A stretch of 64,000 nt of DNA from positions 2,728,001 to 2,792,000 of the forward strand of contig NZ_CP010271.1 of NCBI RefSeq assembly GCF_001456355.1, read 5' to 3'. A program made the position numbers and the translations under genes. Below, piece after piece: positions 1-64,000 of the stretch. Below the pieces are notes generated by a model, which was not told the DNA's origin, did no database searches, and saw only the letters and a list, made by a program, of their open reading frames with translations. How positions within the stretch are numbered: position 1 is the first letter of the stretch; each line of letters opens with the position of its first letter. The stretch is from Mycobacteroides saopaulense (GTDB lineage Bacteria; Actinomycetota; Actinomycetes; Mycobacteriales; Mycobacteriaceae).

Positions 1-2
1 CC

Positions 3-248
3 TTTGATGTCGCATTTCTCGCCAGCGTGATCGGCGAGGTGCCCGACAAGGCGGCGTGCATCAGGTCGCTGGGACAGGTGCTCAAACCCGGCGGGCGGCT
101 GATCTTCCAGGAGATCTTCCTGGATCCGGATCGTCTGGGAGTCTCCGAACTGCGCGCCCTCGTCGAACCGGAGGGTTTCGTGTTCGCATCGGCGACCGGC
201 AGCCGCTGGCGCGACATCGTGGAGTTCACCCGAGCCGACACGAACTAG
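3..248 (+). CDS. SAM-dependent methyltransferase, C-terminal part (truncated by window start)
   Basis: The reading frame is open from the first bases, so this is the end of a longer gene. The 81 visible residues contain the post-motif region of class I methyltransferases: a hydrophobic strand, then LKPGGRLIFQE, the typical motif around the beta-5 strand ('LKPGG'). The gene ends with TAG at 246-248. The S-adenosylmethionine-binding glycine motif lies outside the window, so substrate and exact family cannot be told. A GTG at 27 is an internal codon, not the start. Confidence 0.7.
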   Translation, partial: FDVAFLASVIGEVPDKAACIRSLGQVLKPGGRLIFQEIFLDPDRLGVSELRALVEPEGFVFASATGSRWRDIVEFTRADTN

Positions 249-330
249 GGTTGCCCCTCGGGTCAACCGAGGAACAACTTCACCTCCCTTCACGGTTGAG
301 AGAATCATCCACAGAGGGAGGCATTCGGTC

Positions 331-888
331 ATGCGCGAGTACACAACTGTCGCCAGCGCCATTGCCGGACAAGGGTCGTCGTACTCACCAGACCTGCTTG
401 GCGCTGGGCTCGATGTGGTCTTCTGCGGAATCAATCCCGCCGCCACCGCCGCCGTGGACGGCCACAATTTTTCGAATCCCAGCAACCGCTTCTGGGAAGT
501 GCTGTACAGGTCGGGCTTCACCACTGTGCGTTTGCGGCCCGAAGACGAACGCCAGCTGTTGACCTACGGCTGCGGGATCACCGCCGTCGTGATGCGCCCG
601 ACAGCCCGCGCCACCGACATACCGACCACCGAGTTCCGGTTGTCTCGCGAAGGCTTCGAACGCAAGATCCGTCAGTTCGAACCCCGCGTGGTCGCGTTTC
701 TGGGCAAGCGCGCGCTAGCCGCGATGCTCGATGACCCACACATCGCGTTTGGACGGCAGGCCGCCGGCTTCGCCGGGGCAACCAGTTGGGTGCTACCCAA
801 CCCCAGTGGACTCAACCGGCGCTTCACGCTCGATGCGCTCGTGTCCTCGTATTCGCAGTTGCGCGAGAGCCTGGTCGACGGCCGTTGA
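331..888 (+). CDS. mug: G/U mismatch-specific uracil/thymine-DNA glycosylase (Mug family)
   Basis: 185 residues, normal size for Mug. The enzyme removes uracil, thymine or ethenocytosine from mismatches, starting base excision repair in the cytoplasm. The family's two active-site motifs are present: GINPAATAA near residue 31 (catalytic Asn in GINP) and NPSGLNRRF near residue 155, the helix-intercalating loop. The hydrophobic VVAFLGKRAL stretch between them also fits. Start ATG 331 follows a GGGAGG ribosome site at 315-320 with good spacing. It stands alone, same strand as the downstream carboxylic acid reductases, with a 148-bp gap. Confidence 0.9.
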   Translation: MREYTTVASAIAGQGSSYSPDLLGAGLDVVFCGINPAATAAVDGHNFSNPSNRFWEVLYRSGFTTVRLRPEDERQLLTYGCGITAVVMRPTARATDIPTTEFRLSREGFERKIRQFEPRVVAFLGKRALAAMLDDPHIAFGRQAAGFAGATSWVLPNPSGLNRRFTLDALVSSYSQLRESLVDGR

Positions 889-1036
889 CGGCGGCCGTGA
901 TCAGCGCAATTCTTGAATTTGCATCCCAAATAACGGGAGGTCGATTGTGAGGAATACCATATCGGGATATATCGTTAGTTTAGGTAATCTACTTTTCAGA
1001 CTTCCTGAGAACACCCCTGTTGATTCGAGGCTGCCC
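889..1036 (+). promoter_or_regulatory. AT-rich leader/promoter region of first carboxylic acid reductase
   Basis: This 148-bp gap is clearly more AT-rich than its surroundings. It includes the palindrome GATATATC at 966-973 and TAATCT at 985-990, a possible -10 box. A good ribosome site GGGAGG stands 6 nt before GTG 947, which is in frame with the reductase. That leaves two possible starts, or a short N-terminal extension of 30 residues. I see no clear -35 hexamer, so promoter assignment is tentative. Confidence 0.4.
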
Positions 1037-4000
1037 ATGACCGTGACCCATGACATCGACCCGCAGCAAGAGCAGCTGGCCCGTCGTATCGAGAACCTCC
1101 GCGACAGCGATCCCCAATTCCGCGCGACCCAACCCGATCCCGCGGTAGCCGAACAGGTCTTGCGCCCCGGCCTGCATCTTTCCGAAGCCATCGCGACGTT
1201 GATGACCGGATACGCCGAGCGCCCCGCGCTGGGAGAACGTGCGCGCGAGTTGGTCACCGACCACGACGGTCGCACCGTCCTGCGACTGCTCCCCCGTTTC
1301 GACACCGTCACATACGGCGAATTATGGTCCCGCACAACATCTGTTGCCGCATCCTGGCACCACGACCCGGCCCATCCCGTCAAGAGCGGCGACTTGGTCG
1401 CGACCCTGGGATTCACCAGCATCGACTACACCGTGCTGGATCTTGCGATCATGATCCTCGGGGGCGTCGCGGTGCCGTTGCAGACCAGTGCACCCGCCTC
1501 CCAGTGGACCACCATTCTCGCCGAGGCCGAACCCAACACCCTGGCGGTCAGCATCGAATTGATTGGCACCGCACTGGAATCCGTGCTTGCCACCCCAACG
1601 GTCAAGCAGGTCGTCGTATTCGACTACACCCCCGAGGTAGATGAGCAGCGCGAGGCGTTCGAGGCCGCCGGTGCACGGCTCGCGGGAACCGGAATCGCCA
1701 TCGAGACACTCGATTCCGTCGTCACCCGCGGCGCGGAGCTTCCCGCCGCACCGCTCTACGCACCGTCCGCGGGCGATGATCCGCTGGCGCTGCTCATTTA
1801 CACCTCGGGCAGCACCGGTGCGCCGAAGGGCGCGATGCACAGCGAAAACATCGTGCGCCGCTGGTGGATTCGCGAAGACGTCATGGCCGGAACCGAGAAC
1901 CTACCCATGATCGGCCTGAACTTCATGCCGATGAGCCACATCATGGGTCGCGGCACCCTCACCGCCACCCTGTCCACCGGTGGACTCGGGTACTTCGCCG
2001 CATCGAGCGACATGTCAACGCTTTTCGAGGACATGGAGCTGATCCGTCCCACCGCACTCGCTCTGGTCCCCCGCGTCTGCGACATGGTCTTCCAACGGTT
2101 CCAGACCGAGGTGGACCGTCGCCTCGCCGGCGGCCAGGCCGCCGATGCGCAGGCCGTGGCCGCACAGGTAAAGGCCGAGATCCGCGACAACCTCTTCGGT
2201 GGCCGCGTGCTGGCGGTCATGGTGGGCTCAGCGCCGCTGTCCGAAGAGCTGGGCGAATTCATCGAATCCTGCTTCGAGTTGCACCTGACCGATGGCTACG
2301 GGTCCACCGAGGCCGGCATGGTGTTCCGCGACGGCATCGTGCAGCGACCACCGGTCAACGACTACAAGCTCGTCGATGTGCCCGAACTCGGCTACTTCTC
2401 CACCGACAAGCCGCACCCGCGCGGTGAACTGCTCCTGAAGACCGACGGCATGTTCCTCGGTTACTACAAGCGCCCCGAGGTAACCGCCGGCGTCTTCGAC
2501 GAGAACGGCTACTACATGACCGGCGACATCGTCGCCGAGCTGGCTCCCGACAACATCCAGATCATCGATCGCCGCAACAACGTCCTCAAGCTCTCTCAGG
2601 GCGAGTTCGTCGCGGTCGCCACGTTGGAGGCCGAATACGCCAACAGTCCTGTGGTGCATCAGATTTACGTGTACGGCAGCAGTGAGCGGTCCTACCTGCT
2701 GGCCGTGGTGGTGCCCACACCGGAGGCCGTGGCCGCCGCGAAGGGCGACGAGGCGGCACTCAAGGCGACCCTGGCCGACTCGCTGCAGGACATCGCCAAG
2801 GAGATCCAGCTGCAGTCCTATGAGGTCCCCCGCGACTTCATCATCGAGCCGCAGCCGTTCACCCAAGGCAACGGTCTGCTGACCGGCATCGCCAAGCTGG
2901 CACGGCCGAATCTCAAGGCGCACTACGGTGAACGGCTGGAGCAGATGTACGCCGACATCGCCGAGCAGCAGGCTGCCGAGCTTCGGGCGTTGCACGGAGT
3001 GGACCCGGACAAGCCCGCGCTGGAAACGGTACTCAAGGCGGCGCAGGCCCTGCTCGGCGTCTCGTCGGCCGAACTGGCCTCGGACGCTCATTTCACCGAT
3101 CTGGGCGGCGATTCCCTGTCCGCACTGTCCTTCTCGGACCTGCTGCGTGACATCTTCGCGGTCGAGGTGCCCGTCGGCGTGATCGTCAGCGCCGCCAACG
3201 ACCTCGGCGGTGTCGCGAAATTCATTGATGAACAACGTCATTCGGGCGGCACACGGCCGACCGCCGAGACAGTGCACGGCGCCGGACACACCGAGATCCG
3301 TGCCAACGACCTGACCCTGGACAAGTTCATCGACGAGGCCACCCTGCATGCGGCACCGTCGCTTCCGAAGGCCGTCGGGATCCCACACACCGTCCTGCTC
3401 ACCGGGTCCAACGGCTACCTGGGCCACTACCTGGCACTGGAATGGCTTGAACGCCTGGACAAGACAGACGGCAAGCTGATCGTCATCGTCCGCGGTAAGA
3501 ATGCCGAGGCCGCCTACCGCCGACTGGAGGAAGCCTTCGACACCGGCGACACGCAGCTGTTGGCGCACTTCCGGTCGCTGGCCGGCAAGCACCTCGAAGT
3601 ACTGGCCGGCGATATCGGCGACCCCAACCTGGGCCTGGATGCCGACACCTGGCAGCACCTGGCCGACACCGTCGACGTCATCGTGCATCCCGCGGCCCTG
3701 GTCAACCACGTACTGCCCTACAGCCAGCTGTTCGGACCGAATGTCGTCGGCACCGCCGAGATCATCAAGCTGGCCATCACCACCAAGATCAAGCCGGTCA
3801 CCTACCTGTCCACGGTCGCGGTCGCGGCATATGTCGATCCGACAACATTCGACGAAGAGTCCGATATCCGGCTCATCAGCGCGGTGCGTCCGGTGGACGA
3901 GCTGTACGCGAACGGCTACGGCAACAGCAAGTGGGCCGGTGAGGTGCTACTGCGCGAAGCACATGACCTGTGCGGTCTGCCCGTGGCCGTCTTCCGCTCC

Positions 4001-4600
4001 GACATGATCCTGGCCCACAGCCGCTACACCGGACAGCTCAACGTCCCCGACCAGTTCACCCGACTGATCCTGAGCCTCATCGCCACCGGCATCGCACCCG
4101 GCTCGTTCTACCAAGCACACGCCACCGGCGAACGCCCGCGTGCGCACTACGACGGATTACCGGGTGACTTCACCGCCGAGGCGATCACCACCCTGGGCAC
4201 ACAGGTACCCGAAGGGAGCGAGGGGTTTGTGACGTATGACTGCGTGAACCCGCACGCCGATGGGATCTCACTGGACAACTTCGTCGACTGGCTCATCGAC
4301 GCCGGCTACCCCATCCAGCGCATCGACAACTACACCGAATGGTTCAACCGCTTCGACACCGCCATCCGCGGCCTCCCCGAAAAGCAAAAACAGCACTCCC
4401 TACTACCGCTACTGCACGCCTTCGAGCAGCCCTCCGGTGCCGAAGACCACGGCGTCGTCCCGGCCAAGCGCTTCCAGCACGCGGTGCAGGTCGCCAAGAT
4501 CGGTCCGGCCGACCAGAGCGGCAATACCGACATTCCTCATCTGTCGGAGGAACTGATCGTCAAGTACGCCAAGGACCTGGAACAGCTGGGTCTGCTGTAG
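1037..4600 (+). CDS. car: Carboxylic acid reductase (ATP/NADPH), copy 1
   Basis: 1187 residues, full length for the family. It reduces carboxylic acids to aldehydes by adenylation, transfer to a phosphopantetheine arm and NADPH reduction. Domains: adenylation (about 1-640) with P-loop [11 protein letters not shown] near residue 255, DGYGSTEAG near 417 and [13 protein letters not shown] near 513; carrier domain with [12 protein letters not shown] (Ser about 692, phosphopantetheine site); thioester reductase from about 785 with [17 protein letters not shown] (Rossmann glycines) and catalytic YGNSKWAGE (Tyr about 961, Lys +4). Start ATG 1037 matches copy 2 and has GAGG upstream; the alternative GTG 947 adds 30 residues. 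It would need a phosphopantetheinyl transferase from elsewhere. Native substrate cannot be read from sequence; M. tuberculosis annotates such genes fadD9. Confidence 0.93.
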
Positions 4601-4652
4601 GTCCGGCTGAGCCCGCCGGCTTACAGAATCCACGGTTTCGTAAGCTGCCGAT

Positions 4653-7600
4653 ATGACGATCGACGCCACCGCTGACAACACCAAGGAAGCACGTCGTCAG
4701 CGGTTGGGAGAACGCGTCAGGCGTCTCTTCACCGAGGATGCTCAGTTCCGAGCCGCCAAACCCGATACCGGGGTGGATGCTGCCGTCGCCGTGCCCGGCC
4801 TGCGGCTCGCGCAGGTGGTCGCCACGATCATGGACGGGTACGCCGACCGTCCTGCACTCGGGCACCGCGCCCAGGAGCTCATCACCGATGGCAGCGGTCG
4901 CTCGTCGCTGCGTCCGCTGCCCGAGTTCGAGACCGTCACTTACGGAGAGCTGTGGGGCATGGCCCGCGCGCTGGCCTCCGCCTGGTATCACGATCCACAC
5001 GCACCGATCCGGACCGGCGACTTCGTGGCGATGCTCGGCTTCACGAGCGTCGACTACACCGCCGTCGACCTCGCCTGCATCCATCTGGGTGCGGTGGCGG
5101 TACCGCTGCAGACCAGCGCGCCCGCATCGAACTGGACCGCGATTCTGGCCGAATCAGAACCCTCGGTGCTGGCGGTCAGCGCCGAGTTGCTGGATGCGGC
5201 AATCGAGTCGGTGGTGGCCACACCGTCGCTGCGGCACGTCACCGTCTTCGACTATCACGCCGGCGTCGACGCGCAACGCGAGAGCATCGAATCGGCGCAG
5301 CGTCGGATCGACGAGGCCGGCCTACCCATCGCCGTCCACGTGATGTCGGCGGTGATCGGGCACGGCCGCGCACTCCCGGATGCCCCGCTGTTCACCGCCG
5401 AGGAGGGCACCGACCCCTTGGCACTGGTGATCTACACCTCGGGAAGCACCGGCACCCCGAAGGGAGCCACCTACACCGAGAAGATGGTTGCCAAACCGTG
5501 GCTGCGCGCCGATACGCTCAGCTCCAAGGCCGAAATTCCTTTGATCAACCTGAATTTCATGCCGATGAGCCATGTGATGGGCCGCGGCAGCCTGGTCACC
5601 GCGCTGGCCTGCGGGGGCCTGGCCTACTTCGCGGCATCCAGCGACATGTCCACTCTGTTCGAGGACATCACCCTGACCCGGCCCACGGTGGTGACGCTCG
5701 TTCCCCGGGTATGCGACATGCTCTTTCAGCGTTACCGCAATGAGGTCGAACGCCGAGCCGCGGTGGATCCGACAGCCGATCCGGCCGCTCTCGATGCCGA
5801 GGTCAAGTCCGACATCCGCGAGAACCTTTTCGGCGGGCGTGTTTTGACGATCGTCTGCGGCTCAGCCCCGCTCTCCGAAGAGCTGGCCGCCTTCATCGAA
5901 TCCTGCCTGGATGCCCGCATCACCGATGGTTACGGGTCCACCGAGGCCGGAGTCATCGTGCGCAACGGCCGGATTCAACGCCCACCGGTCATCGACTACA
6001 AGCTCGTGGACGTGCCCGAACTCGGCTACTTCTCCACCGACAAACCACACCCGCGCGGTGAGCTGCTGGTGAAGGCGGAGTCGGTGTTCGGCGGTTACTT
6101 CAAGCGGCCAGATGTCACGGCCGACGTGTTCGATCCCGACGGGTACTACAAGACCGGAGATATCGTCGCCGAGCTCGAACCCGACAAGATCCAGATCGTG
6201 GACCGGCGCAACAACGTGATCAAGCTGTCACAGGGCGAGTTCGTAGCGATCGCCAACCTGGAAGCCGAATACGCCAATAGTCCATTGGTGCAACAAATCT
6301 GCGTCTACGGCAGTGGCGAGCGCTCCTATCTGCTGGCCGTGGTCGTACCGACTGCCGAGGCATACGAACAAGGCCAGGGCAACGACGAGCTGCTCAAGCG
6401 TCTGATCGCCGAGTCGCTCCAGCAGGTGGCACGCGAGGCCGAACTGCAGCCCTACGAGGTACCCCGCGATTTCCTGATCGAGCCCGAACCGTTCACGGCT
6501 GCCAACGGTCTGTTGACCGGCATCGCCAAGCTGGCGCGACCCAAGTTGCACGAGAAGTACGGTGCCCGCCTGGAGCAGATGTACTCCGACATCGCGACCG
6601 CCCAGGCTCTTGAACTGCAGGCGCTGCATTCCGCGGGGCACGAGGGCAAGCCCGTTCTGGAGACGGTACAGCGTGCGGTGACGGCACTCTTGGGACTGTC
6701 GGCGGCCGAGGTGAGTCCGGACGCACACTTCATCGATCTGGGTGGCGATTCACTATCTGCCCTTGCCTTTTCGGATCTGCTGCGCGACATCTTCGCCGTC
6801 GAGATTCCGGTCGGCGACATCGTCAGCGCGGCCAACGATCTGACCGGTATCGCCCGCATCGTCGAGACGCGTCGCGACTCGGGCTCGACCCACTCTCTAC
6901 CCACCGCCGACTCTGTGCACGGCGCAGGGCACACCGAGATCGGCGCTGCCGACCTGACCTTGGACAAGTTCATCGACGAGGCCACCTTGCACGCCGCGCC
7001 GACGGTTCCCCGGGCAGTCGGTATCCCACACACCGTCCTGCTCACCGGGTCCAACGGCTACCTGGGGCGATTCCTTGCCCTGGAATGGCTTGAGCGCCTG
7101 GGTAAAACCGGTGGCAAGCTGATCGCCATCGTCCGCGGTAAGAATGCCGAGGCCGCCTACCGCCGCTTGGAAGAGGCCTTCGACAGCGGCGACGCCGAGT
7201 TGCTGGCGTACTTCCGGTCGCTGGCCGACAAGCACCTCGAAGTCATTCCCGGGGACATCGGCGACTCCAACCTGGGCCTGGATGCCGACACCTGGCAGCA
7301 CCTGGCCGACACCGTCGACGTCATCGTGCATCCCGCGGCCCTGGTCAACCACGTACTGCCCTACAGCCAGCTGTTCGGACCGAATGTCGTCGGCACCGCC
7401 GAGATCATCAAGCTGGCCATCACCACCAAGATCAAGCCGGTCACCTACCTGTCCACGGTCGCCGTGGCAATCTCGGTGGACCCCAAGGTGTTCGACGAGG
7501 ACTCGGATATCCGCACCATCAGCGCGGTGCGCCCCCTCGACGAGGGATACGCCAACGGATACGGCAACGCGAAGTGGGCCGGTGAGGTGCTGCTGCGCGA

Positions 7601-8204
7601 AGCACACGATCTGTGCGGTCTGCCCGTGGCCGTCTTCCGCTCCGACATGATCCTGGCCCACAGCCGCTACACCGGACAGCTCAACGTCCCCGACCAGTTC
7701 ACCCGACTGATCCTTAGCCTCATCGCCACCGGCATCGCACCCGGCTCGTTCTACCAAGCACACGCCACCGGCGAACGCCCACTCGCCCACTATGACGGCC
7801 TGCCTGCGGATTTCACGGCGTCGGCCATCACCGCCCTCGGGCCCATCGAGGGGTTCCACACCTACGATTCGGTGAACCCGCATGCCGATGGGATCTCACT
7901 GGACAACTTCGTCGACTGGCTCATCGACGCCGGCTACCCCATCCAGCGCATCGACAACTACACCGAATGGTTCAACCGCTTCGACACCGCCATCCGCGGC
8001 CTCCCTGAAACGCAAAAACAGCACTCCCTGCTACCGCTACTGCACGCGTACCGCTATCCGCAGCACGCGCACAACGGTGCCTTCCTGCCCGCGGTCAGGT
8101 TTCGCGAAGGCGTCCACACCGCTCAGAACACCGACATCCCTCATCTCACCCGTGATCTCATCGTCAAATACGCGACAGATCTCCGGCAACTCGGACTGCT
8201 CTAG
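4653..8204 (+). CDS. car: Carboxylic acid reductase (ATP/NADPH), copy 2
   Basis: 1183 residues with the same three domains: adenylation P-loop [11 protein letters not shown] near residue 261, carrier motif [12 protein letters not shown] (Ser about 699) and reductase motifs [17 protein letters not shown] and YGNAKWAGE (Tyr about 969). It follows copy 1 by 52 bp on the same strand, so co-transcription is likely. No clear ribosome site precedes ATG 4653. The adenylation domain, which chooses the acid, differs from copy 1 at many positions. Several reductase-domain stretches are identical at DNA level. The pair probably differs in acid preference but not in the reduction step (inference). Confidence 0.93.
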
Positions 8205-8295
8205 TCGCACGAATTTCTGTGCCCTGCTTTCAATTCCGCGCCAATACCGGTAAAAGCACGGATTCGGGTGTGGGCCCGGTGTTAGTGTCCCCGGC

Positions 8296-8796
8296 ATGGG
8301 ACAGTGGTCGCGCGACGAACTGCAGAACATGTTCGATCACCACCTTCGGGTGGTCGACGAAATAGGCCCCAAGGGTGATTGGGCCAAATACGCCGACCTG
8401 TTCTCCGAGAACGCCACCTACATCGAACCGACATACGGCACCTTCGAGGGCCGCGAGTCCATTCGAGAATCGATGGTCAAGACGATGTCGGAGTTCCCCG
8501 GCGCGGAGATGCCGCACTACTTCCCCAATTGGCATGTCGTCGACGAGGAGCACGGCTGGATCATCTGCGAGCTGGTCAACAGAATGAAGGACCCTGGTGA
8601 CGGAAGCATCTGGGAGGCAACCAATATCAGCATCTTCCGTTACGCCGGCGACAACCAATGGGCCAATGAGGAGGACGTGTACAACCCGATGCAGTTCATG
8701 ATGGCCATCCAGGGTTACGTGCAGCGCAGCAGTGAGCTGGGCTCGCTGTCTCCCTTGGCCGAGACCTTCGGGAAGAACATGGGGTGGCTCGGCTAG
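8296..8796 (+). CDS. NTF2-like / SnoaL-fold protein
   Basis: 166 residues. The pattern DWAKYADLFSENATYIEPTYG, then FEGRESIRESM and a C-terminal strand with ISIFRYAGDNQW, is typical of the NTF2/SnoaL cone fold used by small cyclases, isomerases and dehydratases, or simply for ligand binding. Function is unknown. It begins 91 bp after the second reductase on the same strand. It ends in a CTAG that also supplies the stop of the opposing amidohydrolase. A role with the aldehydes or acids handled upstream is possible but unsupported. Confidence 0.75.
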   Translation: MGQWSRDELQNMFDHHLRVVDEIGPKGDWAKYADLFSENATYIEPTYGTFEGRESIRESMVKTMSEFPGAEMPHYFPNWHVVDEEHGWIICELVNRMKDPGDGSIWEATNISIFRYAGDNQWANEEDVYNPMQFMMAIQGYVQRSSELGSLSPLAETFGKNMGWLG

Positions 8797-10535
8797 CTCG
8801 CCGCCAGGAATCGGCCCGCCTTGACCGTGCTGCCGAACCCCTCGATGAAGGTGCCGTAGGAATACACCGGCTGCCCACCCACGATCGTGGCCGCGATCGC
8901 GTTGTCATTGCGGCACACCTGCCGAGACACCCCGAATTCCTCCATGTACTGCTCGTGGTACTCCTCCAGCGAATCATCAAGGCCCGCCGGGTCGATCACG
9001 GCAATGTCCGCGGTGTCACCTACCCGGAGCCGTCCGGCGTCCAGGCCATACCATTCGCCTAGCTCACCGGTGAGCCGGTGCACCGCGGCTTCCAGCGGCA
9101 TGAACGGCTTACCGGCCTCGGCAGCCTCTTTGACGCGTTTGAGTAGCCGCAGCCCCGCGTTGTAGAAGGACATGTTGCGTAGGTGGGCGCCGGAGTCGTT
9201 GTTACCCAACTGGAAATGCCGGTACTTGATGGCCTCGTTGAGCACGTCGGTGCGGTCGTTGGCAATGGTCGTGTGCCAACGCACCTTTCCGGGGTACTCG
9301 GACACCAGATCGAGGAAGGCGTCGACGGGCTGCACCCCGCGCGCATCGGCCACCTGGCCGAAGGACTTCCCGACCACCGATTGGTCTGGGCAGCCGACGA
9401 TCTCGGTGTCATACATGTCGCGGTTCCAGGCCACCACGCCGTACTTCTGGGCCATCTCCTTGCGGAACCGCCGCCGATACCCCTCGTCCTTGATCAGGTC
9501 GACCCGCTGGAGCTGATCGCGGATGTCCAATGCCGCGGTACCGGAGGCGAATTCTTCGAAGATGACCAGATCCATGCCGTCGGAGTACAGATGAAAGGGC
9601 ACCGCCAGCAGCTGGAAGTTCACCTGGGAACGCAACAGCGGGTTCAAGCCACCGGTCGCCGCCTTGAGAAGCTTGATAACCGAGCGGTTGCTCTTGAGAT
9701 CGAAGGCAGCCAGCAACGTGGTCTTGAGCGAGCGTCGCCAGGGCCGCGCACCGCTGAGCAGAAAATGCATCACCGTCTCGGGCCGCTTCTCGACATCGAG
9801 GTTCGACTGCACCACGGCGCCGCGCCTGCGCACCACGTCGTAGAGGGCTCCGTATTCACGCCACGTCGCATAGGTGGACGGCAACTGGCGTCCCGCGAAT
9901 CGCGTCCCCTCAAGCTTGGAGAAACGCAGCCGATCGGTGGACAGGCCCGCGAATCCCGCGTCCAGAGCATCGGCCACCATGGCACGCATCCGGGACAGCT
10001 CCTCGGATGTGGGGCGCTCGTCGTAATCGGTCGCACGCGCCAGGCCCATGACGGCGGCACGGATATCGGAATGCCCGATCAGCGTTGCGACGTTGGCGCC
10101 CAATGGAAGTGACTCGATGACTCGACGGTAACCCCGTGGCCCGTCCCAGTCCTTGTGTTCTTTGAGGGCCGAGTGGACCGCGTCCCACGGCAGGGCCTCC
10201 ACGCGGGCGAACAGATCGGCCACATCCTCCGGGTCCGCGTACACCGCAGACATCGAGCAGTTGCCGTAGATGACCGAGGTGACGCCGTGACGCACCGATT
10301 CCCCGAGGCCGGGACTGACAAGGATCTCGGCGTCGTAGTGGGTGTGCACGTCGACCAGGCCGGGGACGACCCATTTGCCGTCGGCGTCGATGACCTCGTC
10401 GGCATCGGCAGGTGAGAGACCGGGCGCCATGGCCACCACCTTGCCGTCGCGGATCCCGACATCCACGGCTTGTCCGGGTGCTCCCGTCCCGTCGAATACC
10501 AGGCCGCCGCGCACGAGCAGGTCAAATGTCGCCAT
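8793..10535 (-). CDS. N-acyl-D-amino-acid deacylase-type amidohydrolase (amidohydrolase 3)
   Basis: 580 residues. N-terminal beta-sandwich strand with LLVRGGLVFDGTG, then the metal motif VDVHTHYDAE near residue 64, YGNCSMS near 90, a GHSDIR motif near 154 and NNDSGAHLRNMSFYNAG near 450 (catalytic Asp region). This order matches D-aminoacylase and the mycobacterial 'amidohydrolase family 3' proteins, zinc enzymes that hydrolyse N-acylated amino acids, hydantoins or similar amides. Cytoplasmic, no signal peptide. It shares a CTAG stop with the NTF2-like gene and stands alone on its strand. The substrate is not certain. Confidence 0.85.
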   Translation of the reverse strand: MATFDLLVRGGLVFDGTGAPGQAVDVGIRDGKVVAMAPGLSPADADEVIDADGKWVVPGLVDVHTHYDAEILVSPGLGESVRHGVTSVIYGNCSMSAVYADPEDVADLFARVEALPWDAVHSALKEHKDWDGPRGYRRVIESLPLGANVATLIGHSDIRAAVMGLARATDYDERPTSEELSRMRAMVADALDAGFAGLSTDRLRFSKLEGTRFAGRQLPSTYATWREYGALYDVVRRRGAVVQSNLDVEKRPETVMHFLLSGARPWRRSLKTTLLAAFDLKSNRSVIKLLKAATGGLNPLLRSQVNFQLLAVPFHLYSDGMDLVIFEEFASGTAALDIRDQLQRVDLIKDEGYRRRFRKEMAQKYGVVAWNRDMYDTEIVGCPDQSVVGKSFGQVADARGVQPVDAFLDLVSEYPGKVRWHTTIANDRTDVLNEAIKYRHFQLGNNDSGAHLRNMSFYNAGLRLLKRVKEAAEAGKPFMPLEAAVHRLTGELGEWYGLDAGRLRVGDTADIAVIDPAGLDDSLEEYHEQYMEEFGVSRQVCRNDNAIAATIVGGQPVYSYGTFIEGFGSTVKAGRFLAAS

Positions 10536-10652
10536 AGTCGATACACCTCATCCGATCAGCAGATACTCAGCTTATCGCTGCCTGTTGGTACCTGTTTTCA
10601 CGGCCCATCTGCACCTTCACAGGTACTTCACAACTGATTGCTACCGTGCGGC

Positions 10653-11411
10653 ATGAACTGGGTCGACCATTTCGAGGAGAACCGCCGGCGCAACCGCGAG
10701 ATCGATGCCGCGATCGACTGGCGCACCGACACCACGCTGTCACCGCACACCGCGCGGATCATCGGGCACTCCCTGCAGCGCTTCGAGATCGGCGAGCGCG
10801 GCGACGGCGATGTGCTGCTTGGCAAGGCACGCATCGGCGACCCCCACTATGCGCGAGCACTCGAACTGTTCGTGGCCGAAGAACAGCAGCACGCCCGGCT
10901 ACTGAGCCGAAGCCTGGAGCACCTCGGTGTGCCCCCGTTGGCACACCATTGGTCCAACGCGGTATTCGTCTCGGCGCGCCGGATGTCCTCGCTGCGATGG
11001 GAGGTCATGGTGCTGGCCGTGGCCGAGGTCGTCGCACTGAGCTACTACGCCGCGATGTCTCGGTGCGGCGATCGTGCCGTCGAATCGATGTCGCGGCGGA
11101 TACTCGACGACGAACACCACCATGTGGCCTTCCAGATCGACTCCCTGAGCAAGGGATTCGAGTCCACACCCAAGGCCATGATCGCGCTGCTGCGCACGTG
11201 CTGGCTGGTCCTGGCCACCGGGGCCACCGCCGCGGTCACGCTGGATCACGGTGCGGCCCTGCGGGCCTGCGGATGGACCCGGGCACGGTTCGTCCGTGAC
11301 GCCTGGCGCAACTTCCGGCGGGTGTCGCCCGAAGCCTTTCCCGTGCGGATCAACCGTCGAAGAAGATCTCCACTCGATCCGATTCCGGCAACGTCTGGCA
11401 CGCCAGCGTGA
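10653..11411 (+). CDS. Ferritin-like (probable di-iron) protein
   Basis: 252 residues from ATG 10653; the upstream ATG at 10638 would add five residues. Two helical metal-binding motifs are visible: ELFVAEEQQHARLLSR near residue 74 (E-E-x-x-H) and RILDDEHHHVAFQIDSL near 150 (D-E-x-x-H). This is the arrangement of the ferritin-like di-iron superfamily (AurF-type oxygenases, desaturase-like proteins). The last 20 codons run antisense through the 3' end of the ferredoxin gene (62-bp overlap), so the Arg-rich tail may be functionally free. The neighbouring ferredoxin and PF10118 protein suggest a linked oxygenase system, although they lie on the other strand. Confidence 0.7.
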   Translation: MNWVDHFEENRRRNREIDAAIDWRTDTTLSPHTARIIGHSLQRFEIGERGDGDVLLGKARIGDPHYARALELFVAEEQQHARLLSRSLEHLGVPPLAHHWSNAVFVSARRMSSLRWEVMVLAVAEVVALSYYAAMSRCGDRAVESMSRRILDDEHHHVAFQIDSLSKGFESTPKAMIALLRTCWLVLATGATAAVTLDHGAALRACGWTRARFVRDAWRNFRRVSPEAFPVRINRRRRSPLDPIPATSGTPA

Positions 11412-11670
11412 ACCCCTCGGCGATCTCGCTGTCGATCAGAGACTCGTTCATCAGCATGCGCGTCTGACCCGACCTCACCGAACAGATACAGGTGGCGCAG
11501 GCCGACTCCCGGCACACATAGGGCGCGTCGATCCCCGCGTCGAGAAGCACGTCGAGCAGCTTCTTACCCGCCGGCCAATCCAGAACATGTGTGCTGCCGT
11601 AGATTTCGACTTCCAGCACCGTGTTGCCGACGGCGCCGCTGCTGGTTACCCGGATGGCCTCGGCTGTCAC
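11350..11670 (-). CDS. 2Fe-2S plant-type ferredoxin
   Basis: 106 residues. The cluster motif CRESACATCICSV (near residues 53-65) with a downstream Cys in FTLACQTLP is the plant-type C-x4-C-x2-C...C set, with a small beta-grasp fold around it. It carries single electrons to an oxygenase or reductase. Its start overlaps the stop of the PF10118 gene by 4 bp, which indicates translational coupling and a dedicated partnership. An FAD- or NADPH-dependent ferredoxin reductase is not encoded beside it. Confidence 0.92.
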   Translation of the reverse strand: MTAEAIRVTSSGAVGNTVLEVEIYGSTHVLDWPAGKKLLDVLLDAGIDAPYVCRESACATCICSVRSGQTRMLMNESLIDSEIAEGFTLACQTLPESDRVEIFFDG

Positions 11671-12575
11671 TGGCCCACCGCGCGACGGCCAGGCAGGCGA
11701 TCATTCAGCTCGCCCTCGGTGCCGAAGAGGATGCCCTGCCACTTCTCGAGCAGCTCTTCGGTGTCGATGTCGTTGGGGTGGAATCCGGGGCGCATGTATT
11801 CGGCGATATCGCGCATCAGCCCCTTCACCAACGGTCCTCGGTACACGTCGATCGTCTGACGCAGCACCGCCAACGGCTTCCAGCCACTGGGATCCGTGAG
11901 GATCGACGCCAACACCGCGAGCGTCATCAGGGGCAGCGTGCCCGCCCAGATCAGCGACATCACGCCGATGCGCACCGACTCGGGGCCACCCACCGCGCGA
12001 TACACGTCGAAGGCGACCGACTTGTGCTCCATCTCTTCCATGGCATGCCAGTTCAGGAGGTGGTGAATCTCCTCGGACATCGGAATCGCTTGTAGTTCAG
12101 CACTGGAGAGCACCCGCTGGGCGAGCACCGCGGTGTAATGCTCGGCGGCCGCCGTCATCGCCAGATGCGCGATCTTCGGCGCGCGCTTCTCCAGCGCGAT
12201 GACCAGCTTCTCGCGCCGGCTCCCCTCTTCGAAGTTCATGATCCGGACCAGGGGGTAGCCCATGTCGACGATCTTCTCGTTGAGCTTGCGGTGCTCACGG
12301 CCATGCATGGCCTCCTGGCCGATGAAGCCCGCGACGCGCTTCTTGAGTACCGGGTCGGTGATCTGGTCGGAGTAGTTGCGTACCGACCTGATGAAGGACT
12401 CCTCGCCGGGAGGAAACGCACCGGAAAGGAGCGACACCAGGTGACTGAAGACGATGTCGCCCTCGACATAGTGCTTCTTCATGGGGGCCGGCTCACCGAA
12501 CCGGAAGTTCATCCGGCGGACCTTGGGCAGTGCCTGGGCTGCGACTCCCGGTCGCCCCTGCTCGACAACAGCCAT
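11667..12575 (-). CDS. PF10118-type 'metal-dependent hydrolase' (likely ferritin-like di-iron protein)
   Basis: 302 residues. The sequence matches the PF10118 'predicted metal-dependent hydrolase' family. Metal-ligand candidates are FIGQEAMHGREHRKL near residue 86 and LLNWHAMEEMEHKSVAFDVY near residue 175; both have the E-x-x-H spacing of ferritin-like four-helix bundles, so an oxygenase role is as likely as hydrolysis. It is first in an operon with the ferredoxin. It is divergent from a TetR regulator across a 172-bp region holding two inverted repeats, so control by that regulator is likely. Start ATG 12575 follows AAGGAG. Confidence 0.8.
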   Translation of the reverse strand: MAVVEQGRPGVAAQALPKVRRMNFRFGEPAPMKKHYVEGDIVFSHLVSLLSGAFPPGEESFIRSVRNYSDQITDPVLKKRVAGFIGQEAMHGREHRKLNEKIVDMGYPLVRIMNFEEGSRREKLVIALEKRAPKIAHLAMTAAAEHYTAVLAQRVLSSAELQAIPMSEEIHHLLNWHAMEEMEHKSVAFDVYRAVGGPESVRIGVMSLIWAGTLPLMTLAVLASILTDPSGWKPLAVLRQTIDVYRGPLVKGLMRDIAEYMRPGFHPNDIDTEELLEKWQGILFGTEGELNDRLPGRRAVGQ

Positions 12576-12592
12576 GACGGAACTCCTTCCTT

Positions 12593-12612
12593 AGACGTCC
12601 TCATTGACGTCT
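12593..12612. promoter_or_regulatory. Inverted repeat upstream of PF10118 gene
   Basis: Arms AGACGTC (12593-12599) and GACGTCT (12606-12612) are perfect complements around a 6-bp spacer. The repeat lies 18 bp upstream of the PF10118 start codon, where it could sit in the 5' leader or at the promoter. It may be a second regulator site or a short leader hairpin; no sequence evidence separates the two. Confidence 0.4.
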
Positions 12613-12628
12613 GACCTGGCAATTCATT

Positions 12629-12649
12629 AGTAGTACTCCGAGTACTACT
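12629..12649. promoter_or_regulatory. Perfect 21-bp palindrome, likely TetR operator
   Basis: Arms AGTAGTACTC (12629-12638) and GAGTACTACT (12640-12649) are perfectly complementary around one central C. The site lies between the divergent PF10118/ferredoxin operon and the TetR gene at 12748. Size, symmetry and place are those of TetR-family operators controlling themselves and the opposite operon. Binding by this TetR is inferred. Confidence 0.7.
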
Positions 12650-12747
12650 GCTAGTATCCATACCGTACGGCGTGAGCACAATAGGCAGCAGCAGTGTGTC
12701 GCCCGAACCGAAGAGCCAGAGGCCGGGCACACGTACCATCACTGGTG

Positions 12748-13485
12748 ATGAGAGGCGTGGAGAGTGTGAGCACAGCCATCGCGTCGAAAGCCGCCCCGGT
12801 ACCCGCGAGACGTGGCGACCGGCGCAAGGTTGCCCGAGAAGAGTTGTTGGATGCCGCGTTTCGCGCCATCGACAGTCTGGGCGCCACGGTCAGTATGGAC
12901 GATATCGCCCGAGAGGCAGGTGTCGCGAAACCGAAGTTGTACCGCTACTTCGAGGACAAGGCCGACCTGCACAGCGCCATCCTGGAACGCGTGCAGGACC
13001 TGGTGTGGAACGCGGCCACGACGCGTATCAACCTGTTGACCGACTCGGCCCGCGACTTGGTCCAGCACGGCGCCACCGAGTACGCGCAGATGATCTCGGA
13101 TCACCCGAATGTGTTGCGCTTCATCGTGCACGGCCACTTCGTCAACTCCACTGACGGCACGGAACGGCTGGTGGAGACCGCACAGCAGATGACGCACGAC
13201 ATGGCCGAGATACTGTCGAACGCGATCGATGACGACACGGTCGACATCGACGACGCCGACCTGGCGATCAGCTCGGCGGCCGGCGCCATCGGCACCGCCA
13301 CCGAATGGTTCCTGGGCCCCAATCTGCTGCGCGCCGAGCCGATGTCCATCGACAAGTTCGTGGAGTACCTGACCACCGTGCTGTCCGGACTCGCTGCATC
13401 GATTGCCGAGTTCAACGGACTGACCCTCGATCCTGATCAGCCCCTGCACCTGGCATTCACAAGTACACGCGGCGGAGTCTCATGA
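12748..13485 (+). CDS. TetR-family transcriptional regulator
   Basis: 245 residues. The N-terminal helix-turn-helix is TVSMDDIAREAGVAKPKLYRYFEDK (described here by its ends: TVSMDDIA...YRYFEDK, about residues 50-74), and the C-terminal ligand domain is helical. It probably represses the divergent PF10118-ferredoxin operon through the palindrome at 12629-12649 and itself. The stop overlaps the start of the ABC1 kinase by 4 bp (ATGA), so the two are co-translated. GTG 12766 is an alternative start with GAGAGG upstream and would remove six residues. The inducer is unknown. Confidence 0.88.
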   Translation: MRGVESVSTAIASKAAPVPARRGDRRKVAREELLDAAFRAIDSLGATVSMDDIAREAGVAKPKLYRYFEDKADLHSAILERVQDLVWNAATTRINLLTDSARDLVQHGATEYAQMISDHPNVLRFIVHGHFVNSTDGTERLVETAQQMTHDMAEILSNAIDDDTVDIDDADLAISSAAGAIGTATEWFLGPNLLRAEPMSIDKFVEYLTTVLSGLAASIAEFNGLTLDPDQPLHLAFTSTRGGVS

Positions 13486-14852
13486 CCGACCGCATCCCCC
13501 TGGCACGCATCACCCGTGGCCGCGCGCTGGGCAAGCTGGCTGCCGGCCAAGCCGTGCGCACCGCAAGCAACCGGCTCTCCATGATCGGACGATCCGAGCA
13601 GGCACGTGAGCTCCTGGCGGAACGATCGACACTGCAGGCCGCCGATCAGCTCGTGACCGTGCTGGGCAGCCTCAAGGGTTCGGCGATGAAGCTCGGCCAA
13701 TTGCTCTCGATGCTCGAAGTCGACATGGTGCCGGAAGCTCACCGCGAACGCTTCCGCCAGAAGCTGGCCCGGTTGCGCGATCAGGCGCCACGCGAACCGT
13801 TTTCGGTGATGCGCCCGATCATCGAATCCAACCTGGGAAAGCTGAGCAAAAACTTCAGCGACTTCGACGAAACCCCTGTCGCCGCCGCGTCCATCGGGCA
13901 GGTCTACCGAGCCGTCCTGAAGGACGGATGCAAGGTCGCCGTCAAAGTCAAGTACCCCGGAGTGGACGAAGCGGTGCGCGCGGATATGCAGAACCTGGCC
14001 CTCTTCACCAAGTTCTGGCGCAAAGCGCTACCCACGCTGTCCAATTCGGCATTCATGGACGAGATCTCCATGAACTTGGAAAGCGAGCTTGACTACCCCC
14101 GCGAAGCGCGTACCCAACACGAGATCGCCGAACGCTATCGGGGACATCCGTTTATCGTCATTCCCGACTGCATACCGGAACTGTGCACCTCACAGATCCT
14201 GGTGACAGAATTCCTAGACGGCGAATCCTTCCCCTACATGCAGACGCTCGCCGACGAAGAACGTAACCGTATCGGAGAGCTCATCTTCCGCTTCTACATC
14301 GGCTCGCTGTTCCAGGACAACGACTTCTGCGGAGACCCTCACCCGGGCAACATCTTGCGCACCTCCGACGGCACCGTCGGATTCGTGGATTTCGGGTTGT
14401 ACAACCGGATGAACCCCGAACATGTGGAGTTCGAACGGCAGATCATGCGTGCCGCCACCGAGGAGCGCGCCGAAGACATGTACAAGGCGATGGTCGGTCG
14501 CGGGATCATCGATCCCCACGCCGACGTCACCCCTCAGGACTGTCTGGAGTACTGCCACGCAGCGTCGGGCTGGAACTTGGTCGACGAAGAAATGACCATC
14601 ACTCCGGAAATTGCCTCCAGTGCAATGATTCTCGCGGTCGACCCACGGTCCAGCGAGTTCTCGGGCATGCGCCGCCAAAACCTGCCGCCGGAACACATCT
14701 TCTCGCGCCGCGCCGATTTCTACACCTTTGGCGTCCTGGGTCAGCTCAACGTCACCGGCAACTGGCATCGCATCGCCCGCGAATGGATCTACGGCGAGCC
14801 ACCCGCCACCGAGATCGGACAAGCTATCGCGCAGTGGCGCGCCTCCCGCTAG
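13482..14852 (+). CDS. ABC1/UbiB-type atypical kinase
   Basis: 456 residues. Family marks: the KxGQ motif in MKLGQLLSML (near residue 66), the Ala-rich loop AAASIGQVY (near 138), VAVKVKYPG (nucleotide-binding Lys, near 153), DFCGDPHPGNIL (near 285, catalytic loop) and VGFVDFGLYNRM (metal-binding DFG, near 300). These proteins are ATPases or kinases linked to isoprenoid quinone or lipid handling. No transmembrane helix is obvious. Translationally coupled to the TetR gene, so it likely belongs to the same regulated set. Its stop shares a CTAG with the opposing SRPBCC gene. Confidence 0.9.
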   Translation: MTDRIPLARITRGRALGKLAAGQAVRTASNRLSMIGRSEQARELLAERSTLQAADQLVTVLGSLKGSAMKLGQLLSMLEVDMVPEAHRERFRQKLARLRDQAPREPFSVMRPIIESNLGKLSKNFSDFDETPVAAASIGQVYRAVLKDGCKVAVKVKYPGVDEAVRADMQNLALFTKFWRKALPTLSNSAFMDEISMNLESELDYPREARTQHEIAERYRGHPFIVIPDCIPELCTSQILVTEFLDGESFPYMQTLADEERNRIGELIFRFYIGSLFQDNDFCGDPHPGNILRTSDGTVGFVDFGLYNRMNPEHVEFERQIMRAATEERAEDMYKAMVGRGIIDPHADVTPQDCLEYCHAASGWNLVDEEMTITPEIASSAMILAVDPRSSEFSGMRRQNLPPEHIFSRRADFYTFGVLGQLNVTGNWHRIAREWIYGEPPATEIGQAIAQWRASR

Positions 14853-15280
14853 CGCAGCAGTCCGTCGATGGCGCGGCCGAACATCCATTGCCCGCCGACC
14901 TCGGTCAAGCGGTCGAAAATGCGCGGCACACCGCGGACACTCACATCTTCGGTCCACACCACACGCGAGCCGGCGCCCTGCTGGTGCACCTCGATCTCGG
15001 CCCATCCCAGGATCAGCTGCCCCGTCTTCTCCAACCGGCAACGACCGGGATCACCACCCCGTGGCGGCTCCCACCCAGTGATAGTCATCGGGTCGTCAAA
15101 ACCGATGTTCCCCAATCTCGTTCGGCCGACAAACGTGGTCCCGACACCCGCAGGCGAGGCGCTGGTCACGAAGACCCTCGTCAGCGGAATGTGCTCGCTG
15201 TGTCGCGGCCAGTCGGTGATCCGCGCAAACGCCTCGTCGGCGGGCAGCGGGCTGACGCGCTCTATTCGGAGAAGGGCCAT
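14849..15280 (-). CDS. SRPBCC (polyketide cyclase/START-like) family protein
   Basis: 143 residues. Opening strand LLRIERVSPLPADEAFARITDW and the later GWEPPRGG and closing helix GQWMFGRAIDGLL fit the helix-grip START-like fold, which binds a lipid or aromatic ligand in a cavity. Mycobacteria have many such proteins of unknown role. It is translationally linked to the upstream epimerase gene, with which it overlaps by 19 bp. It ends in a CTAG shared with the ABC1 kinase gene. Confidence 0.8.
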   Translation of the reverse strand: MALLRIERVSPLPADEAFARITDWPRHSEHIPLTRVFVTSASPAGVGTTFVGRTRLGNIGFDDPMTITGWEPPRGGDPGRCRLEKTGQLILGWAEIEVHQQGAGSRVVWTEDVSVRGVPRIFDRLTEVGGQWMFGRAIDGLLR

Positions 15281-16284
15281 AAGCCAAACAGTTTCGAGGG
15301 CGCCTGCTGAGCACGCAAGGCGACGATGGTGTCCGCCAGGGTTTCCCGCGGATCGCGATAGGTGACGCCGAGCTCGCGCTCACTCGGGGTGTCGTCCGAG
15401 GCAGGCATCTGCGTGTAGTACTGCATGCCCGCCTCGGTCACCGGAGTACCCAGTGGCACGTAGCGGCCGATCTGATCCATCACCGTGCCCGCCGCGCGCA
15501 GCACCGAGTCCGGCACCGGAACGGCCAGCACGGTACTGCCGGCGGTATCGGTCAGCAGATCCACCAAATCGTCGACCTCCAGCCGGTGACCGCCCGCGGT
15601 ATAGCGCCGCGGGCCACGCCCCGGCGCCAACAACGCGGCATGCAGGACGGCGAGGTCGCGGACATCGACCACCAACCATGCCGCGCTGCGTCCCGGCACC
15701 GACCTCGTCAACAGCGCCCAGCGCACGCCCTCGGCGGCCTCACCGAATTGATCGCCGACGGGTGGCCCCAACACCATGCCCGGATAGGTGATGGTGACCG
15801 GCGCGCCGGAGTCCTGCAATTCGCGCACGTACAGCTCGACCCGCGCCTTCGACTGACCGTATCCGTCGCTGCCACCGGCCGCGGGCAAGCCTGCTTCGAA
15901 CGTTGCCAGGCCCGGCCGGAACAGCGCGGTGATGCTCGAAACGTGCACGAGCGGATCGAGACCCCGGTCAACCGCCGTGCCGAGCACGTTGCGGGTCCCC
16001 TCGAGGTTGATGGCCATCATCCGGTCGGCCTCTTTGGGGTCGGTGCTGACCATGGCGGCGCTGTGCAGCACCGCGTCGCACCCGTCGAGCGCGGCCTCGA
16101 CCGAGCCCCGATCGGTGATATCGCCGACGGCATAGTCGGACACGTCGACGCCGAGAGTCGCCACCGTGGTGTGCAGGCGCGCTTCCTTACGCACCAGAAA
16201 ACGGACCTGATGCCCGGCGTCGGCGATAGCCTTCGCGGTCCAACCGCCCACGAATCCGGTACCGCCGGTGACCAATACGCGCAT
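15262..16284 (-). CDS. NAD(P)-dependent epimerase/dehydratase (extended SDR)
   Basis: 340 residues. N-terminal Rossmann motif VLVTGGTGFVGGW (residues 3-15), the acidic DVSDYAVGDITD stretch, VHVSSITALF and the active-site YGQSKARVE (Tyr-x-x-x-Lys, near residue 145) mark an extended short-chain dehydrogenase. Such enzymes act on nucleotide sugars, sterols or flavonoid-like alcohols; the substrate cannot be read here. It is the first gene of a two-gene unit with the SRPBCC protein. It is divergent from the MPT63-like gene with a 132-bp gap between starts. Confidence 0.87.
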   Translation of the reverse strand: MRVLVTGGTGFVGGWTAKAIADAGHQVRFLVRKEARLHTTVATLGVDVSDYAVGDITDRGSVEAALDGCDAVLHSAAMVSTDPKEADRMMAINLEGTRNVLGTAVDRGLDPLVHVSSITALFRPGLATFEAGLPAAGGSDGYGQSKARVELYVRELQDSGAPVTITYPGMVLGPPVGDQFGEAAEGVRWALLTRSVPGRSAAWLVVDVRDLAVLHAALLAPGRGPRRYTAGGHRLEVDDLVDLLTDTAGSTVLAVPVPDSVLRAAGTVMDQIGRYVPLGTPVTEAGMQYYTQMPASDDTPSERELGVTYRDPRETLADTIVALRAQQAPSKLFGLWPFSE

Positions 16285-16416
16285 TCTTCACGTCCCCTCC
16301 GGCTCGGCGGCCCGTACCAATCAGGACATCGTAGGTCGTCAGAGCCACCAGTCCGGGCGAATGCCCAAGAGCCGATGCGCCACCGGCCCCCGCACCGCGT
16401 GTGCCAAGATCGCTGG

Positions 16417-16911
16417 GTGCGTCTACGCCCTGCCCTCCAGCTCATCGCCGTTCTCGCCGCCATCGCCATGACCTTGGCGCCGGTGGCGTCCGCGCAGCCC
16501 GACCGCATCACCCCGATCGGGCACATCGGCGAGACGCTGCACTTCGACTACGGCACGATCGGCGCCGATGTCACCGTGCACAACATCGAGCCCACTGGCG
16601 TGCCGGCCGGCATGGCTCCCCCGCGCGGCATCATCTGGAAGGCCAACGTCACCATCCGGCCCACCAAGGTGCCCAATGCGTACGCGCTGTTGATGGCACT
16701 CAAGCTCGGCGGTATCTCACCGGAGACCGGGGATGCCTATGAGCCGCAGCGCACCGATGAGCCAGACGACCTGAACTACGCGCTGCGCAATGCGCCGCAG
16801 GGCTCCACCGTGAGCGGTGCCGTCTACTGGGACGTCTACCGGGGACCGGTGCGCCACATCGTGCTGCGGTCGGCCCAGACCCAGGTCCACCTGGCCCAGT
16901 GGGACCTGTAG
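16417..16911 (+). CDS. Secreted MPT63-like (DUF1942) protein
   Basis: 164 residues starting at GTG 16417. A clear Sec signal peptide, with arginines at residues 2 and 4, a hydrophobic LQLIAVLAAIAMTLAPV core and cleavage after ASA near residue 27. The mature part shares with M. tuberculosis MPT63 a GxIGxTL opening, a W-x-A-x-V-T strand, NYALRNAPQGSTVSGAVYWDV and a C-terminal W near the end, consistent with a small immunoglobulin-like beta-sandwich found in culture filtrate. Role unknown; a secreted antigen in the related species. The upstream open frame is only a shadow of the epimerase gene. Confidence 0.75.
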   Translation: MRLRPALQLIAVLAAIAMTLAPVASAQPDRITPIGHIGETLHFDYGTIGADVTVHNIEPTGVPAGMAPPRGIIWKANVTIRPTKVPNAYALLMALKLGGISPETGDAYEPQRTDEPDDLNYALRNAPQGSTVSGAVYWDVYRGPVRHIVLRSAQTQVHLAQWDL

Positions 16912-16928
16912 TTCTTCAGTTCTCCCCG

Positions 16929-16986
16929 CGAGCAGACGTATAAGCCCCCGCACGTCCGGCGTGTCGGGGGCTTATACGTCTGCTCG
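16929..16986. terminator. Strong bidirectional hairpin between convergent genes
   Basis: A 22-bp perfect inverted repeat: left arm 16929-16950 begins CGAGCAGACG and ends GCCCCCG; right arm 16965-16986 is its exact complement. The loop is 14 nt and contains CGGCGTGTCGG (overlapping the right arm), a motif found again in two other convergent gaps. It lies just after the MPT63-like stop and just before the stop of the opposite methyltransferase gene, so it can end transcripts from both sides. No U-tract follows, as is common in mycobacteria. Confidence 0.75.
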
Positions 16987-16995
16987 GCAGAAAAA

Positions 16996-17751
16996 TCAGC
17001 CGGGCTGGAACAGGTAGTTGCGGAAGGTCTCGGTGACCTTATCCACGGGCCGCCAGGAATCGGCGCTCCACACCGACATCCGGTAGTCCCGCGCCGCGAA
17101 CCACGCGACGATGTCCTCGGCCGTACGCCCGAAGCGCTCCATGTGGCGGTCCTCGACCTCCAGCATCATCGCGGGACGGGTCCGCTCGATGGTCTTCTCA
17201 CCGCTGACCAGCACGTCGAGCTCGGCGCCCTCGACGTCGATCTTCACGAAGTCGATCCGCGTGATGTTCAGGCGTTCACAGAACCCGTCGAAGCTCTCGG
17301 TGTCCACGACCACTCGGATGTGCTCGTCGAACTCGGCGTTGGAACCCAGCCCGTCGGCCCCGGCGTCGACGAAGGACCGCCCGGTGATGGGCTTGCCGTT
17401 GCGCAGCGGAACACTCATGACCTGCTCGCCGATGCTGGTGCCGAGCGCGACGGCGTGGCGGCGCACATTCTGTGCGCTGCGCAGGCCCAGCGCCGCCGAG
17501 GAGGTGGCATGTGCGAACCGCAGCGGCTCCAGGCTGTAGACCAGACCATCGGCGCCCACCAGGCGCGCCAGCTCCGCGGTGTAGAAGCCTGCGGCCGCAC
17601 CGACGTCGATGCATACGTCACCCGGCTTGACCACCTGTGCGATGCCCACCAGTTCGCTTTCCACCCACGGGGTGGTGCGGGCCAGTGTGCGCAGGCCCTG
17701 CCCCACCACCGCGTCACGAATCTCGCCAAAGGCCGTCACGCGCCGCGTCAT
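16996..17751 (-). CDS. FkbM-family methyltransferase
   Basis: 251 residues from ATG 17751, preceded by AGGAGGAG with 7-nt spacing; the frame is open 22 codons further but lacks such a site. S-adenosylmethionine-binding motif DVCIDVGAAAGFYT is near residue 47. The FkbM mark ITRIDFVKIDVEGAELDVL is near residue 168. FkbM enzymes O-methylate sugars, lipids or polyketides; in mycobacteria some act on glycolipids. The acceptor is unknown. The promoter region is shared with the divergent GNAT gene. Confidence 0.88.
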   Translation of the reverse strand: MTRRVTAFGEIRDAVVGQGLRTLARTTPWVESELVGIAQVVKPGDVCIDVGAAAGFYTAELARLVGADGLVYSLEPLRFAHATSSAALGLRSAQNVRRHAVALGTSIGEQVMSVPLRNGKPITGRSFVDAGADGLGSNAEFDEHIRVVVDTESFDGFCERLNITRIDFVKIDVEGAELDVLVSGEKTIERTRPAMMLEVEDRHMERFGRTAEDIVAWFAARDYRMSVWSADSWRPVDKVTETFRNYLFQPG

Positions 17752-17815
17752 GTGGTGCTCCTCCTGTAGGTCGCAAGGGTCTGGAACCGGGCCAAGTATA
17801 GGTAGCCTGCCGATC

Positions 17816-18355
17816 ATGCCGATTCAGGTCAGCGTCGCGACGGTCGCCGACAGCGCCGAAGTCGCGGCAGTCGCCGCCCGGACCTTCCCGCTCGCATGTC
17901 CCCCGTCCTCGACGCCGCAGGATATCGCGGCGTTCATCGCGACCAATCTCACCGCGATCCAGTTCGACGAATACATCCGCGACAACCGGGTGTTGGTGGC
18001 ACGCCAGGACGATGCGCCGATTGTCGGGTACGCGATGCTGGTCGACGGCGTCGCCGACGATCCCGATGTGCAGCGCGCGGTGACGCTGCGGCCCGCCATG
18101 CAGCTCTCCAAGATGTACGTGCTGCCCGAATTCCACCAAGCCGGGGTGGCGGCCGCGTTGATGACCGCGGCCCTCACCGAGGCCGCCACACTCGGGGCAA
18201 CCGGAGTGTGGCTGGGCGTCAACCAGGAAAACGAACGCGCACAACGCTTTTACGCCAAACACGGCTTCAGCCGCAGCGGCACCAAGACCTTTCAGGTGGG
18301 CGAGCGCCTGGAAAACGACTACGTCATGCAGTGTTCGGTAGCGGCGCCGCGCTGA
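17816..18355 (+). CDS. GNAT-family N-acetyltransferase
   Basis: 179 residues. Acetyl-CoA-binding core: QLSKMYVLPEFHQAGVAAAL (Q/R-x-x-G-x-A-like loop, near residue 96) followed by VWLGVNQENERAQRFYAKHGF (near residue 132), the standard GNAT C-terminal strand-helix. It moves an acetyl group to an amine; the target is not predictable. It corresponds by order to Rv2669. Its end overlaps the convergent ZapE-like gene by 32 bp. Confidence 0.88.
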   Translation: MPIQVSVATVADSAEVAAVAARTFPLACPPSSTPQDIAAFIATNLTAIQFDEYIRDNRVLVARQDDAPIVGYAMLVDGVADDPDVQRAVTLRPAMQLSKMYVLPEFHQAGVAAALMTAALTEAATLGATGVWLGVNQENERAQRFYAKHGFSRSGTKTFQVGERLENDYVMQCSVAAPR

Positions 18356-19370
18356 GCGCCAGCAGCCGCGAGGTGGCACGCAGGTACTTCTTGCGGAAGC
18401 CGCCGGCGACCATCTCGTCGTCGAAGATGGTGTCCAGCTTCGCCCCCGAGGCCTGCACGGGGATACCGGCGTCGTAGAGGCGGTCGGTCAGGGCCACGAT
18501 CCGCAGCGCCACCGCCTGATCGTGCACCTGCTCTACCCCCGCAACGAAGACGGCGGACACGCCTTCGATCAGCGTCAGATAGCGCGACGGATGCATGCTT
18601 GCCAGGTGTCGGCACAGATCCTCGAACTGGTCGAAGGTGGCGCCGTCGATCGAGGCCGCCAGCTCGCGAAGCTGCTCATCGGTGTGCGGTTCCGGGGCCG
18701 GCGGCAGGTCACGGTGCCGGTAGTCGGGGCCCTCGACGCGCACCGTGTTGAAGATCGCCGACAACGCGGCGATCTCACGCAGGAAGTCCTGCGCGGCGAA
18801 GCGGCCCTCGCCGAGCTGCTCGGGCAACGTGTTGGAGGTGGCGGCGATCGACACTCCGCGCGCGACCAGCTCCGAGAGCAGCCGGGACACCAGTGTGGTG
18901 TTGCCCGGGTCGTCCAGTTCGAACTCGTCGATGCACACCACCGTGTAATCGGCGAGCAGCTCAATGCACTCCAGGAAGCCGAAAACTCCAGCCACCTGAG
19001 TCAGCTCACCGAAGCTCGCGAACGCCTTCGGGCCGGGCACGGTGTGATAGATCGACGCCAACAGGTGGGTCTTGCCGACACCGAAGCCGCCGTCGAGGTA
19101 GATACCCACTCCGGGCAGCACCTCGCGCTTACCGAACAGCTTCTTCTTGCCCGCGCGACGGGTCGTCGCCTCCTGCGCGAAGGCGCGGCAAGATTCCACG
19201 GCCGCCGCCTGCGTCGGCTCGTTGGGGTCCGGCCGGTAGGAGTCGAAGCTCACCGAGGTGAAGGTCGGCGGCGGCACCAGCTGGGCGATCAGCCGCTCGT
19301 TGGAGACGGTGGGGTGCCGGTCGGCAAGGTGCTGAAGGGACAAAGTGGCACCGGATTGCGGATCAGTCAC
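18324..19370 (-). CDS. zapE: ZapE/AFG1-like P-loop ATPase
   Basis: 348 residues from GTG 19370 (the longer open frame upstream runs antisense to the reductase gene and was rejected). Walker A GGFGVGKTHLL near residue 91 and Walker B TVVCIDEFELDDPG near residue 140, with a sensor-1 IAATSNTLP near 172 and a closing LxxRLYDAGIPV motif, identify the AFG1/ZapE family. In E. coli ZapE binds FtsZ at late division; the mitochondrial AFG1 works with proteases. A cytoplasmic ATPase linked to division or protein quality control is likely. Corresponds by order to Rv2670c. Confidence 0.88.
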   Translation of the reverse strand: MTDPQSGATLSLQHLADRHPTVSNERLIAQLVPPPTFTSVSFDSYRPDPNEPTQAAAVESCRAFAQEATTRRAGKKKLFGKREVLPGVGIYLDGGFGVGKTHLLASIYHTVPGPKAFASFGELTQVAGVFGFLECIELLADYTVVCIDEFELDDPGNTTLVSRLLSELVARGVSIAATSNTLPEQLGEGRFAAQDFLREIAALSAIFNTVRVEGPDYRHRDLPPAPEPHTDEQLRELAASIDGATFDQFEDLCRHLASMHPSRYLTLIEGVSAVFVAGVEQVHDQAVALRIVALTDRLYDAGIPVQASGAKLDTIFDDEMVAGGFRKKYLRATSRLLALSAAPLPNTA

Positions 19371-19403
19371 ACGGGCAGCGTAACGGCGTGCTGAGATCTC
19401 TTT

Positions 19404-20186
19404 GTGGCCGACAGTGACGGTGAACAGGCGATTCGGGACCCGGCTGGGATGCAGCTCACACAGCTGACAACCGGGGTATCGGTGGATTCCGGTGAGCTGG
19501 CCGATCTCTATGACTACCCGTCGAGCGACGGACTCTATTTGCGCGCCAACATGATTGGCAGCTTGGATGGTGCCGCGACGATGACCGGATTGTCGGGCGG
19601 ACTCGGCAACGACGGCGACCGGGCGGTGTTCGCGGCGATGCGGGCAAATGCCGATGTGATTCTCGTCGGATCGGGCACCGTGCGCGCCGAGCGCTACCAC
19701 GGGGCACATCTGACGGTAGGTCTGCGCCAGCGCCGCCAGGCCCGCGGACAGGGTGAGGTTCCGGTAATTGCCGTGGTCACAGGCTCGGGTGCGGTAGATC
19801 CGAGCACTCCCCTGTTCAACGAATCGGAGGTTGCACCCCTCGTCGTGACCTCCGCCCCGGGCGCGGCGAACGTCGCGTCCCGCGTGCCGGGTGCACAGGT
19901 TCTGGTGGCCGACGCCGGCGGAAAGATCGACCTGCCCGCCGCGCTGGCGACGCTGCATGGCCGGGGCCTGTCCCGGGTGCTGTGTGAGGGAGGCCCGTCC
20001 CTACTCGGCGCCCTGCTGTCAGCACAACTCGTCGACGAGCTGTGCCTGACCACCGCACCCACCACCGTGGGCGGCGCCGGGTCTCGCATCGCGTCGAGCC
20101 ACTCCGAAGTGCTCACCGCGTGGCGACGGGTGTTGCTGCTGGGCGATGCCGACGGCTACCTGTTCACGCGGCACGTACGGGCTTAG
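19404..20186 (+). CDS. RibD C-terminal domain / pyrimidine reductase family protein
   Basis: 260 residues. LYDYPSSDGLYLRANMIGSLDGA near residues 36-57, GDRAVFAAMRANADVILVGSGTVRAE near 70 and CEGGPSLLGALLSAQLVDEL near 200 are the marks of the dihydrofolate reductase-like RibD C-terminal domain that binds NADPH. It lacks the deaminase domain of bifunctional RibD. The M. tuberculosis counterpart (Rv2671) is reported to have dihydrofolate reductase activity able to substitute for DfrA and affect p-aminosalicylate resistance. Start GTG 19404; ATG 19449 is an alternative. Confidence 0.87.
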   Translation: MADSDGEQAIRDPAGMQLTQLTTGVSVDSGELADLYDYPSSDGLYLRANMIGSLDGAATMTGLSGGLGNDGDRAVFAAMRANADVILVGSGTVRAERYHGAHLTVGLRQRRQARGQGEVPVIAVVTGSGAVDPSTPLFNESEVAPLVVTSAPGAANVASRVPGAQVLVADAGGKIDLPAALATLHGRGLSRVLCEGGPSLLGALLSAQLVDELCLTTAPTTVGGAGSRIASSHSEVLTAWRRVLLLGDADGYLFTRHVRA

Positions 20187-20214
20187 CCAACATTCACCCG
20201 ATACTGTGGTCGGC

Positions 20215-21768
20215 ATGCGTGCACGGCTGACGGGGGCGATGGCGGTTGCCCTGCTGCTGACGGGGGTGACGGCTGGGTGCGCCCCCGGCCCCTCGGCGGG
20301 ACCGCATTTCGCGATGGACGAGGGCCACGGAAATGCCGGCCCCTCCGTGGCACCGCCACCGAGCGGCCCCCCGTCGATCGACAAGCCCAAGGTCGACCTG
20401 TCCTGGCAGGACTGCACTCGTGACGTGCTCGCCAGCGCCAACATCACCACCTCGCCGACGTTCAGCCTCGAGTGTGCCGAATACAAGGCTCCGCTGGACC
20501 CGATCAACGGCGCGCCAGGCAGCGTGACGCTGGGCGCGGTGCGTGCCAAGACCTCGCAGACCCCCGCCGATGCCGGCCCGCTGGTCTTCACCACAGGGTC
20601 CGATCTGCCGTCCTCGGTTCAGCTGGCGACGTGGCTCAACGGCCCGGGAGCCGAGGTGCTCAAGCAGCGCCCCGTGGTGGCCGTCGACCGCCGCGGTATC
20701 GGCCGATCCGACGCCATCACGTGCCGCGACACCTGGGACATGCGGGACATGCGAGATCAGGCGCAGAACCGCGGTGGCGATGACCCGGTCGCGAGCCTGG
20801 GCAAGATCGTCGAGACGGCCACGACCAACTGCACCGACACCATCTCCCCCGGCGACTCCGCCTACAACGACGCGCATGCCGCCGAGGATCTGGAGGCGCT
20901 GCGCGCCCAATGGGATGTGCCGAATCTGGCGCTGCTCGGCATCGGCAGCGGTGCCCGGGTTGCCCTGGCCTACGCCGGATCCCATCCCAACAAGGTGGCC
21001 CGGCTGATGCTCGATTCTCCGGTGGCCGCCGATATCGCCGCGGAGGCCGCAGCCGAGCAGCGGCTCAAGGGCCAGCAGTCGGCATTCGACGCCTTCGCCG
21101 CGCAGTGCCTCGCCAACAACTGCCCGCTGGGGCCCGATCCCGCCGGGGCCGTGGGCGACTTGTTGAACCGAGCACAAAACGGCGGCCTTCCGTGGTCTCG
21201 GGCGACGGTCGTCAGGGCGATCACCACGGCATTGGCGTATCCGGTCGGCGACGGCACGGCCGTCGTGCAGAACCTTGCGAACGCGCTCAACGCGGCGCGC
21301 GGTCCCGACAGCGCCGCGCTCACCCCGCTGGTCGACCGGGCCAATGCGCTGCGCGATTCCGACGGCCAGTTCGTCAACTCCTGCAGCGACGCGCTGGCCC
21401 GCCCCACCCCCGACCGGGTGCGCGAGCTGGTGGTGGCCTGGGGCAAGCAGTACCCGCTGTTCGGTCGCACCTCCGCCCTGGAATTGGTGAACTGTCTGCA
21501 GTGGCCCAGCGGCTCCAAGCCGAACCCACCGCAGGACCTGAAGATCAACGTGCTGATCCTCGGCGGGCAACACGATCCGATCTCCGGCAGCGAGGGCGTC
21601 TCGGCGACCGCCGCGGTGATCATCAACGCCAAGGCGGCCAGCAAGCGCGTCATGTGGCAGGGCATCGGCCACGGCGCCATCGTCTACACCCCGTGCGCAC
21701 AGCCGCCCGCCCTGGCATACCTCAACGACGGAAAGCTCCCGGAGACCGACACGTTCTGCCCGGCCTAG
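20215..21768 (+). CDS. Lipoprotein alpha/beta hydrolase, TAP-like, nucleophile Ser apparently absent
   Basis: 517 residues. Lipoprotein signal: Arg-containing start, hydrophobic core, lipobox VTAGC (Cys about residue 22), followed by a Pro/Gly-rich linker. The body is a tripeptidyl-aminopeptidase-type alpha/beta hydrolase: VVAVDRRGIGRSD (oxyanion strand), EDLEALRAQWDVPN, and C-terminal TAP domain with LGGQHDPISG (acid) and GIGHGAI (His). The nucleophile elbow, G-x-S-x-G in active members, reads LLGIGSGARVALAYA, so the Ser position is Gly with Ser shifted by one. It may be inactive or use an altered site. Corresponds by order to Rv2672, a possible secreted protease. 29 bp after the reductase gene. 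Confidence 0.85.
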   Translation: MRARLTGAMAVALLLTGVTAGCAPGPSAGPHFAMDEGHGNAGPSVAPPPSGPPSIDKPKVDLSWQDCTRDVLASANITTSPTFSLECAEYKAPLDPINGAPGSVTLGAVRAKTSQTPADAGPLVFTTGSDLPSSVQLATWLNGPGAEVLKQRPVVAVDRRGIGRSDAITCRDTWDMRDMRDQAQNRGGDDPVASLGKIVETATTNCTDTISPGDSAYNDAHAAEDLEALRAQWDVPNLALLGIGSGARVALAYAGSHPNKVARLMLDSPVAADIAAEAAAEQRLKGQQSAFDAFAAQCLANNCPLGPDPAGAVGDLLNRAQNGGLPWSRATVVRAITTALAYPVGDGTAVVQNLANALNAARGPDSAALTPLVDRANALRDSDGQFVNSCSDALARPTPDRVRELVVAWGKQYPLFGRTSALELVNCLQWPSGSKPNPPQDLKINVLILGGQHDPISGSEGVSATAAVIINAKAASKRVMWQGIGHGAIVYTPCAQPPALAYLNDGKLPETDTFCPA

Positions 21769-21814
21769 TCGTCCTTACCGGAGCCGCGCCGGGCGCTCAG
21801 GGTACGGTGCCTGC

Positions 21815-23182
21815 GTGGTGTCAGTCGATACGTTCGTTACGGGCTTCAAGAACTCGTTGAAACCTCCGACCGCACCGCGATCGGTTTCGGCCATCCTGCG
21901 ATCGGCGCTGTGGCCCCTGGCCATCATGGCGGTGATCCACCGCAGCTACGTACTGGGCACCAACGGTTACATCACCGACGATTTCGGGCCCGTCTACCGC
22001 GCCGTCATCGCCTTCAAACGGCAGCAGCCGGTGTACGCCGAGAACTTCAACTACGTCGACCCGCATTACCTCTACCCGCCGGGCGGCACCCTGCTGCTCT
22101 CCCCGTTCGGGTACCTGCCGGTGGATGCGTCGCGGTACTGGTTCATCACCATCAACACCATCGCGATCGTGATCGCGGCCTACTTCCTGCTGCGGCTGTT
22201 CAACTTCACGCTGGCCTCGGTGGCCGCACCCGCGCTGTTGCTGGCCATGTTCTGCACCGAAAGCGTCACCAACACCCTGGTTTTCACCAACATCAACGGC
22301 GTGGTGCTGCTGCTGGAGGTGCTGTTCTTCCGCTGGCTGCTGGACGGGAACAAGAATTCGCAGTGGTGGGCCGGAGTCGCCATCGGCCTGACGCTGGTGG
22401 TCAAGCCTCTGCTGGCGCCACTGTTGCTGCTACCGCTGCTCAACCGGCAGTGGCGAGTGTTGGCAACCGCCTTCGGGATTCCGCTGTTGTTCAACGTCGT
22501 GGCCGTCTTCGGCCCCGCCAAGATCGGGCCCTTCAAGGTGCGGGTGGTCGACCCGGGCAACTTCGTGCACCGCACCGTCAAATACATGCTGGAGCCGCGC
22601 GACTACTTCAACTCCTCGATCCAGGGCAACGGTCTGTACTACGGGTTGCCGACTCCCCTGATCTGGAGTCTGCGCGGCGCGTTCCTGGTGATCGCGCTGG
22701 TGAGCATCTGGCTGCTGTACAAGCACTACCGCCAGCGCGACCCCAAGTTCTGGGCGCTGACCACCGGCGGCGTCGTGCTGACCGCGTCGTTCCTACTGCT
22801 GGGCCTGGGACAGGGCTACTACTCGATGGCACTGTTCCCGTTCGTCATGACGATCGTGCTGCCCAACTCGGTGCTGCGGAACTGGCCCGCCTGGCTGGCG
22901 ATCTACGGGTTCTTCTCCATGGACCGCTGGCTGCTGGGCCATTGGCCCACCACGGGCCGTGCCCTGGAGTACCTGAAGATCACCTACGGATGGTGCCTGC
23001 TGCTGATCGTCGTGATGATGGTGCTGGTGCTTCGGTACCGGGATGCCAAGGCCGCTGGCACACTGGATCAGGGGCTAGACCCCGACTGGATGCGCGAAAA
23101 GGCACAGACTGAGGAGCCGTCCGATGAGCGAGCCGAAGGTGAATCTGACCGACGAGCAGTGGCGCGAGCGACTGACTCCTGA
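21815..23182 (+). CDS. aftC: Alpha-(1->3)-arabinofuranosyltransferase AftC
   Basis: 455 residues with about 10-11 hydrophobic membrane segments, a GT-C (GT87/DUF2029) architecture. The first extracytoplasmic loop carries the acidic motif GYITDDFGPVYRAV near residue 52 (putative catalytic Asp pair). AftC transfers arabinofuranose from decaprenyl-phospho-arabinose to branch the arabinan of arabinogalactan and lipoarabinomannan. Start GTG 21815. The polar C-terminal tail is cytoplasmic, and its last 59 bp overlap msrB. Order aftC-msrB matches Rv2673-Rv2674. Confidence 0.9.
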   Translation: MVSVDTFVTGFKNSLKPPTAPRSVSAILRSALWPLAIMAVIHRSYVLGTNGYITDDFGPVYRAVIAFKRQQPVYAENFNYVDPHYLYPPGGTLLLSPFGYLPVDASRYWFITINTIAIVIAAYFLLRLFNFTLASVAAPALLLAMFCTESVTNTLVFTNINGVVLLLEVLFFRWLLDGNKNSQWWAGVAIGLTLVVKPLLAPLLLLPLLNRQWRVLATAFGIPLLFNVVAVFGPAKIGPFKVRVVDPGNFVHRTVKYMLEPRDYFNSSIQGNGLYYGLPTPLIWSLRGAFLVIALVSIWLLYKHYRQRDPKFWALTTGGVVLTASFLLLGLGQGYYSMALFPFVMTIVLPNSVLRNWPAWLAIYGFFSMDRWLLGHWPTTGRALEYLKITYGWCLLLIVVMMVLVLRYRDAKAAGTLDQGLDPDWMREKAQTEEPSDERAEGESDRRAVARATDS

Positions 23183-23528
23183 CGAGTTCGCGGTGCTGCG
23201 TCGTGCCGGCACCGAGCGGCCGTTCGTCGGCGAGTACACCGACACCAAGACCGAGGGCGTATACGCCTGCCGGGCGTGTGGTGCCGAGCTGTTCCGCAGC
23301 ACCGAGAAGTTCGAATCCCATTGCGGGTGGCCGTCGTTCTTCGATCCGGCCGATTCGGATGCGGTGATCCTGAAGCCCGACGATTCGCTCGGCATGCGGC
23401 GCGTCGAGGTGATCTGCGCCAACTGCCACAGCCACCTGGGGCACGTATTCGAGGGCGAGGGATACCCCACGCCGACAGACCAGCGGTACTGCATCAATTC
23501 CATCTCGCTGACGCTGCAGCCGTCCTAG
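23124..23528 (+). CDS. msrB: Peptide-methionine (R)-S-oxide reductase MsrB
   Basis: 134 residues, complete. Zinc-binding pairs YACRACGAEL near residue 50 and VICANCHSHLGH near residue 96; SHCGWPSFFDP near 66; catalytic Cys in QRYCINSISL near residue 124. It reduces methionine-R-sulfoxide using thioredoxin, repairing oxidised proteins in the cytoplasm. It begins inside the 3' end of aftC (59-bp overlap), so it is translated from the same message. Confidence 0.96.
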   Translation: MSEPKVNLTDEQWRERLTPDEFAVLRRAGTERPFVGEYTDTKTEGVYACRACGAELFRSTEKFESHCGWPSFFDPADSDAVILKPDDSLGMRRVEVICANCHSHLGHVFEGEGYPTPTDQRYCINSISLTLQPS

Positions 23529-23531
23529 TAA

Positions 23532-23594
23532 GCCGACACGCCGCATTGGGGCGTATTCGTATCGCACGTGGACGCCACGAGACGGCGTGTCGGC
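23532..23594. repeat. Inverted-repeat element in convergent gap msrB/hemQ
   Basis: GCCGACACGCCG at 23532-23543 and its exact complement CGGCGTGTCGGC at 23583-23594, 39 bp apart, fill almost the whole gap between two convergent stop codons. The same 12-mer occurs at 28637-28648 in another convergent gap. It could work as a bidirectional terminator or be a small dispersed repeat. Confidence 0.6.
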
Positions 23595-23603
23595 GCAATG
23601 GGT

Positions 23604-24299
23604 CTACGGCAGACGGGCGACGAGTTCCTCGGGCGAGATGCGCGGGCCGGTGAAGAACGGCGTCTCCTCACGCACATGCAGCCGCGCCTCGGTGGCGCGC
23701 AGGTCGCGCATCAGGTCCACGATGCGGTACAGCTCCGGCGCCTCGAACGCCAGCAGCCACTCGTAGTCGCCGAGCGCGAACGCCGGCACGGTGTTGGCGC
23801 GCACGTCCTTGTAGGCACGCGCGGCGATCCCGTGATCGGCGAGCATCTTGCGCCGCTCCTCGTCAGGCAGCAGGTACCAATCATAGGACCGCACAAAGGG
23901 ATACACGCAGATGTAGGCGCCGGGTTCCTCCCCCGCGAGGAAGGCCGGGATGTGGCTCTTGTTGAACTCGGCGGGCCGGTGCAGGGCCGCGTTGCTCCAC
24001 ACCGGAGTGCTGGCCCGGCCCAGTACGGTGGTGCGCCGAAAGTCGCTGTACAGCGCCTGCAGCTTCTCGATGGATTCGGCGTGCGACCAGATCATGAAGT
24101 CGGCATCGGCACGCAGACCGGCCACGTCGTAGATGCCGCGCACCACGACGCCGTCGTCCTCGTGCCGCTTGATCAGGGTGGCCACCTCGTCGGCGACACC
24201 GTCGCGGTCTTCGCCCAAGCCCCCGTCGCGCAGCTGGAACACCGAGAACATCAGGTAGCGGATGGTGGAGTTCAGGGTGTCGAAATCGAGGCTAGCCAT
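23604..24299 (-). CDS. hemQ: Coproheme decarboxylase HemQ (chlorite dismutase family)
   Basis: 231 residues from ATG 24299. Chlorite-dismutase-like ferredoxin fold with the family stretch [21 protein letters not shown] near 103, and [29 protein letters not shown] near 133-160 (described by its ends; the heme-binding His is in DHG). The Gram-positive HemQ subtype lacks the distal Arg of true chlorite dismutases. It makes heme b from coproheme in the coproporphyrin-dependent pathway. Start overlaps hemY by 8 bp; last gene of the hemE-hemY-hemQ operon. Confidence 0.93.
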
Positions 24300-25668
24300 G
24301 CCCCCATCGTGCCACGCTGTCCCGCGCGGCCTGAGAGGCGGCGGCCACACAAGCCGGCACCCCGATGCCGTCCAGGTAGGAGCCCGCCACCGCTATTCCC
24401 GGCGGCAACTCGGCGCGCAGTGCCTGCACCACCTCGGCGTGGCCGGGGCCGTACTGCGGCATGGCGTCGATCCAGCGCGCCACCGCCGTATCCATGGGGG
24501 CGACGGAAACGCCGAGCACCGTCTCCAGGTCGGCGACGGCCCAGTGCCGCAGCTGCTCGTCGCTGGTGGCCCGCGCCACGGTGTCGCCGAAGCGTCCATA
24601 GGACAACCGGACCACCTGGGTACTCCGCCCGCGCAATCCCCACTTGCTGGTCGAGAACGTTATGGCCTTGGTATGCAAGGCTTCTCCCGATGCGACGAGT
24701 ACGCCGGAGTTGGCGGGGATCGGGGCGTCGCCGGGCAGTGTCAGGGCCACGACCACCGAGGAGGCCACCGGAATGGTCCGCGCCGCGGCCGCCGACTGCG
24801 GTGCCACCACATCCAGAATGTCGGCCGCGCGGGGTGCGGGCACCGCGACGACGACGGCGTCCGCGCGATCGGAGGTGCCGTCACCGACGACGGTCCAGCC
24901 GTCTCCATCACGCTCGACACCGGTGACCGCGAGCCGCCGGTGTTCGGCGCCGCTGCGCCGCCAGAGTTCCTCCACCAGCACCGTGTAACCGCCGTCGATG
25001 GCACCGAAGATGCCGGTGGCCGAGATCGGCGGCAATGCCTGCCGGGCCGCGGCCAGCAGGCTGCCCGCCCCCTCGTCGAGAGCCTTGGCGATACCGGGCG
25101 CCGCCGTGCGCAGACCCGTCGTGGCGGCCGAGCCCGCGTACACGCCACCGAGCAGCGGGTCCACCAGCCGCGCGACCACCTGCGGGCCAAACCGCAACGA
25201 GACCAGGTCGGCGACCGTGGGCTCGGCTCCGATGGTCCAGTGCATATCGCGCTGGGGCTCACTCTCGATGCGCGCGACAGTCTCCTCGTCGACGAGACCG
25301 ACAACCGAGGACGCGGAGGCCGGGATGCCGTTGACGGTTCGCGTGGGTAGCGGATGCAGGCTGCCACCGGCGTAGACGAGAGGCCGCGCCCCGGTGGTCT
25401 CCAGCGTGCGATCCGCCAGCCCCAATTCGTTCAACAGGTCCAGCACCTCGGGACGCCGGGTGATGAAGGCCTCGGCCCCGATGTCGACTCGGTGCTCGCC
25501 CAGGCTGATGGTGCGAAGAATCCCGCCCAGCTGCGCGGCGGGGTCGTACACGGTGAGGCGAACCTTCTCGCCGAGCTCACAGCGCAGCCGATACGCAGCC
25601 GTCAGACCCGAAATACCGCCCCCCACAATGGCTATGGAGGAGATATCGGCCACGCCCGCGGAGCTCAC
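24292..25668 (-). CDS. hemY: Coproporphyrinogen III oxidase / protoporphyrinogen oxidase-type (HemY/CgoX)
   Basis: 458 residues from GTG 25668, whose GTGA overlaps the hemE stop; GTG 25653 is an alternative start 5 codons later. FAD-binding dinucleotide motif [17 protein letters not shown] near residue 11, [21 protein letters not shown] near 50, and C-terminal [18 protein letters not shown], as in the PPOX family. In actinobacteria it oxidises coproporphyrinogen III to coproporphyrin III. Position between hemE and hemQ fits that pathway. Confidence 0.92.
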
Positions 25669-26747
25669 AAGGAGTGCACCAACGCCACCGCATCGGTGAG
25701 GACCGCCGGATCGGTATCCGGCAGCACGCCGTGGCCCAGGTTGAAGATGTGCCCGGCAGCACCGTCGGCCACCGCCTGGCGCCCCTCGGCGACGATGCGG
25801 CGCACCTCGCTCTCCACCACCGGCCACCCGGCCAGGAGCACCGCCGGATCGAGATTGCCCTGCAAGGCCTTACCGGGTCCGACCCTGCCCGCGGCGACGT
25901 TCAACGGGGTGCGCCAGTCCACACCGACCACGGTGGCGCCCGCCTGCCCCATCGCACCCAGCAGCTCGGCGGTGCCAACCCCGAAGTGCGTCATGGGCAC
26001 ACCGGCGCCCGCGAACTCATCGAAAATTCTTGTGCTGTGCGGTAATACGGCCGAGCGATAGTCGGCCAGCGACAGTGCACCCGCCCAGGAATCGAACAGC
26101 TGCAGCGCGTCCACGCCGGCGTCCAGCTGTGCACGCAGAAACGCGATGGTGATATCGGTCAGCGCGGTCATCAACGCATGCCACGTCTGCGGATCGCCCA
26201 GCAGCAGGGCCTTGGTGCGCTGGTGGTGTCGGCTGGGGCCGCCCTCCACCAAATAGGAGGCCAGGGTGAAGGGGGCGCCCGCGAAACCGATCAGCGGGGT
26301 CTGTCCGAGCTCCCTCACCAGCAGTCGCACCGCCGCGCTGACGGCCTCGACCTGACCGGGCTCCAGACGCGGCAGCACCGTGACATCGGCGGTGGTGCGC
26401 ACCGGTTTGGCGATCACGGGGCCGACATCGGGAACGATGTCCAGGTCGATGCCGGCGGCCTTCAGCGGGACCACGATGTCCGAGAACAAGATGGCGGCGT
26501 CCACCTGGTGCCGACGGATCGGCTGCATGGTGATCTCGCAAACCAGTTCAGGGTTGAAACAAGCGTCCAGCATGGCGTGATCGGCACGCACCGCGCGGTA
26601 CTCGGGTAGCGAACGCCCGGCCTGCCGCATGAACCACACCGGCGGGCGGCTGGGGGTCTTACCCGCGGCAGCAGCCAGGTAGGGAGAAAGCGGCAGGTCG
26701 CGGCGGGTTTTTGCCTCCGTCGCGCTATCTTCGTTCAATCCGGTCAT
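25665..26747 (-). CDS. hemE: Uroporphyrinogen decarboxylase HemE
   Basis: 360 residues from ATG 26747. Substrate-binding motifs [17 protein letters not shown] near residue 36 and LFSDIVVPL near 88, plus [11 protein letters not shown] near 215 and [12 protein letters not shown] near 340 (His-containing loop). It decarboxylates uroporphyrinogen III to coproporphyrinogen III. First gene of the operon; ends in the 4-bp overlap with hemY. An upstream extension to 26912 is open but runs into the divergent DUF3000 gene and is not conserved-looking. Confidence 0.95.
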
Positions 26748-26826
26748 CACCGCCCATGCTGCCATGGCAACCCTGCACGGCGCGCCTGCGGGAGCATGTC
26801 GGCCCGGCGCGCTACCGTCCATTGCT

Positions 26827-27408
26827 GTGACGTCTGCCGAACCAGCCCCGTTCCGCGCGGCGGTCGACGCGATGAACTCCGTGACCGCGCGTCCGGAAAT
26901 CGAGCTGGGCACTATCCGTCCCCCACAGCGGCTGGCGCCGTTCAGCTATGCACTCGGCGCGGAGATCAAGCACCGCGACGTCGATAACGTGCCCGAACAA
27001 TCCGAGGGCGACGCGTTCGGCAGGCTAATCCTGTTGCACGACCCCGACGGTGATGAGGCATGGAACGGAACCATGCGGCTGGTGGCCTACATCCAGGCCG
27101 ATCTGGATGCTTCCGAGGCCGTCGACCCGTTGCTGCCGGAGGTTGCCTGGAGCTGGCTCGTGGACGCGCTCAATACGCGCACCGCGGATGTGACAGCGCT
27201 GGGCGGAACCGTCACCGCAACCACCTCGGTCCGCTACGGCGATATCGCCGGTCCTGGGCGTGCCCACCAGCTGGAGCTGCGCGCATCCTGGACCGCTACC
27301 GGCACCGACATCGGTACCCATGTCGAGGCGTTCTGCGAAGTGTTGGAGCATGCCGCGGGCCTGCCGCCAGTGGGTGTGACGGATCTGGGGTCGCGCCACC
27401 GCGCCTAG
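26827..27408 (+). CDS. DUF3000 family protein
   Basis: 193 residues from GTG 26827. The segment [25 protein letters not shown] near residues 22-46 (given by its ends) is the family signature. No catalytic motif is visible; soluble, acidic. It is a core actinobacterial gene found next to RNase D (Rv2680-Rv2681 order), 22 bp apart and so probably in one operon. Function is unknown, perhaps linked to RNA processing (inference from position). Confidence 0.82.
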
Positions 27409-27430
27409 CGCATACGCTGCTGACTCAGAT

Positions 27431-28633
27431 ATGGACACAGACTCCGAGCTTCCCGAACCAACACCGCTGCTGCGCCCCGCCGAAGGGGTGCCGCCGATCA
27501 CCGCGTCGACAGATGAGATCCGCGCGGCTGCACGACGTTTAGCCTCCGGCACCGGCGCTTTTGCGGTCGATGCCGAGCGAGCCTCGGGGTTCCGTTACTC
27601 CAATCGGGCCTATTTGATCCAGATCCGGCGCCGTGGCGCGGGGACGGTGCTGCTGGACCCGACGAATGTTCCGGACGCTCTCGGACCGATCGTGGAGGCC
27701 TTGAGCGCCGACGAATGGATCCTGCACGCCGCCGACCAGGATCTGCCATGCCTGGCCGAGCTGGAGATGAGGCCACCGTCGCTCTACGACACCGAATTGG
27801 CCGGGCGCCTCGCCGGATTCGAGAAGGTGAATCTCGCGGCGATGGTGCACCGACTGCTGGGCCTGGGCCTGGCCAAGGGACATGGCGCCGCCGACTGGTC
27901 CAAACGTCCGCTGCCGGACGATTGGCTCAACTATGCGGCGCTGGATGTCGAAGTGCTCGTCGAACTGCGTGAGAAGATCGCCGAAGTGCTTGCCGAACAA
28001 GACAAGACCGAATGGGCGCGGCAGGAGTTCGAGTACCTTGCGCACACACCGGCCTCGGCCACCCGACGGGACAACTGGCGCCGCACCTCCGGCATCCACA
28101 AGATCCGCAAGCCCGGACAGCTGGCCGCTGTCCGCGAATTATGGCTCAGCCGTGATGAATTGGCCCGCGCACGAGATGTAGCCCCCGGACGGACGCTACC
28201 CGATTCGGCGATCGTCGAAGCGGCGCTGGCCGACCCCAAGTCCCGCGCCGAACTGATCGCCCTCCCCGTCTTCGGTGGCCCCCGGCAGAAGCAGCAGGCC
28301 GATCGGTGGCTGGCGGCGCTGGCCAAGGCGCGCAGCGGTACGGCCGCACCGCCGGTCAACGAACCGACCACTGGACCTCCACCGGTGTCGCGATGGTCGC
28401 GGCGCAAGCCCGAGGCCTATGCCCGCCTGGAAGCGGCACGGGCGGCCCTATCGGCGCTCTCCGAGCAGATCACGGTTCCCGTGGAGAACATCGTCACCCC
28501 GGAGATCGTGCGGCGAATCTGCTGGGATTGGACCGGAAACGGCGACGTTGACGAACTGCTGGCCGGCCATGGCGCACGTCCGTGGCAGCGGGAGCTTACC
28601 GTGCCGATCCTGGCCGCCGCGCTGGCCGAGTAA
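27431..28633 (+). CDS. rnd: Ribonuclease D-like 3'-5' exonuclease with HRDC domain
   Basis: 400 residues. DEDDy exonuclease motifs: GAFAVDAERASGF near residue 41 (Exo I D-x-E), ILHAADQDLPCL near 97 (Exo II) and WLNYAALDVEVLVEL near 166 (Exo III Y-x-x-x-D). An HRDC helical domain follows (about 205-285), then a Pro-rich linker and a C-terminal helical segment. It trims 3' ends of structured RNAs such as tRNA precursors. Corresponds by order to Rv2681. Confidence 0.92.
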   Translation: MDTDSELPEPTPLLRPAEGVPPITASTDEIRAAARRLASGTGAFAVDAERASGFRYSNRAYLIQIRRRGAGTVLLDPTNVPDALGPIVEALSADEWILHAADQDLPCLAELEMRPPSLYDTELAGRLAGFEKVNLAAMVHRLLGLGLAKGHGAADWSKRPLPDDWLNYAALDVEVLVELREKIAEVLAEQDKTEWARQEFEYLAHTPASATRRDNWRRTSGIHKIRKPGQLAAVRELWLSRDELARARDVAPGRTLPDSAIVEAALADPKSRAELIALPVFGGPRQKQQADRWLAALAKARSGTAAPPVNEPTTGPPPVSRWSRRKPEAYARLEAARAALSALSEQITVPVENIVTPEIVRRICWDWTGNGDVDELLAGHGARPWQRELTVPILAAALAE

Positions 28634-28636
28634 CCC

Positions 28637-28648
28637 GCCGACACGCCG
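28637..28648. repeat. GCCGACACGCCG element in convergent gap rnd/dxs
   Basis: Exact copy of the 12-mer at 23532-23543, placed just 3 bp after the RNase D stop codon and facing the end of dxs (28705). Here the inverted partner is missing; the following 55 bp hold nothing else I recognise except GATCGA near 28697. See the matching elements at 16957-16967 and 23532-23594. Confidence 0.5.
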
Positions 28649-28704
28649 TGTTCTGCGACCGGTACTCGCGAAACCCGTCGTAAACCGTAGCTTTCGATCG
28701 AGGG

Positions 28705-30630
28705 TTAGTCGACCTGCTGCGTCGCCGGGTTCACGGTGCTGTCCCCGATCTCGCGGCTCATCGCGGCCACCCATCCGGTGATCTTGCGGGCGATGTGCTG
28801 ATCGGTCAGACCAAGCTGCTCAAGGACCTGCCCGCGCGACGCGTGCTCCAGGAACTGCTGCGGCACACCGATATCCCGGCTCGGAATGTCCACATCTGCA
28901 TCCTGCATCGCCGCGGTCACCGCACTGCCGGCGCCGCCGTGCACGCCACTGTCTTCCAGGGTCACCACCAGGCGATGCTGGCGGGCCAGCTCCACCACAT
29001 GCTCGGGCACCGGCAGCACCCAGCGCGGGTCGACGACGGTCACACCGATCCCCTGCTTGCCAAGCCGCTCGGCGGTCGCCAGGGCCGTCGAGGCGAACGA
29101 GCCGACCGCCACCAACAGCACATCGGCGTGCAAGCCGCTGAGCGGCCGCGCCAGAATGTCGACCCCGTCGCGCCGCTCTACCGCCGGGATATCCTCGCCG
29201 ACTTCGCCTTTCGGGAAGCGCAGCGCGGTCGGACCATCCTCGACGGCCAGCGCCTCGGTCAGCTCTTCACGCAGCCGCGAGGCATCGCGCGGCGCGGCGA
29301 CGCGCATTCCGGGCACCACGTTCAGAATCGACAGGTCCCACATACCATTGTGGCTGGCCCCGTCGCTCCCGGTGATCCCCGCCCGGTCCAGCACGAAAGT
29401 CACCGGGAGCTTGTGCAGCGCGACGTCCATCATCACCTGATCGAACGCGCGGTTCAGGAACGTGGAGTAGATCGCCACCACCGGATGCAGCCCGCCCATC
29501 GCGAGCCCGGCCGCGGAGGTGACGGCATGCTGCTCGGCGATACCGACGTCGAACAGCCGATCGGGGAAACGCTCACCGAACTTGCTGAGCCCGGTGGGGC
29601 CCGGCATGGCCGCGGTGATCGCCACGATGTTGCGATGCTCGCTGGCCACGTCGATGAGGGCATCGGAGAACACCGATGTCCAGCCCGGGGCCGAAGCCTT
29701 GATGGAACGACCGGTTTTCGGGTCGATGACACCGGTGGAGTGCATCTGCTCGGCCTCGTCGTCCTCGGCCGGGCCGTACCCCATGCCCTTGCGGGTGATC
29801 ACGTGCACGATCACCGGGCCGCCATAGCCGCGGGCGCGCCGCAGGGCGTCCTCCACCGCGTGCTCGTCGTGACCGTCAACGGGCCCAACGTATTTCAGCC
29901 CCAGGTCGGTGAACATGACCTGTGGCGACACCGCGTCCTTGACCCCCACTTTGAGGCTGTGCATCAAGGCGTATGCCAGCGGCCCCACCACCGGCATGCC
30001 GCGCAGCAGCTTCTTGCTCTCGTCCAGAACCTTCTCGTACGACGGAGTGAGCCGCAGTCCGGCCAGGTGCGAGGCGAGGCCACCGATGGTCGGCGCATAA
30101 CTGCGCCCGTTGTCGTTGACGACGATGATGATGCGCCGATGCTCCTCGGCGGCAATGTTGTTCAGGGCCTCCCAGCACATGCCACCGGTGAGCGCACCGT
30201 CACCGACAACCGCGACAACATGCCGGCGCCGTTGCCCGGTCAACTCGAATGCCTTGGCCAGTCCGTCCGCGTAGGACAGCGCAGTCGAGGCGTGGCTCGA
30301 TTCCACCCAGTCGTGTTCGCTCTCGGCGCGGGACGGGTACCCCGACAGACCGTCCTTCTGGCGCAGTGTGTCGAAATCTCCGGAGCGGCCGGTGAGGATC
30401 TTGTGCACGTACGCCTGATGCCCGGTGTCGAAGATGATCGGGTCGTACGGCGACTCGAAGACACGATGCAGGGCCAGCGTCAGCTCGACGACACCCAGAT
30501 TGGGCCCGAGATGGCCGCCGGTCGCGGCGACCTTATGGATCAGGAACTCACGGATCTCGTCAGCGAGTAAGTCCAGTTCTCGCTTCGAGAGACCCTGCAG
30601 GTCACCCGGCCCCCTGATGTCGTCAAGCAT
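28705..30630 (-). CDS. dxs: 1-deoxy-D-xylulose-5-phosphate synthase
   Basis: 641 residues, full length. Thiamine-diphosphate motif [17 protein letters not shown] near residue 144 (GDG...N), [16 protein letters not shown] near 41 (catalytic His region), transketolase pyrimidine domain with [18 protein letters not shown] near 362, and [15 protein letters not shown] near 415. It joins pyruvate and glyceraldehyde 3-phosphate, the first step of the MEP isoprenoid pathway, feeding decaprenyl phosphate and menaquinone. Lies 22 bp downstream of nhaA on the same strand. Confidence 0.97.
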
Positions 30631-30651
30631 CTGGCCAGTCTACGCAGCAAT

Positions 30652-31977
30652 TCAGATTCGGTCGCTTGGAGCAGAGCCAAAAACATCCGGCACTCCGTCG
30701 TGGTCGGCATCGAGGCTCTCTTTAGCCTCGATGCGCCGGTACGCCCGGTTCCGCAACCGCAGCACCACCGAGGCCACCGCCGCCGACGTCAACGAGCCCG
30801 TCAGCACACCCACCTTGACGTGAGACGCGGTTTCCGCGCCCAACCCGGATGTCGCCGACTCCGCGGCTCCAAACGCCAGTTCGCCGATGAGCAGGGAGAC
30901 CGTGAAGCCGATCCCGGCGAGCAATGCCACCCCGGCGATATCGAGCCAACTCAGGTCGTCGTCGAGGCTGGCCCTGGTGAACCGTGCCAGCAGGTAGGTG
31001 GTGAGGAAGACTCCGACCGGTTTGCCGACCAGCAGGCCCAGGACCACCCCCAGCGCCACCGGGTCGAGCAGCGCCTGGCCCAGCCCCGTGAAGCCGCCCA
31101 GGGTCACGCCTGCGGCGAAGAAGGCGAACACCGGAACCGCGACACCGGCCGACAGCGGCCGCAGGCGATGCTCGAATCGTTCGGCCATCCCGTGCACATC
31201 GGTGCGGCCGTCGCGCCGCAGGACGGGAACGGCGAATCCCAACAGCACCCCCGCCACGGTGGCGTGCACACCCGAGGCGTGCACCAGCGCCCAGGTGGCC
31301 ACCGCCAGCGGCACCAACAACCACCATTCCCGTCGGCGGCGCTGCACCGCCAGCGCGAACAGCCCGAGTGGGATCAATGCCAGCCCCAGCGGCCCCCAGT
31401 GCAGCTCATCGGTGTAGAAGACGGCGATGACGATGACCGCCAGCAGATCGTCCACCACCGCAAGGGTGAGCAGGAAGGTACGCAGTGCCGAGGGAAGGTG
31501 GGTTGAAATCACGGCGAGCACGGCGAGCGCGAAGGCGATGTCGGTGGCCGTGGGGATCGCCCACCCTCGCATCGCGGCCCCTTCACCGGACGCGTTGACC
31601 GCGAGATAGACCGCGGCCGGGACGAGCATGCCGCCCACCGCCGCGACGATCGGCAACGCGGCTCGGCCCGGGTCCCGCAGGTCGCCCGCCACGAATTCGC
31701 GTTTGAGTTCCACACCCACGACGAAGAAGAAGATCGCGAGCAATCCATCGGTGGCCCAGCCCGCCAGCGTCAAGTTCAGATGCAGCCGCTCCGGCCCGAG
31801 CGTGATGGCCCCCAACCGGTAGTACCAGGAGCTCCACGGCGAATTGGCCCAGAGCAGTGCCGCCAGGGCCGCCACCACCAAGAGCACGCCGCCGACGGTT
31901 TCCTTGCGCAGAATCTCGGCGACGCGCGACGACTCCGCCCACGATCCGCGGGTGAAGACGCGCTGGCTGAGTCGCAT
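30652..31977 (-). CDS. nhaA: NhaA-type Na+/H+ antiporter
   Basis: 441 residues, about 12 hydrophobic segments. The ion-binding Asp pair is in [16 protein letters not shown] near residue 172, and [12 protein letters not shown] near 146 carries the conserved Asp of the pore. It exchanges Na+ for H+ across the membrane. The C-terminal tail holds [11 protein letters not shown], a calcium-binding loop of the thrombospondin-3/EF-hand-like D-x-D-x-D-G-x-x-D type, an unusual appendage on the cytoplasmic tail. Just upstream of dxs. Confidence 0.93.
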
Positions 31978-32078
31978 GAGTCGGTGTCCGTTCCTTTTCC
32001 GGCAGGGTCAAGTACCGCCGACCAGACTTCCCGGCACACCTGGGGTCACTTTATAAGATCTTTACGCTCGCCGCCGTC

Positions 32079-33245
32079 TCACCGGGTGAGCAGCGCGAAG
32101 CTTTCGATGTGATGCGTCAGCGGGAAGGCGTCGAACACCCGTAGCTCACGCACCTGGTATCCACGCTGCAGATACAGACCCACGTCACGCGCGAATGCCG
32201 CTGCCTCACAACCGATATGGATAACCCTTGGAACGTTGGCCGCGGCGATCTTCTCGATGATCTCGCGGCCGGCACCCGCCCGGGGCGGGTCCAGCACCGC
32301 GACATCGGCCTCTCCCAAGTCGCGCATCGCGTTGCGCACCGATCCACAGATCATGGTGATCTGACGCAGATCCCCCAACGCACCCTTGGCGCTGCGAAAC
32401 GCGGGCCGCGATGTGTCGACGCTCACGACGCTTCCGGTACGGCCCACGGCTTCTCCCAGCGCCGCGGCGAAAACCCCGACACCGCCGTACAAATCCCACG
32501 CGCGCATGCCCGGCTCCAGTTCGGACCATTCGGAGACCAGTCGGCTGTAGGTGTTCGCGGCGTCACGGTGCGCCTGCCAGAACGCGGTAACCGGTACCAG
32601 CCAGTGCCGGTCCCCCACCTTCTGCACCGCGACGTCCTCGCCCTCGACAATCGTGCGTCCGCGCAACACATGTCGGCGTCCCTGATCGTCTATCACGGCG
32701 TGCAGCGGACCTTCGGAACCTAGTTCGGGTTCGTCCAGTCCATCGAGCAACCCCGGCACCACCTGCGCGCAGCGCAGATCGGTCACCAACTCGTCACTGT
32801 GATACCGATGGAAACCCGGCCGACCCAAGGCGTCGACGTCCAGACGTACCCGGGTACGCCAACCGGTGGGATCGCCGGTTCCGATCGGCTCGGCGGCGCC
32901 CTGCCACTCATACTTGCCCAGCCGTGCCAACTGCTGACTCACCACGTCGCCCTTGAGCTCCCGTAGATACGCGGGATCGACGAAAGATAAATCACAGCAG
33001 CCAGACTCGCCGCTGCCGTGGGCGATGGGACACAGCGGATCGATGCGGTGCGGTGAGGGATCAAGCACCTCGATCGCCGACCCATGCCAGAAGCTGGCCT
33101 GCCGATCGTCGGTGATCTGGACACGCACCCGCTCGCCGGGCAGCGCATATCGGACGAAAATGACGCGCCCGTCGTGCCGGGCCACCACACTGCCCCCGTT
33201 CGCAGGTCCACCGGTCTGGACCTCCAGGATGTCGCCAACCGTCAT
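32079..33245 (-). CDS. TrmA/RumA-type tRNA/rRNA (uracil-5-) methyltransferase
   Basis: 388 residues from ATG 33245; GTG 33284 is an alternative. N-terminal TRAM domain (VGDILEVQTGGPANGGSVVAR), a Cys-rich patch DPLCPIAHGSGESGCCDL near residue 70 that may hold a 4Fe-4S cluster, the methyl-donor site AWDLYGGVGVFAAALG near 255, the DVAVLDPPRAGAGREI loop near 325, and catalytic Cys in VIHIGCEAAAFARDV near 350. It methylates C5 of a uridine in tRNA or rRNA. Its start is 11 bp after the permease stop. Corresponds by order to Rv2689c. Confidence 0.88.
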   Translation of the reverse strand: MTVGDILEVQTGGPANGGSVVARHDGRVIFVRYALPGERVRVQITDDRQASFWHGSAIEVLDPSPHRIDPLCPIAHGSGESGCCDLSFVDPAYLRELKGDVVSQQLARLGKYEWQGAAEPIGTGDPTGWRTRVRLDVDALGRPGFHRYHSDELVTDLRCAQVVPGLLDGLDEPELGSEGPLHAVIDDQGRRHVLRGRTIVEGEDVAVQKVGDRHWLVPVTAFWQAHRDAANTYSRLVSEWSELEPGMRAWDLYGGVGVFAAALGEAVGRTGSVVSVDTSRPAFRSAKGALGDLRQITMICGSVRNAMRDLGEADVAVLDPPRAGAGREIIEKIAAANVPRVIHIGCEAAAFARDVGLYLQRGYQVRELRVFDAFPLTHHIESFALLTR

Positions 33246-33255
33246 CGACGAACCA

Positions 33256-35262
33256 TCACGCGTCGAACCCGCGCCGCGAGTCACCCGGCGCGAACTGCCC
33301 GTCGAGCTCGCGGCGGCGTTCAGACGAATCGAGTTGCCAAGGAACGGATGTGACCATGACATTGGGAACGAACAGCAGACGTCCCTTGAGCCGCAGCGCA
33401 CTCTGGTTGTGCAGCACCTGCTCCCACCAATGTCCCACCACGTACTCGGGGATGAATATACAGACGACGGTGCGCGGCGCTTCCTTGCTGATGCGCTTCA
33501 CGTAATCGAGTATGGGCCGGGTGATTTCGCGATACGGCGAGGCGATCACCTTCAGCGGTGTGCTGATATCGCTTGTCTCCCATTCCCGGACAAGCTCGCG
33601 GGTATCCCGGTCGTCGACGCTGACGGTCACCGCTTCCAGCACGTCGGGACGGGTGGCCCGGGCATATGCGAGGGCGCGCAGCGTCGGCTGATGCACCTTG
33701 GAGACGAGCACGACGGCGTGGGTGCGGCTGGGCAGCACCACTTCTCCCTCGTGGTTGTCCAGCTCGCGGGCCACTGTGTTGTAGTGCTTGTGAATCATCT
33801 TCATGAGCACGAACAGCAGGCCCATCGCCAAGATCGCGATCCATGCTCCGGCAAGGAATTTGGTCACGAGGACGACCAACAGCACCGTGCCGGTCATGAT
33901 GAAGCCGATGGTGTTGATGATGCGCGAGCGGATCATCTTGCCGCGTACCGCCGGGTCGGTCTCGGTGGTGAGCAGCCGAGTCCAGTGCCGCACCATGCCG
34001 ATCTGGCTGAGGGTGAAGGACACGAAGACACCGACGATGTACAACTGGATGAGGGCGGTCACCTCGGCCTTGAAGGCCACCACGAACAGGATCGCAACGG
34101 CGGACAGGAAGATGATGCCGTTGGAGAACGCCAACCGGTCGCCGCGGGTGTGCAGCTGCCGGGGCAGGTAGCGGTCCTGCGCCAGAATCGATCCGAGCAC
34201 CGGGAAGCCGTTGAAGGCGGTGTTCGCGGCCAGCACCAGGATGAGGGCGGTCACCACGGTGATGAAGAGGAAGCCGATCTTGAAGTCTCCGAACACTGCC
34301 TCGGCCAGCTGCGCGACCAGGGTCTTCTGGTGATAATCGGCGGGGGCACCCACCAGCTGCTGGGCCGGATCTTCGGCGATCTTCGCGCCGGTGCGCTCGG
34401 CCAGCAGGATGATGCCCATGAACAGCGTGATGGCTATGCCGCCCAGGAGCAGCAGCGTGGTGGCCGCGTTGCGTGACTTCGGTTTCCGGAAAGCGGGCAC
34501 ACCGTTGCTGATCGCTTCCACACCGGTCAGCGCGGCACAACCCGACGAGAAGGCCCGCGCGACAAGGAAGACCAGCGCGAAGCCCATGATGCCGGTGCCT
34601 TCGCCATGCATTTCGAAGGACGCCGATTCCGCCTTCAGCGGGGTGCCGAGCACGTAGATCTGGAACAGCCCCCAGCCCAGCATGAGATACATGCCGATCA
34701 TGAAGGCGTATGTGGGAATCGCGAACGCGGCACCCGATTCGCGCACACCACGCAGATTCATCGACATCAGGATCACGATGGCGACGACCGCGAACGTCAC
34801 TTTGTGCTGGGCGACAAGCGGAATCGCCGAGCCGATGTTGGACATCGCGGATGACATGGAAACCGCAACGGTCAACACGTAGTCCACCAGCAGCGCGCTG
34901 CCCACGGTCAGACCCGCGGTGGGCCCGAGATTGGTGGTGACCACCTCGTAGTCGCCGCCGCCGGAGGGATAGGCGTGCACGTTCTGCCGATAACTGGCGA
35001 CCACCACCATCATCACCGCGGCGACGGCGAGGCCGATCCAGGGCGTCATCGCATAGGCGGACATTCCCGCGACGGAGAGCACCAGGAAGATTTCCTCGGG
35101 CGCATATGCCACCGAGGACAGCGCGTCGGAGGCGAAAACCGGCAGCGCGATGCGCTTCGGCAGCAGGGTATGGCCAAGACTGTCACTGCGAAACGGTCGG
35201 CCGATTACCAGGCGCCGAGCCGCCGTAGACAGCTTGGAAAGCGTAGACACGAACGCCAACAT
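33256..35262 (-). CDS. APC-superfamily permease, KimA-like (probable K+ importer)
   Basis: 668 residues from ATG 35262. About 12 membrane segments in residues 45-480 and a long cytoplasmic C-terminal domain (from about 490). The first helix contains PVFASDALSSVAYAPEEIFLVL, close to the SDPLSSVAY signature of KimA-type potassium transporters within the amino-acid-permease superfamily. It is divergent from two TrkA-type K+ regulators (35371, 36060), which supports potassium rather than amino acid transport. Annotated as an integral membrane protein in M. tuberculosis (Rv2690c). Cargo is an inference. Confidence 0.85.
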   Translation of the reverse strand: MLAFVSTLSKLSTAARRLVIGRPFRSDSLGHTLLPKRIALPVFASDALSSVAYAPEEIFLVLSVAGMSAYAMTPWIGLAVAAVMMVVVASYRQNVHAYPSGGGDYEVVTTNLGPTAGLTVGSALLVDYVLTVAVSMSSAMSNIGSAIPLVAQHKVTFAVVAIVILMSMNLRGVRESGAAFAIPTYAFMIGMYLMLGWGLFQIYVLGTPLKAESASFEMHGEGTGIMGFALVFLVARAFSSGCAALTGVEAISNGVPAFRKPKSRNAATTLLLLGGIAITLFMGIILLAERTGAKIAEDPAQQLVGAPADYHQKTLVAQLAEAVFGDFKIGFLFITVVTALILVLAANTAFNGFPVLGSILAQDRYLPRQLHTRGDRLAFSNGIIFLSAVAILFVVAFKAEVTALIQLYIVGVFVSFTLSQIGMVRHWTRLLTTETDPAVRGKMIRSRIINTIGFIMTGTVLLVVLVTKFLAGAWIAILAMGLLFVLMKMIHKHYNTVARELDNHEGEVVLPSRTHAVVLVSKVHQPTLRALAYARATRPDVLEAVTVSVDDRDTRELVREWETSDISTPLKVIASPYREITRPILDYVKRISKEAPRTVVCIFIPEYVVGHWWEQVLHNQSALRLKGRLLFVPNVMVTSVPWQLDSSERRRELDGQFAPGDSRRGFDA

Positions 35263-35370
35263 TAGGCCACGCGAGCAATCGCGGTACGGTCTCACTTGAC
35301 ATCGCTGTGTCTGGTGCCGTGACGCGGCGTCTAACTATTGCGACGAAGCCGTATCCAGAAAGGTCAACCG

Positions 35371-36063
35371 GTGCGAGTAGTGGTGATGGGCTGCGGGCGC
35401 GTGGGCGCCGCGCTGGCCGGCGGCCTGGCCAGGATCGGCCATGAGGTGGCGATCATCGACAAGGAAGCCTCGGCGTTCAACCGGCTCGGTCCCGAATTCA
35501 GTGGCGAACGCATCGTCGGCATGGGTTTTGACCGAGACGTCCTGCTGCGTGCCGGGATCGAGCGGGCACAGGCCTTTGCGGCGGTCTCCTCCGGTGACAA
35601 CTCGAACATCATCTCGGCCCGGGCGGCTCGGGAGACCTTCGGTGTCGAGCGGGTGGTGGCCCGTATCTACGACGCGAAGCGCGCCGCCGTCTACGAGCGG
35701 CTCGGCATTCCCACCGTCGCGACGGTGCCGTGGACCACCGATCGCCTGCTGCACGCTCTTACGCGCGAAAGCGACACCACCAAATGGCGTGACCCCTCCG
35801 GCTCGGTTGTGGTCACCGAGCTGGCGCTGCACGAAGATTGGATCGGCAAGCGCATCACCGCGCTGGAGGCCGCCACCGGCGCCCGGGCCGCCTTCATCAT
35901 CCGATTCGGCACCGGTGTGCTCCCCGACGCCAAGACGGTGATCCAGGACAGCGACGAGGTGTACGTCTCCGCGGTGTCGGGACGAGCCGCCGAGGCCATG
36001 GCCATCGCGGCACAGCCTCCCGGTGAGGACGCCGACGACGATCACACCGGGGGTGCCCGATGA
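35371..36063 (+). CDS. trkA: TrkA-family (RCK) potassium uptake protein, CeoB-like
   Basis: 230 residues from GTG 35371, preceded by AAAGG. The RCK-N Rossmann motif is VVVMGCGRVGAALAGGLARIGHEV (start to finish residues 3-26) with acidic IIDKEASAF after it; a TrkA-C (RCK-C) domain with ELALHEDWIGKRITAL follows from about 150. Such proteins bind NAD(H) or nucleotides and gate K+ transporters on the cytoplasmic side. A 4-bp ATGA overlap joins it to the next gene. Corresponds by order to Rv2691. Confidence 0.92.
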   Translation: MRVVVMGCGRVGAALAGGLARIGHEVAIIDKEASAFNRLGPEFSGERIVGMGFDRDVLLRAGIERAQAFAAVSSGDNSNIISARAARETFGVERVVARIYDAKRAAVYERLGIPTVATVPWTTDRLLHALTRESDTTKWRDPSGSVVVTELALHEDWIGKRITALEAATGARAAFIIRFGTGVLPDAKTVIQDSDEVYVSAVSGRAAEAMAIAAQPPGEDADDDHTGGAR

Positions 36064-36719
36064 AGGTCGCCATCGGAGGAGCCGGTGCCGTCGGGCGTTC
36101 GATCGCCCGCGAGCTCATCGAGAGCCGTCACGAGGTCACCCTGCTGGAACGCAACCCCGAGCACATCGATCCGGAGGCGGTACCCGAGGCGCAGTGGCGT
36201 CTGGGCGACGCCTGTGAGATCAGCCTGTTGGAGGCCGAGGAGCTGCACACCTTTGATGTGGTGATCGCGGCGACCGGTGACGACAAGGCCAACCTGGTGC
36301 TGAGTCTGCTGGCCAAAACCGAGTTCGCGGTCGCGCGTGTCGTGGCCCGGGTGAACGATCCCCGCAACGAGTGGCTGTTCGACGATGCCTGGGGCGTGGA
36401 CGTCGCGGTGTCGACACCCCGAATGCTGGCATCCCTGGTCGAGGAGGCCGTCGCGGTGGGCGACGTGGTGCGGCTCATGGAGTTCCGCAAGGGACAAGCG
36501 AACCTGGTGGAGATCACACTGCCAGACGACACCCCGTGGGGCGGTAAGCCGGTGCGCAAGCTCGAACTCCCCCGCGACGCGGTACTGGTGGCGATCCTGC
36601 GCGGATCGCGCGTCATCGCGGCGCAGCCCGACGAACCGCTTGAGGGCGGCGACGAGCTGATCCTGGTGGCCACCGCCGATATCGAGGACGAGCTACACCG
36701 GGCCGTGCTGCCCGAGTAA
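36060..36719 (+). CDS. trkB: TrkA-family (RCK) potassium uptake protein, CeoC-like
   Basis: 219 residues. N-terminal AIGGAGAVGRSIARELIESRHEVTLLER (Gly-rich nucleotide loop, residues 4-31), then VVIAATGDDKANLVLSLLAK near 75 and a C-terminal RCK-C domain with GGKPVRKLELPRDAVLVAILR near 160. It most likely pairs with the preceding protein to form a ring that controls the permease opposite. No TrkH/TrkG membrane subunit lies in the window. Corresponds by order to Rv2692. Confidence 0.92.
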   Translation: MKVAIGGAGAVGRSIARELIESRHEVTLLERNPEHIDPEAVPEAQWRLGDACEISLLEAEELHTFDVVIAATGDDKANLVLSLLAKTEFAVARVVARVNDPRNEWLFDDAWGVDVAVSTPRMLASLVEEAVAVGDVVRLMEFRKGQANLVEITLPDDTPWGGKPVRKLELPRDAVLVAILRGSRVIAAQPDEPLEGGDELILVATADIEDELHRAVLPE

Positions 36720-36726
36720 TCCGTGG

Positions 36727-37470
36727 TTAGGCGGTCGGCTCCGGCTCGGGCGCTTGTTCGGTGTGACGGCGCACATAGCGGATCACCAGCAGGGTGACCA
36801 GTGCACCGACGGCCGTCAGCGGCCAGCCCATCGCGATCTTGGCACCACCGAGCCAGGCCGTGTTGCCGGCCAGATAGAGCCACTCTTGCACGATGAATCG
36901 GACGGCGAACAACAGGATCCACGCCACCGTCGCGATATCGAAGGCCGTCAAGATGCGCCGATTGCCGCGCCACGACATGTCGCCCCCGGTGGCCCAGCTG
37001 TACGCGTAGCCGACTATCGGGCGGCGGATGATGACCGACACCAGGAACACGGTGCCCCAGAAGAAGTTGGCCCAGATGCCAATGAGGAAGTAGCCCTTGG
37101 CCTCTCCGAGCAGATACGCGATCAGCGCGCTGATACCGACGCTGATGAATCCCGATATCGCCGGCTGCAGCGACTCATGCCGCACCAGTCGCCAGATCAG
37201 GACCAGCGTTGCGGCCGCCAGGGCCGCGACGATCGCGGGGATCAGCGAGGAGATGCTGACCGCGACGACGAACACGATCACCGGAATCGACGAGTAGACG
37301 ACGCCCTGCCATCCCCCGGCCTGATGCCACATCTCGTGCAGCGGAGAACTTCCCGGCTCTTCGGGTTTGGTGCCGGGCACGCTGAATCTCAGCTGCGGGC
37401 CGTCCGCGGTGTCCGAACCGACATGCGCGCCGCCCGAGCCGTCGGGCTCGTGCGATGGGGTCTCTGGCAC
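36727..37470 (-). CDS. DUF3159 integral membrane protein
   Basis: 247 residues. Acidic, disordered N-terminal 45 residues, then about five or six membrane helices (from about 59), including VYSSIPVIVFVVAVSISSLIP and a WANFFWGTVFLVSVI segment. A polar tail with EQAPEPEPTA ends it. Function unknown; DUF3159 in actinobacteria. It follows the OB-fold gene directly (its start codon touches that gene's stop) and so is the second gene of that operon. Rv2693c counterpart by order. Confidence 0.8.
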   Translation of the reverse strand: MPETPSHEPDGSGGAHVGSDTADGPQLRFSVPGTKPEEPGSSPLHEMWHQAGGWQGVVYSSIPVIVFVVAVSISSLIPAIVAALAAATLVLIWRLVRHESLQPAISGFISVGISALIAYLLGEAKGYFLIGIWANFFWGTVFLVSVIIRRPIVGYAYSWATGGDMSWRGNRRILTAFDIATVAWILLFAVRFIVQEWLYLAGNTAWLGGAKIAMGWPLTAVGALVTLLVIRYVRRHTEQAPEPEPTA

Positions 37471-37842
37471 TTAGCGCTGGATTTCGTAGTACGGGTTGTG
37501 AATCACCTTGCCGCCGTTCTCGAGCTTGCCCAGGCGACCGCGAACCAGCAGGGTGCGGCCCGACTCGATACCGGGGATGCGGCGCTGGCCCAGCCAGACG
37601 AGGGTCACGGTGTCGGTGCCGTCGAACAGCTCGGCCTTCACGCCGGCCACACAGCCCTTGGAATTGGTCTCCACGGTGCGCAACGTGCCGCACATGGTGA
37701 CTTCTTGGCCGCGTTGACAATCAATGACGCGCTGAGCACCGGTGGCGGCGGCGTCGTCACCGATTTTCTCGGCGTCTACTTGCTCCAGGTCCTCTGTCAG
37801 TCGACGGGTAAGTCGACGCAGATAACCGCCGGTGGTAGCCAC
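37471..37842 (-). CDS. OB-fold nucleic acid-binding domain protein
   Basis: 123 residues. The core from about residue 48 has VTMCGTLRTVETNSKGCVAGVKAELFDGTDTVTLVWLG (ends given; beta-strands of an OB fold, as in tRNA anticodon-binding domains) and GRTLLVRGRLGKL near 96. It probably binds RNA or single-stranded DNA. Divergent from the alpha/beta hydrolase gene with a 123-bp shared promoter region; leads the operon with the DUF3159 gene. Rv2694c counterpart by order. Confidence 0.85.
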   Translation of the reverse strand: MATTGGYLRRLTRRLTEDLEQVDAEKIGDDAAATGAQRVIDCQRGQEVTMCGTLRTVETNSKGCVAGVKAELFDGTDTVTLVWLGQRRIPGIESGRTLLVRGRLGKLENGGKVIHNPYYEIQR

Positions 37843-37965
37843 TTCCAGTCCTGGCCTCTCAACATGCCCGATCGTTTGATCCGTGCATCCGCCACCGTAG
37901 ACCTTTGCGCGCCCCGATGCCAGGCGACCCCCTGGGTCTCCCGGACACCGGGCAAGATCAGGTGC

Positions 37966-38664
37966 GTGACCTTAGAACTTGATGGCCACACGGCTATTCT
38001 CATGCCCGGCACGGGCTCCGACGACAACTTCGTCAGCAGGGCCTTCGGGCCCGCCCTCGCCGCGGCGGGGGCCACCCTGATTGCCGTGCGCCCAGAACCG
38101 AACGACCTGGTCAACGGCTATGTACGGGCGCTCGACCGGGCCGCCCTGCGCGGTCCCATCGTGGTCGGCGGAGTATCGATCGGCACCGCGGTGGCGCTGA
38201 CATGGGCCTTGCAGAACCCCGGGGCGACGGTGGCCGTGCTGGCGACGATGCCCGCGTGGACCGGGGCACCGGAGAACTCGCCTGCCTCGGTGTCGGCCCG
38301 GGTGACCGCCGAATCCCTGCGGACCGACGGATTGGCAGCGGTGACCGCCGCCATGCAGGCCAGCAGCCCCGGCTGGCTGGCCGCCGAGCTCACCCGATCA
38401 TGGGCCGTCCAGTGGCCGGGCCTCCCCCGTGCCATGCAAGAGGTTTCCGCGTTCGTGAATCCCTCCGCCGACGACATCCGCGGACTGACCGTGCCCTTGG
38501 CCCTGGCCGCGGCCACCGACGATCCGATCCATCCGCTCACGGTGGCCCAGGATTGGGCGAACTGGGCGCCGCGTGCGGCGTTGCGCACTTTCAGCCTGGA
38601 TCAGCTGGGCGCCGACCCGACCTGTCTGGGGCGGGCGTGTGTCGGCGCGCTGAGCGACATCTGA
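37966..38664 (+). CDS. Alpha/beta hydrolase
   Basis: 232 residues from GTG 37966. The nucleophile elbow is IVVGGVSIGTAVALTWAL (G-x-S-x-G, Ser near residue 68). An acidic residue follows in AATDDPIHPLTVAQDW (near 185), but no clear catalytic His is seen near the end apart from HPLTV. Opening strand TAILMPGTGSDDNFV. Small soluble serine hydrolase of unknown substrate; Rv2695 counterpart by order. Its 3' end is 1 bp from the convergent sigma factor gene. Confidence 0.8.
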   Translation: MTLELDGHTAILMPGTGSDDNFVSRAFGPALAAAGATLIAVRPEPNDLVNGYVRALDRAALRGPIVVGGVSIGTAVALTWALQNPGATVAVLATMPAWTGAPENSPASVSARVTAESLRTDGLAAVTAAMQASSPGWLAAELTRSWAVQWPGLPRAMQEVSAFVNPSADDIRGLTVPLALAAATDDPIHPLTVAQDWANWAPRAALRTFSLDQLGADPTCLGRACVGALSDI

Positions 38665-38665
38665 G

Positions 38666-39544
38666 TCACAGCCCGCGTGCGGCAGGGTCGGCGGTTGCCT
38701 CGATCTTGAGCACCAGACCATCGCGCACCGTGAGGGTGACCACCGCGAAGAGCCTGCGCTGCGCGAAGGCCAACAGGACCGGCTGCCCGAACGGCCCGCC
38801 CACCAACGTGGCACCGTGACCGAGGTACATCAGCAGGTTGGTGGCGACATCCGTGCGTCCACGGTTGACCTGCGGCGGCGGTGCGGGATCGCCGATAACG
38901 GTGCCCACTCCCCAGACGCCGGGGTCCAGCACCGCCATCAACCCGGTGAGGTCTCCGTTGGCGCATGCGGTGACGAACTTTTCGATCAGCCGTTGATGCT
39001 CGGCACCGGTGACAGCTCCGGCCCGCGATGCGGACTGCTGAAACCGGGCGCGCGCACGCCGCGCGAGTTGGCGGCAGGTCCCCACCGGACGACCCACCGT
39101 CGAGGCGATCTCTTCGAACGGAACCCCGAACACGTCGTGTAGAACGAACGCCACGCGCTCGCCGGGGCTCAGCGAGCGAAGCACCTCAAAGAGGGCACCG
39201 CGCACCTCGTCATCCAGGGTGACCCGGTCGGCGGGATCCGCGCTTGCCGATCCATGCAGCGGCACAGCAGATTCCACCATCGGTGCGGCGCCAGCCTGCT
39301 CGCGGCGCATCCGCGCCGAGCGCAACTGATCCAGGCACAACCGGCCCGTCACCACCGACAGCCAGGCGCGCGGTTCATCGATCTGTTCGTCGTCGGCGCG
39401 TGCCAGCCGCACGAACGCCTCTTGGGCCGCGTCTTCGGCGTCCCCGACATCCCCGAGCATCTGATAGGCCAGGTTGACCAGGTACGGATAGTGGTCACGC
39501 CAGGCCGCGGTCACCAGCGCGTCGTGGGTGGACGAGGAGCTCAT
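38666..39544 (-). CDS. ECF RNA polymerase sigma factor with SnoaL-like C-terminal domain (SigJ/ECF41 type)
   Basis: 292 residues. Region 2: YPYLVNLAYQMLGDVGDAEDAAQEAFVRL near 20-48 (given by its ends); region 4: LRSLSPGERVAFVLHDVFGVPFEEIASTVGR near 122-152. A C-terminal SnoaL/NTF2-like domain from about 180 is the hallmark of ECF41 sigma factors, where the tail itself modulates activity and no anti-sigma is needed. The neighbour across the promoter is an oxidoreductase/epimerase, as is typical for ECF41. It sits in an insertion relative to the M. tuberculosis order. It probably transcribes itself from the promoter at 39548-39578. Confidence 0.88.
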   Translation of the reverse strand: MSSSSTHDALVTAAWRDHYPYLVNLAYQMLGDVGDAEDAAQEAFVRLARADDEQIDEPRAWLSVVTGRLCLDQLRSARMRREQAGAAPMVESAVPLHGSASADPADRVTLDDEVRGALFEVLRSLSPGERVAFVLHDVFGVPFEEIASTVGRPVGTCRQLARRARARFQQSASRAGAVTGAEHQRLIEKFVTACANGDLTGLMAVLDPGVWGVGTVIGDPAPPPQVNRGRTDVATNLLMYLGHGATLVGGPFGQPVLLAFAQRRLFAVVTLTVRDGLVLKIEATADPAARGL

Positions 39545-39547
39545 GTC

Positions 39548-39578
39548 ACTACGACGATTCCGTGGCCCCGAAAGTTAC
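39548..39578 (-). promoter_or_regulatory. Predicted ECF-type promoter of the sigma factor gene
   Basis: Read on the minus strand: GTAACTTTC (39578-39570), 13 bp, CGTCGTAGT (39556-39548). The GTAAC and CGTC cores are 17 bp apart, as in ECF -35/-10 promoters. The start codon follows 3 bp after the second block, so a leaderless transcript is likely. The plus-strand promoter at 39599-39629 has the same blocks and spacing, mirrored about 39588.5. Confidence 0.65.
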
Positions 39579-39598
39579 CGATCCGGGCGGTAACCTGC

Positions 39599-39629
39599 GT
39601 AACTTTCCGTGCCCGCGCCCCGTCGTAGT
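39599..39629 (+). promoter_or_regulatory. Predicted ECF-type promoter of the NmrA operon
   Basis: GTAACTTTC (39599-39607), 13 bp, CGTCGTAGT (39621-39629), an exact mirror copy of the sigma-gene promoter. GTAAC and CGTC are separated by 17 bp. An extra GGTAAC at 39589-39594 lies just upstream. Transcription would begin near 39636, giving a leader of roughly 50 nt before ATG 39688. Confidence 0.65.
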
Positions 39630-39687
39630 CATGTGGGCCCAAGACCCAGATGAAACCATCCGAACCTCCCGAATTGGAGTACCCGAC

Positions 39688-40548
39688 ATGACAATTCTCG
39701 TCACCGGCGCAACAGGCAACGTGGGCCGTCCTCTTGTCGATCTACTGGCCGCGGCGGGGGCCGAGGTCCGCGCGGTCACCCGGCATCCAGAACATGCGAG
39801 CTTTCCACCACAGGTCACCTCCGTTGCGTCGGCCCGGGCCGGGCTGGACGGCGCCACGGCCGTCTTCCTGAATTCGCGCGCATTGGGAGAAGATCTCGAC
39901 GATTTTGTGAATCATGCCGCACACGTTGGCGTTACACGCCTGGTTGCACTCTCGGCCATCAACTGCGAGGACGACTTCTCCCGTCAACCGTCCCGCTTCC
40001 GCGGTGACCGCAACAAGGAGGTGGAGCAGCGCGCCGTCGATTCCGGGCTGCAGTGGGTGAGCCTGCGTCCGACGGTCTTCGCCTCCAACTTCCTGGGCAT
40101 GTGGGGCGCGCAGCTCCAGGCGGGCGATGTCATCCGCGGACCGCACGCAGCAGCGTCGGCCGCTCCGATCGCCGACAGCGACATCGCCGAGGTCGCGGCC
40201 CGGGCCCTGCTCACCGACGAGCTCCTCGGCCAGCGCATCCCGCTGACCGGCCCGCAGGCTTTCACCAACGCCGACCTGGCCGCAGTGCTCGGCGACGTCC
40301 TGGGCAGGCCACTGGAATACCAGCAGGTCTCCGATGACCTCGTGCGCCAGCACTTCGGCCGCCTGGGATTTCCCGTCGAGTTCGCCGACGCGTATCTGGC
40401 GATGCAGGCGGCCACCGTCACCGAGCCGGCCGTCGTCACCCACGAAGTAGATCGGATACTCGGACGCCCCGCCGAGACGTTTGCATCCTGGGCCAACAGG
40501 TTCCGGACCCGATTCACTCCCGCCGAGTTCGCGGCGCAGAAGGGATGA
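39688..40548 (+). CDS. NmrA-like NAD(P)-binding oxidoreductase
   Basis: 286 residues from ATG 39688 with GGAG 8 nt upstream; ATG 39631 is in frame and could serve a leaderless message. Rossmann motif MTILVTGATGNVGRPLV at the N terminus; no Tyr-x-x-x-Lys active site, as in NmrA-type atypical SDRs (redox sensors or quinone/azo reductases). VSLRPTVFASNFL near residue 125 is typical. It is probably a target of the adjacent sigma factor. A 4-bp overlap couples it to the Ddn-like gene. Confidence 0.86.
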   Translation: MTILVTGATGNVGRPLVDLLAAAGAEVRAVTRHPEHASFPPQVTSVASARAGLDGATAVFLNSRALGEDLDDFVNHAAHVGVTRLVALSAINCEDDFSRQPSRFRGDRNKEVEQRAVDSGLQWVSLRPTVFASNFLGMWGAQLQAGDVIRGPHAAASAAPIADSDIAEVAARALLTDELLGQRIPLTGPQAFTNADLAAVLGDVLGRPLEYQQVSDDLVRQHFGRLGFPVEFADAYLAMQAATVTEPAVVTHEVDRILGRPAETFASWANRFRTRFTPAEFAAQKG

Positions 40549-40994
40549 CGACCGTGACCAGCACACAACCACCACGGTGGCTCAAACCGATGAACAAGCT
40601 GGTGCGGGCATTTCACCGCCTCGGCGTCCCCACCGGCCCGGCCATGGTGCTCACCGTCCCCGGCAGAAAAACCGGCCAACCACGCCCCACGCCGATCACC
40701 CCCTTCGAGATGGATGGTCACCTTTTCGCCGTCGGCGGCTACCCGGGCTCGGACTGGGCCCGGAACGCAACCGCCGCCGGCGCCGGAACGCTCACCCGAC
40801 GACGTCGTGTCCAGCACGTCAGGATCAGCACCGTGCCTCCTGAGACGGCCCGGCGTGCACTGCGGGAATTCGCACTGCAAGTCCCGGTGGGCGTGCGGTT
40901 CGCCAAGAGCGCGGGGCTGGTGCGCCACGGCACCCCGGAAGAGTTCGAGGCCCTGGCGGGAACGTTGTCGGTCCTTCGGTTCGACCCGGATTAG
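40545..40994 (+). CDS. F420H2-dependent deazaflavin oxidoreductase (Ddn/nitroreductase family)
   Basis: 149 residues. Family marks: VLTVPGRKTGQPRPTPITPF near residue 34 (F420 phosphate-binding RKTG) and FAVGGYPGSDWARNATAAG near 61. Split-barrel enzymes of this family use reduced F420 to reduce quinones, nitroimidazoles and other compounds; M. tuberculosis Ddn activates pretomanid. Coupled by ATGA to the NmrA gene, so likely under the ECF sigma factor, suggesting a response to a redox-active compound (inference). Confidence 0.88.
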   Translation: MTTVTSTQPPRWLKPMNKLVRAFHRLGVPTGPAMVLTVPGRKTGQPRPTPITPFEMDGHLFAVGGYPGSDWARNATAAGAGTLTRRRRVQHVRISTVPPETARRALREFALQVPVGVRFAKSAGLVRHGTPEEFEALAGTLSVLRFDPD

Positions 40995-41018
40995 ATCCCG
41001 GAGGTCGGTCCGCCGGAC

Positions 41019-41771
41019 CTAGCCGCCGGTGATGGTGGAACGCAGCTGCTGCATGGCCGACCCGGAGACGCTGCGGCGGGCCACGGGCGTCGGATCATCC
41101 TGCGGATCGGGTTCCGCCACGACGGCCTCGGCCTCCGCCTGGGCCATCGCCTGCGCCTGTGCCTGCTGCAACTGCTCCAGCATCGGTTCCGGCAGGGCGA
41201 CCGGCAGCGGGGTCCGCACCGGGTACGGGCTGTCATCGCGCCGCACGACGGTATCGGCCACCGCCTCGCGCGCCTCCTCGGCCAGGGCGTCGAAGGTTTC
41301 GGCCGGGCCCTGCAGCACGCAACGGATCATCCAGCGGTAGCCGTCCACGCCGATGAAGCGCACGGAGCCGCCCTCGGCGACTCCCACGACCTCACGACCC
41401 CACGGACCGTCGGCAATGGAGACCTCGGCGGCTTCCTTGCGCAGCGACTCAGCCAGCTCGCCGGCGATCTCGCGCCAGAGACCGGCAGATTTCGGAGCCG
41501 CGTAGGCGGCCACCGAGTAACGCCCGTTGGGCGTCAGCACAAAGACCGCACCGGGAGCACCCGCCGCGGTCAGCTCGACCTGAATCTGCCCGGTTTCGGG
41601 CACCGGGATGAGCACCGAACCCAGATCCAAACGCCCGACTCCGGCGTCCTCGGCACTGTCGAAGTCCTCGATTTCATATGGGCCGTCAAACGTTTCGTCT
41701 GATCCCGACGCGGAGGCGTCCGCCGCGTCGTCCAGGTCGTTGAGACCACCACTGCGGTGTAAAGCCATCAC
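41019..41771 (-). CDS. DUF3710 family protein
   Basis: 250 residues. Acidic N terminus, then [27 protein letters not shown] near 30-56 (family signature, ends given), [26 protein letters not shown] near 97 and an Ala/Glu-rich tail. No catalytic motif. Always found beside dut in mycobacteria (Rv2696c-Rv2697c). Its start overlaps the dut stop by 4 bp, so it is co-translated with dut. Function unknown. Confidence 0.85.
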
Positions 41772-42238
41772 AAACTCGCATGTCCGCCGCTGGATCCGTA
41801 CCCACCCGCACCGCGGGTGGTCACGGCCAGACCGGCCTCGTCAAAGGAATCCACCTCAACCAGCTCGGGCAGTTCGACCTGCTGAACCAGCAATTGCGCG
41901 ATCCGGTCGCCACGGGCAATGACGATCGGGACCTCGGGATCCAGGTTAATCAGGTTGACCTTCACCTCGCCACGATATCCGGCATCGATCGTGCCGGGGC
42001 TGTTGACGATCGAAAGTCCCACGCGTGCAGCCAAACCCGACCGCGGATGCACCAAGCCGACCATCCCCGAGGGGATGGCCACGGCAATACCGGTGCCCAC
42101 CAGCGTCCGGCGGCCGGGTTCGATCACCACGTCCTCGGCACTGTAGAGATCGACCCCCGCGTCGTCGGCATGCGCACGGGACGGCAGGGGAAGCTCTCGA
42201 TCGAGGCGAACAATCGCCAATCTCGTAGGTGTGGGCAC
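41768..42238 (-). CDS. dut: dUTP diphosphatase (dUTPase)
   Basis: 156 residues from GTG 42238. All five motifs: DDAGVDLYS (1, near 22), PRSGLAAR (2, near 65), [15 protein letters not shown] (3, near 82), [10 protein letters not shown] (4, near 108) and [12 protein letters not shown] (5, C-terminal P-loop-like, near 142). It hydrolyses dUTP to dUMP, keeping uracil out of DNA and feeding thymidylate synthesis; trimeric. Divergent from the DUF3093 gene; only 28 bp separate the two start codons. Confidence 0.96.
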
Positions 42239-42266
42239 GATCGCCCAGACTACCCTTGGCCGCGTG

Positions 42267-42743
42267 ATGGCCTCCCCCAGCAACACGACCGATGTCCGCT
42301 ACCTCGAGCGGCTGTGGGTTCCATGGTGGTGGGCGCTGCCCGGCTTCGGCGCGGCAACGCTGCTCGGGCTGGAGATCAACCAGAGCATGCGTCAGCTTCC
42401 CGCCTGGGTGCCCTACCCGATCCTCTTCGCGATCGTGGCGGGAGTCTTGTTGTGGTTCAGCAGAATTCGCGTGGAGGTCACCACCGGAGCGGACGGCACC
42501 GCCGAGTTGCGCGCCGGATCGGCACATCTGCCGGTGAGTGTCATCGCCAAGTCCGCGGCGATTCCTGCCACCGCGAAAAGCGCGGCGCTGGGCCGCCAAT
42601 TGGATCCGGCGGCCTTCGTCGTGCACCGGGCATGGATCGGCCCGATGGTTCTGGTGGTCCTCGACGACCCGGATGATCCGACCCCGTACTGGCTGGTGAG
42701 CAGCCGCCACCCCGATCGGGTGTTAGCGGCCCTCCGGAGCTAG
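42267..42743 (+). CDS. DUF3093 membrane protein
   Basis: 158 residues from ATG 42267 (GTG 42264 possible). [20 protein letters not shown] near residue 13 and [21 protein letters not shown] near 45 are two membrane helices, with a beta-rich cytoplasmic domain after them and a C-terminal [17 protein letters not shown] motif typical of DUF3093. Function unknown; conserved partner of dut across mycobacteria (Rv2698 order). Confidence 0.85.
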
Positions 42744-42776
42744 TCGGCGGCTAGGCCGCCCGACCCGCACGGCCCC

Positions 42777-43079
42777 TTAGGCCGCGCAGTCGGTGCAGAT
42801 CAGCTGACCGTTCTTCTCACTGGCCAGCCGGCTGCGATGATGCACCAGGAAGCAGCTCGAACAGGTGAACTCGTCGGCCTGCTTCGGGATAACCCGCACC
42901 GAAAGTTCCTCGCCGGACAGGTCGGCACCTGGTAGCTCGAACGATTCGGCGGTTTCCGCCTCATCGACATCGACCACCGCCGACTGTGCTTCGTTACGAC
43001 GAGCCTTGAGCTCCTCTAACGAGTCCTCTGACACATCGTCGGCGTCGGATCGCCTCGGAGCGTCGTAGTCGGTAGCCAT
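42777..43079 (-). CDS. DUF4193 zinc-ribbon-like protein
   Basis: 100 residues. N-terminal acidic region, then a C-terminal ribbon with FTCSSCFLVHHRSRLA and LICTDCA (C-x2-C ... C-x2-C, near residues 72-98), likely one Zn2+ site. Basal family DUF4193, present in all mycobacteria beside cei (Rv2699c). It could be an RNA polymerase-binding or other adaptor (unproven). It is divergent from cei over a region with a CRP box. Confidence 0.85.
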   Translation of the reverse strand: MATDYDAPRRSDADDVSEDSLEELKARRNEAQSAVVDVDEAETAESFELPGADLSGEELSVRVIPKQADEFTCSSCFLVHHRSRLASEKNGQLICTDCAA

Positions 43080-43195
43080 GCGTCCATCCCCTTATCAACA
43101 TCTCGTCATCAAGCTTCTGCATAGGCGCAGCAAGGCTTTGTACCAGGCTGAAACGGACACCACAAACTATTAGTGCCCGTATCGCGTCGGATCTT

Positions 43196-43215
43196 TGTGT
43201 GATTTACATCACACA
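43196..43215. promoter_or_regulatory. CRP/cAMP-receptor protein binding site
   Basis: TGTGA (43198-43202), 6 bp, TCACA (43209-43213), extended by two more paired bases on each side, so the 20-bp site is nearly a perfect palindrome. This is the classical consensus shared by E. coli CRP and mycobacterial Crp (Rv3676). It lies in the 201-bp divergent region, 66 bp before cei and 117 bp before the DUF4193 gene, so it may control either or both. Confidence 0.8.
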
Positions 43216-43280
43216 GTAGTGGACACCTCGTCTATTTCGCTGTCTGTCGCCCGGAAGTCCGCTGGCCTAGAGTGCCATCC

Positions 43281-43928
43281 GTGGTCGCAGACATCACCGA
43301 GGGCACCTCAGTAGACAAGTACGGGCGCCCGTTCCGCCGCCGGAACTATTTGCCAGCATTGATCCTCGGGGTCGCCTTGCTGGCCGTCACCGTTTTCGTC
43401 TGGGCCTCGGCGCTCACCCGGGAAGCGCCGGTCAAGGAGGCGACCGCATGCAATCCGCCCGCGCAACAGACCGAGCCCGGATCCGGAACCATCGGTAAGC
43501 CGGTGTCGCGGTCCGCCCTGACGGGAACCAATCCTGCAGCCCTCAACGACGTCAAGGTGCGCGTGCTCAACGCCAATGGCCAGGCCGGTCAGGCCGGTGA
43601 CGTGTCGGCCGCCCTGCGCGACCTCGGATTCCCCGCGCCGACCGCCGACAACGACCCCTTCTACCCCAGCGGGTCCCGCCTGAACTGCGTCGGCCAGATC
43701 CGATTCGGGGAGTCCGGGTACGCCAACGCCATGACGTTGTCGCTGGTGGCGCCATGCGTCGAGTTCGTCGAGGACAAGCGGTCCGACGATTCCGTGGACC
43801 TGGCCCTCGGCAGCGAGTTCACCGAACTGGCCGCCGGGAACGCCGTCACCTCGGCGCTGAACAGCCTCCGATCCGGCAATCAGACCAGCACGGATTTGAT
43901 CACCCGGGCGCGGCAGAGCACCTGCTAG
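43281..43928 (+). CDS. cei: Envelope integrity protein Cei (LytR C-terminal domain)
   Basis: 215 residues from GTG 43281, matching the N terminus of the M. tuberculosis protein as I recall it; GTG 43272 adds three residues. One membrane anchor (YLPALILGVALLAVTVFVW, near residue 24) then an extracytoplasmic domain with VKVRVLNANGQAGQAGDVSAAL near 90 (LytR_C) and paired Cys residues in NCVGQIRF and LVAPCVEF. It supports envelope integrity and virulence in M. tuberculosis (Rv2700). CRP box upstream. CTAG stop shared with suhB. Confidence 0.9.
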   Translation: MVADITEGTSVDKYGRPFRRRNYLPALILGVALLAVTVFVWASALTREAPVKEATACNPPAQQTEPGSGTIGKPVSRSALTGTNPAALNDVKVRVLNANGQAGQAGDVSAALRDLGFPAPTADNDPFYPSGSRLNCVGQIRFGESGYANAMTLSLVAPCVEFVEDKRSDDSVDLALGSEFTELAAGNAVTSALNSLRSGNQTSTDLITRARQSTC

Positions 43929-44755
43929 CCGGGAATCGGCGCCATCGCGCCGATCTCCGTCAGGAGCTGCCCGAATTCGTCGGCGATTCCGGGTGCCATG
44001 GCCGCGATGAGCCTGCCGTCAGGGCTGCGGGCGTCCGCGCCGGGCAGCACCACCACCGCGCCCGCCTCACGCGCGATGAGTTCGCCCGCAGCCCAGTCCC
44101 ACGGCCCCAGCCCGTGCTCGTACTGCGCGTCGACGCGGCCCTCGGCCACCCCGCACAGATCCAGGGCCGCCGACCCGATGCGGCGCACGTCCCGCACCCG
44201 GGGCAGCAGCTGCGCCACCAGTTGCGCTTGGCGTTCGCGCCGCACGGTCGAGTACGCGAACCCCGTGGCCACCAAGGCAAGCCGTGTGTCGCTCACCGGA
44301 TTGCACGCCAGCGGCCGCTGCAACCCATTGGCCTCACGCACGGTCGCACCGGCGCCTGAGGCCGCCGAGAAGACCCGGTCAGCGGCGACATCGGCCACTG
44401 CACCCGCCACCGTCTGCCCGTCCACCTGAGCCGCCACCGACACCGCGTACGCGGGGATGCCGTAGACGAAGTTGACCGTGCCGTCGATGGGATCGATGAC
44501 CCAGCGCACCTCGGAGGAGCCCGTCTCGCCCTCTTCCTCCCCCAGGACCCCGTCCCCGGGGCGCAGTGAGGCCAGCCGGCGCCGCACCAGCCGTTCGCAG
44601 TCGGTGTCGACGAGTGTCACCGGATCCGTCTCGGAGCTCTTGGTGCGTACGGACACCGTCCAATCCACGGTGGCGCGACGATGTCGGACGAACTCGGCGG
44701 CCTCCGACGCCACCCGCACCGCCACCGAACGCAACGCTCCCGCATCGATTCCCAC
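43925..44755 (-). CDS. suhB: Inositol-1-monophosphatase SuhB
   Basis: 276 residues. Metal-site motifs GDGVLGEEEGETG near residue 67 (Glu), WVIDPIDGTVNFVYG near 84 (D-P-x-D-G-T) and GLGPWDWAAGELIAREAGA near 215 (W-D). Hydrolyses inositol 1-phosphate with Mg2+; the inositol goes to phosphatidylinositol mannosides and mycothiol. Corresponds by order to Rv2701c. Convergent with cei, and both stops are in one CTAG. Confidence 0.94.
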   Translation of the reverse strand: MGIDAGALRSVAVRVASEAAEFVRHRRATVDWTVSVRTKSSETDPVTLVDTDCERLVRRRLASLRPGDGVLGEEEGETGSSEVRWVIDPIDGTVNFVYGIPAYAVSVAAQVDGQTVAGAVADVAADRVFSAASGAGATVREANGLQRPLACNPVSDTRLALVATGFAYSTVRRERQAQLVAQLLPRVRDVRRIGSAALDLCGVAEGRVDAQYEHGLGPWDWAAGELIAREAGAVVVLPGADARSPDGRLIAAMAPGIADEFGQLLTEIGAMAPIPG

Positions 44756-44893
44756 GCGTCTATCGCAGCACAGCCGACAGCGACACGCGCGGCGTGCCCG
44801 CGGGCATTAGGGTGTCACTCGCAATCAGTGTGTTCCGGCTGTGTTCGCTGCCCATGTGCGCCAGCCGTGTAGACCCAGGGCCAAGGAGCGCCG

Positions 44894-45697
44894 ATGACCG
44901 CCACCGATTCCGGACCGGCCACCCCCGCAACGGGAGCCGATGATGCCCAGCAGCGTGGATTCGGCATCGACGTCGGCGGCAGCGGGATCAAGGGCGCGAT
45001 CGTGGACCTGACGACCGGCGAGATGATCGGCGAGCGGATCAAGTACCCCACCCCTCAGCCCGCCACGCCCAAGGCCGTGGCCGAGACCATCGCCACAGTC
45101 GTGCGCGATTTCTCCTGGACGGGCCCCGTCGGCGTGACATACCCGGGCGTGATCGTGCGCGGCGAGGCACGCACCGCCGCGAACGTCGACAAGTCCTGGT
45201 TGGGCGTCAACGTCCACGACATCATCAGCGCCGAACTGAACGGTCAAACCGTCGCGGTGCTCAACGATGCCGACGCCGCCGGGCTGGCCGAGGACCGCTA
45301 CGGCGCGGGCAAGGACCAGTCGGGCGTGGTCGTCCTGCTGACGTTCGGAACCGGTATCGGGTCGGCCGTCCTGCATGACGGAATCCTGTTGCCCAATACG
45401 GAGTTCGGTCATATCGAGGTCGACGGCATGGAAGCCGAGCACCGCGCCGCGTCGTCGGTGAAGGAAAAGAACGACTGGAGCTACAAGCAGTGGGCGCCCG
45501 AGGTCACCAAGGTCCTGGAGGCCGTGGAGAACGCGCTGTGGCCCGACCTGTTCATCGTGGGCGGCGGCATCAGCCGCAAGGCCGACAAATGGGTGCCGCT
45601 ACTGACCAACCGCACCCCCGTGGTTGCCGCTGCACTGCAGAACAGCGCGGGGATCGCGGGCGCGGCGATGGCCGCACACGCTGGCGTTTCGCCTTAG
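44894..45697 (+). CDS. ppgK: Polyphosphate glucokinase
   Basis: 267 residues. ROK-like fold: [18 protein letters not shown] near residue 24 (phosphate-1), [20 protein letters not shown] near 120 (catalytic Asp), [18 protein letters not shown] near 146 (phosphate-2, Gly-rich) and [15 protein letters not shown] near 220. It phosphorylates glucose using polyphosphate or ATP. AGGAGCG ribosome site precedes ATG 44894. Rv2702 counterpart by order. Confidence 0.95.
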
Positions 45698-45701
45698 CTT
45701 T

Positions 45702-45732
45702 TTCACAGGTTCTGCACTCTTGTCGTTACAAT
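45702..45732 (+). promoter_or_regulatory. Candidate sigA promoter
   Basis: TTCACA at 45702-45707 and TACAAT at 45727-45732 with a 19-bp spacer, in the 151-bp gap before sigA. The -10 box is good (TAnnnT); the -35 is weak and its spacing long, as mycobacterial promoters allow. The leader would be about 110 nt long with no recognised riboswitch or hairpin. Confidence 0.45.
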
Positions 45733-45848
45733 GGCATTCAGCAGCCGCACACAGGACCCCCGAGCTCGCGGCGAACACCAAAAGACAGCCAAGATTCTCG
45801 ATTTTGCATGCCCATGCCGGTCGATGAAGTAGCCAGGAAAGGGCGTAC

Positions 45849-47249
45849 GTGGCAGCCACGAAAGCAGCTCCGGTGAAGCAGACCACCGCCGCAACACCTT
45901 CGAAGACCACCGCCACCAAGGCAGCCCCCGCCAAGAAGGCGCCCGCCAAGGCCGCGCCGGCCAAGAAGGCGCCCGCGAAGAAGGCACCGGCCAAGGCCAC
46001 CGCCACCAAGGCCGCGCCGGCCAAGAAGGCGCCCGCGAAGAAGGCACCCGCCAAGAAGGCCGCAGCCAAGGCCACCGATCCCGCTCTCGAGCCACAGGGC
46101 ACCGCCGAGGACGCCGAGCTCGAGCCCGGCGACGATCTGGACACCGACCTCGCCGACGACGCCGACATCGAGGCCGACCTGGCCGAAGCCGCCGCCGAAC
46201 CGGAGCCCGAGGCGGAAGCCGAGAGTGACGACGAGCCGTCTGAGAAGGACAAGGCGTCCGGCGATTTCGTCTGGGACGAGGAAGAGTCCGAGGCGCTGCG
46301 GCAGGCCCGTAAGGACGCCGAGCTCACCGCGTCCGCCGACTCGGTGCGTGCGTACCTCAAGCAGATCGGCAAGGTCGCGCTGCTCAACGCCGAAGAGGAA
46401 GTCGAGCTGGCCAAGCGCATCGAGGCCGGCCTCTACGCCACCCAGATCGTCACCGAGCTGACCGAGAAGGGCGAGAAGCTTCCCGCCGCGCAGCGCCGCG
46501 ACATGATGTGGATCTGCCGTGACGGAGACCGCGCCAAGAACCACCTGCTGGAAGCCAACCTGCGTCTGGTGGTGTCGCTGGCCAAGCGCTACACCGGCCG
46601 TGGCATGGCCTTCCTGGACCTCATCCAGGAAGGCAACCTGGGTCTGATCCGTGCGGTCGAGAAGTTCGACTACACAAAGGGTTACAAGTTCTCGACGTAC
46701 GCCACCTGGTGGATCCGTCAGGCCATTACCCGCGCGATGGCCGACCAGGCCCGCACCATCCGTATCCCGGTGCACATGGTCGAGGTCATCAACAAGCTCG
46801 GCCGCATCCAGCGTGAGCTGCTCCAGGACCTGGGCCGTGAGCCCACGCCCGAAGAGCTGGCCAAGGAAATGGACATCACGCCGGAGAAGGTGCTGGAGAT
46901 CCAGCAGTACGCGCGTGAGCCGATCTCCCTGGACCAGACCATCGGCGACGAGGGTGACTCGCAGCTCGGTGACTTCATCGAGGATTCCGAGGCCGTGGTT
47001 GCCGTCGACGCGGTGTCCTTCACCCTGCTACAAGATCAGCTGCAGTCGGTGCTGGAGACGCTCTCCGAGCGCGAGGCCGGCGTGGTGCGTCTGCGCTTCG
47101 GTCTCACCGACGGCCAGCCGCGCACGCTCGACGAGATCGGCCAGGTGTACGGGGTCACCCGTGAGCGCATCCGGCAGATCGAGTCCAAGACCATGTCGAA
47201 GCTGCGCCACCCCAGCCGCTCGCAGGTCCTGCGCGACTACCTCGACTAG
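45849..47249 (+). CDS. sigA: Principal RNA polymerase sigma factor SigA
   Basis: 466 residues. N-terminal Lys/Ala/Pro-rich tract with repeated AKKAPAK (about 15-75), an acidic stretch (about 85-135), then the sigma core almost identical to M. tuberculosis SigA: region 1.2 [20 protein letters not shown] (near 167), region 2 with [21 protein letters not shown] (near 244), [16 protein letters not shown] (2.4), region 3, and region 4.2 [20 protein letters not shown] near 436. Housekeeping transcription initiation. Start GTG 45849 follows AGGAAAGG. In-frame 60-bp repeats are found in the N-terminal tract. Confidence 0.97.
45946..46048 (+). repeat. In-frame tandem repeat within the sigA N-terminal tract
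   Basis: A 43-bp stretch at 45946-45988 is repeated exactly at 46006-46048, a 60-bp period or 20 codons. It encodes [17 protein letters not shown] Lys/Ala/Pro repeats. Copy number could change by slippage without shifting the frame. Confidence 0.85.
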
Positions 47250-47332
47250 CAGGTCGGCCGCGTCGTCCTTGAGTTCTGGAAAGCACTCGGGGACGATGCC
47301 GGATCTTTGGACCGCAGCTCGGCGAACAGTTC

Positions 47333-47527
47333 TCATCTAGGCGGCAAGGCCCACAACGGTTTCCCGAGATTCTCCGGCTTGAGCAAGGCCTTGTCACCGC
47401 CCACTCCGTTGAATATTTGGCGTACCCATACCTGGCCGGTGGCCGTGTCGAGGACGGCGATGGTCGATGTGGCGTCAGTCCCACACGACGAGATCTGAAA
47501 TCTGCCGATCTCGGGAATCTCAGACAT
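47333..47527 (-). CDS. Small hypothetical protein (64 aa)
   Basis: 64 residues from ATG 47527, with GAGAGG upstream. The sequence FQISSCGTDATSTIAVLDTATGQVWVRQIF is one beta-hairpin-like core with an ILDT-x-TG-x-W pattern seen in many short, uncharacterised bacterial proteins. No signal, no membrane segment. The upstream open frame to 47656 lacks support. It is divergent from the 312-residue gene over a 181-bp region and may be part of the same accessory patch. Not recognised. Confidence 0.6.
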   Translation of the reverse strand: MSEIPEIGRFQISSCGTDATSTIAVLDTATGQVWVRQIFNGVGGDKALLKPENLGKPLWALPPR

Positions 47528-47708
47528 GGTGCACCTCTCACTCTCGCGGATATGTAGCGAGAACTCTGCACCCGGATGTCCTTCCAGGCAATGAACCGAC
47601 GGGTAGGCGCGAATCAAGTAGCCCGCTACGCATGTCGAGCTGACCTGCTCAGCCACAGCATGGTTCCACCCCGGTGACCGTCATCGGGCTGGAATCGAAG
47701 GACACACC

Positions 47709-48647
47709 ATGACCGCAACACTCGAGAAAGAAGTGACCGCACCGCCACCCCTGGACGGTGAGGTCGCCGATCGGCGCAGCAAGTTTCGCAAGCTGACCGC
47801 CGAGACCACCAAGGACCCCTACGCAGAACGGGCCTTCCTTGCCTCGAAGCTGGCTGTGCTGCAATCGCATCCGAAGCTCTCGGCGGCCACCCGCCGCGAG
47901 GGCGAGGCAACGCTGGCCGAGGCCGCCGGGGTGGCGGACATCGCCGAACTGGCCTCGGAGATCACCCCGCCACCGGGGGGCGTCGGCTACGGCATGTTCT
48001 ACACGAACAGCTTTCGCACCCGCTTCGCCCGCGGCACCTCGTTCTACTACGAGATCGTCTGCCCACATCAGCCCGGCGGGAACGTGGCCGACTATCTGTA
48101 CCTGACCGCCACCAACCGGGCGCAAAAAGGTGTCGAGGCATTCGTGTCGTACCACGCGCAGGACATCGCACGCTTCAAGGTGTTCGACTGGGCGCGCTCG
48201 GATCACTGGCAGACCGACATCCCGTTCGCGAATCTGACGTCGTACCTGCGCAGCACCTCGTCACACGGCTGGGGCCTGCAGACGCTGCTCGTGTGGAATC
48301 AGTCGTTCGAAATCGCGCCGAACCGGTGGCGCAACGAGGTGCTGCTGCACAACCGTGCGGCCAACCGCTGGGATCTGGTGTACCGCTTCGACTACCAATC
48401 ATCCACCGCCGAACAGACGTCGGGCTGGGTGGGCAGCTGGGGACCCATCGTCGAGACGTTCCAGAACAGCTACGCGAACACCCGCTGGCTCGGATTCCTC
48501 AACACCATGCTGGTGGGCCGCGATGCGGCAGGCAACTGGGGGCAGTGGGCGCTGCTGCGCGCGGCCGACTCGACCATACGCAATGACGGACATGGGTTCT
48601 CGCCACTGTTCTTGGATCCGAACTATTCGTTCGTGGTCAAAAGTTGA
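47709..48647 (+). CDS. Unrecognised 312-aa protein with DRR-type N-terminal domain
   Basis: 312 residues, no signal peptide or membrane helix. The first about 75 residues contain VADRRSKFRKL, then ERAFLASKLAVLQSHPKLSA, and match the whole of the small protein encoded next (48668), which points to duplication of one helical domain. From about 85 the protein is aromatic-rich and beta-like: VGYGMFYTNSFRTRFARGTSFYYEIV, LYLTATNRAQKGVEAFVSYH, WGLQTLLVWNQSFEIAPNRWRNEVLLHN. This looks like a compact beta-sandwich or lectin-like domain, but no known family is recognised. Absent at this place in M. tuberculosis. Confidence 0.75.
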   Translation: MTATLEKEVTAPPPLDGEVADRRSKFRKLTAETTKDPYAERAFLASKLAVLQSHPKLSAATRREGEATLAEAAGVADIAELASEITPPPGGVGYGMFYTNSFRTRFARGTSFYYEIVCPHQPGGNVADYLYLTATNRAQKGVEAFVSYHAQDIARFKVFDWARSDHWQTDIPFANLTSYLRSTSSHGWGLQTLLVWNQSFEIAPNRWRNEVLLHNRAANRWDLVYRFDYQSSTAEQTSGWVGSWGPIVETFQNSYANTRWLGFLNTMLVGRDAAGNWGQWALLRAADSTIRNDGHGFSPLFLDPNYSFVVKS

Positions 48648-48667
48648 CCGGACAGGAGCAGTCGTTC

Positions 48668-48877
48668 ATGAGCAATGAGGGATCTCCTCCCCCTCCTGGC
48701 ACCGGCCCCGTGGCCGACCGGCGCCAGGAGTTCGAAGAGCTCAGCCGCCGGCACCGGGAGGGTGCGAATGAGCGCGCGTACATCGAGCACAAGATCGAGA
48801 TCGTCACGAGCGATCCCCATCTGAGCGCCGAGGAGAAGGCCGCCGCGATCGCGGAGCTGAGGCGCGCGCTGGAGTGA
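48668..48877 (+). CDS. Small helical protein (69 aa) paralogous to the N-terminus of its neighbour
   Basis: 69 residues from ATG 48668 with AGGAG upstream. After a Pro-rich start it reads VADRRQEFEELSRRHREGAN, then ERAYIEHKIEIV, SDPHLSAEEKAAAIAELRRALE. The same order (VADRR, ERA-F/Y, S-H/D-P-x-L-S-A) occurs in residues 18-75 of the preceding protein. It starts 21 bp after that gene, so both are in one operon. Function unknown; it may be a free version of the regulatory or dimerisation domain. Confidence 0.72.
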   Translation: MSNEGSPPPPGTGPVADRRQEFEELSRRHREGANERAYIEHKIEIVTSDPHLSAEEKAAAIAELRRALE

Positions 48878-48900
48878 CGGTCACGACACCCCAGAGCACG

Positions 48901-48933
48901 GACCCACCGGCGACACCGTCCTGTCGGTGGGTC
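48901..48933. terminator. Hairpin, likely terminator of the 47.7-48.9 kb operon
   Basis: Arms GACCCACCG (48901-48909) and CGGTGGGTC (48925-48933) are perfect complements; inner ACA/TGT pairs extend the stem with a 2-nt bulge. It lies between the stop at 48877 and the ogt start at 48950. No U-run follows, which is usual in mycobacteria. Confidence 0.6.
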
Positions 48934-48949
48934 CGGCCATACTGACAGC

Positions 48950-49483
48950 GTGAGCACTGTCGGCCACTGCTTCTTCCACACCGCCATTGGCAATTGCGCC
49001 ATCGCGTGGAGCGACAAGGGCATCGTCGCGTTGCAGCTGCCCGAGCACGACGACGCGGCAACCCTGGCCCGTATCCGGCGTCCCGCGGGAAGCGACCTGG
49101 CGCCGCCGCCGTTCGTATCCGAGGCGATCGACGGTGTCCGGCGTGTGCTCGCCGGCGAGGACGACGATCTTCGGTGGGTTCTCCTGGATCTGGACGACAT
49201 CACCGATTTCGATCGCGAGGTGTACGCGGCAACCAGGGCCATCGGCCCCGGCAAGACCCGTAGCTACGGCGAGGTGGCGGCAACCGTCGGTGCGCCGGGT
49301 GCGGCCCAGGCCGTCGGACAGTCATTGGGGCGCAATCCGATTCCGCTGCTTGTCCCCTGTCACCGGGTACTGGCGGCCGATCACAGCCTGCACGGCTTCT
49401 CCGCGTACGGCGGCGTCGTGACCAAACGCGAACTACTCAAGCTCGAACACGCCCCCGGTTTCGACGACCCCACCCTGTTCTGA
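48950..49483 (+). CDS. ogt: Methylated-DNA--protein-cysteine methyltransferase (Ogt-type)
   Basis: 177 residues from GTG 48950. The active site LLVPCHRVLAADHSLHGFSAYGGVVTKRELLKLE (given by its ends, near 127-160) holds the acceptor Cys in PCHRV; GKTRSYGEVAATVG near 100 is the DNA-binding turn. It transfers the alkyl group from O6-methylguanine to its own Cys and is used once. No Ada-type N-terminal domain, so not a regulator. Confidence 0.94.
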   Translation: MSTVGHCFFHTAIGNCAIAWSDKGIVALQLPEHDDAATLARIRRPAGSDLAPPPFVSEAIDGVRRVLAGEDDDLRWVLLDLDDITDFDREVYAATRAIGPGKTRSYGEVAATVGAPGAAQAVGQSLGRNPIPLLVPCHRVLAADHSLHGFSAYGGVVTKRELLKLEHAPGFDDPTLF

Positions 49484-49550
49484 CGCGCGGGCCGCGCCAC
49501 GGGTCTACGCTCTAGCGCAGCAAGATCCGGCTGACGCATCGGGAGAACCC

Positions 49551-50033
49551 ATGACCGGTTTGTATGTAGCTGCACTTCTCATCGGAATCGTCGCGGGCCT
49601 GCGCGCGATGACACCCCTTGCGGTGTTGAGCTGGGCGGCATTCGCCAAATGCCTTCTGGTGGACGGTACCTGGGCATCATTTCTGGCCAGTCTGATCGTC
49701 GCCATCGTCGCCACGGTGCTGGCCGTCGGTGAGATCGTCAACGACAAACTGCCCAAGACGCCGAGCCGCAAGGCACCGCCCGCCTTCGCGGCGCGCGTAG
49801 TGCTCGGGGCCTTCTACGGTGCGGTGTTCGGCACCCTGGCCGATGGCACCTCCCCCGGGCTCATCATCGGTCTGCTGCTCGGGGCGATCGGTGCGGTGAT
49901 CGGCACGCTCGGCGGCGCCTGGGCGCGTGGCAAGCTGGCCGGGGCATTCGGCAAGGATCTGCCCGCGGCGCTCACCGAGGACGCGGTCACCGTCGCGGCC
50001 GCCGTGGCCATCACCCTGGCACTCGCCACGTGA
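49551..50033 (+). CDS. DUF4126 membrane protein
   Basis: 160 residues with about four to five hydrophobic helices. LLIGIVAGLRAMTPLAVLSW near residue 8 (the GLRxxTP mark) and PSRKAPPAFAARVVLGAFYGAV near 71 identify DUF4126, a small integral membrane family of unknown function. GGGAGA precedes ATG 49551. Its stop overlaps the next gene's GTG (GTGA), so it is translationally coupled to the flavin oxidoreductase. Confidence 0.82.
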   Translation: MTGLYVAALLIGIVAGLRAMTPLAVLSWAAFAKCLLVDGTWASFLASLIVAIVATVLAVGEIVNDKLPKTPSRKAPPAFAARVVLGAFYGAVFGTLADGTSPGLIIGLLLGAIGAVIGTLGGAWARGKLAGAFGKDLPAALTEDAVTVAAAVAITLALAT

Positions 50034-51406
50034 GCACACACTTTGACGCCGTGGTTGTGGGCGCCGGACAGGCCGGCCCCTCCCTGGCCGCCCGTCTGCG
50101 CGGCGCCGGGATGACCGTGGCGATCGTGGAGCGGCACCTGTTCGGCGGTACCTGCGTGAACACGGGGTGCCGCCCCACCAAGGCACTGGTCGCCAGCGCC
50201 CACGCCGCCCACATGGCACGCGACGCCGCCCGGTGGGGCGTGGTCGTCGACGGGTCTGTGGGCATGGACATGGCCCGGGTGCGGGAACGCAAGGATTCGG
50301 TGATCTTGCCCTCGCGCAACGGCGGCGAGAAGTGGCTCAAGGACCTTGGCTGCGTCATCTATCACGAGCACGCGCGCTTCATCTCCCCCACCGAGCTCGC
50401 CGTCGGCGACGAGATCATCTCCACTGAAAGAGTTTTTCTGAACGTGGGCGGCCGGGCGGTGGTACCGGACTGGCCCGGTGTCGACGATGTCCCGTTGTTC
50501 ACCAATAGCTCGCTCATCGAGTACGACGCAATCCCCGAACATCTCATCGTGATCGGCGGCAGTTACGTGGGACTGGAGTTCGCCCAGATCTACCGCCGTT
50601 TCGGCAGCAGGGTCACGGTGGTGCACCGCGGACAGCGGCTGGTGGAACGTGAGGACCCCGATGCGTCGGCGATCATCCAGGAGGTCCTGGAACGCGAAGG
50701 GATCTCCTTCCGGCTCAACGCCTCCTGCATCAGCCTGTCGCGCCTGGACAGTGGGGTGGGCGTCGGTGTCGACTGCACCCAGGGCGCCCCCGAGGTGGCC
50801 GGATCGCACGTTCTCGTGGCGGTGGGCCGTCGGCCCAACACCGACGACCTGGGTCTGGAAAACACCGGGGTGGTCACCGACGACCGCGGGTACATCACGG
50901 TCGACGATCAGCTGCAGACCAACGTGCCGGGCATTTGGGCACTCGGCGACTGCAACGGCCGCGGGGCCTTCACCCACACCTCGTACAACGACTTCGAGAT
51001 CGTCGCCGCCAACCTGCTCGACGACGATCCCCGCCGGGTCACCGACAGGCTGCCCTGTTACGCGCTGTACACCGATCCTCCGCTGGGCCGGGTCGGCATG
51101 ACCGAGACGCAGGCGCGCGCTTCGGGACGCTCCGTTCTGGTCGGCCGCAAGCCGATGAGCCAGGTCGGCCGCGCCATCGAGAAGGGCGAAACCGACGGTT
51201 ATATGCAGGTTTTGGTCGACGCCGAGACTGATCTCATTCTGGGCGCGACGATCCTCGGGGTGGGCGGCGATGAGGTGGTGCACTGCCTGCTCGACACCAT
51301 GCAGTACGGCGTTCCCGCACGGCAACTACAGCGCACTGTGCATATTCATCCGACCGTCGCAGAGTTCTTACCGACCGTTTTGGGGGAGCTCCAGCCGCTC
51401 GCTTGA
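50030..51406 (+). CDS. FAD-dependent pyridine nucleotide-disulfide oxidoreductase (mercuric reductase-like)
   Basis: 458 residues from GTG 50030. FAD site DAVVVGAGQAGPSLAARL (residue 6), redox pair in LFGGTCVNTGCRPTKALV (near 38, C-x4-C), NAD(P)-binding LIVIGGSYVGLEFAQI near 172, FAD-closing GIWALGDCNG near 300, and a dimerisation domain with HIHPTVAEFLPTVL. It belongs to the dihydrolipoamide dehydrogenase/mercuric reductase group. The second His-Pro of true mercuric reductase Cys tail is absent, so a metal substrate is unlikely; a disulfide or quinone is more likely. Confidence 0.9.
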   Translation: MSTHFDAVVVGAGQAGPSLAARLRGAGMTVAIVERHLFGGTCVNTGCRPTKALVASAHAAHMARDAARWGVVVDGSVGMDMARVRERKDSVILPSRNGGEKWLKDLGCVIYHEHARFISPTELAVGDEIISTERVFLNVGGRAVVPDWPGVDDVPLFTNSSLIEYDAIPEHLIVIGGSYVGLEFAQIYRRFGSRVTVVHRGQRLVEREDPDASAIIQEVLEREGISFRLNASCISLSRLDSGVGVGVDCTQGAPEVAGSHVLVAVGRRPNTDDLGLENTGVVTDDRGYITVDDQLQTNVPGIWALGDCNGRGAFTHTSYNDFEIVAANLLDDDPRRVTDRLPCYALYTDPPLGRVGMTETQARASGRSVLVGRKPMSQVGRAIEKGETDGYMQVLVDAETDLILGATILGVGGDEVVHCLLDTMQYGVPARQLQRTVHIHPTVAEFLPTVLGELQPLA

Positions 51407-51440
51407 CCTCAAGAACACTTGAGCTCGTAGCGTCGGGGAC

Positions 51441-52112
51441 ATGAGGATTCACGATGTGCGGATCACCGCTACCGATGTCCCCGGCGCCGCGCGCTTCTAC
51501 TCCGAAACCCTGGAATTGCCAGTACAACTAGATCGTGACAGCGCCACGGTTCACATCGGGGACAGCACACTGACCATGGTTACCGGCCCGGCATATCACG
51601 GCGCACATCACATTGCCTTCACCATCCCCGCGGGAAGCCTGGCGGCTGCCAAGCAGTGGCTCTCGCAGCGCGTGACGCTGCAGACCGACGGTCAATGGCA
51701 CGACGAATTCGACTGTGCGCCCAACTGGCAGGCGCGCAGCATCTATTTCGCCGGTCCCGACGACGCAGTGCTCGAACTCATCGAACGCAACATCCTGGAC
51801 AACCGGATCAACCATCCCTTCGGGGTCGTCGACATCCGGTCTCTGAGCGAGGTCGGCTTCGGGGTTTCCGACGTGCTGCAGACGCAAGAGCTCCTGCGTG
51901 ACAAGCTCGGGCTGCTGCCGTTCGGGGAGCCGACTCCGGGATTCGGCCCGGTAGGCGATCACGACGGATTGTTCATCCTGGTGCCCTCGGACGTCACCTG
52001 GCGCCCCGAGCATCGGGTACCGCCGGCCGCCGCACCTACAGTCGTCACCGCGGACGTTCCCACCGCGGTGGAGATCGGCGAGCACTACGTGCTTCAACCG
52101 TTAGGAGCGTGA
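51441..52112 (+). CDS. VOC-superfamily (glyoxalase/dioxygenase-like) protein
   Basis: 223 residues, two repeated beta-alpha-beta-beta-beta modules. Module 1: RIHDVRITATDVPGAARFYSETLELPV with GAHHIAFTIPAG and VLELIERN; module 2 starts LSEVGFGVSDVLQTQELLRDKLGLLPF near 135. Putative metal ligands His and Glu are in DVRI/HHIAF/LELIER. No dedicated substrate can be given (glyoxalase, dioxygenase or resistance protein). It starts 35 bp after the oxidoreductase. Its end overlaps the opposing gene by 12 bp. Confidence 0.78.
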   Translation: MRIHDVRITATDVPGAARFYSETLELPVQLDRDSATVHIGDSTLTMVTGPAYHGAHHIAFTIPAGSLAAAKQWLSQRVTLQTDGQWHDEFDCAPNWQARSIYFAGPDDAVLELIERNILDNRINHPFGVVDIRSLSEVGFGVSDVLQTQELLRDKLGLLPFGEPTPGFGPVGDHDGLFILVPSDVTWRPEHRVPPAAAPTVVTADVPTAVEIGEHYVLQPLGA

Positions 52113-52931
52113 GTCCCGCCAGGCCAGTGGTGCGTCGAGCACCGACAGGTCATAGTCGTTGTCGGCGTCGATCCCGACGGTGAACAGCCTCGCACCCACC
52201 TGGGCGTAGGCGTCCGCCTCGGCGGCGGTGAGCCCGCGCTCTGGATCGAGTCCCCAACTGGTGGAACGTTCGATCTCGTTGTGGTCGCGGCCGATTCGTT
52301 CGGCCTCGGCGATCAGGATGTCGTTCTTGCGCCGGTAGGTGTCGATGTCGCCGAACGCATGCCAGATGTGGGCATGGCGGGCCACCAAGGGAATGGTGCG
52401 CTTCTCACCGCCGCCGCCGATCAGGATCGGGATGGGACGCACCGGTTGGGGCAACAGCTGAGCCAACCGGTTCTCGATCCGCACGAGGCTTTCCTCGAAC
52501 AGGTCGAACCGCGAACCCGCCGTCCCGAACTCATACCCGTAGGTGGTGTAGTCCCTTTCGTACCAACCGGCGCCGACCCCGAGAATCACCCGGCCATCGC
52601 TGATGTGGTCGACGGTGCGCGCCATGTCGGCCAGCAGATCGGGATTGCGATAACCCACGCCCGTGACCAGCAGCCCGATCTCTGCGCGCGAGGTGATCTC
52701 GGCCCACGACCCCAGAGCCGTCCAGCCCTCGAAGTTGTTGACGTCGGGCTGTACCGGGTCGAGCACCACCCCGTTGCTGCCTATGGTGCCTGCGGGCCAG
52801 TGGAAGTGGTCGTAGCCGAAGATCACATCCGCGCCCTTGTCCTCGGCGCGGAGCACGGCATCGCGCCATTGCTTGTAGTTCTGGGCCTTGGCGGGCCGCA
52901 GCTGAATGCCAATGCGAATGCGTTCCGTCAC
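52101..52931 (-). CDS. LLM-class F420-dependent oxidoreductase
   Basis: 276 residues from GTG 52931; TTG 52943 is also possible. RIRIGIQLRPAKAQNYKQWRDAVLRAEDKGADVIFGYDHFHWP at the start (ends given) and DGRVILGVGAGWYERDYTTYGYEFG near 120, with PILIGGGGEKRTIPLVARHAHIW near 175, mark the luciferase-like monooxygenase fold that binds F420 in actinobacteria. Substrate unknown. Divergent from the ridA-like gene with a 57-bp gap. Confidence 0.88.
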   Translation of the reverse strand: MTERIRIGIQLRPAKAQNYKQWRDAVLRAEDKGADVIFGYDHFHWPAGTIGSNGVVLDPVQPDVNNFEGWTALGSWAEITSRAEIGLLVTGVGYRNPDLLADMARTVDHISDGRVILGVGAGWYERDYTTYGYEFGTAGSRFDLFEESLVRIENRLAQLLPQPVRPIPILIGGGGEKRTIPLVARHAHIWHAFGDIDTYRRKNDILIAEAERIGRDHNEIERSTSWGLDPERGLTAAEADAYAQVGARLFTVGIDADNDYDLSVLDAPLAWRDSRS

Positions 52932-52988
52932 ATCGCAGTCCAATTATTCGATCGCCTCCGGTATTCCCCGCCGCTTACGCTCACCGCC

Positions 52989-53390
52989 ATGAAACGCGTC
53001 AAGATCTCGTCGGGCGGTGAATGGGAAGCGACCGTCGGATACTCGCGAGCGGTGCGGGTGGGCAGCCATATCGCCGTGGCCGGTACCACCGCGGCGCGCC
53101 CGGGCCAACCCCCGATCGGGGGCGCTGACATCGCCGAACAGACCCGAGAGGCGCTGCGTCGAATCGGATCGGCGCTCAATCAGGTGGGCGCCTCCTTGGG
53201 CGACGTGGTGCGCACCCGCATCTTCGTCACCGATATCGAGCGGTGGCGTGAAGTCGGTTCGGCTCACGGCGAGTTCTTCGGAGACATCCGTCCCGCGGCC
53301 ACCATGGTCGAAGTGTCGGCGCTCATCGATCCCGCGCTATTGGTGGAAATCGAGGCAGACGCCATCATCGGTAATTGGTCAGACCACTAG
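52989..53390 (+). CDS. ridA: RidA/YjgF-family protein
   Basis: 133 residues from ATG 52989. RidA marks: VGYSRAVRVGSHIAVAGTTA near 16, REALRRIGSALNQVGASLGDVVRTRIFVTDI near 53-83 (ends given), and TMVEVSALIDPALLVEIEADAII near 106 with the glutamate of the active site. The conserved arginine in VRTRIFV is present. Deaminates reactive enamine/imine intermediates. Corresponds by order to Rv2704. Its stop codon overlaps a FadR-like operator. Confidence 0.88.
   Translation: MKRVKISSGGEWEATVGYSRAVRVGSHIAVAGTTAARPGQPPIGGADIAEQTREALRRIGSALNQVGASLGDVVRTRIFVTDIERWREVGSAHGEFFGDIRPAATMVEVSALIDPALLVEIEADAIIGNWSDH
53376..53386. promoter_or_regulatory. FadR-type operator upstream of the GntR gene
   Basis: TGGTCAGACCA is an exact TGGT-N3-ACCA palindrome, the core used by FadR-subfamily GntR regulators. 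It overlaps the end of the ridA-like gene and lies 37 bp before the regulator's start, fitting autoregulation of the regulator-hydroxylase pair. Confidence 0.6.
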
Positions 53391-53423
53391 ACCTCTTACC
53401 AATCGTGGTGCTACGGTGACGGC

Positions 53424-54152
53424 ATGGCACTGCAGCCGATCGCCCGTCAGTCGATACCCGACGAGATATTCAGCCAGCTCGCGGCCCAAGTCCTCACCGG
53501 CGACCGCACGCCCGGCGACACATTGCCCAGCGAGCGAGCACTCGCCGAGGCCCTCGGGGTATCGCGCACCGCAGTGCGCGAAGCGCTGGGCCGCCTGGAA
53601 CGCTCCGGCTTGATCCACATCCGCCAAGGCGGATCGACGGTGATCCGCGACTACCGCAGCGATGCAGGTTTCGACGTGCTCCCGCTGCTGCTCGCCTATG
53701 GCGGAGACGTGGACCGTCGCACCCTGGCCAGCGTCATCGAGGCCCGCGCCATCATCGGCCCCCAGGTCGCGCGATTGGCCGCGCAGCGGGCTCACCAAAG
53801 CCCCGGCGTCGCCGACCGGTTGCGCGCCATGACCGCCACGCTGGAATCGGAAAACGATCCACTGCAACGGATGTGGCAGGCGCTCGGATTCTGGGAGCTG
53901 GTCATCGACACCGCCGACTCGATCGCCTTCCGGCTGGTGTTCAACACCATGCGCGATTCATATGTGCGGGCATTGGATGTGCTCGTGAACGTCATGGCGG
54001 CCGAGGTCGGTGACATCGGCCATTACCGCGCGCTCGCCGATGCCGTCGCGGCGGCAGATCCCGATGCCGCGCAAGACGCCGCTGCCGAGATGCTCGCCTT
54101 GGGCACCAAGGCCTTTGACGACCTCCTACGCGAGATGGAGAAAGAGAAATGA
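53424..54152 (+). CDS. FadR-subfamily GntR transcriptional regulator
   Basis: 242 residues. Winged helix: IFSQLAAQVLTGDRTPGDTLPSERALAEALGVSRTAVREALGRLERSGL (ends given, near 15-64), followed by an all-alpha FCD domain with metal-type residues in RRTLASVIEARAIIGPQVARLAAQRA. It senses a small carboxylate or acyl-CoA. The stop overlaps the following hydroxylase start by 4 bp, so it likely controls that gene. Candidate operator at 53376-53386. Confidence 0.9.
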   Translation: MALQPIARQSIPDEIFSQLAAQVLTGDRTPGDTLPSERALAEALGVSRTAVREALGRLERSGLIHIRQGGSTVIRDYRSDAGFDVLPLLLAYGGDVDRRTLASVIEARAIIGPQVARLAAQRAHQSPGVADRLRAMTATLESENDPLQRMWQALGFWELVIDTADSIAFRLVFNTMRDSYVRALDVLVNVMAAEVGDIGHYRALADAVAAADPDAAQDAAAEMLALGTKAFDDLLREMEKEK

Positions 54153-54814
54153 CCCGCACTGCCACTCGCAAGGGCATGACCCTGCGCGACGCTCTTGTCG
54201 AGTTCGTCAAACATCCCACCCCATGGATGTTGGTCGTGTGGTCCGCTGCGTTGCTCGGCGCTCGAATCACCTTGGGCGGCTGGACAATCGCCGACGCCAT
54301 CACACCTATCGTGCTGGTGGCCATCTCGCCCATCGCCGAATGGCTGATTCACGTCGGCATCCTGCACTGGCGTCCACGCTCGGTCGGACCGGTGAAGATC
54401 GACTCCCGACTGGCGCGCGATCACCGCCTACATCACCAGGACCCGCGAGACATCCCGCTGGTCTTCATCCCCTTGCCGAGCCTGGTCGTGGTGATCGCGG
54501 GATTGACCGCGATCGGAATATTTGCTTTCCCGCGCACCGGACTTGGTCTCACCTTCGCGCTGACCATCGCCCTGTTCCTGGTGTTCTACGAGTGGACGCA
54601 CTACCTCGTCCACACCGACTACAAGCCGCGTCACGCGATCTACCGCGCAGTGTGGAAGAACCACCGCTATCACCATTTCAAGAACGAGAACTACTGGTTC
54701 ACCGTCACCAGTTCGGGAACAGCCGACCGGCTGCTCGGAACCTACCCGGACCCTCAGCAGGTGCAGTCGTCACCGACTGTGCGAGACCTGCACGCGCCCA
54801 GCATCACCGGCTAG
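54149..54814 (+). CDS. Fatty acid hydroxylase / sterol desaturase-family protein
   Basis: 221 residues, four hydrophobic helices. Four His-rich motifs for a di-iron site: EWLIHVGILHW near 63, RDHRLHHQDP near 90, YEWTHYLVHTDY near 148 and WKNHRYHHFKNENYWF near 169. Non-heme hydroxylase of lipid chains in the membrane. Partner redox protein not adjacent. Co-translated with the FadR-like regulator. Its stop CTAG is shared with the small membrane protein gene on the other strand. Confidence 0.88.
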   Translation: MTRTATRKGMTLRDALVEFVKHPTPWMLVVWSAALLGARITLGGWTIADAITPIVLVAISPIAEWLIHVGILHWRPRSVGPVKIDSRLARDHRLHHQDPRDIPLVFIPLPSLVVVIAGLTAIGIFAFPRTGLGLTFALTIALFLVFYEWTHYLVHTDYKPRHAIYRAVWKNHRYHHFKNENYWFTVTSSGTADRLLGTYPDPQQVQSSPTVRDLHAPSITG

Positions 54815-54978
54815 CTTCCGGAATCTGGCCCATGGCTGGCGCCCGAGTAGCCGCTCTGTTGATGGTCCGGTCCGCCGACATGATTGCGCGGCCTACTACC
54901 GGAATTGGTTGCCACAAAGAAGCCCAGCCCCGCGATAAGCAGGACAATCACCGCCACGACGACGATGACGGCGGTCAT
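54811..54978 (-). CDS. 55-aa membrane peptide of the DUF692 cassette
   Basis: A short gene not picked up by length filters: ATG at 54978-54976 (minus strand), stop TAG in the CTAG at 54811-54814. The N-terminal 23 residues TAVIVVVAVIVLLIAGLGFF form one membrane helix. The tail is polar and rich in Gly, His, Ser: HVGGPDHQQSGYSGASHGPD. No cysteine. Its ATG shares one base with the TGA of the partner gene (TGATG), so it is translated by re-initiation. It may be a membrane anchor, a peptide substrate of the DUF692 enzyme, or an unrelated small protein; the sequence does not decide. Confidence 0.7.
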   Translation of the reverse strand: MTAVIVVVAVIVLLIAGLGFFVATNSGSRPRNHVGGPDHQQSGYSGASHGPDSGS

Positions 54979-55406
54979 CACACCTCGGCCCGCTCCGGAC
55001 GTAATGCGAAGTAACGCAACTTCTTCCCGAAGGCGATCTGGAGTTCGCGGCGACCGCCGCGGCGCACCAGGGCTATACGCCGCAGGCCCTCGGCGACCTC
55101 ACGATCCAGCACCCAGTCGCGCAGACGCGGCAGCTCGTAGGTGTACTCGCGGAATTCCTTGGCATCGCACAGCACACAGCACTGCATGGAGTGCAACCGC
55201 GCGTACTGCTCGAATTCAAACTCCCAGTTAGGCATTTCGTCGAGCCACGGCACCGCCTTGGCGACGTCGTAGCGCCGCTTGACCCGCAACTGCTCGCCCG
55301 CCGTCAGCGCCGTGTATTCATCGAATCCGGACGGCGCATTGCCGGCCAGCAGATCCGACAGCACCGAGAGTTGACGACGCCGTAGCGTCTCGCGGTTGTC
55401 AAGCAT
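54978..55406 (-). CDS. DUF692-associated partner protein (SCO6045-like)
   Basis: 142 residues from ATG 55406 (GTG 55415 possible). N-terminal LRRRQLSVLSDLLAGNAPSGFDE, then RVKRRYDVAKAVPWL; a C-terminal domain with MQCCVLCDAKEF (C-C-x2-C) and LRRIALVRRGGRRELQIAFGKKLRYFAL. Such helical proteins often accompany DUF692 proteins in actinobacteria and may deliver the peptide substrate, like MbnC for MbnB (inference). Overlaps the DUF692 gene by 8 bp. Confidence 0.65.
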   Translation of the reverse strand: MLDNRETLRRRQLSVLSDLLAGNAPSGFDEYTALTAGEQLRVKRRYDVAKAVPWLDEMPNWEFEFEQYARLHSMQCCVLCDAKEFREYTYELPRLRDWVLDREVAEGLRRIALVRRGGRRELQIAFGKKLRYFALRPERAEV

Positions 55407-56295
55407 GAACGACACCCGCCTTGATCGCCTGGCGGACCACGGAAAGGTCCGCGCTGACGCTGGCTTCGTCGATCGACCCGTCGCGCTCGATCAGCACGCC
55501 CAGGCCGCGCCCTGCGGTGAGCACCACGAGCTCGGTGAGCAGATCAGCCACCGGATCGATGATGTTGTCGGCGTGGGTATCCCAGTACAGATTGCCCTCG
55601 AAGCGGCCGCCCGCGATGTGGACGTACGCGACGCGCTCGAGGGGAAAACGACGCAGCAGCGCGACGGGATCGGTGCCGGAAGCCACCGCCGTCGCGTACA
55701 GATTGGGAACATCGAGCACCAACCAACAGCCGGTGCGTCGAGACAGTTCACGCAGGTAGTCGGGCTCGCTGAGCTCATTTTCGGGCCATTGCAAGGTGGT
55801 GGCCACATTTTCCAGGGCCAGCGGCACACCGAGGTCGTCCTGAACTCGGGACACATTGTCTACCAACACGTCCAGCGCCAGCGTGGTGCGCGGAGGAGCC
55901 ACCAGGTGCCCCGCCTCAAGCACGCCGCTGCTGCGACCGCTCTCAAAACCTGCCCGCACGAAAGCGACGTGCTCGCTGACCATCGGAGCGTCGAGTTCCG
56001 CAGCGAGGGCGGCCAGGTGCTTGACGCGCTTGGCGTCGGGCAGGTCGGCTCCGGCAAGACCCAGCGACACCCCGTGCGGCACGACGACGGTCCCCGACTC
56101 ACGAAGGCGCGTCAGTTCGGCGGGTAGCTGTCCGGGGCGAAAGTTCTCGGCGACGATCTCGGTGAAGGCGAGGTTCAGGGTGTCGTCCGTGACGGCCCCA
56201 CGATTGAACATCGCAGCAAGCTCCGGGCGCCACGAGGCGCCAACCGCGGGCTCGTCGGCCAGCACGGTCTTAAGCGGGTGATTTGAAGAGGCCAC
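55399..56295 (-). CDS. DUF692 (MbnB/TglH-like) multinuclear iron enzyme
   Basis: 298 residues from GTG 56295, AAGGGGG upstream. TIM-barrel features of DUF692: TVVVPHGVSLGLAGADL (near 69, His), MVSEHVAFVRAG (near 104, Glu-His), LALENVATTL (near 159, Glu-Asn), GCWLVLDVPNLYATA (near 188, Asp), AYVHIAGG (near 221), WDTHADNIIDPV (near 237) and GVLIERDG (near 264, Glu). The N-terminal LRxPH His is absent (ASWRPEL), so the site may differ. Known members oxidise Cys or other residues in ribosomal peptides (methanobactin, 3-thiaglutamate). First of a three-gene operon. Confidence 0.8.
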   Translation of the reverse strand: MASSNHPLKTVLADEPAVGASWRPELAAMFNRGAVTDDTLNLAFTEIVAENFRPGQLPAELTRLRESGTVVVPHGVSLGLAGADLPDAKRVKHLAALAAELDAPMVSEHVAFVRAGFESGRSSGVLEAGHLVAPPRTTLALDVLVDNVSRVQDDLGVPLALENVATTLQWPENELSEPDYLRELSRRTGCWLVLDVPNLYATAVASGTDPVALLRRFPLERVAYVHIAGGRFEGNLYWDTHADNIIDPVADLLTELVVLTAGRGLGVLIERDGSIDEASVSADLSVVRQAIKAGVVHA

Positions 56296-56357
56296 CGCGG
56301 TTACCCCCTTATCTCAAGACCGACGAACTAGGCCAGTCTAGCTACCACGTTGATAGC

Positions 56358-56735
56358 TTAGGAAGTGCTTGGTGCCAGCGGCTCAAAATATCCGTCCGAT
56401 CCCGGCCGGAAATTCGCCACAGAGGTAACTGCGGCTATCGGCAGCGGTCCGTACAAGTGAGGGAACAGCATCGATTCGGGGTCGCTGGGCACACCCGGTT
56501 CCCAACGTACCGGAGAGTCAAGCAGATTCAGGGCAACAGACAATACGACCAGATCACACCTTCCGCGATACAAGCGGTTGGCCGGAAGGTGAATCTGGTA
56601 CGGCGCGGAGAGATGAATGAAGCCCGTTTCAGCCAGTGACGTGGGCCGATGCTCCCCCTGCGCCCGAGCCGACGCCCACTCCTGGGCGGAACAGATGTGA
56701 AGAAGTTCGGCGTCATCCGTAGGCATCGACTGCAT
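56358..56735 (-). CDS. DUF952 family protein
   Basis: 125 residues from ATG 56735. The stretch LLHICSAQEWASARAQGEHRPTSLAETGFIHLSAPYQ near residue 10 (ends given), RCDLVVLSVAL near 60 and DPESMLFPHLYGPLPIAAV near 90 match DUF952. These are small cytoplasmic proteins of unknown, perhaps glutathione-transferase-like, function. Independent of the DUF692 operon (62-bp gap, same strand). Confidence 0.8.
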   Translation of the reverse strand: MQSMPTDDAELLHICSAQEWASARAQGEHRPTSLAETGFIHLSAPYQIHLPANRLYRGRCDLVVLSVALNLLDSPVRWEPGVPSDPESMLFPHLYGPLPIAAVTSVANFRPGSDGYFEPLAPSTS

Positions 56736-56896
56736 CACACCAGCCTGCCTCAGCCCTGTAACACCCCGAGCGTGAGCCGCGACACACCGGACACACATGG
56801 GGAACAACCGAAACCCCCCAAACGTCTGACAAAGTACATACATAGGCGCCGAGCGGTTCACCGGACCGCAAAGCTCAGGAGAGATACGGAGGAGCC

Positions 56897-57091
56897 ATGA
56901 ACGCAACTCTGACCAGTCCAGAGCTGACGAAGGCTGACCGCTGCGATCGTTGCGGAGCGGCTGCCCGAGTTCGCGCCACACTCCCGTCGGGAGCCGAGCT
57001 GCTTTTTTGCCAGCATCACGCCAATGAGCACTCCGAGAAGCTGAACGCCATGTCTGCCGTGCTGGTCATCAGCGGGCCCGTCGAGGATTAG
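56897..57091 (+). CDS. Small zinc-ribbon-like protein (DUF7455-type)
   Basis: 64 residues. DRCDRCGAAARVRATLPSGAELLFCQHHANEH (ends given, near 15-45) has C-x2-C ... C-x2-H-x3-H, consistent with one structural Zn2+. The same kind of small protein lies between sigA and sigB in other mycobacteria. GGAGGAG ribosome site before ATG 56897. Function unknown. Confidence 0.8.
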   Translation: MNATLTSPELTKADRCDRCGAAARVRATLPSGAELLFCQHHANEHSEKLNAMSAVLVISGPVED

Positions 57092-57147
57092 TCACCGCGG
57101 TTTCACCCCCGGTAACCACCGCTGACAGTCCCATCAGGAATGCTGGT

Positions 57148-58125
57148 GTGGCCATGAGTGAGAAGCCGCGCCATGTCTCGATGGGTCGGGACGTCTTACA
57201 CGTCATTCGCAGAACCGCCGTAAAGAGTTGGGACGACTCGATTTTCGCGCAGTCTGCCCAAGCCGCGTTTTGGCAGGTGTTGTCGCTACCGCCACTGCTT
57301 TTGGGCATCTTGGGAAGCCTGACGTTCGTCGGGCCGCTGTTCGGTCCCGACACGCTGCCCGAGATCCAAGAGCGCCTACTGCGGGTGGCCAACAGCGTGT
57401 TCAGCAAGAGTGTGGTCGCCGAGATCATCGAACCGACGATCATCGACATCATGCGCGATGGGCGCGGCGAGGTGGTGTCCATCGGATTCGTCATCTCGCT
57501 GTGGGCGGGGTCGTCGGCGATATCGAGCTTCGTGGACTCCGTCGTGGAGGCCCATGACCAGACACCGTTGCGCCACCCCGTTCGTCAGCGGTTCTTTGCG
57601 CTGGGACTGTATGTCGCCGCGTTGGCGATGGCCGTGGTGACATTGCCGGTGATCGCGCTGGGGCCCAAACGCATCGCCGAGGTGGTCCCCGACTCGTGGA
57701 ACGCACTGCTGCGGTACGGCTACTTCCCACTGTTGGGTATCGCGCTGGTGGCTCTGGTGACGCTGTTGTACCGGGTATCCCTACCCAGACCGCTTCCTTC
57801 GCACCGGCTTTTGATCGGAGCGCTGCTGGCAGTCACGTTCTTCGTCATCGCCAGCCTCACGCTGCGGTTCTACCTGAACTGGATCACCCGGACCGGATAC
57901 ACCTACGGCGCGCTGGCCACCCCGATCGCGTTCCTGCTGTTCGCCTTCATGCTCGGATTCGCAATCGTGCTCGGCGCCGAGCTCAATGCCGCCATCGAGG
58001 AGAACTGGCCGGCCGGGGCGACACACGCCCGCCAGCTACGGGAATGGCTGAGCCCCCAAAATGGCCAGAACGGTGCCACCGAGGGGGCAGCGGACGCTCC
58101 CGCAGACTCCCCGGAGGGCTGTTAG
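57148..58125 (+). CDS. YihY/BrkB-family membrane protein
   Basis: 325 residues from GTG 57148 (ATG 57154 also possible). About six membrane segments between 50 and 285; QAAFWQVLSLPPLLLGILGSL near 38 (family N-terminal mark), RGEVVSIGFVISLWAGSSAISSFVDSV near 103-129 (ends given) and YGALATPIAFLLFAFMLGFAIVLGAELNA (near 252) are typical of YihY. BrkB homologue; once thought RNase BN, now considered a transporter-like membrane protein. Rv2707 counterpart by order. Convergent with the DUF3039 gene. Confidence 0.88.
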   Translation: MAMSEKPRHVSMGRDVLHVIRRTAVKSWDDSIFAQSAQAAFWQVLSLPPLLLGILGSLTFVGPLFGPDTLPEIQERLLRVANSVFSKSVVAEIIEPTIIDIMRDGRGEVVSIGFVISLWAGSSAISSFVDSVVEAHDQTPLRHPVRQRFFALGLYVAALAMAVVTLPVIALGPKRIAEVVPDSWNALLRYGYFPLLGIALVALVTLLYRVSLPRPLPSHRLLIGALLAVTFFVIASLTLRFYLNWITRTGYTYGALATPIAFLLFAFMLGFAIVLGAELNAAIEENWPAGATHARQLREWLSPQNGQNGATEGAADAPADSPEGC

Positions 58126-58355
58126 TCCCTCTTCATCATTTCGTAGATGCGCTTGCAGTCGGGGCACACCGGCGAGCCGGGCTTGGCCGACCGGGTCACC
58201 GGAAAGACCTCACCGCACAGAGCCACGACGTGGTTTCCCATGACCGCGCTTTCGACGATCTTGTCCTTCTTGACGTAGTGGAAGACCTTCGGCGTATCGC
58301 TATCAGTGGTTTCGTCGACGGTGGTGTCCGGACGCTCGATCGTCTGCGTGTCCAT
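58122..58355 (-). CDS. DUF3039 protein
   Basis: 77 residues from ATG 58355. VFHYVKKDKIVESAVMGNHVVALCGEVFPV near residue 24 (ends given) and SPVCPDCKRIYEMM near 61 form a Zn-binding C/C-x2-C ribbon. Function unknown; conserved beside the DUF3099 gene (Rv2708c-Rv2709 order). Only 25 bp separate its start from that of the divergent gene, so the promoters overlap. Confidence 0.87.
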   Translation of the reverse strand: MDTQTIERPDTTVDETTDSDTPKVFHYVKKDKIVESAVMGNHVVALCGEVFPVTRSAKPGSPVCPDCKRIYEMMKRD

Positions 58356-58380
58356 TCCTACATTGTGACATTGTGGAGAT

Positions 58381-58773
58381 ATGAGAAAAGAGCTGTCGTT
58401 CGATGACGACGGCCGTCCAGTACTCATCACAGCGGCCGCGGTCTCGGTAGAGGACCAGCATCGAGCTAGGGTGCGCCGCTATCTGACGCTGATGGCGTTC
58501 CGCATCCCCGCTCTCCTGGGCGCCGCTTGGGCCTACAGCGTGTGGCACAACGGATGGATCTCGCTGGCCATCTTGGCCGCGTCGATCCCGCTGCCGTGGA
58601 TGGCCGTGTTGATCGCCAACGACCGGCCGGCCCGCAAGGCCGAGGAGCCGCGTCGTTACGGCCCCCAGACGCAGCACCACGCGCTGTTCCCCACCGCCGA
58701 GCGCAGAGCCATCGATCCCGCTTCCTCGCCGCAACGGCAGGTCCCGCCGGAAGGCTCTGCTGACCCGTCTTAG
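58381..58773 (+). CDS. DUF3099 membrane protein
   Basis: 130 residues. LITAAAVSVEDQHRARVRRYLTLMAFRIPALLGA near 15-48 (ends given) and a second helix GWISLAILAASIPLPWMAVLIAN near 58 identify DUF3099, a two-helix membrane protein with polar tail. Rv2709 counterpart by order. It lies immediately before sigB. Confidence 0.87.
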   Translation: MRKELSFDDDGRPVLITAAAVSVEDQHRARVRRYLTLMAFRIPALLGAAWAYSVWHNGWISLAILAASIPLPWMAVLIANDRPARKAEEPRRYGPQTQHHALFPTAERRAIDPASSPQRQVPPEGSADPS

Positions 58774-58856
58774 GGACAGCTATGTCAATTCTCAGGACAT
58801 TCTCAGCTGCATCCGACGAATCCGCAGGTCAGTGACAGCGCCATTCGGGAACCTCA

Positions 58857-58882
58857 GGAACTTTCTGGGCCTACCGGGCGTT
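58857..58882 (+). promoter_or_regulatory. SigE/SigH-type promoter of sigB
   Basis: GGAAC at 58857-58861, 17 bp, CGTT at 58879-58882. This is the GGAAC-N17-CGTT pattern of mycobacterial SigE/SigH promoters, as known for sigB of M. tuberculosis. The message would start about 30 nt before ATG 58921. A second GGAAC lies at 58848-58852 without a fitting -10. Confidence 0.85.
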
Positions 58883-58920
58883 GCAACACATGAGACTTAC
58901 GGATCAACTAGGAGGCAGCG

Positions 58921-59892
58921 ATGGCAAACGCCACGACCCGTCCGGCCCGCACTACTGAGTCCGAGGATCTGGACGCCCAGAGTCCAGCCGCCGACCTTGT
59001 TCGGGTGTATCTGAACGGCATCGGCAAGACTGCTCTGCTTACGGCGGAGGACGAAGTCGAGCTGGCCAAACGGATCGAGGCGGGGCTGTACGCCCAGCAC
59101 CTTCTGGACACGAAGAAACGGCTCGGCGAGGCCCGCAAGAAGGATCTGGCGGTCATCGTGCGTGAGGGCAACGCGGCGCGCAGCCACCTGCTGGAGGCGA
59201 ACCTGCGTTTGGTCGTCTCGCTCGCCAAGCGCTACACGGGCCGCGGGATGCCGCTGCTGGACCTGATCCAGGAGGGCAACCTGGGCTTGATCCGTGCGAT
59301 GGAGAAGTTCGACTACGCCAAGGGCTTCAAGTTCTCCACCTACGCAACCTGGTGGATCCGTCAGGCCATCACCCGCGGCATGGCAGATCAGAGCCGCACC
59401 ATCCGCCTGCCCGTGCACCTGGTGGAGCAGGTGAACAAGCTGGCGCGCATCAAGCGCGAACTGCACCAGCGGCTCGGCCGGGAGGCCAGCGACGAGGAAC
59501 TGGCCGAGGAGTCCGGCATTCCCGTGGAGAAGATCGGCGACCTGCTGGACCACAGCCGGGATCCGGTGAGCCTGGACATGCCTGTGGGTACCGACGAGGA
59601 AGCACCGCTCGGTGACTTCATCGAAGACACCGAGGCCATGTCGGCGGAGAATGCCGTCATTGCCGAGCTGCTGCACTCGGACGTGCGCAGCGTGCTGGCC
59701 ACGCTGGACGAACGCGAACAGCAGGTCATCCGGCTCCGGTACGGACTCGATGACGGCCAGGCGCGGACGCTGGATCAGATCGGCAAGCTGTTCGGGCTGT
59801 CCCGCGAGCGGGTGCGCCAGATCGAGCGGGAGGTCATGGCAAAGCTGCGCCACGGCGACCGTGCGGAGCGCCTGCGTTCGTACGCGAGCTAG
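58921..59892 (+). CDS. sigB: Stress/stationary-phase sigma factor SigB
   Basis: 323 residues. Short N terminus, then sigma-70 regions: [26 protein letters not shown] near 27 (1.2), [20 protein letters not shown] near 100 (2), [18 protein letters not shown] near 141 (2.4), and [20 protein letters not shown] near 293 (4.2). Lacks the long N-terminal tract of SigA. Controls general stress genes. AGGAGGCAGCG precedes ATG 58921. ideR follows, as in M. tuberculosis (Rv2710-Rv2711). Confidence 0.97.
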
Positions 59893-59912
59893 CTGACCTA
59901 CTACCCTGCCCT

Positions 59913-59949
59913 CGGGGCGCTGCGTTATGGAAGCGCAGCGCCCCGATTT
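59913..59949 (+). terminator. Terminator after sigB
   Basis: CGGGGCGCTGCG (59913-59924) and CGCAGCGCCCCG (59934-59945) pair perfectly over 12 bp with a 9-nt loop, followed by ATTT. It lies 21 bp past the sigB stop and likely separates sigB from ideR transcription. Confidence 0.85.
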
Positions 59950-59993
59950 GCGTTGTAGATCGGTAGACTGAGCACGACCGTAAGGGGCGAGTA

Positions 59994-60680
59994 GTGAACG
60001 ATCTTGTCGATACGACAGAGATGTATCTGCGCACGATCTACGACCTTGAGGAAGAGGGCGTGGTGCCGCTGCGTGCTCGCATCGCCGAAAGGCTGGAGCA
60101 GAGTGGCCCGACCGTCAGCCAAACGGTGGCCCGCATGGAGCGCGACGGCCTACTGAACGTCGCCGGCGACCGCCACCTGGAGCTCACCGACAAGGGCCGC
60201 GCGCTCGCGGTATCGGTCATGCGCAAGCATCGGCTGGCCGAGTGCCTTTTGGTGGACATCATCGGACTTCCGTGGGAAGACGTGCACGCCGAGGCATGCC
60301 GCTGGGAGCACGTGATGAGCGAAGACGTCGAGCGTCGCTTGCTCACAGTGCTCAACAACCCCACCACCTCACCGTTCGGCAACCCGATCCCCGGCCTGTC
60401 CGAGCTGGGTGTGCCCGCAGACAGGTCCGAGACCGCCAGCGCGGTGCGTCTCACCGAGATCCCGTCGGGATCTCAGGTCGCCGTGGTGGTGCGCCGACTG
60501 GCCGAACACGTGCAGGCCGACACCGATCTGCTGTCCCGCCTCAAGGACGCCGGTGTCGTACCGAACGCACGCGTGACCGTGGAACCCTCCCCCGACGGCG
60601 TCATCATCATCATTCCCGGTCATGAAAGCGTCGAGCTGACGCACGAGATGGCCCATGCCGTCATGGTCGAGAAGGTCTAA
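59994..60680 (+). CDS. ideR: Iron-dependent repressor IdeR (DtxR family)
   Basis: 228 residues from GTG 59994, AAGGGG upstream. Winged helix DTTEMYLRTIYDLEEEG...SGPTVSQTVARMERDGLL (ends given, near 6-54); metal ligands in MRKHRLAECLLVDIIGL (near 76), DVHAEACRWEHVMSEDVE (near 96, Cys-Glu-His) ; SH3-like domain from about 150. Fe2+-bound IdeR represses siderophore uptake and activates storage genes. Convergent with the DUF4192 gene. Confidence 0.97.
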   Translation: MNDLVDTTEMYLRTIYDLEEEGVVPLRARIAERLEQSGPTVSQTVARMERDGLLNVAGDRHLELTDKGRALAVSVMRKHRLAECLLVDIIGLPWEDVHAEACRWEHVMSEDVERRLLTVLNNPTTSPFGNPIPGLSELGVPADRSETASAVRLTEIPSGSQVAVVVRRLAEHVQADTDLLSRLKDAGVVPNARVTVEPSPDGVIIIIPGHESVELTHEMAHAVMVEKV

Positions 60681-61735
60681 CACACGCGTCCGGATTGCCG
60701 GATGTTCCTGGGCGGCAGGTTGATCCCCAGCTCGTGAGCAAGCCGGAATCCGGTATCGGCCAGCGTACGGATCTCGTCGGGCCGCATACCGGTGTGCAGC
60801 GCTGACATGAGCAATTGCCCCAAGCGATGGTCGGGGTGGACCGCGAGCGCGCTATCCAGAGCGACACCCGCCAGCGGACCGTCGCCGCGCACATAGGCAC
60901 TGAAACCCAGTAGCACCAACGTCTCCGCGCGCCAAGGCGCCGGCAGCAGTCGACTCAGCGCCAGCCACAGCCTTTCCACGTCGTCGGCCAGCACGCCGAC
61001 CGCCAACGCGCACACCGTGTCCCGCACACGCACGACCGCGAGGGAGCGAGCGATCGCGAGCAGGTCCCGGTTCGAGAGCGGCTGGGATTCTGCCGTCCGG
61101 CAGGCTGCCCACATCACGCGGTTCACCGCGCGCCGGTCCGCCGACGCCTGATCGCCCTGTCGTCGGGACGGGCGCCGCAAGGAGTCTGCCAGCGCGGCGG
61201 AGCGGCGAGTGTCGGTGGGCGCGATCAACGCCACGAGATCCTCCCGGCGGCGATGCACGGTCCTGCCCGCCAGCACCGCGGCCGCCGTCAGCGGTGAGCA
61301 CTGCGGATCGTCGATGGGGCCGCCCGCACCGCATCCGTCGTAGCAGCGCCACCACCCGCCGGGGGCGACACGGTCCGCCGCGTGTCCGGCGATCAACGAG
61401 ATCCCCTGGCGATCAAGATGTTTGGCCAACCGGCCGATGATCTCACCGGCTGCCCGCTCGTCGAGACTCGCGCTGATCACCACGGCGATCACCGCGTCGG
61501 CCGGGCCCGGAGCCAGAACCTCGGCCAGCGCCGCGAACGCCGCGCTCTCGGGGTGGTCCAGGTCATCGAGATCCCTGCGCAGAATCGCCTCGACCAACCC
61601 GTTGGCAAGGGTGACGATCACCAGAGAATCTTCGGGGACGAACCCCAGCATCGCCGGTAGCGCGGCGATCAGCGCCGAGGGCCGGTTCAAGCGGAAATCG
61701 GGGCGACCGGGAGGCCCGGGAATCAGTGATGTCAT
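60677..61735 (-). CDS. DUF4192 family protein
   Basis: 352 residues from ATG 61735. FRLNRPSALIAALPAMLGFVPEDSLVIVTL near residue 13 (ends given) is the DUF4192 mark; LAVVRVRDTVCALAVG and PLAGVALDSALAVHPDHRLGQLL near 305 close it. Function unknown; soluble. Rv2712c counterpart by order. Its stop overlaps that of ideR. Confidence 0.85.
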   Translation of the reverse strand: MTSLIPGPPGRPDFRLNRPSALIAALPAMLGFVPEDSLVIVTLANGLVEAILRRDLDDLDHPESAAFAALAEVLAPGPADAVIAVVISASLDERAAGEIIGRLAKHLDRQGISLIAGHAADRVAPGGWWRCYDGCGAGGPIDDPQCSPLTAAAVLAGRTVHRRREDLVALIAPTDTRRSAALADSLRRPSRRQGDQASADRRAVNRVMWAACRTAESQPLSNRDLLAIARSLAVVRVRDTVCALAVGVLADDVERLWLALSRLLPAPWRAETLVLLGFSAYVRGDGPLAGVALDSALAVHPDHRLGQLLMSALHTGMRPDEIRTLADTGFRLAHELGINLPPRNIRQSGRVC

Positions 61736-61855
61736 GCCCGCACCCTGACGGCAAGGACCGTCACCTCCCCCAACGCGCGCTGGGCTTATGGACGACGCCC
61801 GAAGTTCTGTGGATGCAACCGCGATTGTGGACAAGTCCGTCGACCACGCCAAGCG

Positions 61856-62599
61856 TCAGCGGAAGTTGTCGTGCACCTTGAGTACTGCGGCGGTGAACGC
61901 CTGATCCAGGAGCACAGCGTCGGGCTCGATGCCCTGAAAAGTCATGTATGTGGCCTGAATTCGAATATCGGCGATCTGCGCGATGAGCGACAGGGTCGTC
62001 TGCGTGCCGCTGCCCGTTCCGGCCGGCGACACGGTCTGATTGACCGCGACCGAGTCATCGGCATTGATGGGCGGAGCGACCGCCTGCGAGGCCGTGACCG
62101 TGCTCTGAGTCTGATCGGGACCGCTGAAGGTGAACGAGCCGCACCGCTCCAACTGAGTCTTGTACGTGGCAAGTGGCTGCGGCACCCGCAGCACGGCGAC
62201 CGTAATGGTCGAATTGTCGGAGGCATTGGTACCCACCGCCACCGCCGCATCCTGCGGCACCGCTGGAAGAGGCGGTGGTGCGCAGGTGGCCGGGGCGACG
62301 GTCGCCTGCTCGGGCACACCCCGCATATCGCGAAGTGCCAGGCCGGCCGCGTTCGGGTCCAACGTGCTGGCCGGATACTGGTGCGGGAAATCCGCCGGCG
62401 CCAGCAGTAGCGGCGCCACCGGGCCCGTTGGCGCCCGCGGCGGTGCTGGCGTGGTGGTCAGCGGGGACGACGCGCCGCCCGATGACTGCACGGCAGATCC
62501 CTCGATCGCCCGCGAGCATGCGGGCGCCGACAAACACGCGGCCGCGCAGCAACCAGCCACAACAATCGTCGCCAGCAGCCGCGATGCCGTCACGCTCAC
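61856..62599 (-). CDS. Putative lipoprotein (LppN/DUF5642-like)
   Basis: 247 residues from GTG 62599. Lipobox TIVVAGC (Cys 17), then a Thr/Pro/Ala-rich linker and a domain with VAPLLLAPADFPHQYP, APATCAPPPLP and LERCGSFTF: two Cys that may bond, as in PknH-type sensor domains. ATYKTQLERC and VTVSPAGTG-like strands suggest a beta-rich extracytoplasmic domain. No enzyme motif. Family assignment is uncertain. Confidence 0.65.
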   Translation of the reverse strand: MSVTASRLLATIVVAGCCAAACLSAPACSRAIEGSAVQSSGGASSPLTTTPAPPRAPTGPVAPLLLAPADFPHQYPASTLDPNAAGLALRDMRGVPEQATVAPATCAPPPLPAVPQDAAVAVGTNASDNSTITVAVLRVPQPLATYKTQLERCGSFTFSGPDQTQSTVTASQAVAPPINADDSVAVNQTVSPAGTGSGTQTTLSLIAQIADIRIQATYMTFQGIEPDAVLLDQAFTAAVLKVHDNFR

Positions 62600-62710
62600 A
62601 TGCTGCCATCGGCACCGGCCGGGCCTTAGGAGGCGCGCGCGAGATTCGACAGGGACAAGTGTTCATGTCACCGTGACACGGACGGCATGCACGATTAGGC
62701 GAATCGGCGT

Positions 62711-64000
62711 ATGAGTACACCCATGACCAACGGTCTTCGCGCAAGCGGCTCATCCCCGGCAGCAGATACCCCCAAATACGACCTCGTCGTCATCGGATCG
62801 GGCCCCGGCGGCCAGAAGGCGGCCATCGCCGCGGCCAAGCTGGGCAAGACGGTGGCAGTGGTCGAACGCGACAACATGCTCGGTGGGGTCTGCACCAACA
62901 CCGGGACCATCCCGTCCAAGACGCTGCGCGAGGCGGTGCTGTACCTGACCGGTATGAACCAGCGCGAGCTCTACGGCGCGAGCTATCGGGTGAAGGCCAA
63001 CATCACCCCGGAGGACCTACTGGCCCGCACCGAGCACGTCATCCGCAAGGAGATCGAGGTGGTGCGCGCGCAGTTGCAGCGCAACCGCATCGACTTGATC
63101 AGCGGCATCGGGCGATTCGCCGATGAGCACACCGTCATCGTCGAGGAACCGTCGCGTGGAGAACGCACCACCCTGCGCGCGGATTACGCCGTCATCGCCA
63201 CCGGCACCAACCCTGCCCGTCCCTCGGGTGTGGCCTTCGACGAGAAGCGTGTCCTGGATTCAGACGGCATCTTGAATCTGCGTTTCATCCCGGGGTCGAT
63301 GGTGGTGGTCGGCGCCGGTGTCATCGGCATCGAATACGCGTCGATGTTCGCCGCGCTCGGCACCAAGGTGACCGTGGTGGAGAAACGCGACTCGATGCTC
63401 GACTTCTGCGACCCGGAAGTCGTTGAGGCCCTTCGCTTTCACCTACGCGACCTGGCGGTGACGTTCCGATTCGGCGAAGAGGTCACCACCGTCGCGGTCA
63501 ACGACACCGGAACCATGACCACGCTGGCCAGTGGCAAGCAGATTCCCGCCGACACCGTCATGTACTCCGCGGGACGGCAGGGCCAAACTGACCAGCTCGA
63601 CCTCGCCAAGGCCGGCCTGGAGGCCGACAACCGCGGCCGGATCTGGGTCGACGCGAACTTCCAGACCAAGGTCGACCACATCTATGCGGTGGGCGACGTC
63701 ATCGGATTCCCGGCGCTGGCTGCCACCTCGATGGATCAGGGGCGCTTGGCGGCGTACCACGCATTCGGCGAGCCTTCCAAGGGCATGACCGACCTGCAGC
63801 CGATCGGTATCTACTCGATCCCCGAGGTGTCCTATGTCGGCGCCACCGAGGTTGAACTCACCAAGAACGCCATTCCGTACGAGGTGGGTGTCTCGCGGTA
63901 CCGCGAGCTGGCACGCGGCCAGATAGCCGGGGATTCCTACGGAATGCTCAAGCTGCTGGTGTCCACCGAGGACCTCAAGCTGCTCGGGGTACACATCTTC
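62711..64000 (+). CDS. sthA: Soluble pyridine nucleotide transhydrogenase SthA (3' end outside window)
   Basis: 430 residues visible, open to the window end; family members are about 465-470. FAD motif [24 protein letters not shown] near residue 23 and [21 protein letters not shown] near 56; NAD(P) motif [17 protein letters not shown] near 195; [14 protein letters not shown] near 317. The redox pair C-x4-C is C-x4-T here (only one Cys), as expected for transhydrogenase, which lacks a disulfide. It balances NADPH and NADH. ATG 62711 (62723 possible). Rv2713 counterpart by order. Confidence 0.93.

Follow-up and report, generated by a model that had tools for sequence, protein, structure and literature searches.

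What does an MNIO act on when the small protein encoded beside it has no cysteine? Most characterized MNIO reactions take place at Cys residues of RiPP precursors. In the stretch of Mycobacteroides saopaulense DNA analyzed here (the window, 64,000 nucleotides of a 4.65-Mb genome in a single contig), three overlapping minus-strand frames run from 56,295 to 54,811. They encode, in order, a 298-aa MNIO (DUF692, PF05114) oxidase with a GTG start (55,399–56,295), a likely partner protein of 142 aa that is PME-type 2-like (54,978–55,406), and a one-helix, Cys-less small protein (54,811–54,981); the MNIO and partner frames share 8 bp. An initial annotation of the window had described this overlapping trio, and we found all of its frames where it had placed them. 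A DUF952 gene lies upstream on the same strand; downstream, the end of a convergent fatty-acid hydroxylase gene shares 4 bp with the peptide gene. Within the single named genome collection that we scanned, from which records very near the window may be absent, the closest named relative by MNIO is Mycobacteroides chelonae strain S00154 (98% identity).

The enzyme matches PF05114 strongly (E 4.9e-62, 210 bits, cut-off 25), is the single PF05114 match in its own genome at a threshold of E 1e-3, and is modeled as a TIM barrel with a TglH/MbnB-like fold. Nine active-site residues (H74, H109, E162, D195, N198, H226, D239, H241, and E270) are present, align with those of 3bww and TglH, and are kept across the window and its 120 best-listed homologs with the exceptions of P0017 and P0080, the latter having an alignment gap at E270. 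The initial annotation had called this product a DUF692 enzyme, as the profile match confirms, and had made its proposal depend on a metal-binding pocket in a structure model; the active-site residues are in place in an MNIO-like model. It had also observed, correctly, that the enzyme lacks the His of an LRxPH motif, and had taken this as a hint that the fold might serve another purpose here. This part found no support, because TglH (8hci) and 3bww lack the motif at the aligned place as well. A different TIM-barrel function, for instance that of a sugar isomerase, could draw on a secondary Pfam match to PF01261 that narrowly passes its threshold (31.8 bits, cut-off 31.1); we disfavor it as highly improbable. 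Models of particular MNIO types were not reached by the enzyme, which scored 156.1 bits against BufB (bufferin-type, cut-off 310), 117.4 bits against the HvfB type of oxazolin systems (cut-off 360), and 109.7 bits against ApyH (cut-off 400). Separately, P0017 (78% identity) has H109, D195, and H241 replaced and reads as an inactive or diverged MNIO relative.

The second gene product reaches no Pfam cut-off, and the three best structural matches of its model are to the MNIO partners TglI and MbnC, at low Z. The cassette shares its enzyme fold, active-site residues, and separate partner with TglH/TglI of the pearlin pathway and MbnB/MbnC of methanobactin synthesis. Precursors of TglH and MbnB contain Cys and, unlike the window peptide, are not membrane-anchored. 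The partner adjoins the MNIO and lacks the DUF2063 signature, as is characteristic of PME-type 2, and an iterated profile detected it at 79 of 80 named loci. We considered its cysteines as modification targets and set them aside; one falls at a position where most of the non-Streptomyces partners in the alignment also have Cys and for that reason looks structural. PF26136 is found in homologs of the partner, one of which bears the name SCO6045-like C-terminal domain-containing; SCO6045 itself is listed in an RNA-seq table from a study of the redox-sensing HbpS-SenS-SenR system (PMC4991794).

For the third gene we turned to close relatives. A sample of 396 genomes from the GTDB genus yielded 50 with MNIO matches at E 1e-3 or better. 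Ten of these, counting the window, are orthologs (MNIO identity 89–100%), and each has the partner together with a one-helix gene. The peptide gene is third in every one, its start overlapping the partner gene; this is the outcome, among close orthologs, of the neighborhood comparison proposed in the initial annotation. That annotation had described a 55-aa gene at 54,811–54,978. The frame is real, but a start at GTG 54,981, giving 56 aa and a 4-bp overlap with the partner gene, is likelier, because this upstream start codon (GTG or ATG) is kept in all ten orthologs and in one of them, Mycobacteroides sp. LB1 (L045), the following codon is not a start codon.

Hydropathy predicts a transmembrane helix at residues 4–22 of the 55-aa count (54,913–54,969), and this helix and a juxtamembrane NSGSRPR stretch are kept in 10/10 orthologs. 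Lys and Arg are commoner after the helix than before it in all 28 one-helix proteins compared (the window's, P0135–P0145, L045, L047, and 14 chosen from relatives), which by the positive-inside rule suggests a cytoplasmic tail; an MNIO without a signal peptide would be located in the same compartment. The peptide has no match to TIGR04222 at its cut-off of 43 bits. A bacteriocin-like identity was rejected, as the match to YxzE (E 6e-4, 21.2 bits) lies below the cut-off of 40 and probably reflects a hydrophobic helix followed by a Gly-rich tail.

Comparison of the ten peptides revealed a graded series of Cys content. Those of L045 and of Mycobacteroides sp. CBMA 271 (L047) are 81–87 aa long, with a Ser/Gly tail bearing four to five Cys. 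A single Cys is present in L042, L043 (M. franklinii CV002), L044 (Mycobacterium sp. D16Q13), and L046, and none in the window, L041 (M. chelonae S00154), L003, and L004. The initial annotation's statement that no Cys-rich precursor lies beside the MNIO holds for the window, although two of the ten orthologs have a Cys-rich version of this very gene. Aligned at the DNA level, the short form lacks an in-frame Cys-rich stretch of the long form and has a stop codon at the corresponding place, which reads as in-frame loss of that stretch; the peptide seems to be a Cys-rich one that became shorter and poor in Cys. Position 49, within GYSGAS-x-G (codon at 54,832–54,834, His in the window), holds Cys, Tyr, or His in each of the eight short forms at the loci, and Cys in five, Tyr in four, and His in two of eleven further proteins found by search, a count that is not independent of the first since these proteins may partly duplicate locus genes. 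Tyr44 is invariant across the ten orthologs, and Asp38 sits in a PDHQQ stretch conserved among the short forms.

We infer that the direction of change was loss, the simpler course given that the tails of outgroups are Cys-rich. How often it happened is less certain. In a DNA tree built from the MNIO, plus the partner for the ten orthologs, the short forms make up one clade (support 93), and the four Cys-less forms group together with support of only 52. In the protein tree, the short forms are not a supported clade (21) and the root is unresolved, while a group with support of 99 joins the window and L041 to M. abscessus and to L042 and L043, which bear Cys. The His label of M. abscessus in this tree is that of a separate protein record of the species, P0145; this record and P0144 have unusual ends. 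The simplest reading is thus that the Cys-rich stretch was lost once and that an uncertain number of Cys replacements came later; it is unproven because the two trees disagree.

In relatives beyond this group, we scored a tail as Cys-rich when the last 45 residues held at least three Cys and were half Gly, Ser, or Cys, a rule that misses the short forms by design, and counted helices by hydropathy on the longest frame, in locus sets that share genomes. Williamsia, Tsukamurella, and Nakamurella encode the MNIO and partner together with one-helix Cys-tail proteins. Within the searched flanks of the 29 best MNIO matches in the window's family (L012–L040, window excluded), such a protein occurs at 20 loci, downstream of the MNIO at 18; eight loci have an upstream multi-helix Cys-tail protein (L031 is in both counts), and two have neither by the composition rule. 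At named loci L066–L088 the one-helix Cys tail is found in 17 of 23, the exceptions being four Mycobacteroides short forms, a Nocardioides locus without the partner (L084), and a Streptomyces locus with a multi-helix protein (L087). Since distant actinobacteria pair MNIO and partner with one-helix Cys-tail proteins, gene 3 probably descends from a membrane-anchored substrate of the MNIO.

Of 42 further mycobacterial MNIO matches, 25 were examined as loci; 23 have the partner, and 23 have, upstream, a protein whose tail is Cys-rich and which has at least two predicted helices. Two such proteins, compared with TIGR04222, scored 23.7 and 39.1 bits, below the cut-off of 43, and none of eight one-helix relatives tested matched that model. 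Among Streptomyces loci L089–L145, a multi-helix Cys tail lies within 2.5 kb at 12 of 57. Three of seven tail-less loci inspected there (L089, L109, and L136) encode a three-helix protein without a Cys tail further downstream, so membrane companions without Cys may occur with this MNIO branch outside the mycobacteria too. As side observations, Williamsia-type loci (L012–L020, L072, L073, L076, and L077, with L018 from another genus) encode two tandem one-helix Cys-tail proteins whose tails differ, and the name of L076, in a record titled Kitasatospora arboriphila, looks misassigned: the locus closely resembles that of Williamsia muralis (L077) and is the same genome (G218) as L019, which is placed in the window's family.

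Similar clusters have been described. Antoine et al. 2025 (PMC12452194) report TIGR04222-MNIO-PME-type 2 clusters, mostly from Actinomycetota, in which at least 10% have a short partner without the DUF2063 signature and more than a quarter of TIGR04222 proteins have no C-proximal Cys. The window cassette resembles these in joining an MNIO and a DUF2063-less partner to a membrane protein with a Ser/Gly tail. It differs in that its peptide has one helix rather than several and no TIGR04222 match, its order is MNIO, partner, peptide, and its tail is predicted to be cytoplasmic, whereas that of the multi-helix proteins was deduced by those authors to be periplasmic. The general arrangement is already in print in that source, and what is unusual here is an MNIO kept with a Cys-less peptide. 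The same source describes adjamnio-V, very small proteins without structural homologs encoded right after an MNIO; going by this description, adjamnio-V could be the one-helix tail family to which gene 3 belongs.

Is the cassette then merely decaying? Graded Cys loss within the group would suit a relic on its way out, as would P0017, the more distant homolog with three replaced active-site residues. Against this, both the MNIO and the partner frame stay open at an unchanged length in all ten orthologs, and Nei-Gojobori dN/dS (ratio of means over pairs, P0135–P0145 excluded) is 0.075 for the MNIO and 0.093 for the partner in ten genomes, and 0.074 and 0.072, respectively, in the four Cys-less ones. 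The peptide gives 0.155 in the eight short forms and 0.163 in the Cys-less four; the first value, against 1.58 in its +1 frame, and the retention of the frame in 10/10 orthologs settle the initial annotation's question of whether this frame is conserved. These figures are indications only, as the sequences are short and the pairs non-independent, yet the gap separating them from the shifted frame is wide. With all three genes under purifying selection even in the Cys-less genomes, simple decay is unlikely, and we disfavor the relic reading as improbable.

Gene order, conservation, Cys loss, and these signs of selection are observed here, together with the enzyme's predicted fold and conserved active-site residues; that gene 3 encodes the substrate, along with the topology, the chemistry, and any metal role, we infer. 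On balance we favor an actinobacterial MNIO system with a membrane-anchored small-protein substrate, in which the shortened tail would still be a target of the enzyme. The N-terminal helix would anchor a flexible cytoplasmic tail in the membrane, and the partner would present it to the multi-iron center of the MNIO, which would oxidize its side chains, ancestrally the cysteines of a Ser/Gly/Cys-rich tail. The product would be a modified tail tethered to the membrane, with a possible role as metal ligand. An in-frame loss would have removed the Cys-rich stretch in the chelonae-abscessus group, with the last Cys giving way to Tyr or His in several species; continued purifying selection on the three genes suggests that the enzyme still acts on what remains, at a non-Cys residue or toward a different product. 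The initial annotation had suggested a modifying system with an unconventional membrane-anchored substrate. The comparative evidence favors this, the peptide being the positional and architectural counterpart of the membrane-anchored Cys-tail proteins beside MNIOs in relatives, although it does not look like a new kind of precursor.

Either the MNIO now modifies a non-Cys residue, or the peptide or the enzyme would have another role. Candidate targets in the window lineage are Tyr44, Asp38, and position 49, and we suggest tentatively, well short of our confidence in the substrate reading as a whole, that the enzyme switched stepwise within the genus from Cys to Tyr44, Asp38, or Tyr/His49 of the tethered, cytoplasm-facing peptide. 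Such chemistry has precedent: published work (PMC12026744) describes MNIOs that act on Asn, Asp, or Phe, with tolerance of Tyr. PbsC (Phe/Tyr), ApyH (Asp), and MovX (Asn) are Cys-independent cases, and their precursors and clusters differ from those of the window.

The short peptide might instead have ceased to be a substrate and now anchor the MNIO and partner at the membrane, provide them with a docking subunit, or act as a small regulator. Retention of the helix and NSGSRPR in every ortholog after the cysteines had gone, under continuing purifying selection, would fit this role. Yet the same gene in sister species has the Cys-rich, low-complexity tail expected of an MNIO target, and the tail is as constrained as the helix part (dN 0.137 versus 0.140; dN/dS 0.113 versus 0.204), and we hold this alternative to be unlikely. 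The MNIO could also act in trans on a substrate encoded elsewhere, since the cassette is left without a Cys substrate and bufferin precursor genes away from MNIO genes are among those reported in PMC12452194. A TIGR04222 protein as the hidden substrate was rejected, with no match in the window's own genome, and three Cys-tail relatives used as queries there returned the cassette peptide, otherwise hits at E 0.02 or worse, or nothing; these searches are weak evidence because the tails are of low complexity, and two of the three had no positive control. We judge action in trans unlikely as well.

If our preferred reading is correct, a one-helix, membrane-anchored substrate family adds a protein-modification use to those of MNIOs. 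Closely related cassettes whose peptides have several, one, or no Cys form a natural series in which the residue need of a given MNIO is directly testable. The analysis also points to an uncharacterized MNIO in M. abscessus and M. chelonae; searches for open-licence papers on DUF692 with abscessus, or on MNIO with Mycobacteroides, returned none.

A 19-bp inverted repeat (56,340–56,358, minus strand) directly follows the DUF952 stop codon, about 45 bp ahead of the MNIO start. It is a candidate operator, or a terminator of the upstream gene. Allowing up to three mismatches, it is the sole such site in the genome, although one match also came up for a backwards control. The repeat can form a hairpin, though folding of the whole region is not significant (z −1.5). 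It is identical in 10/10 orthologs except for a single base in L045, whose copy has perfectly pairing arms.
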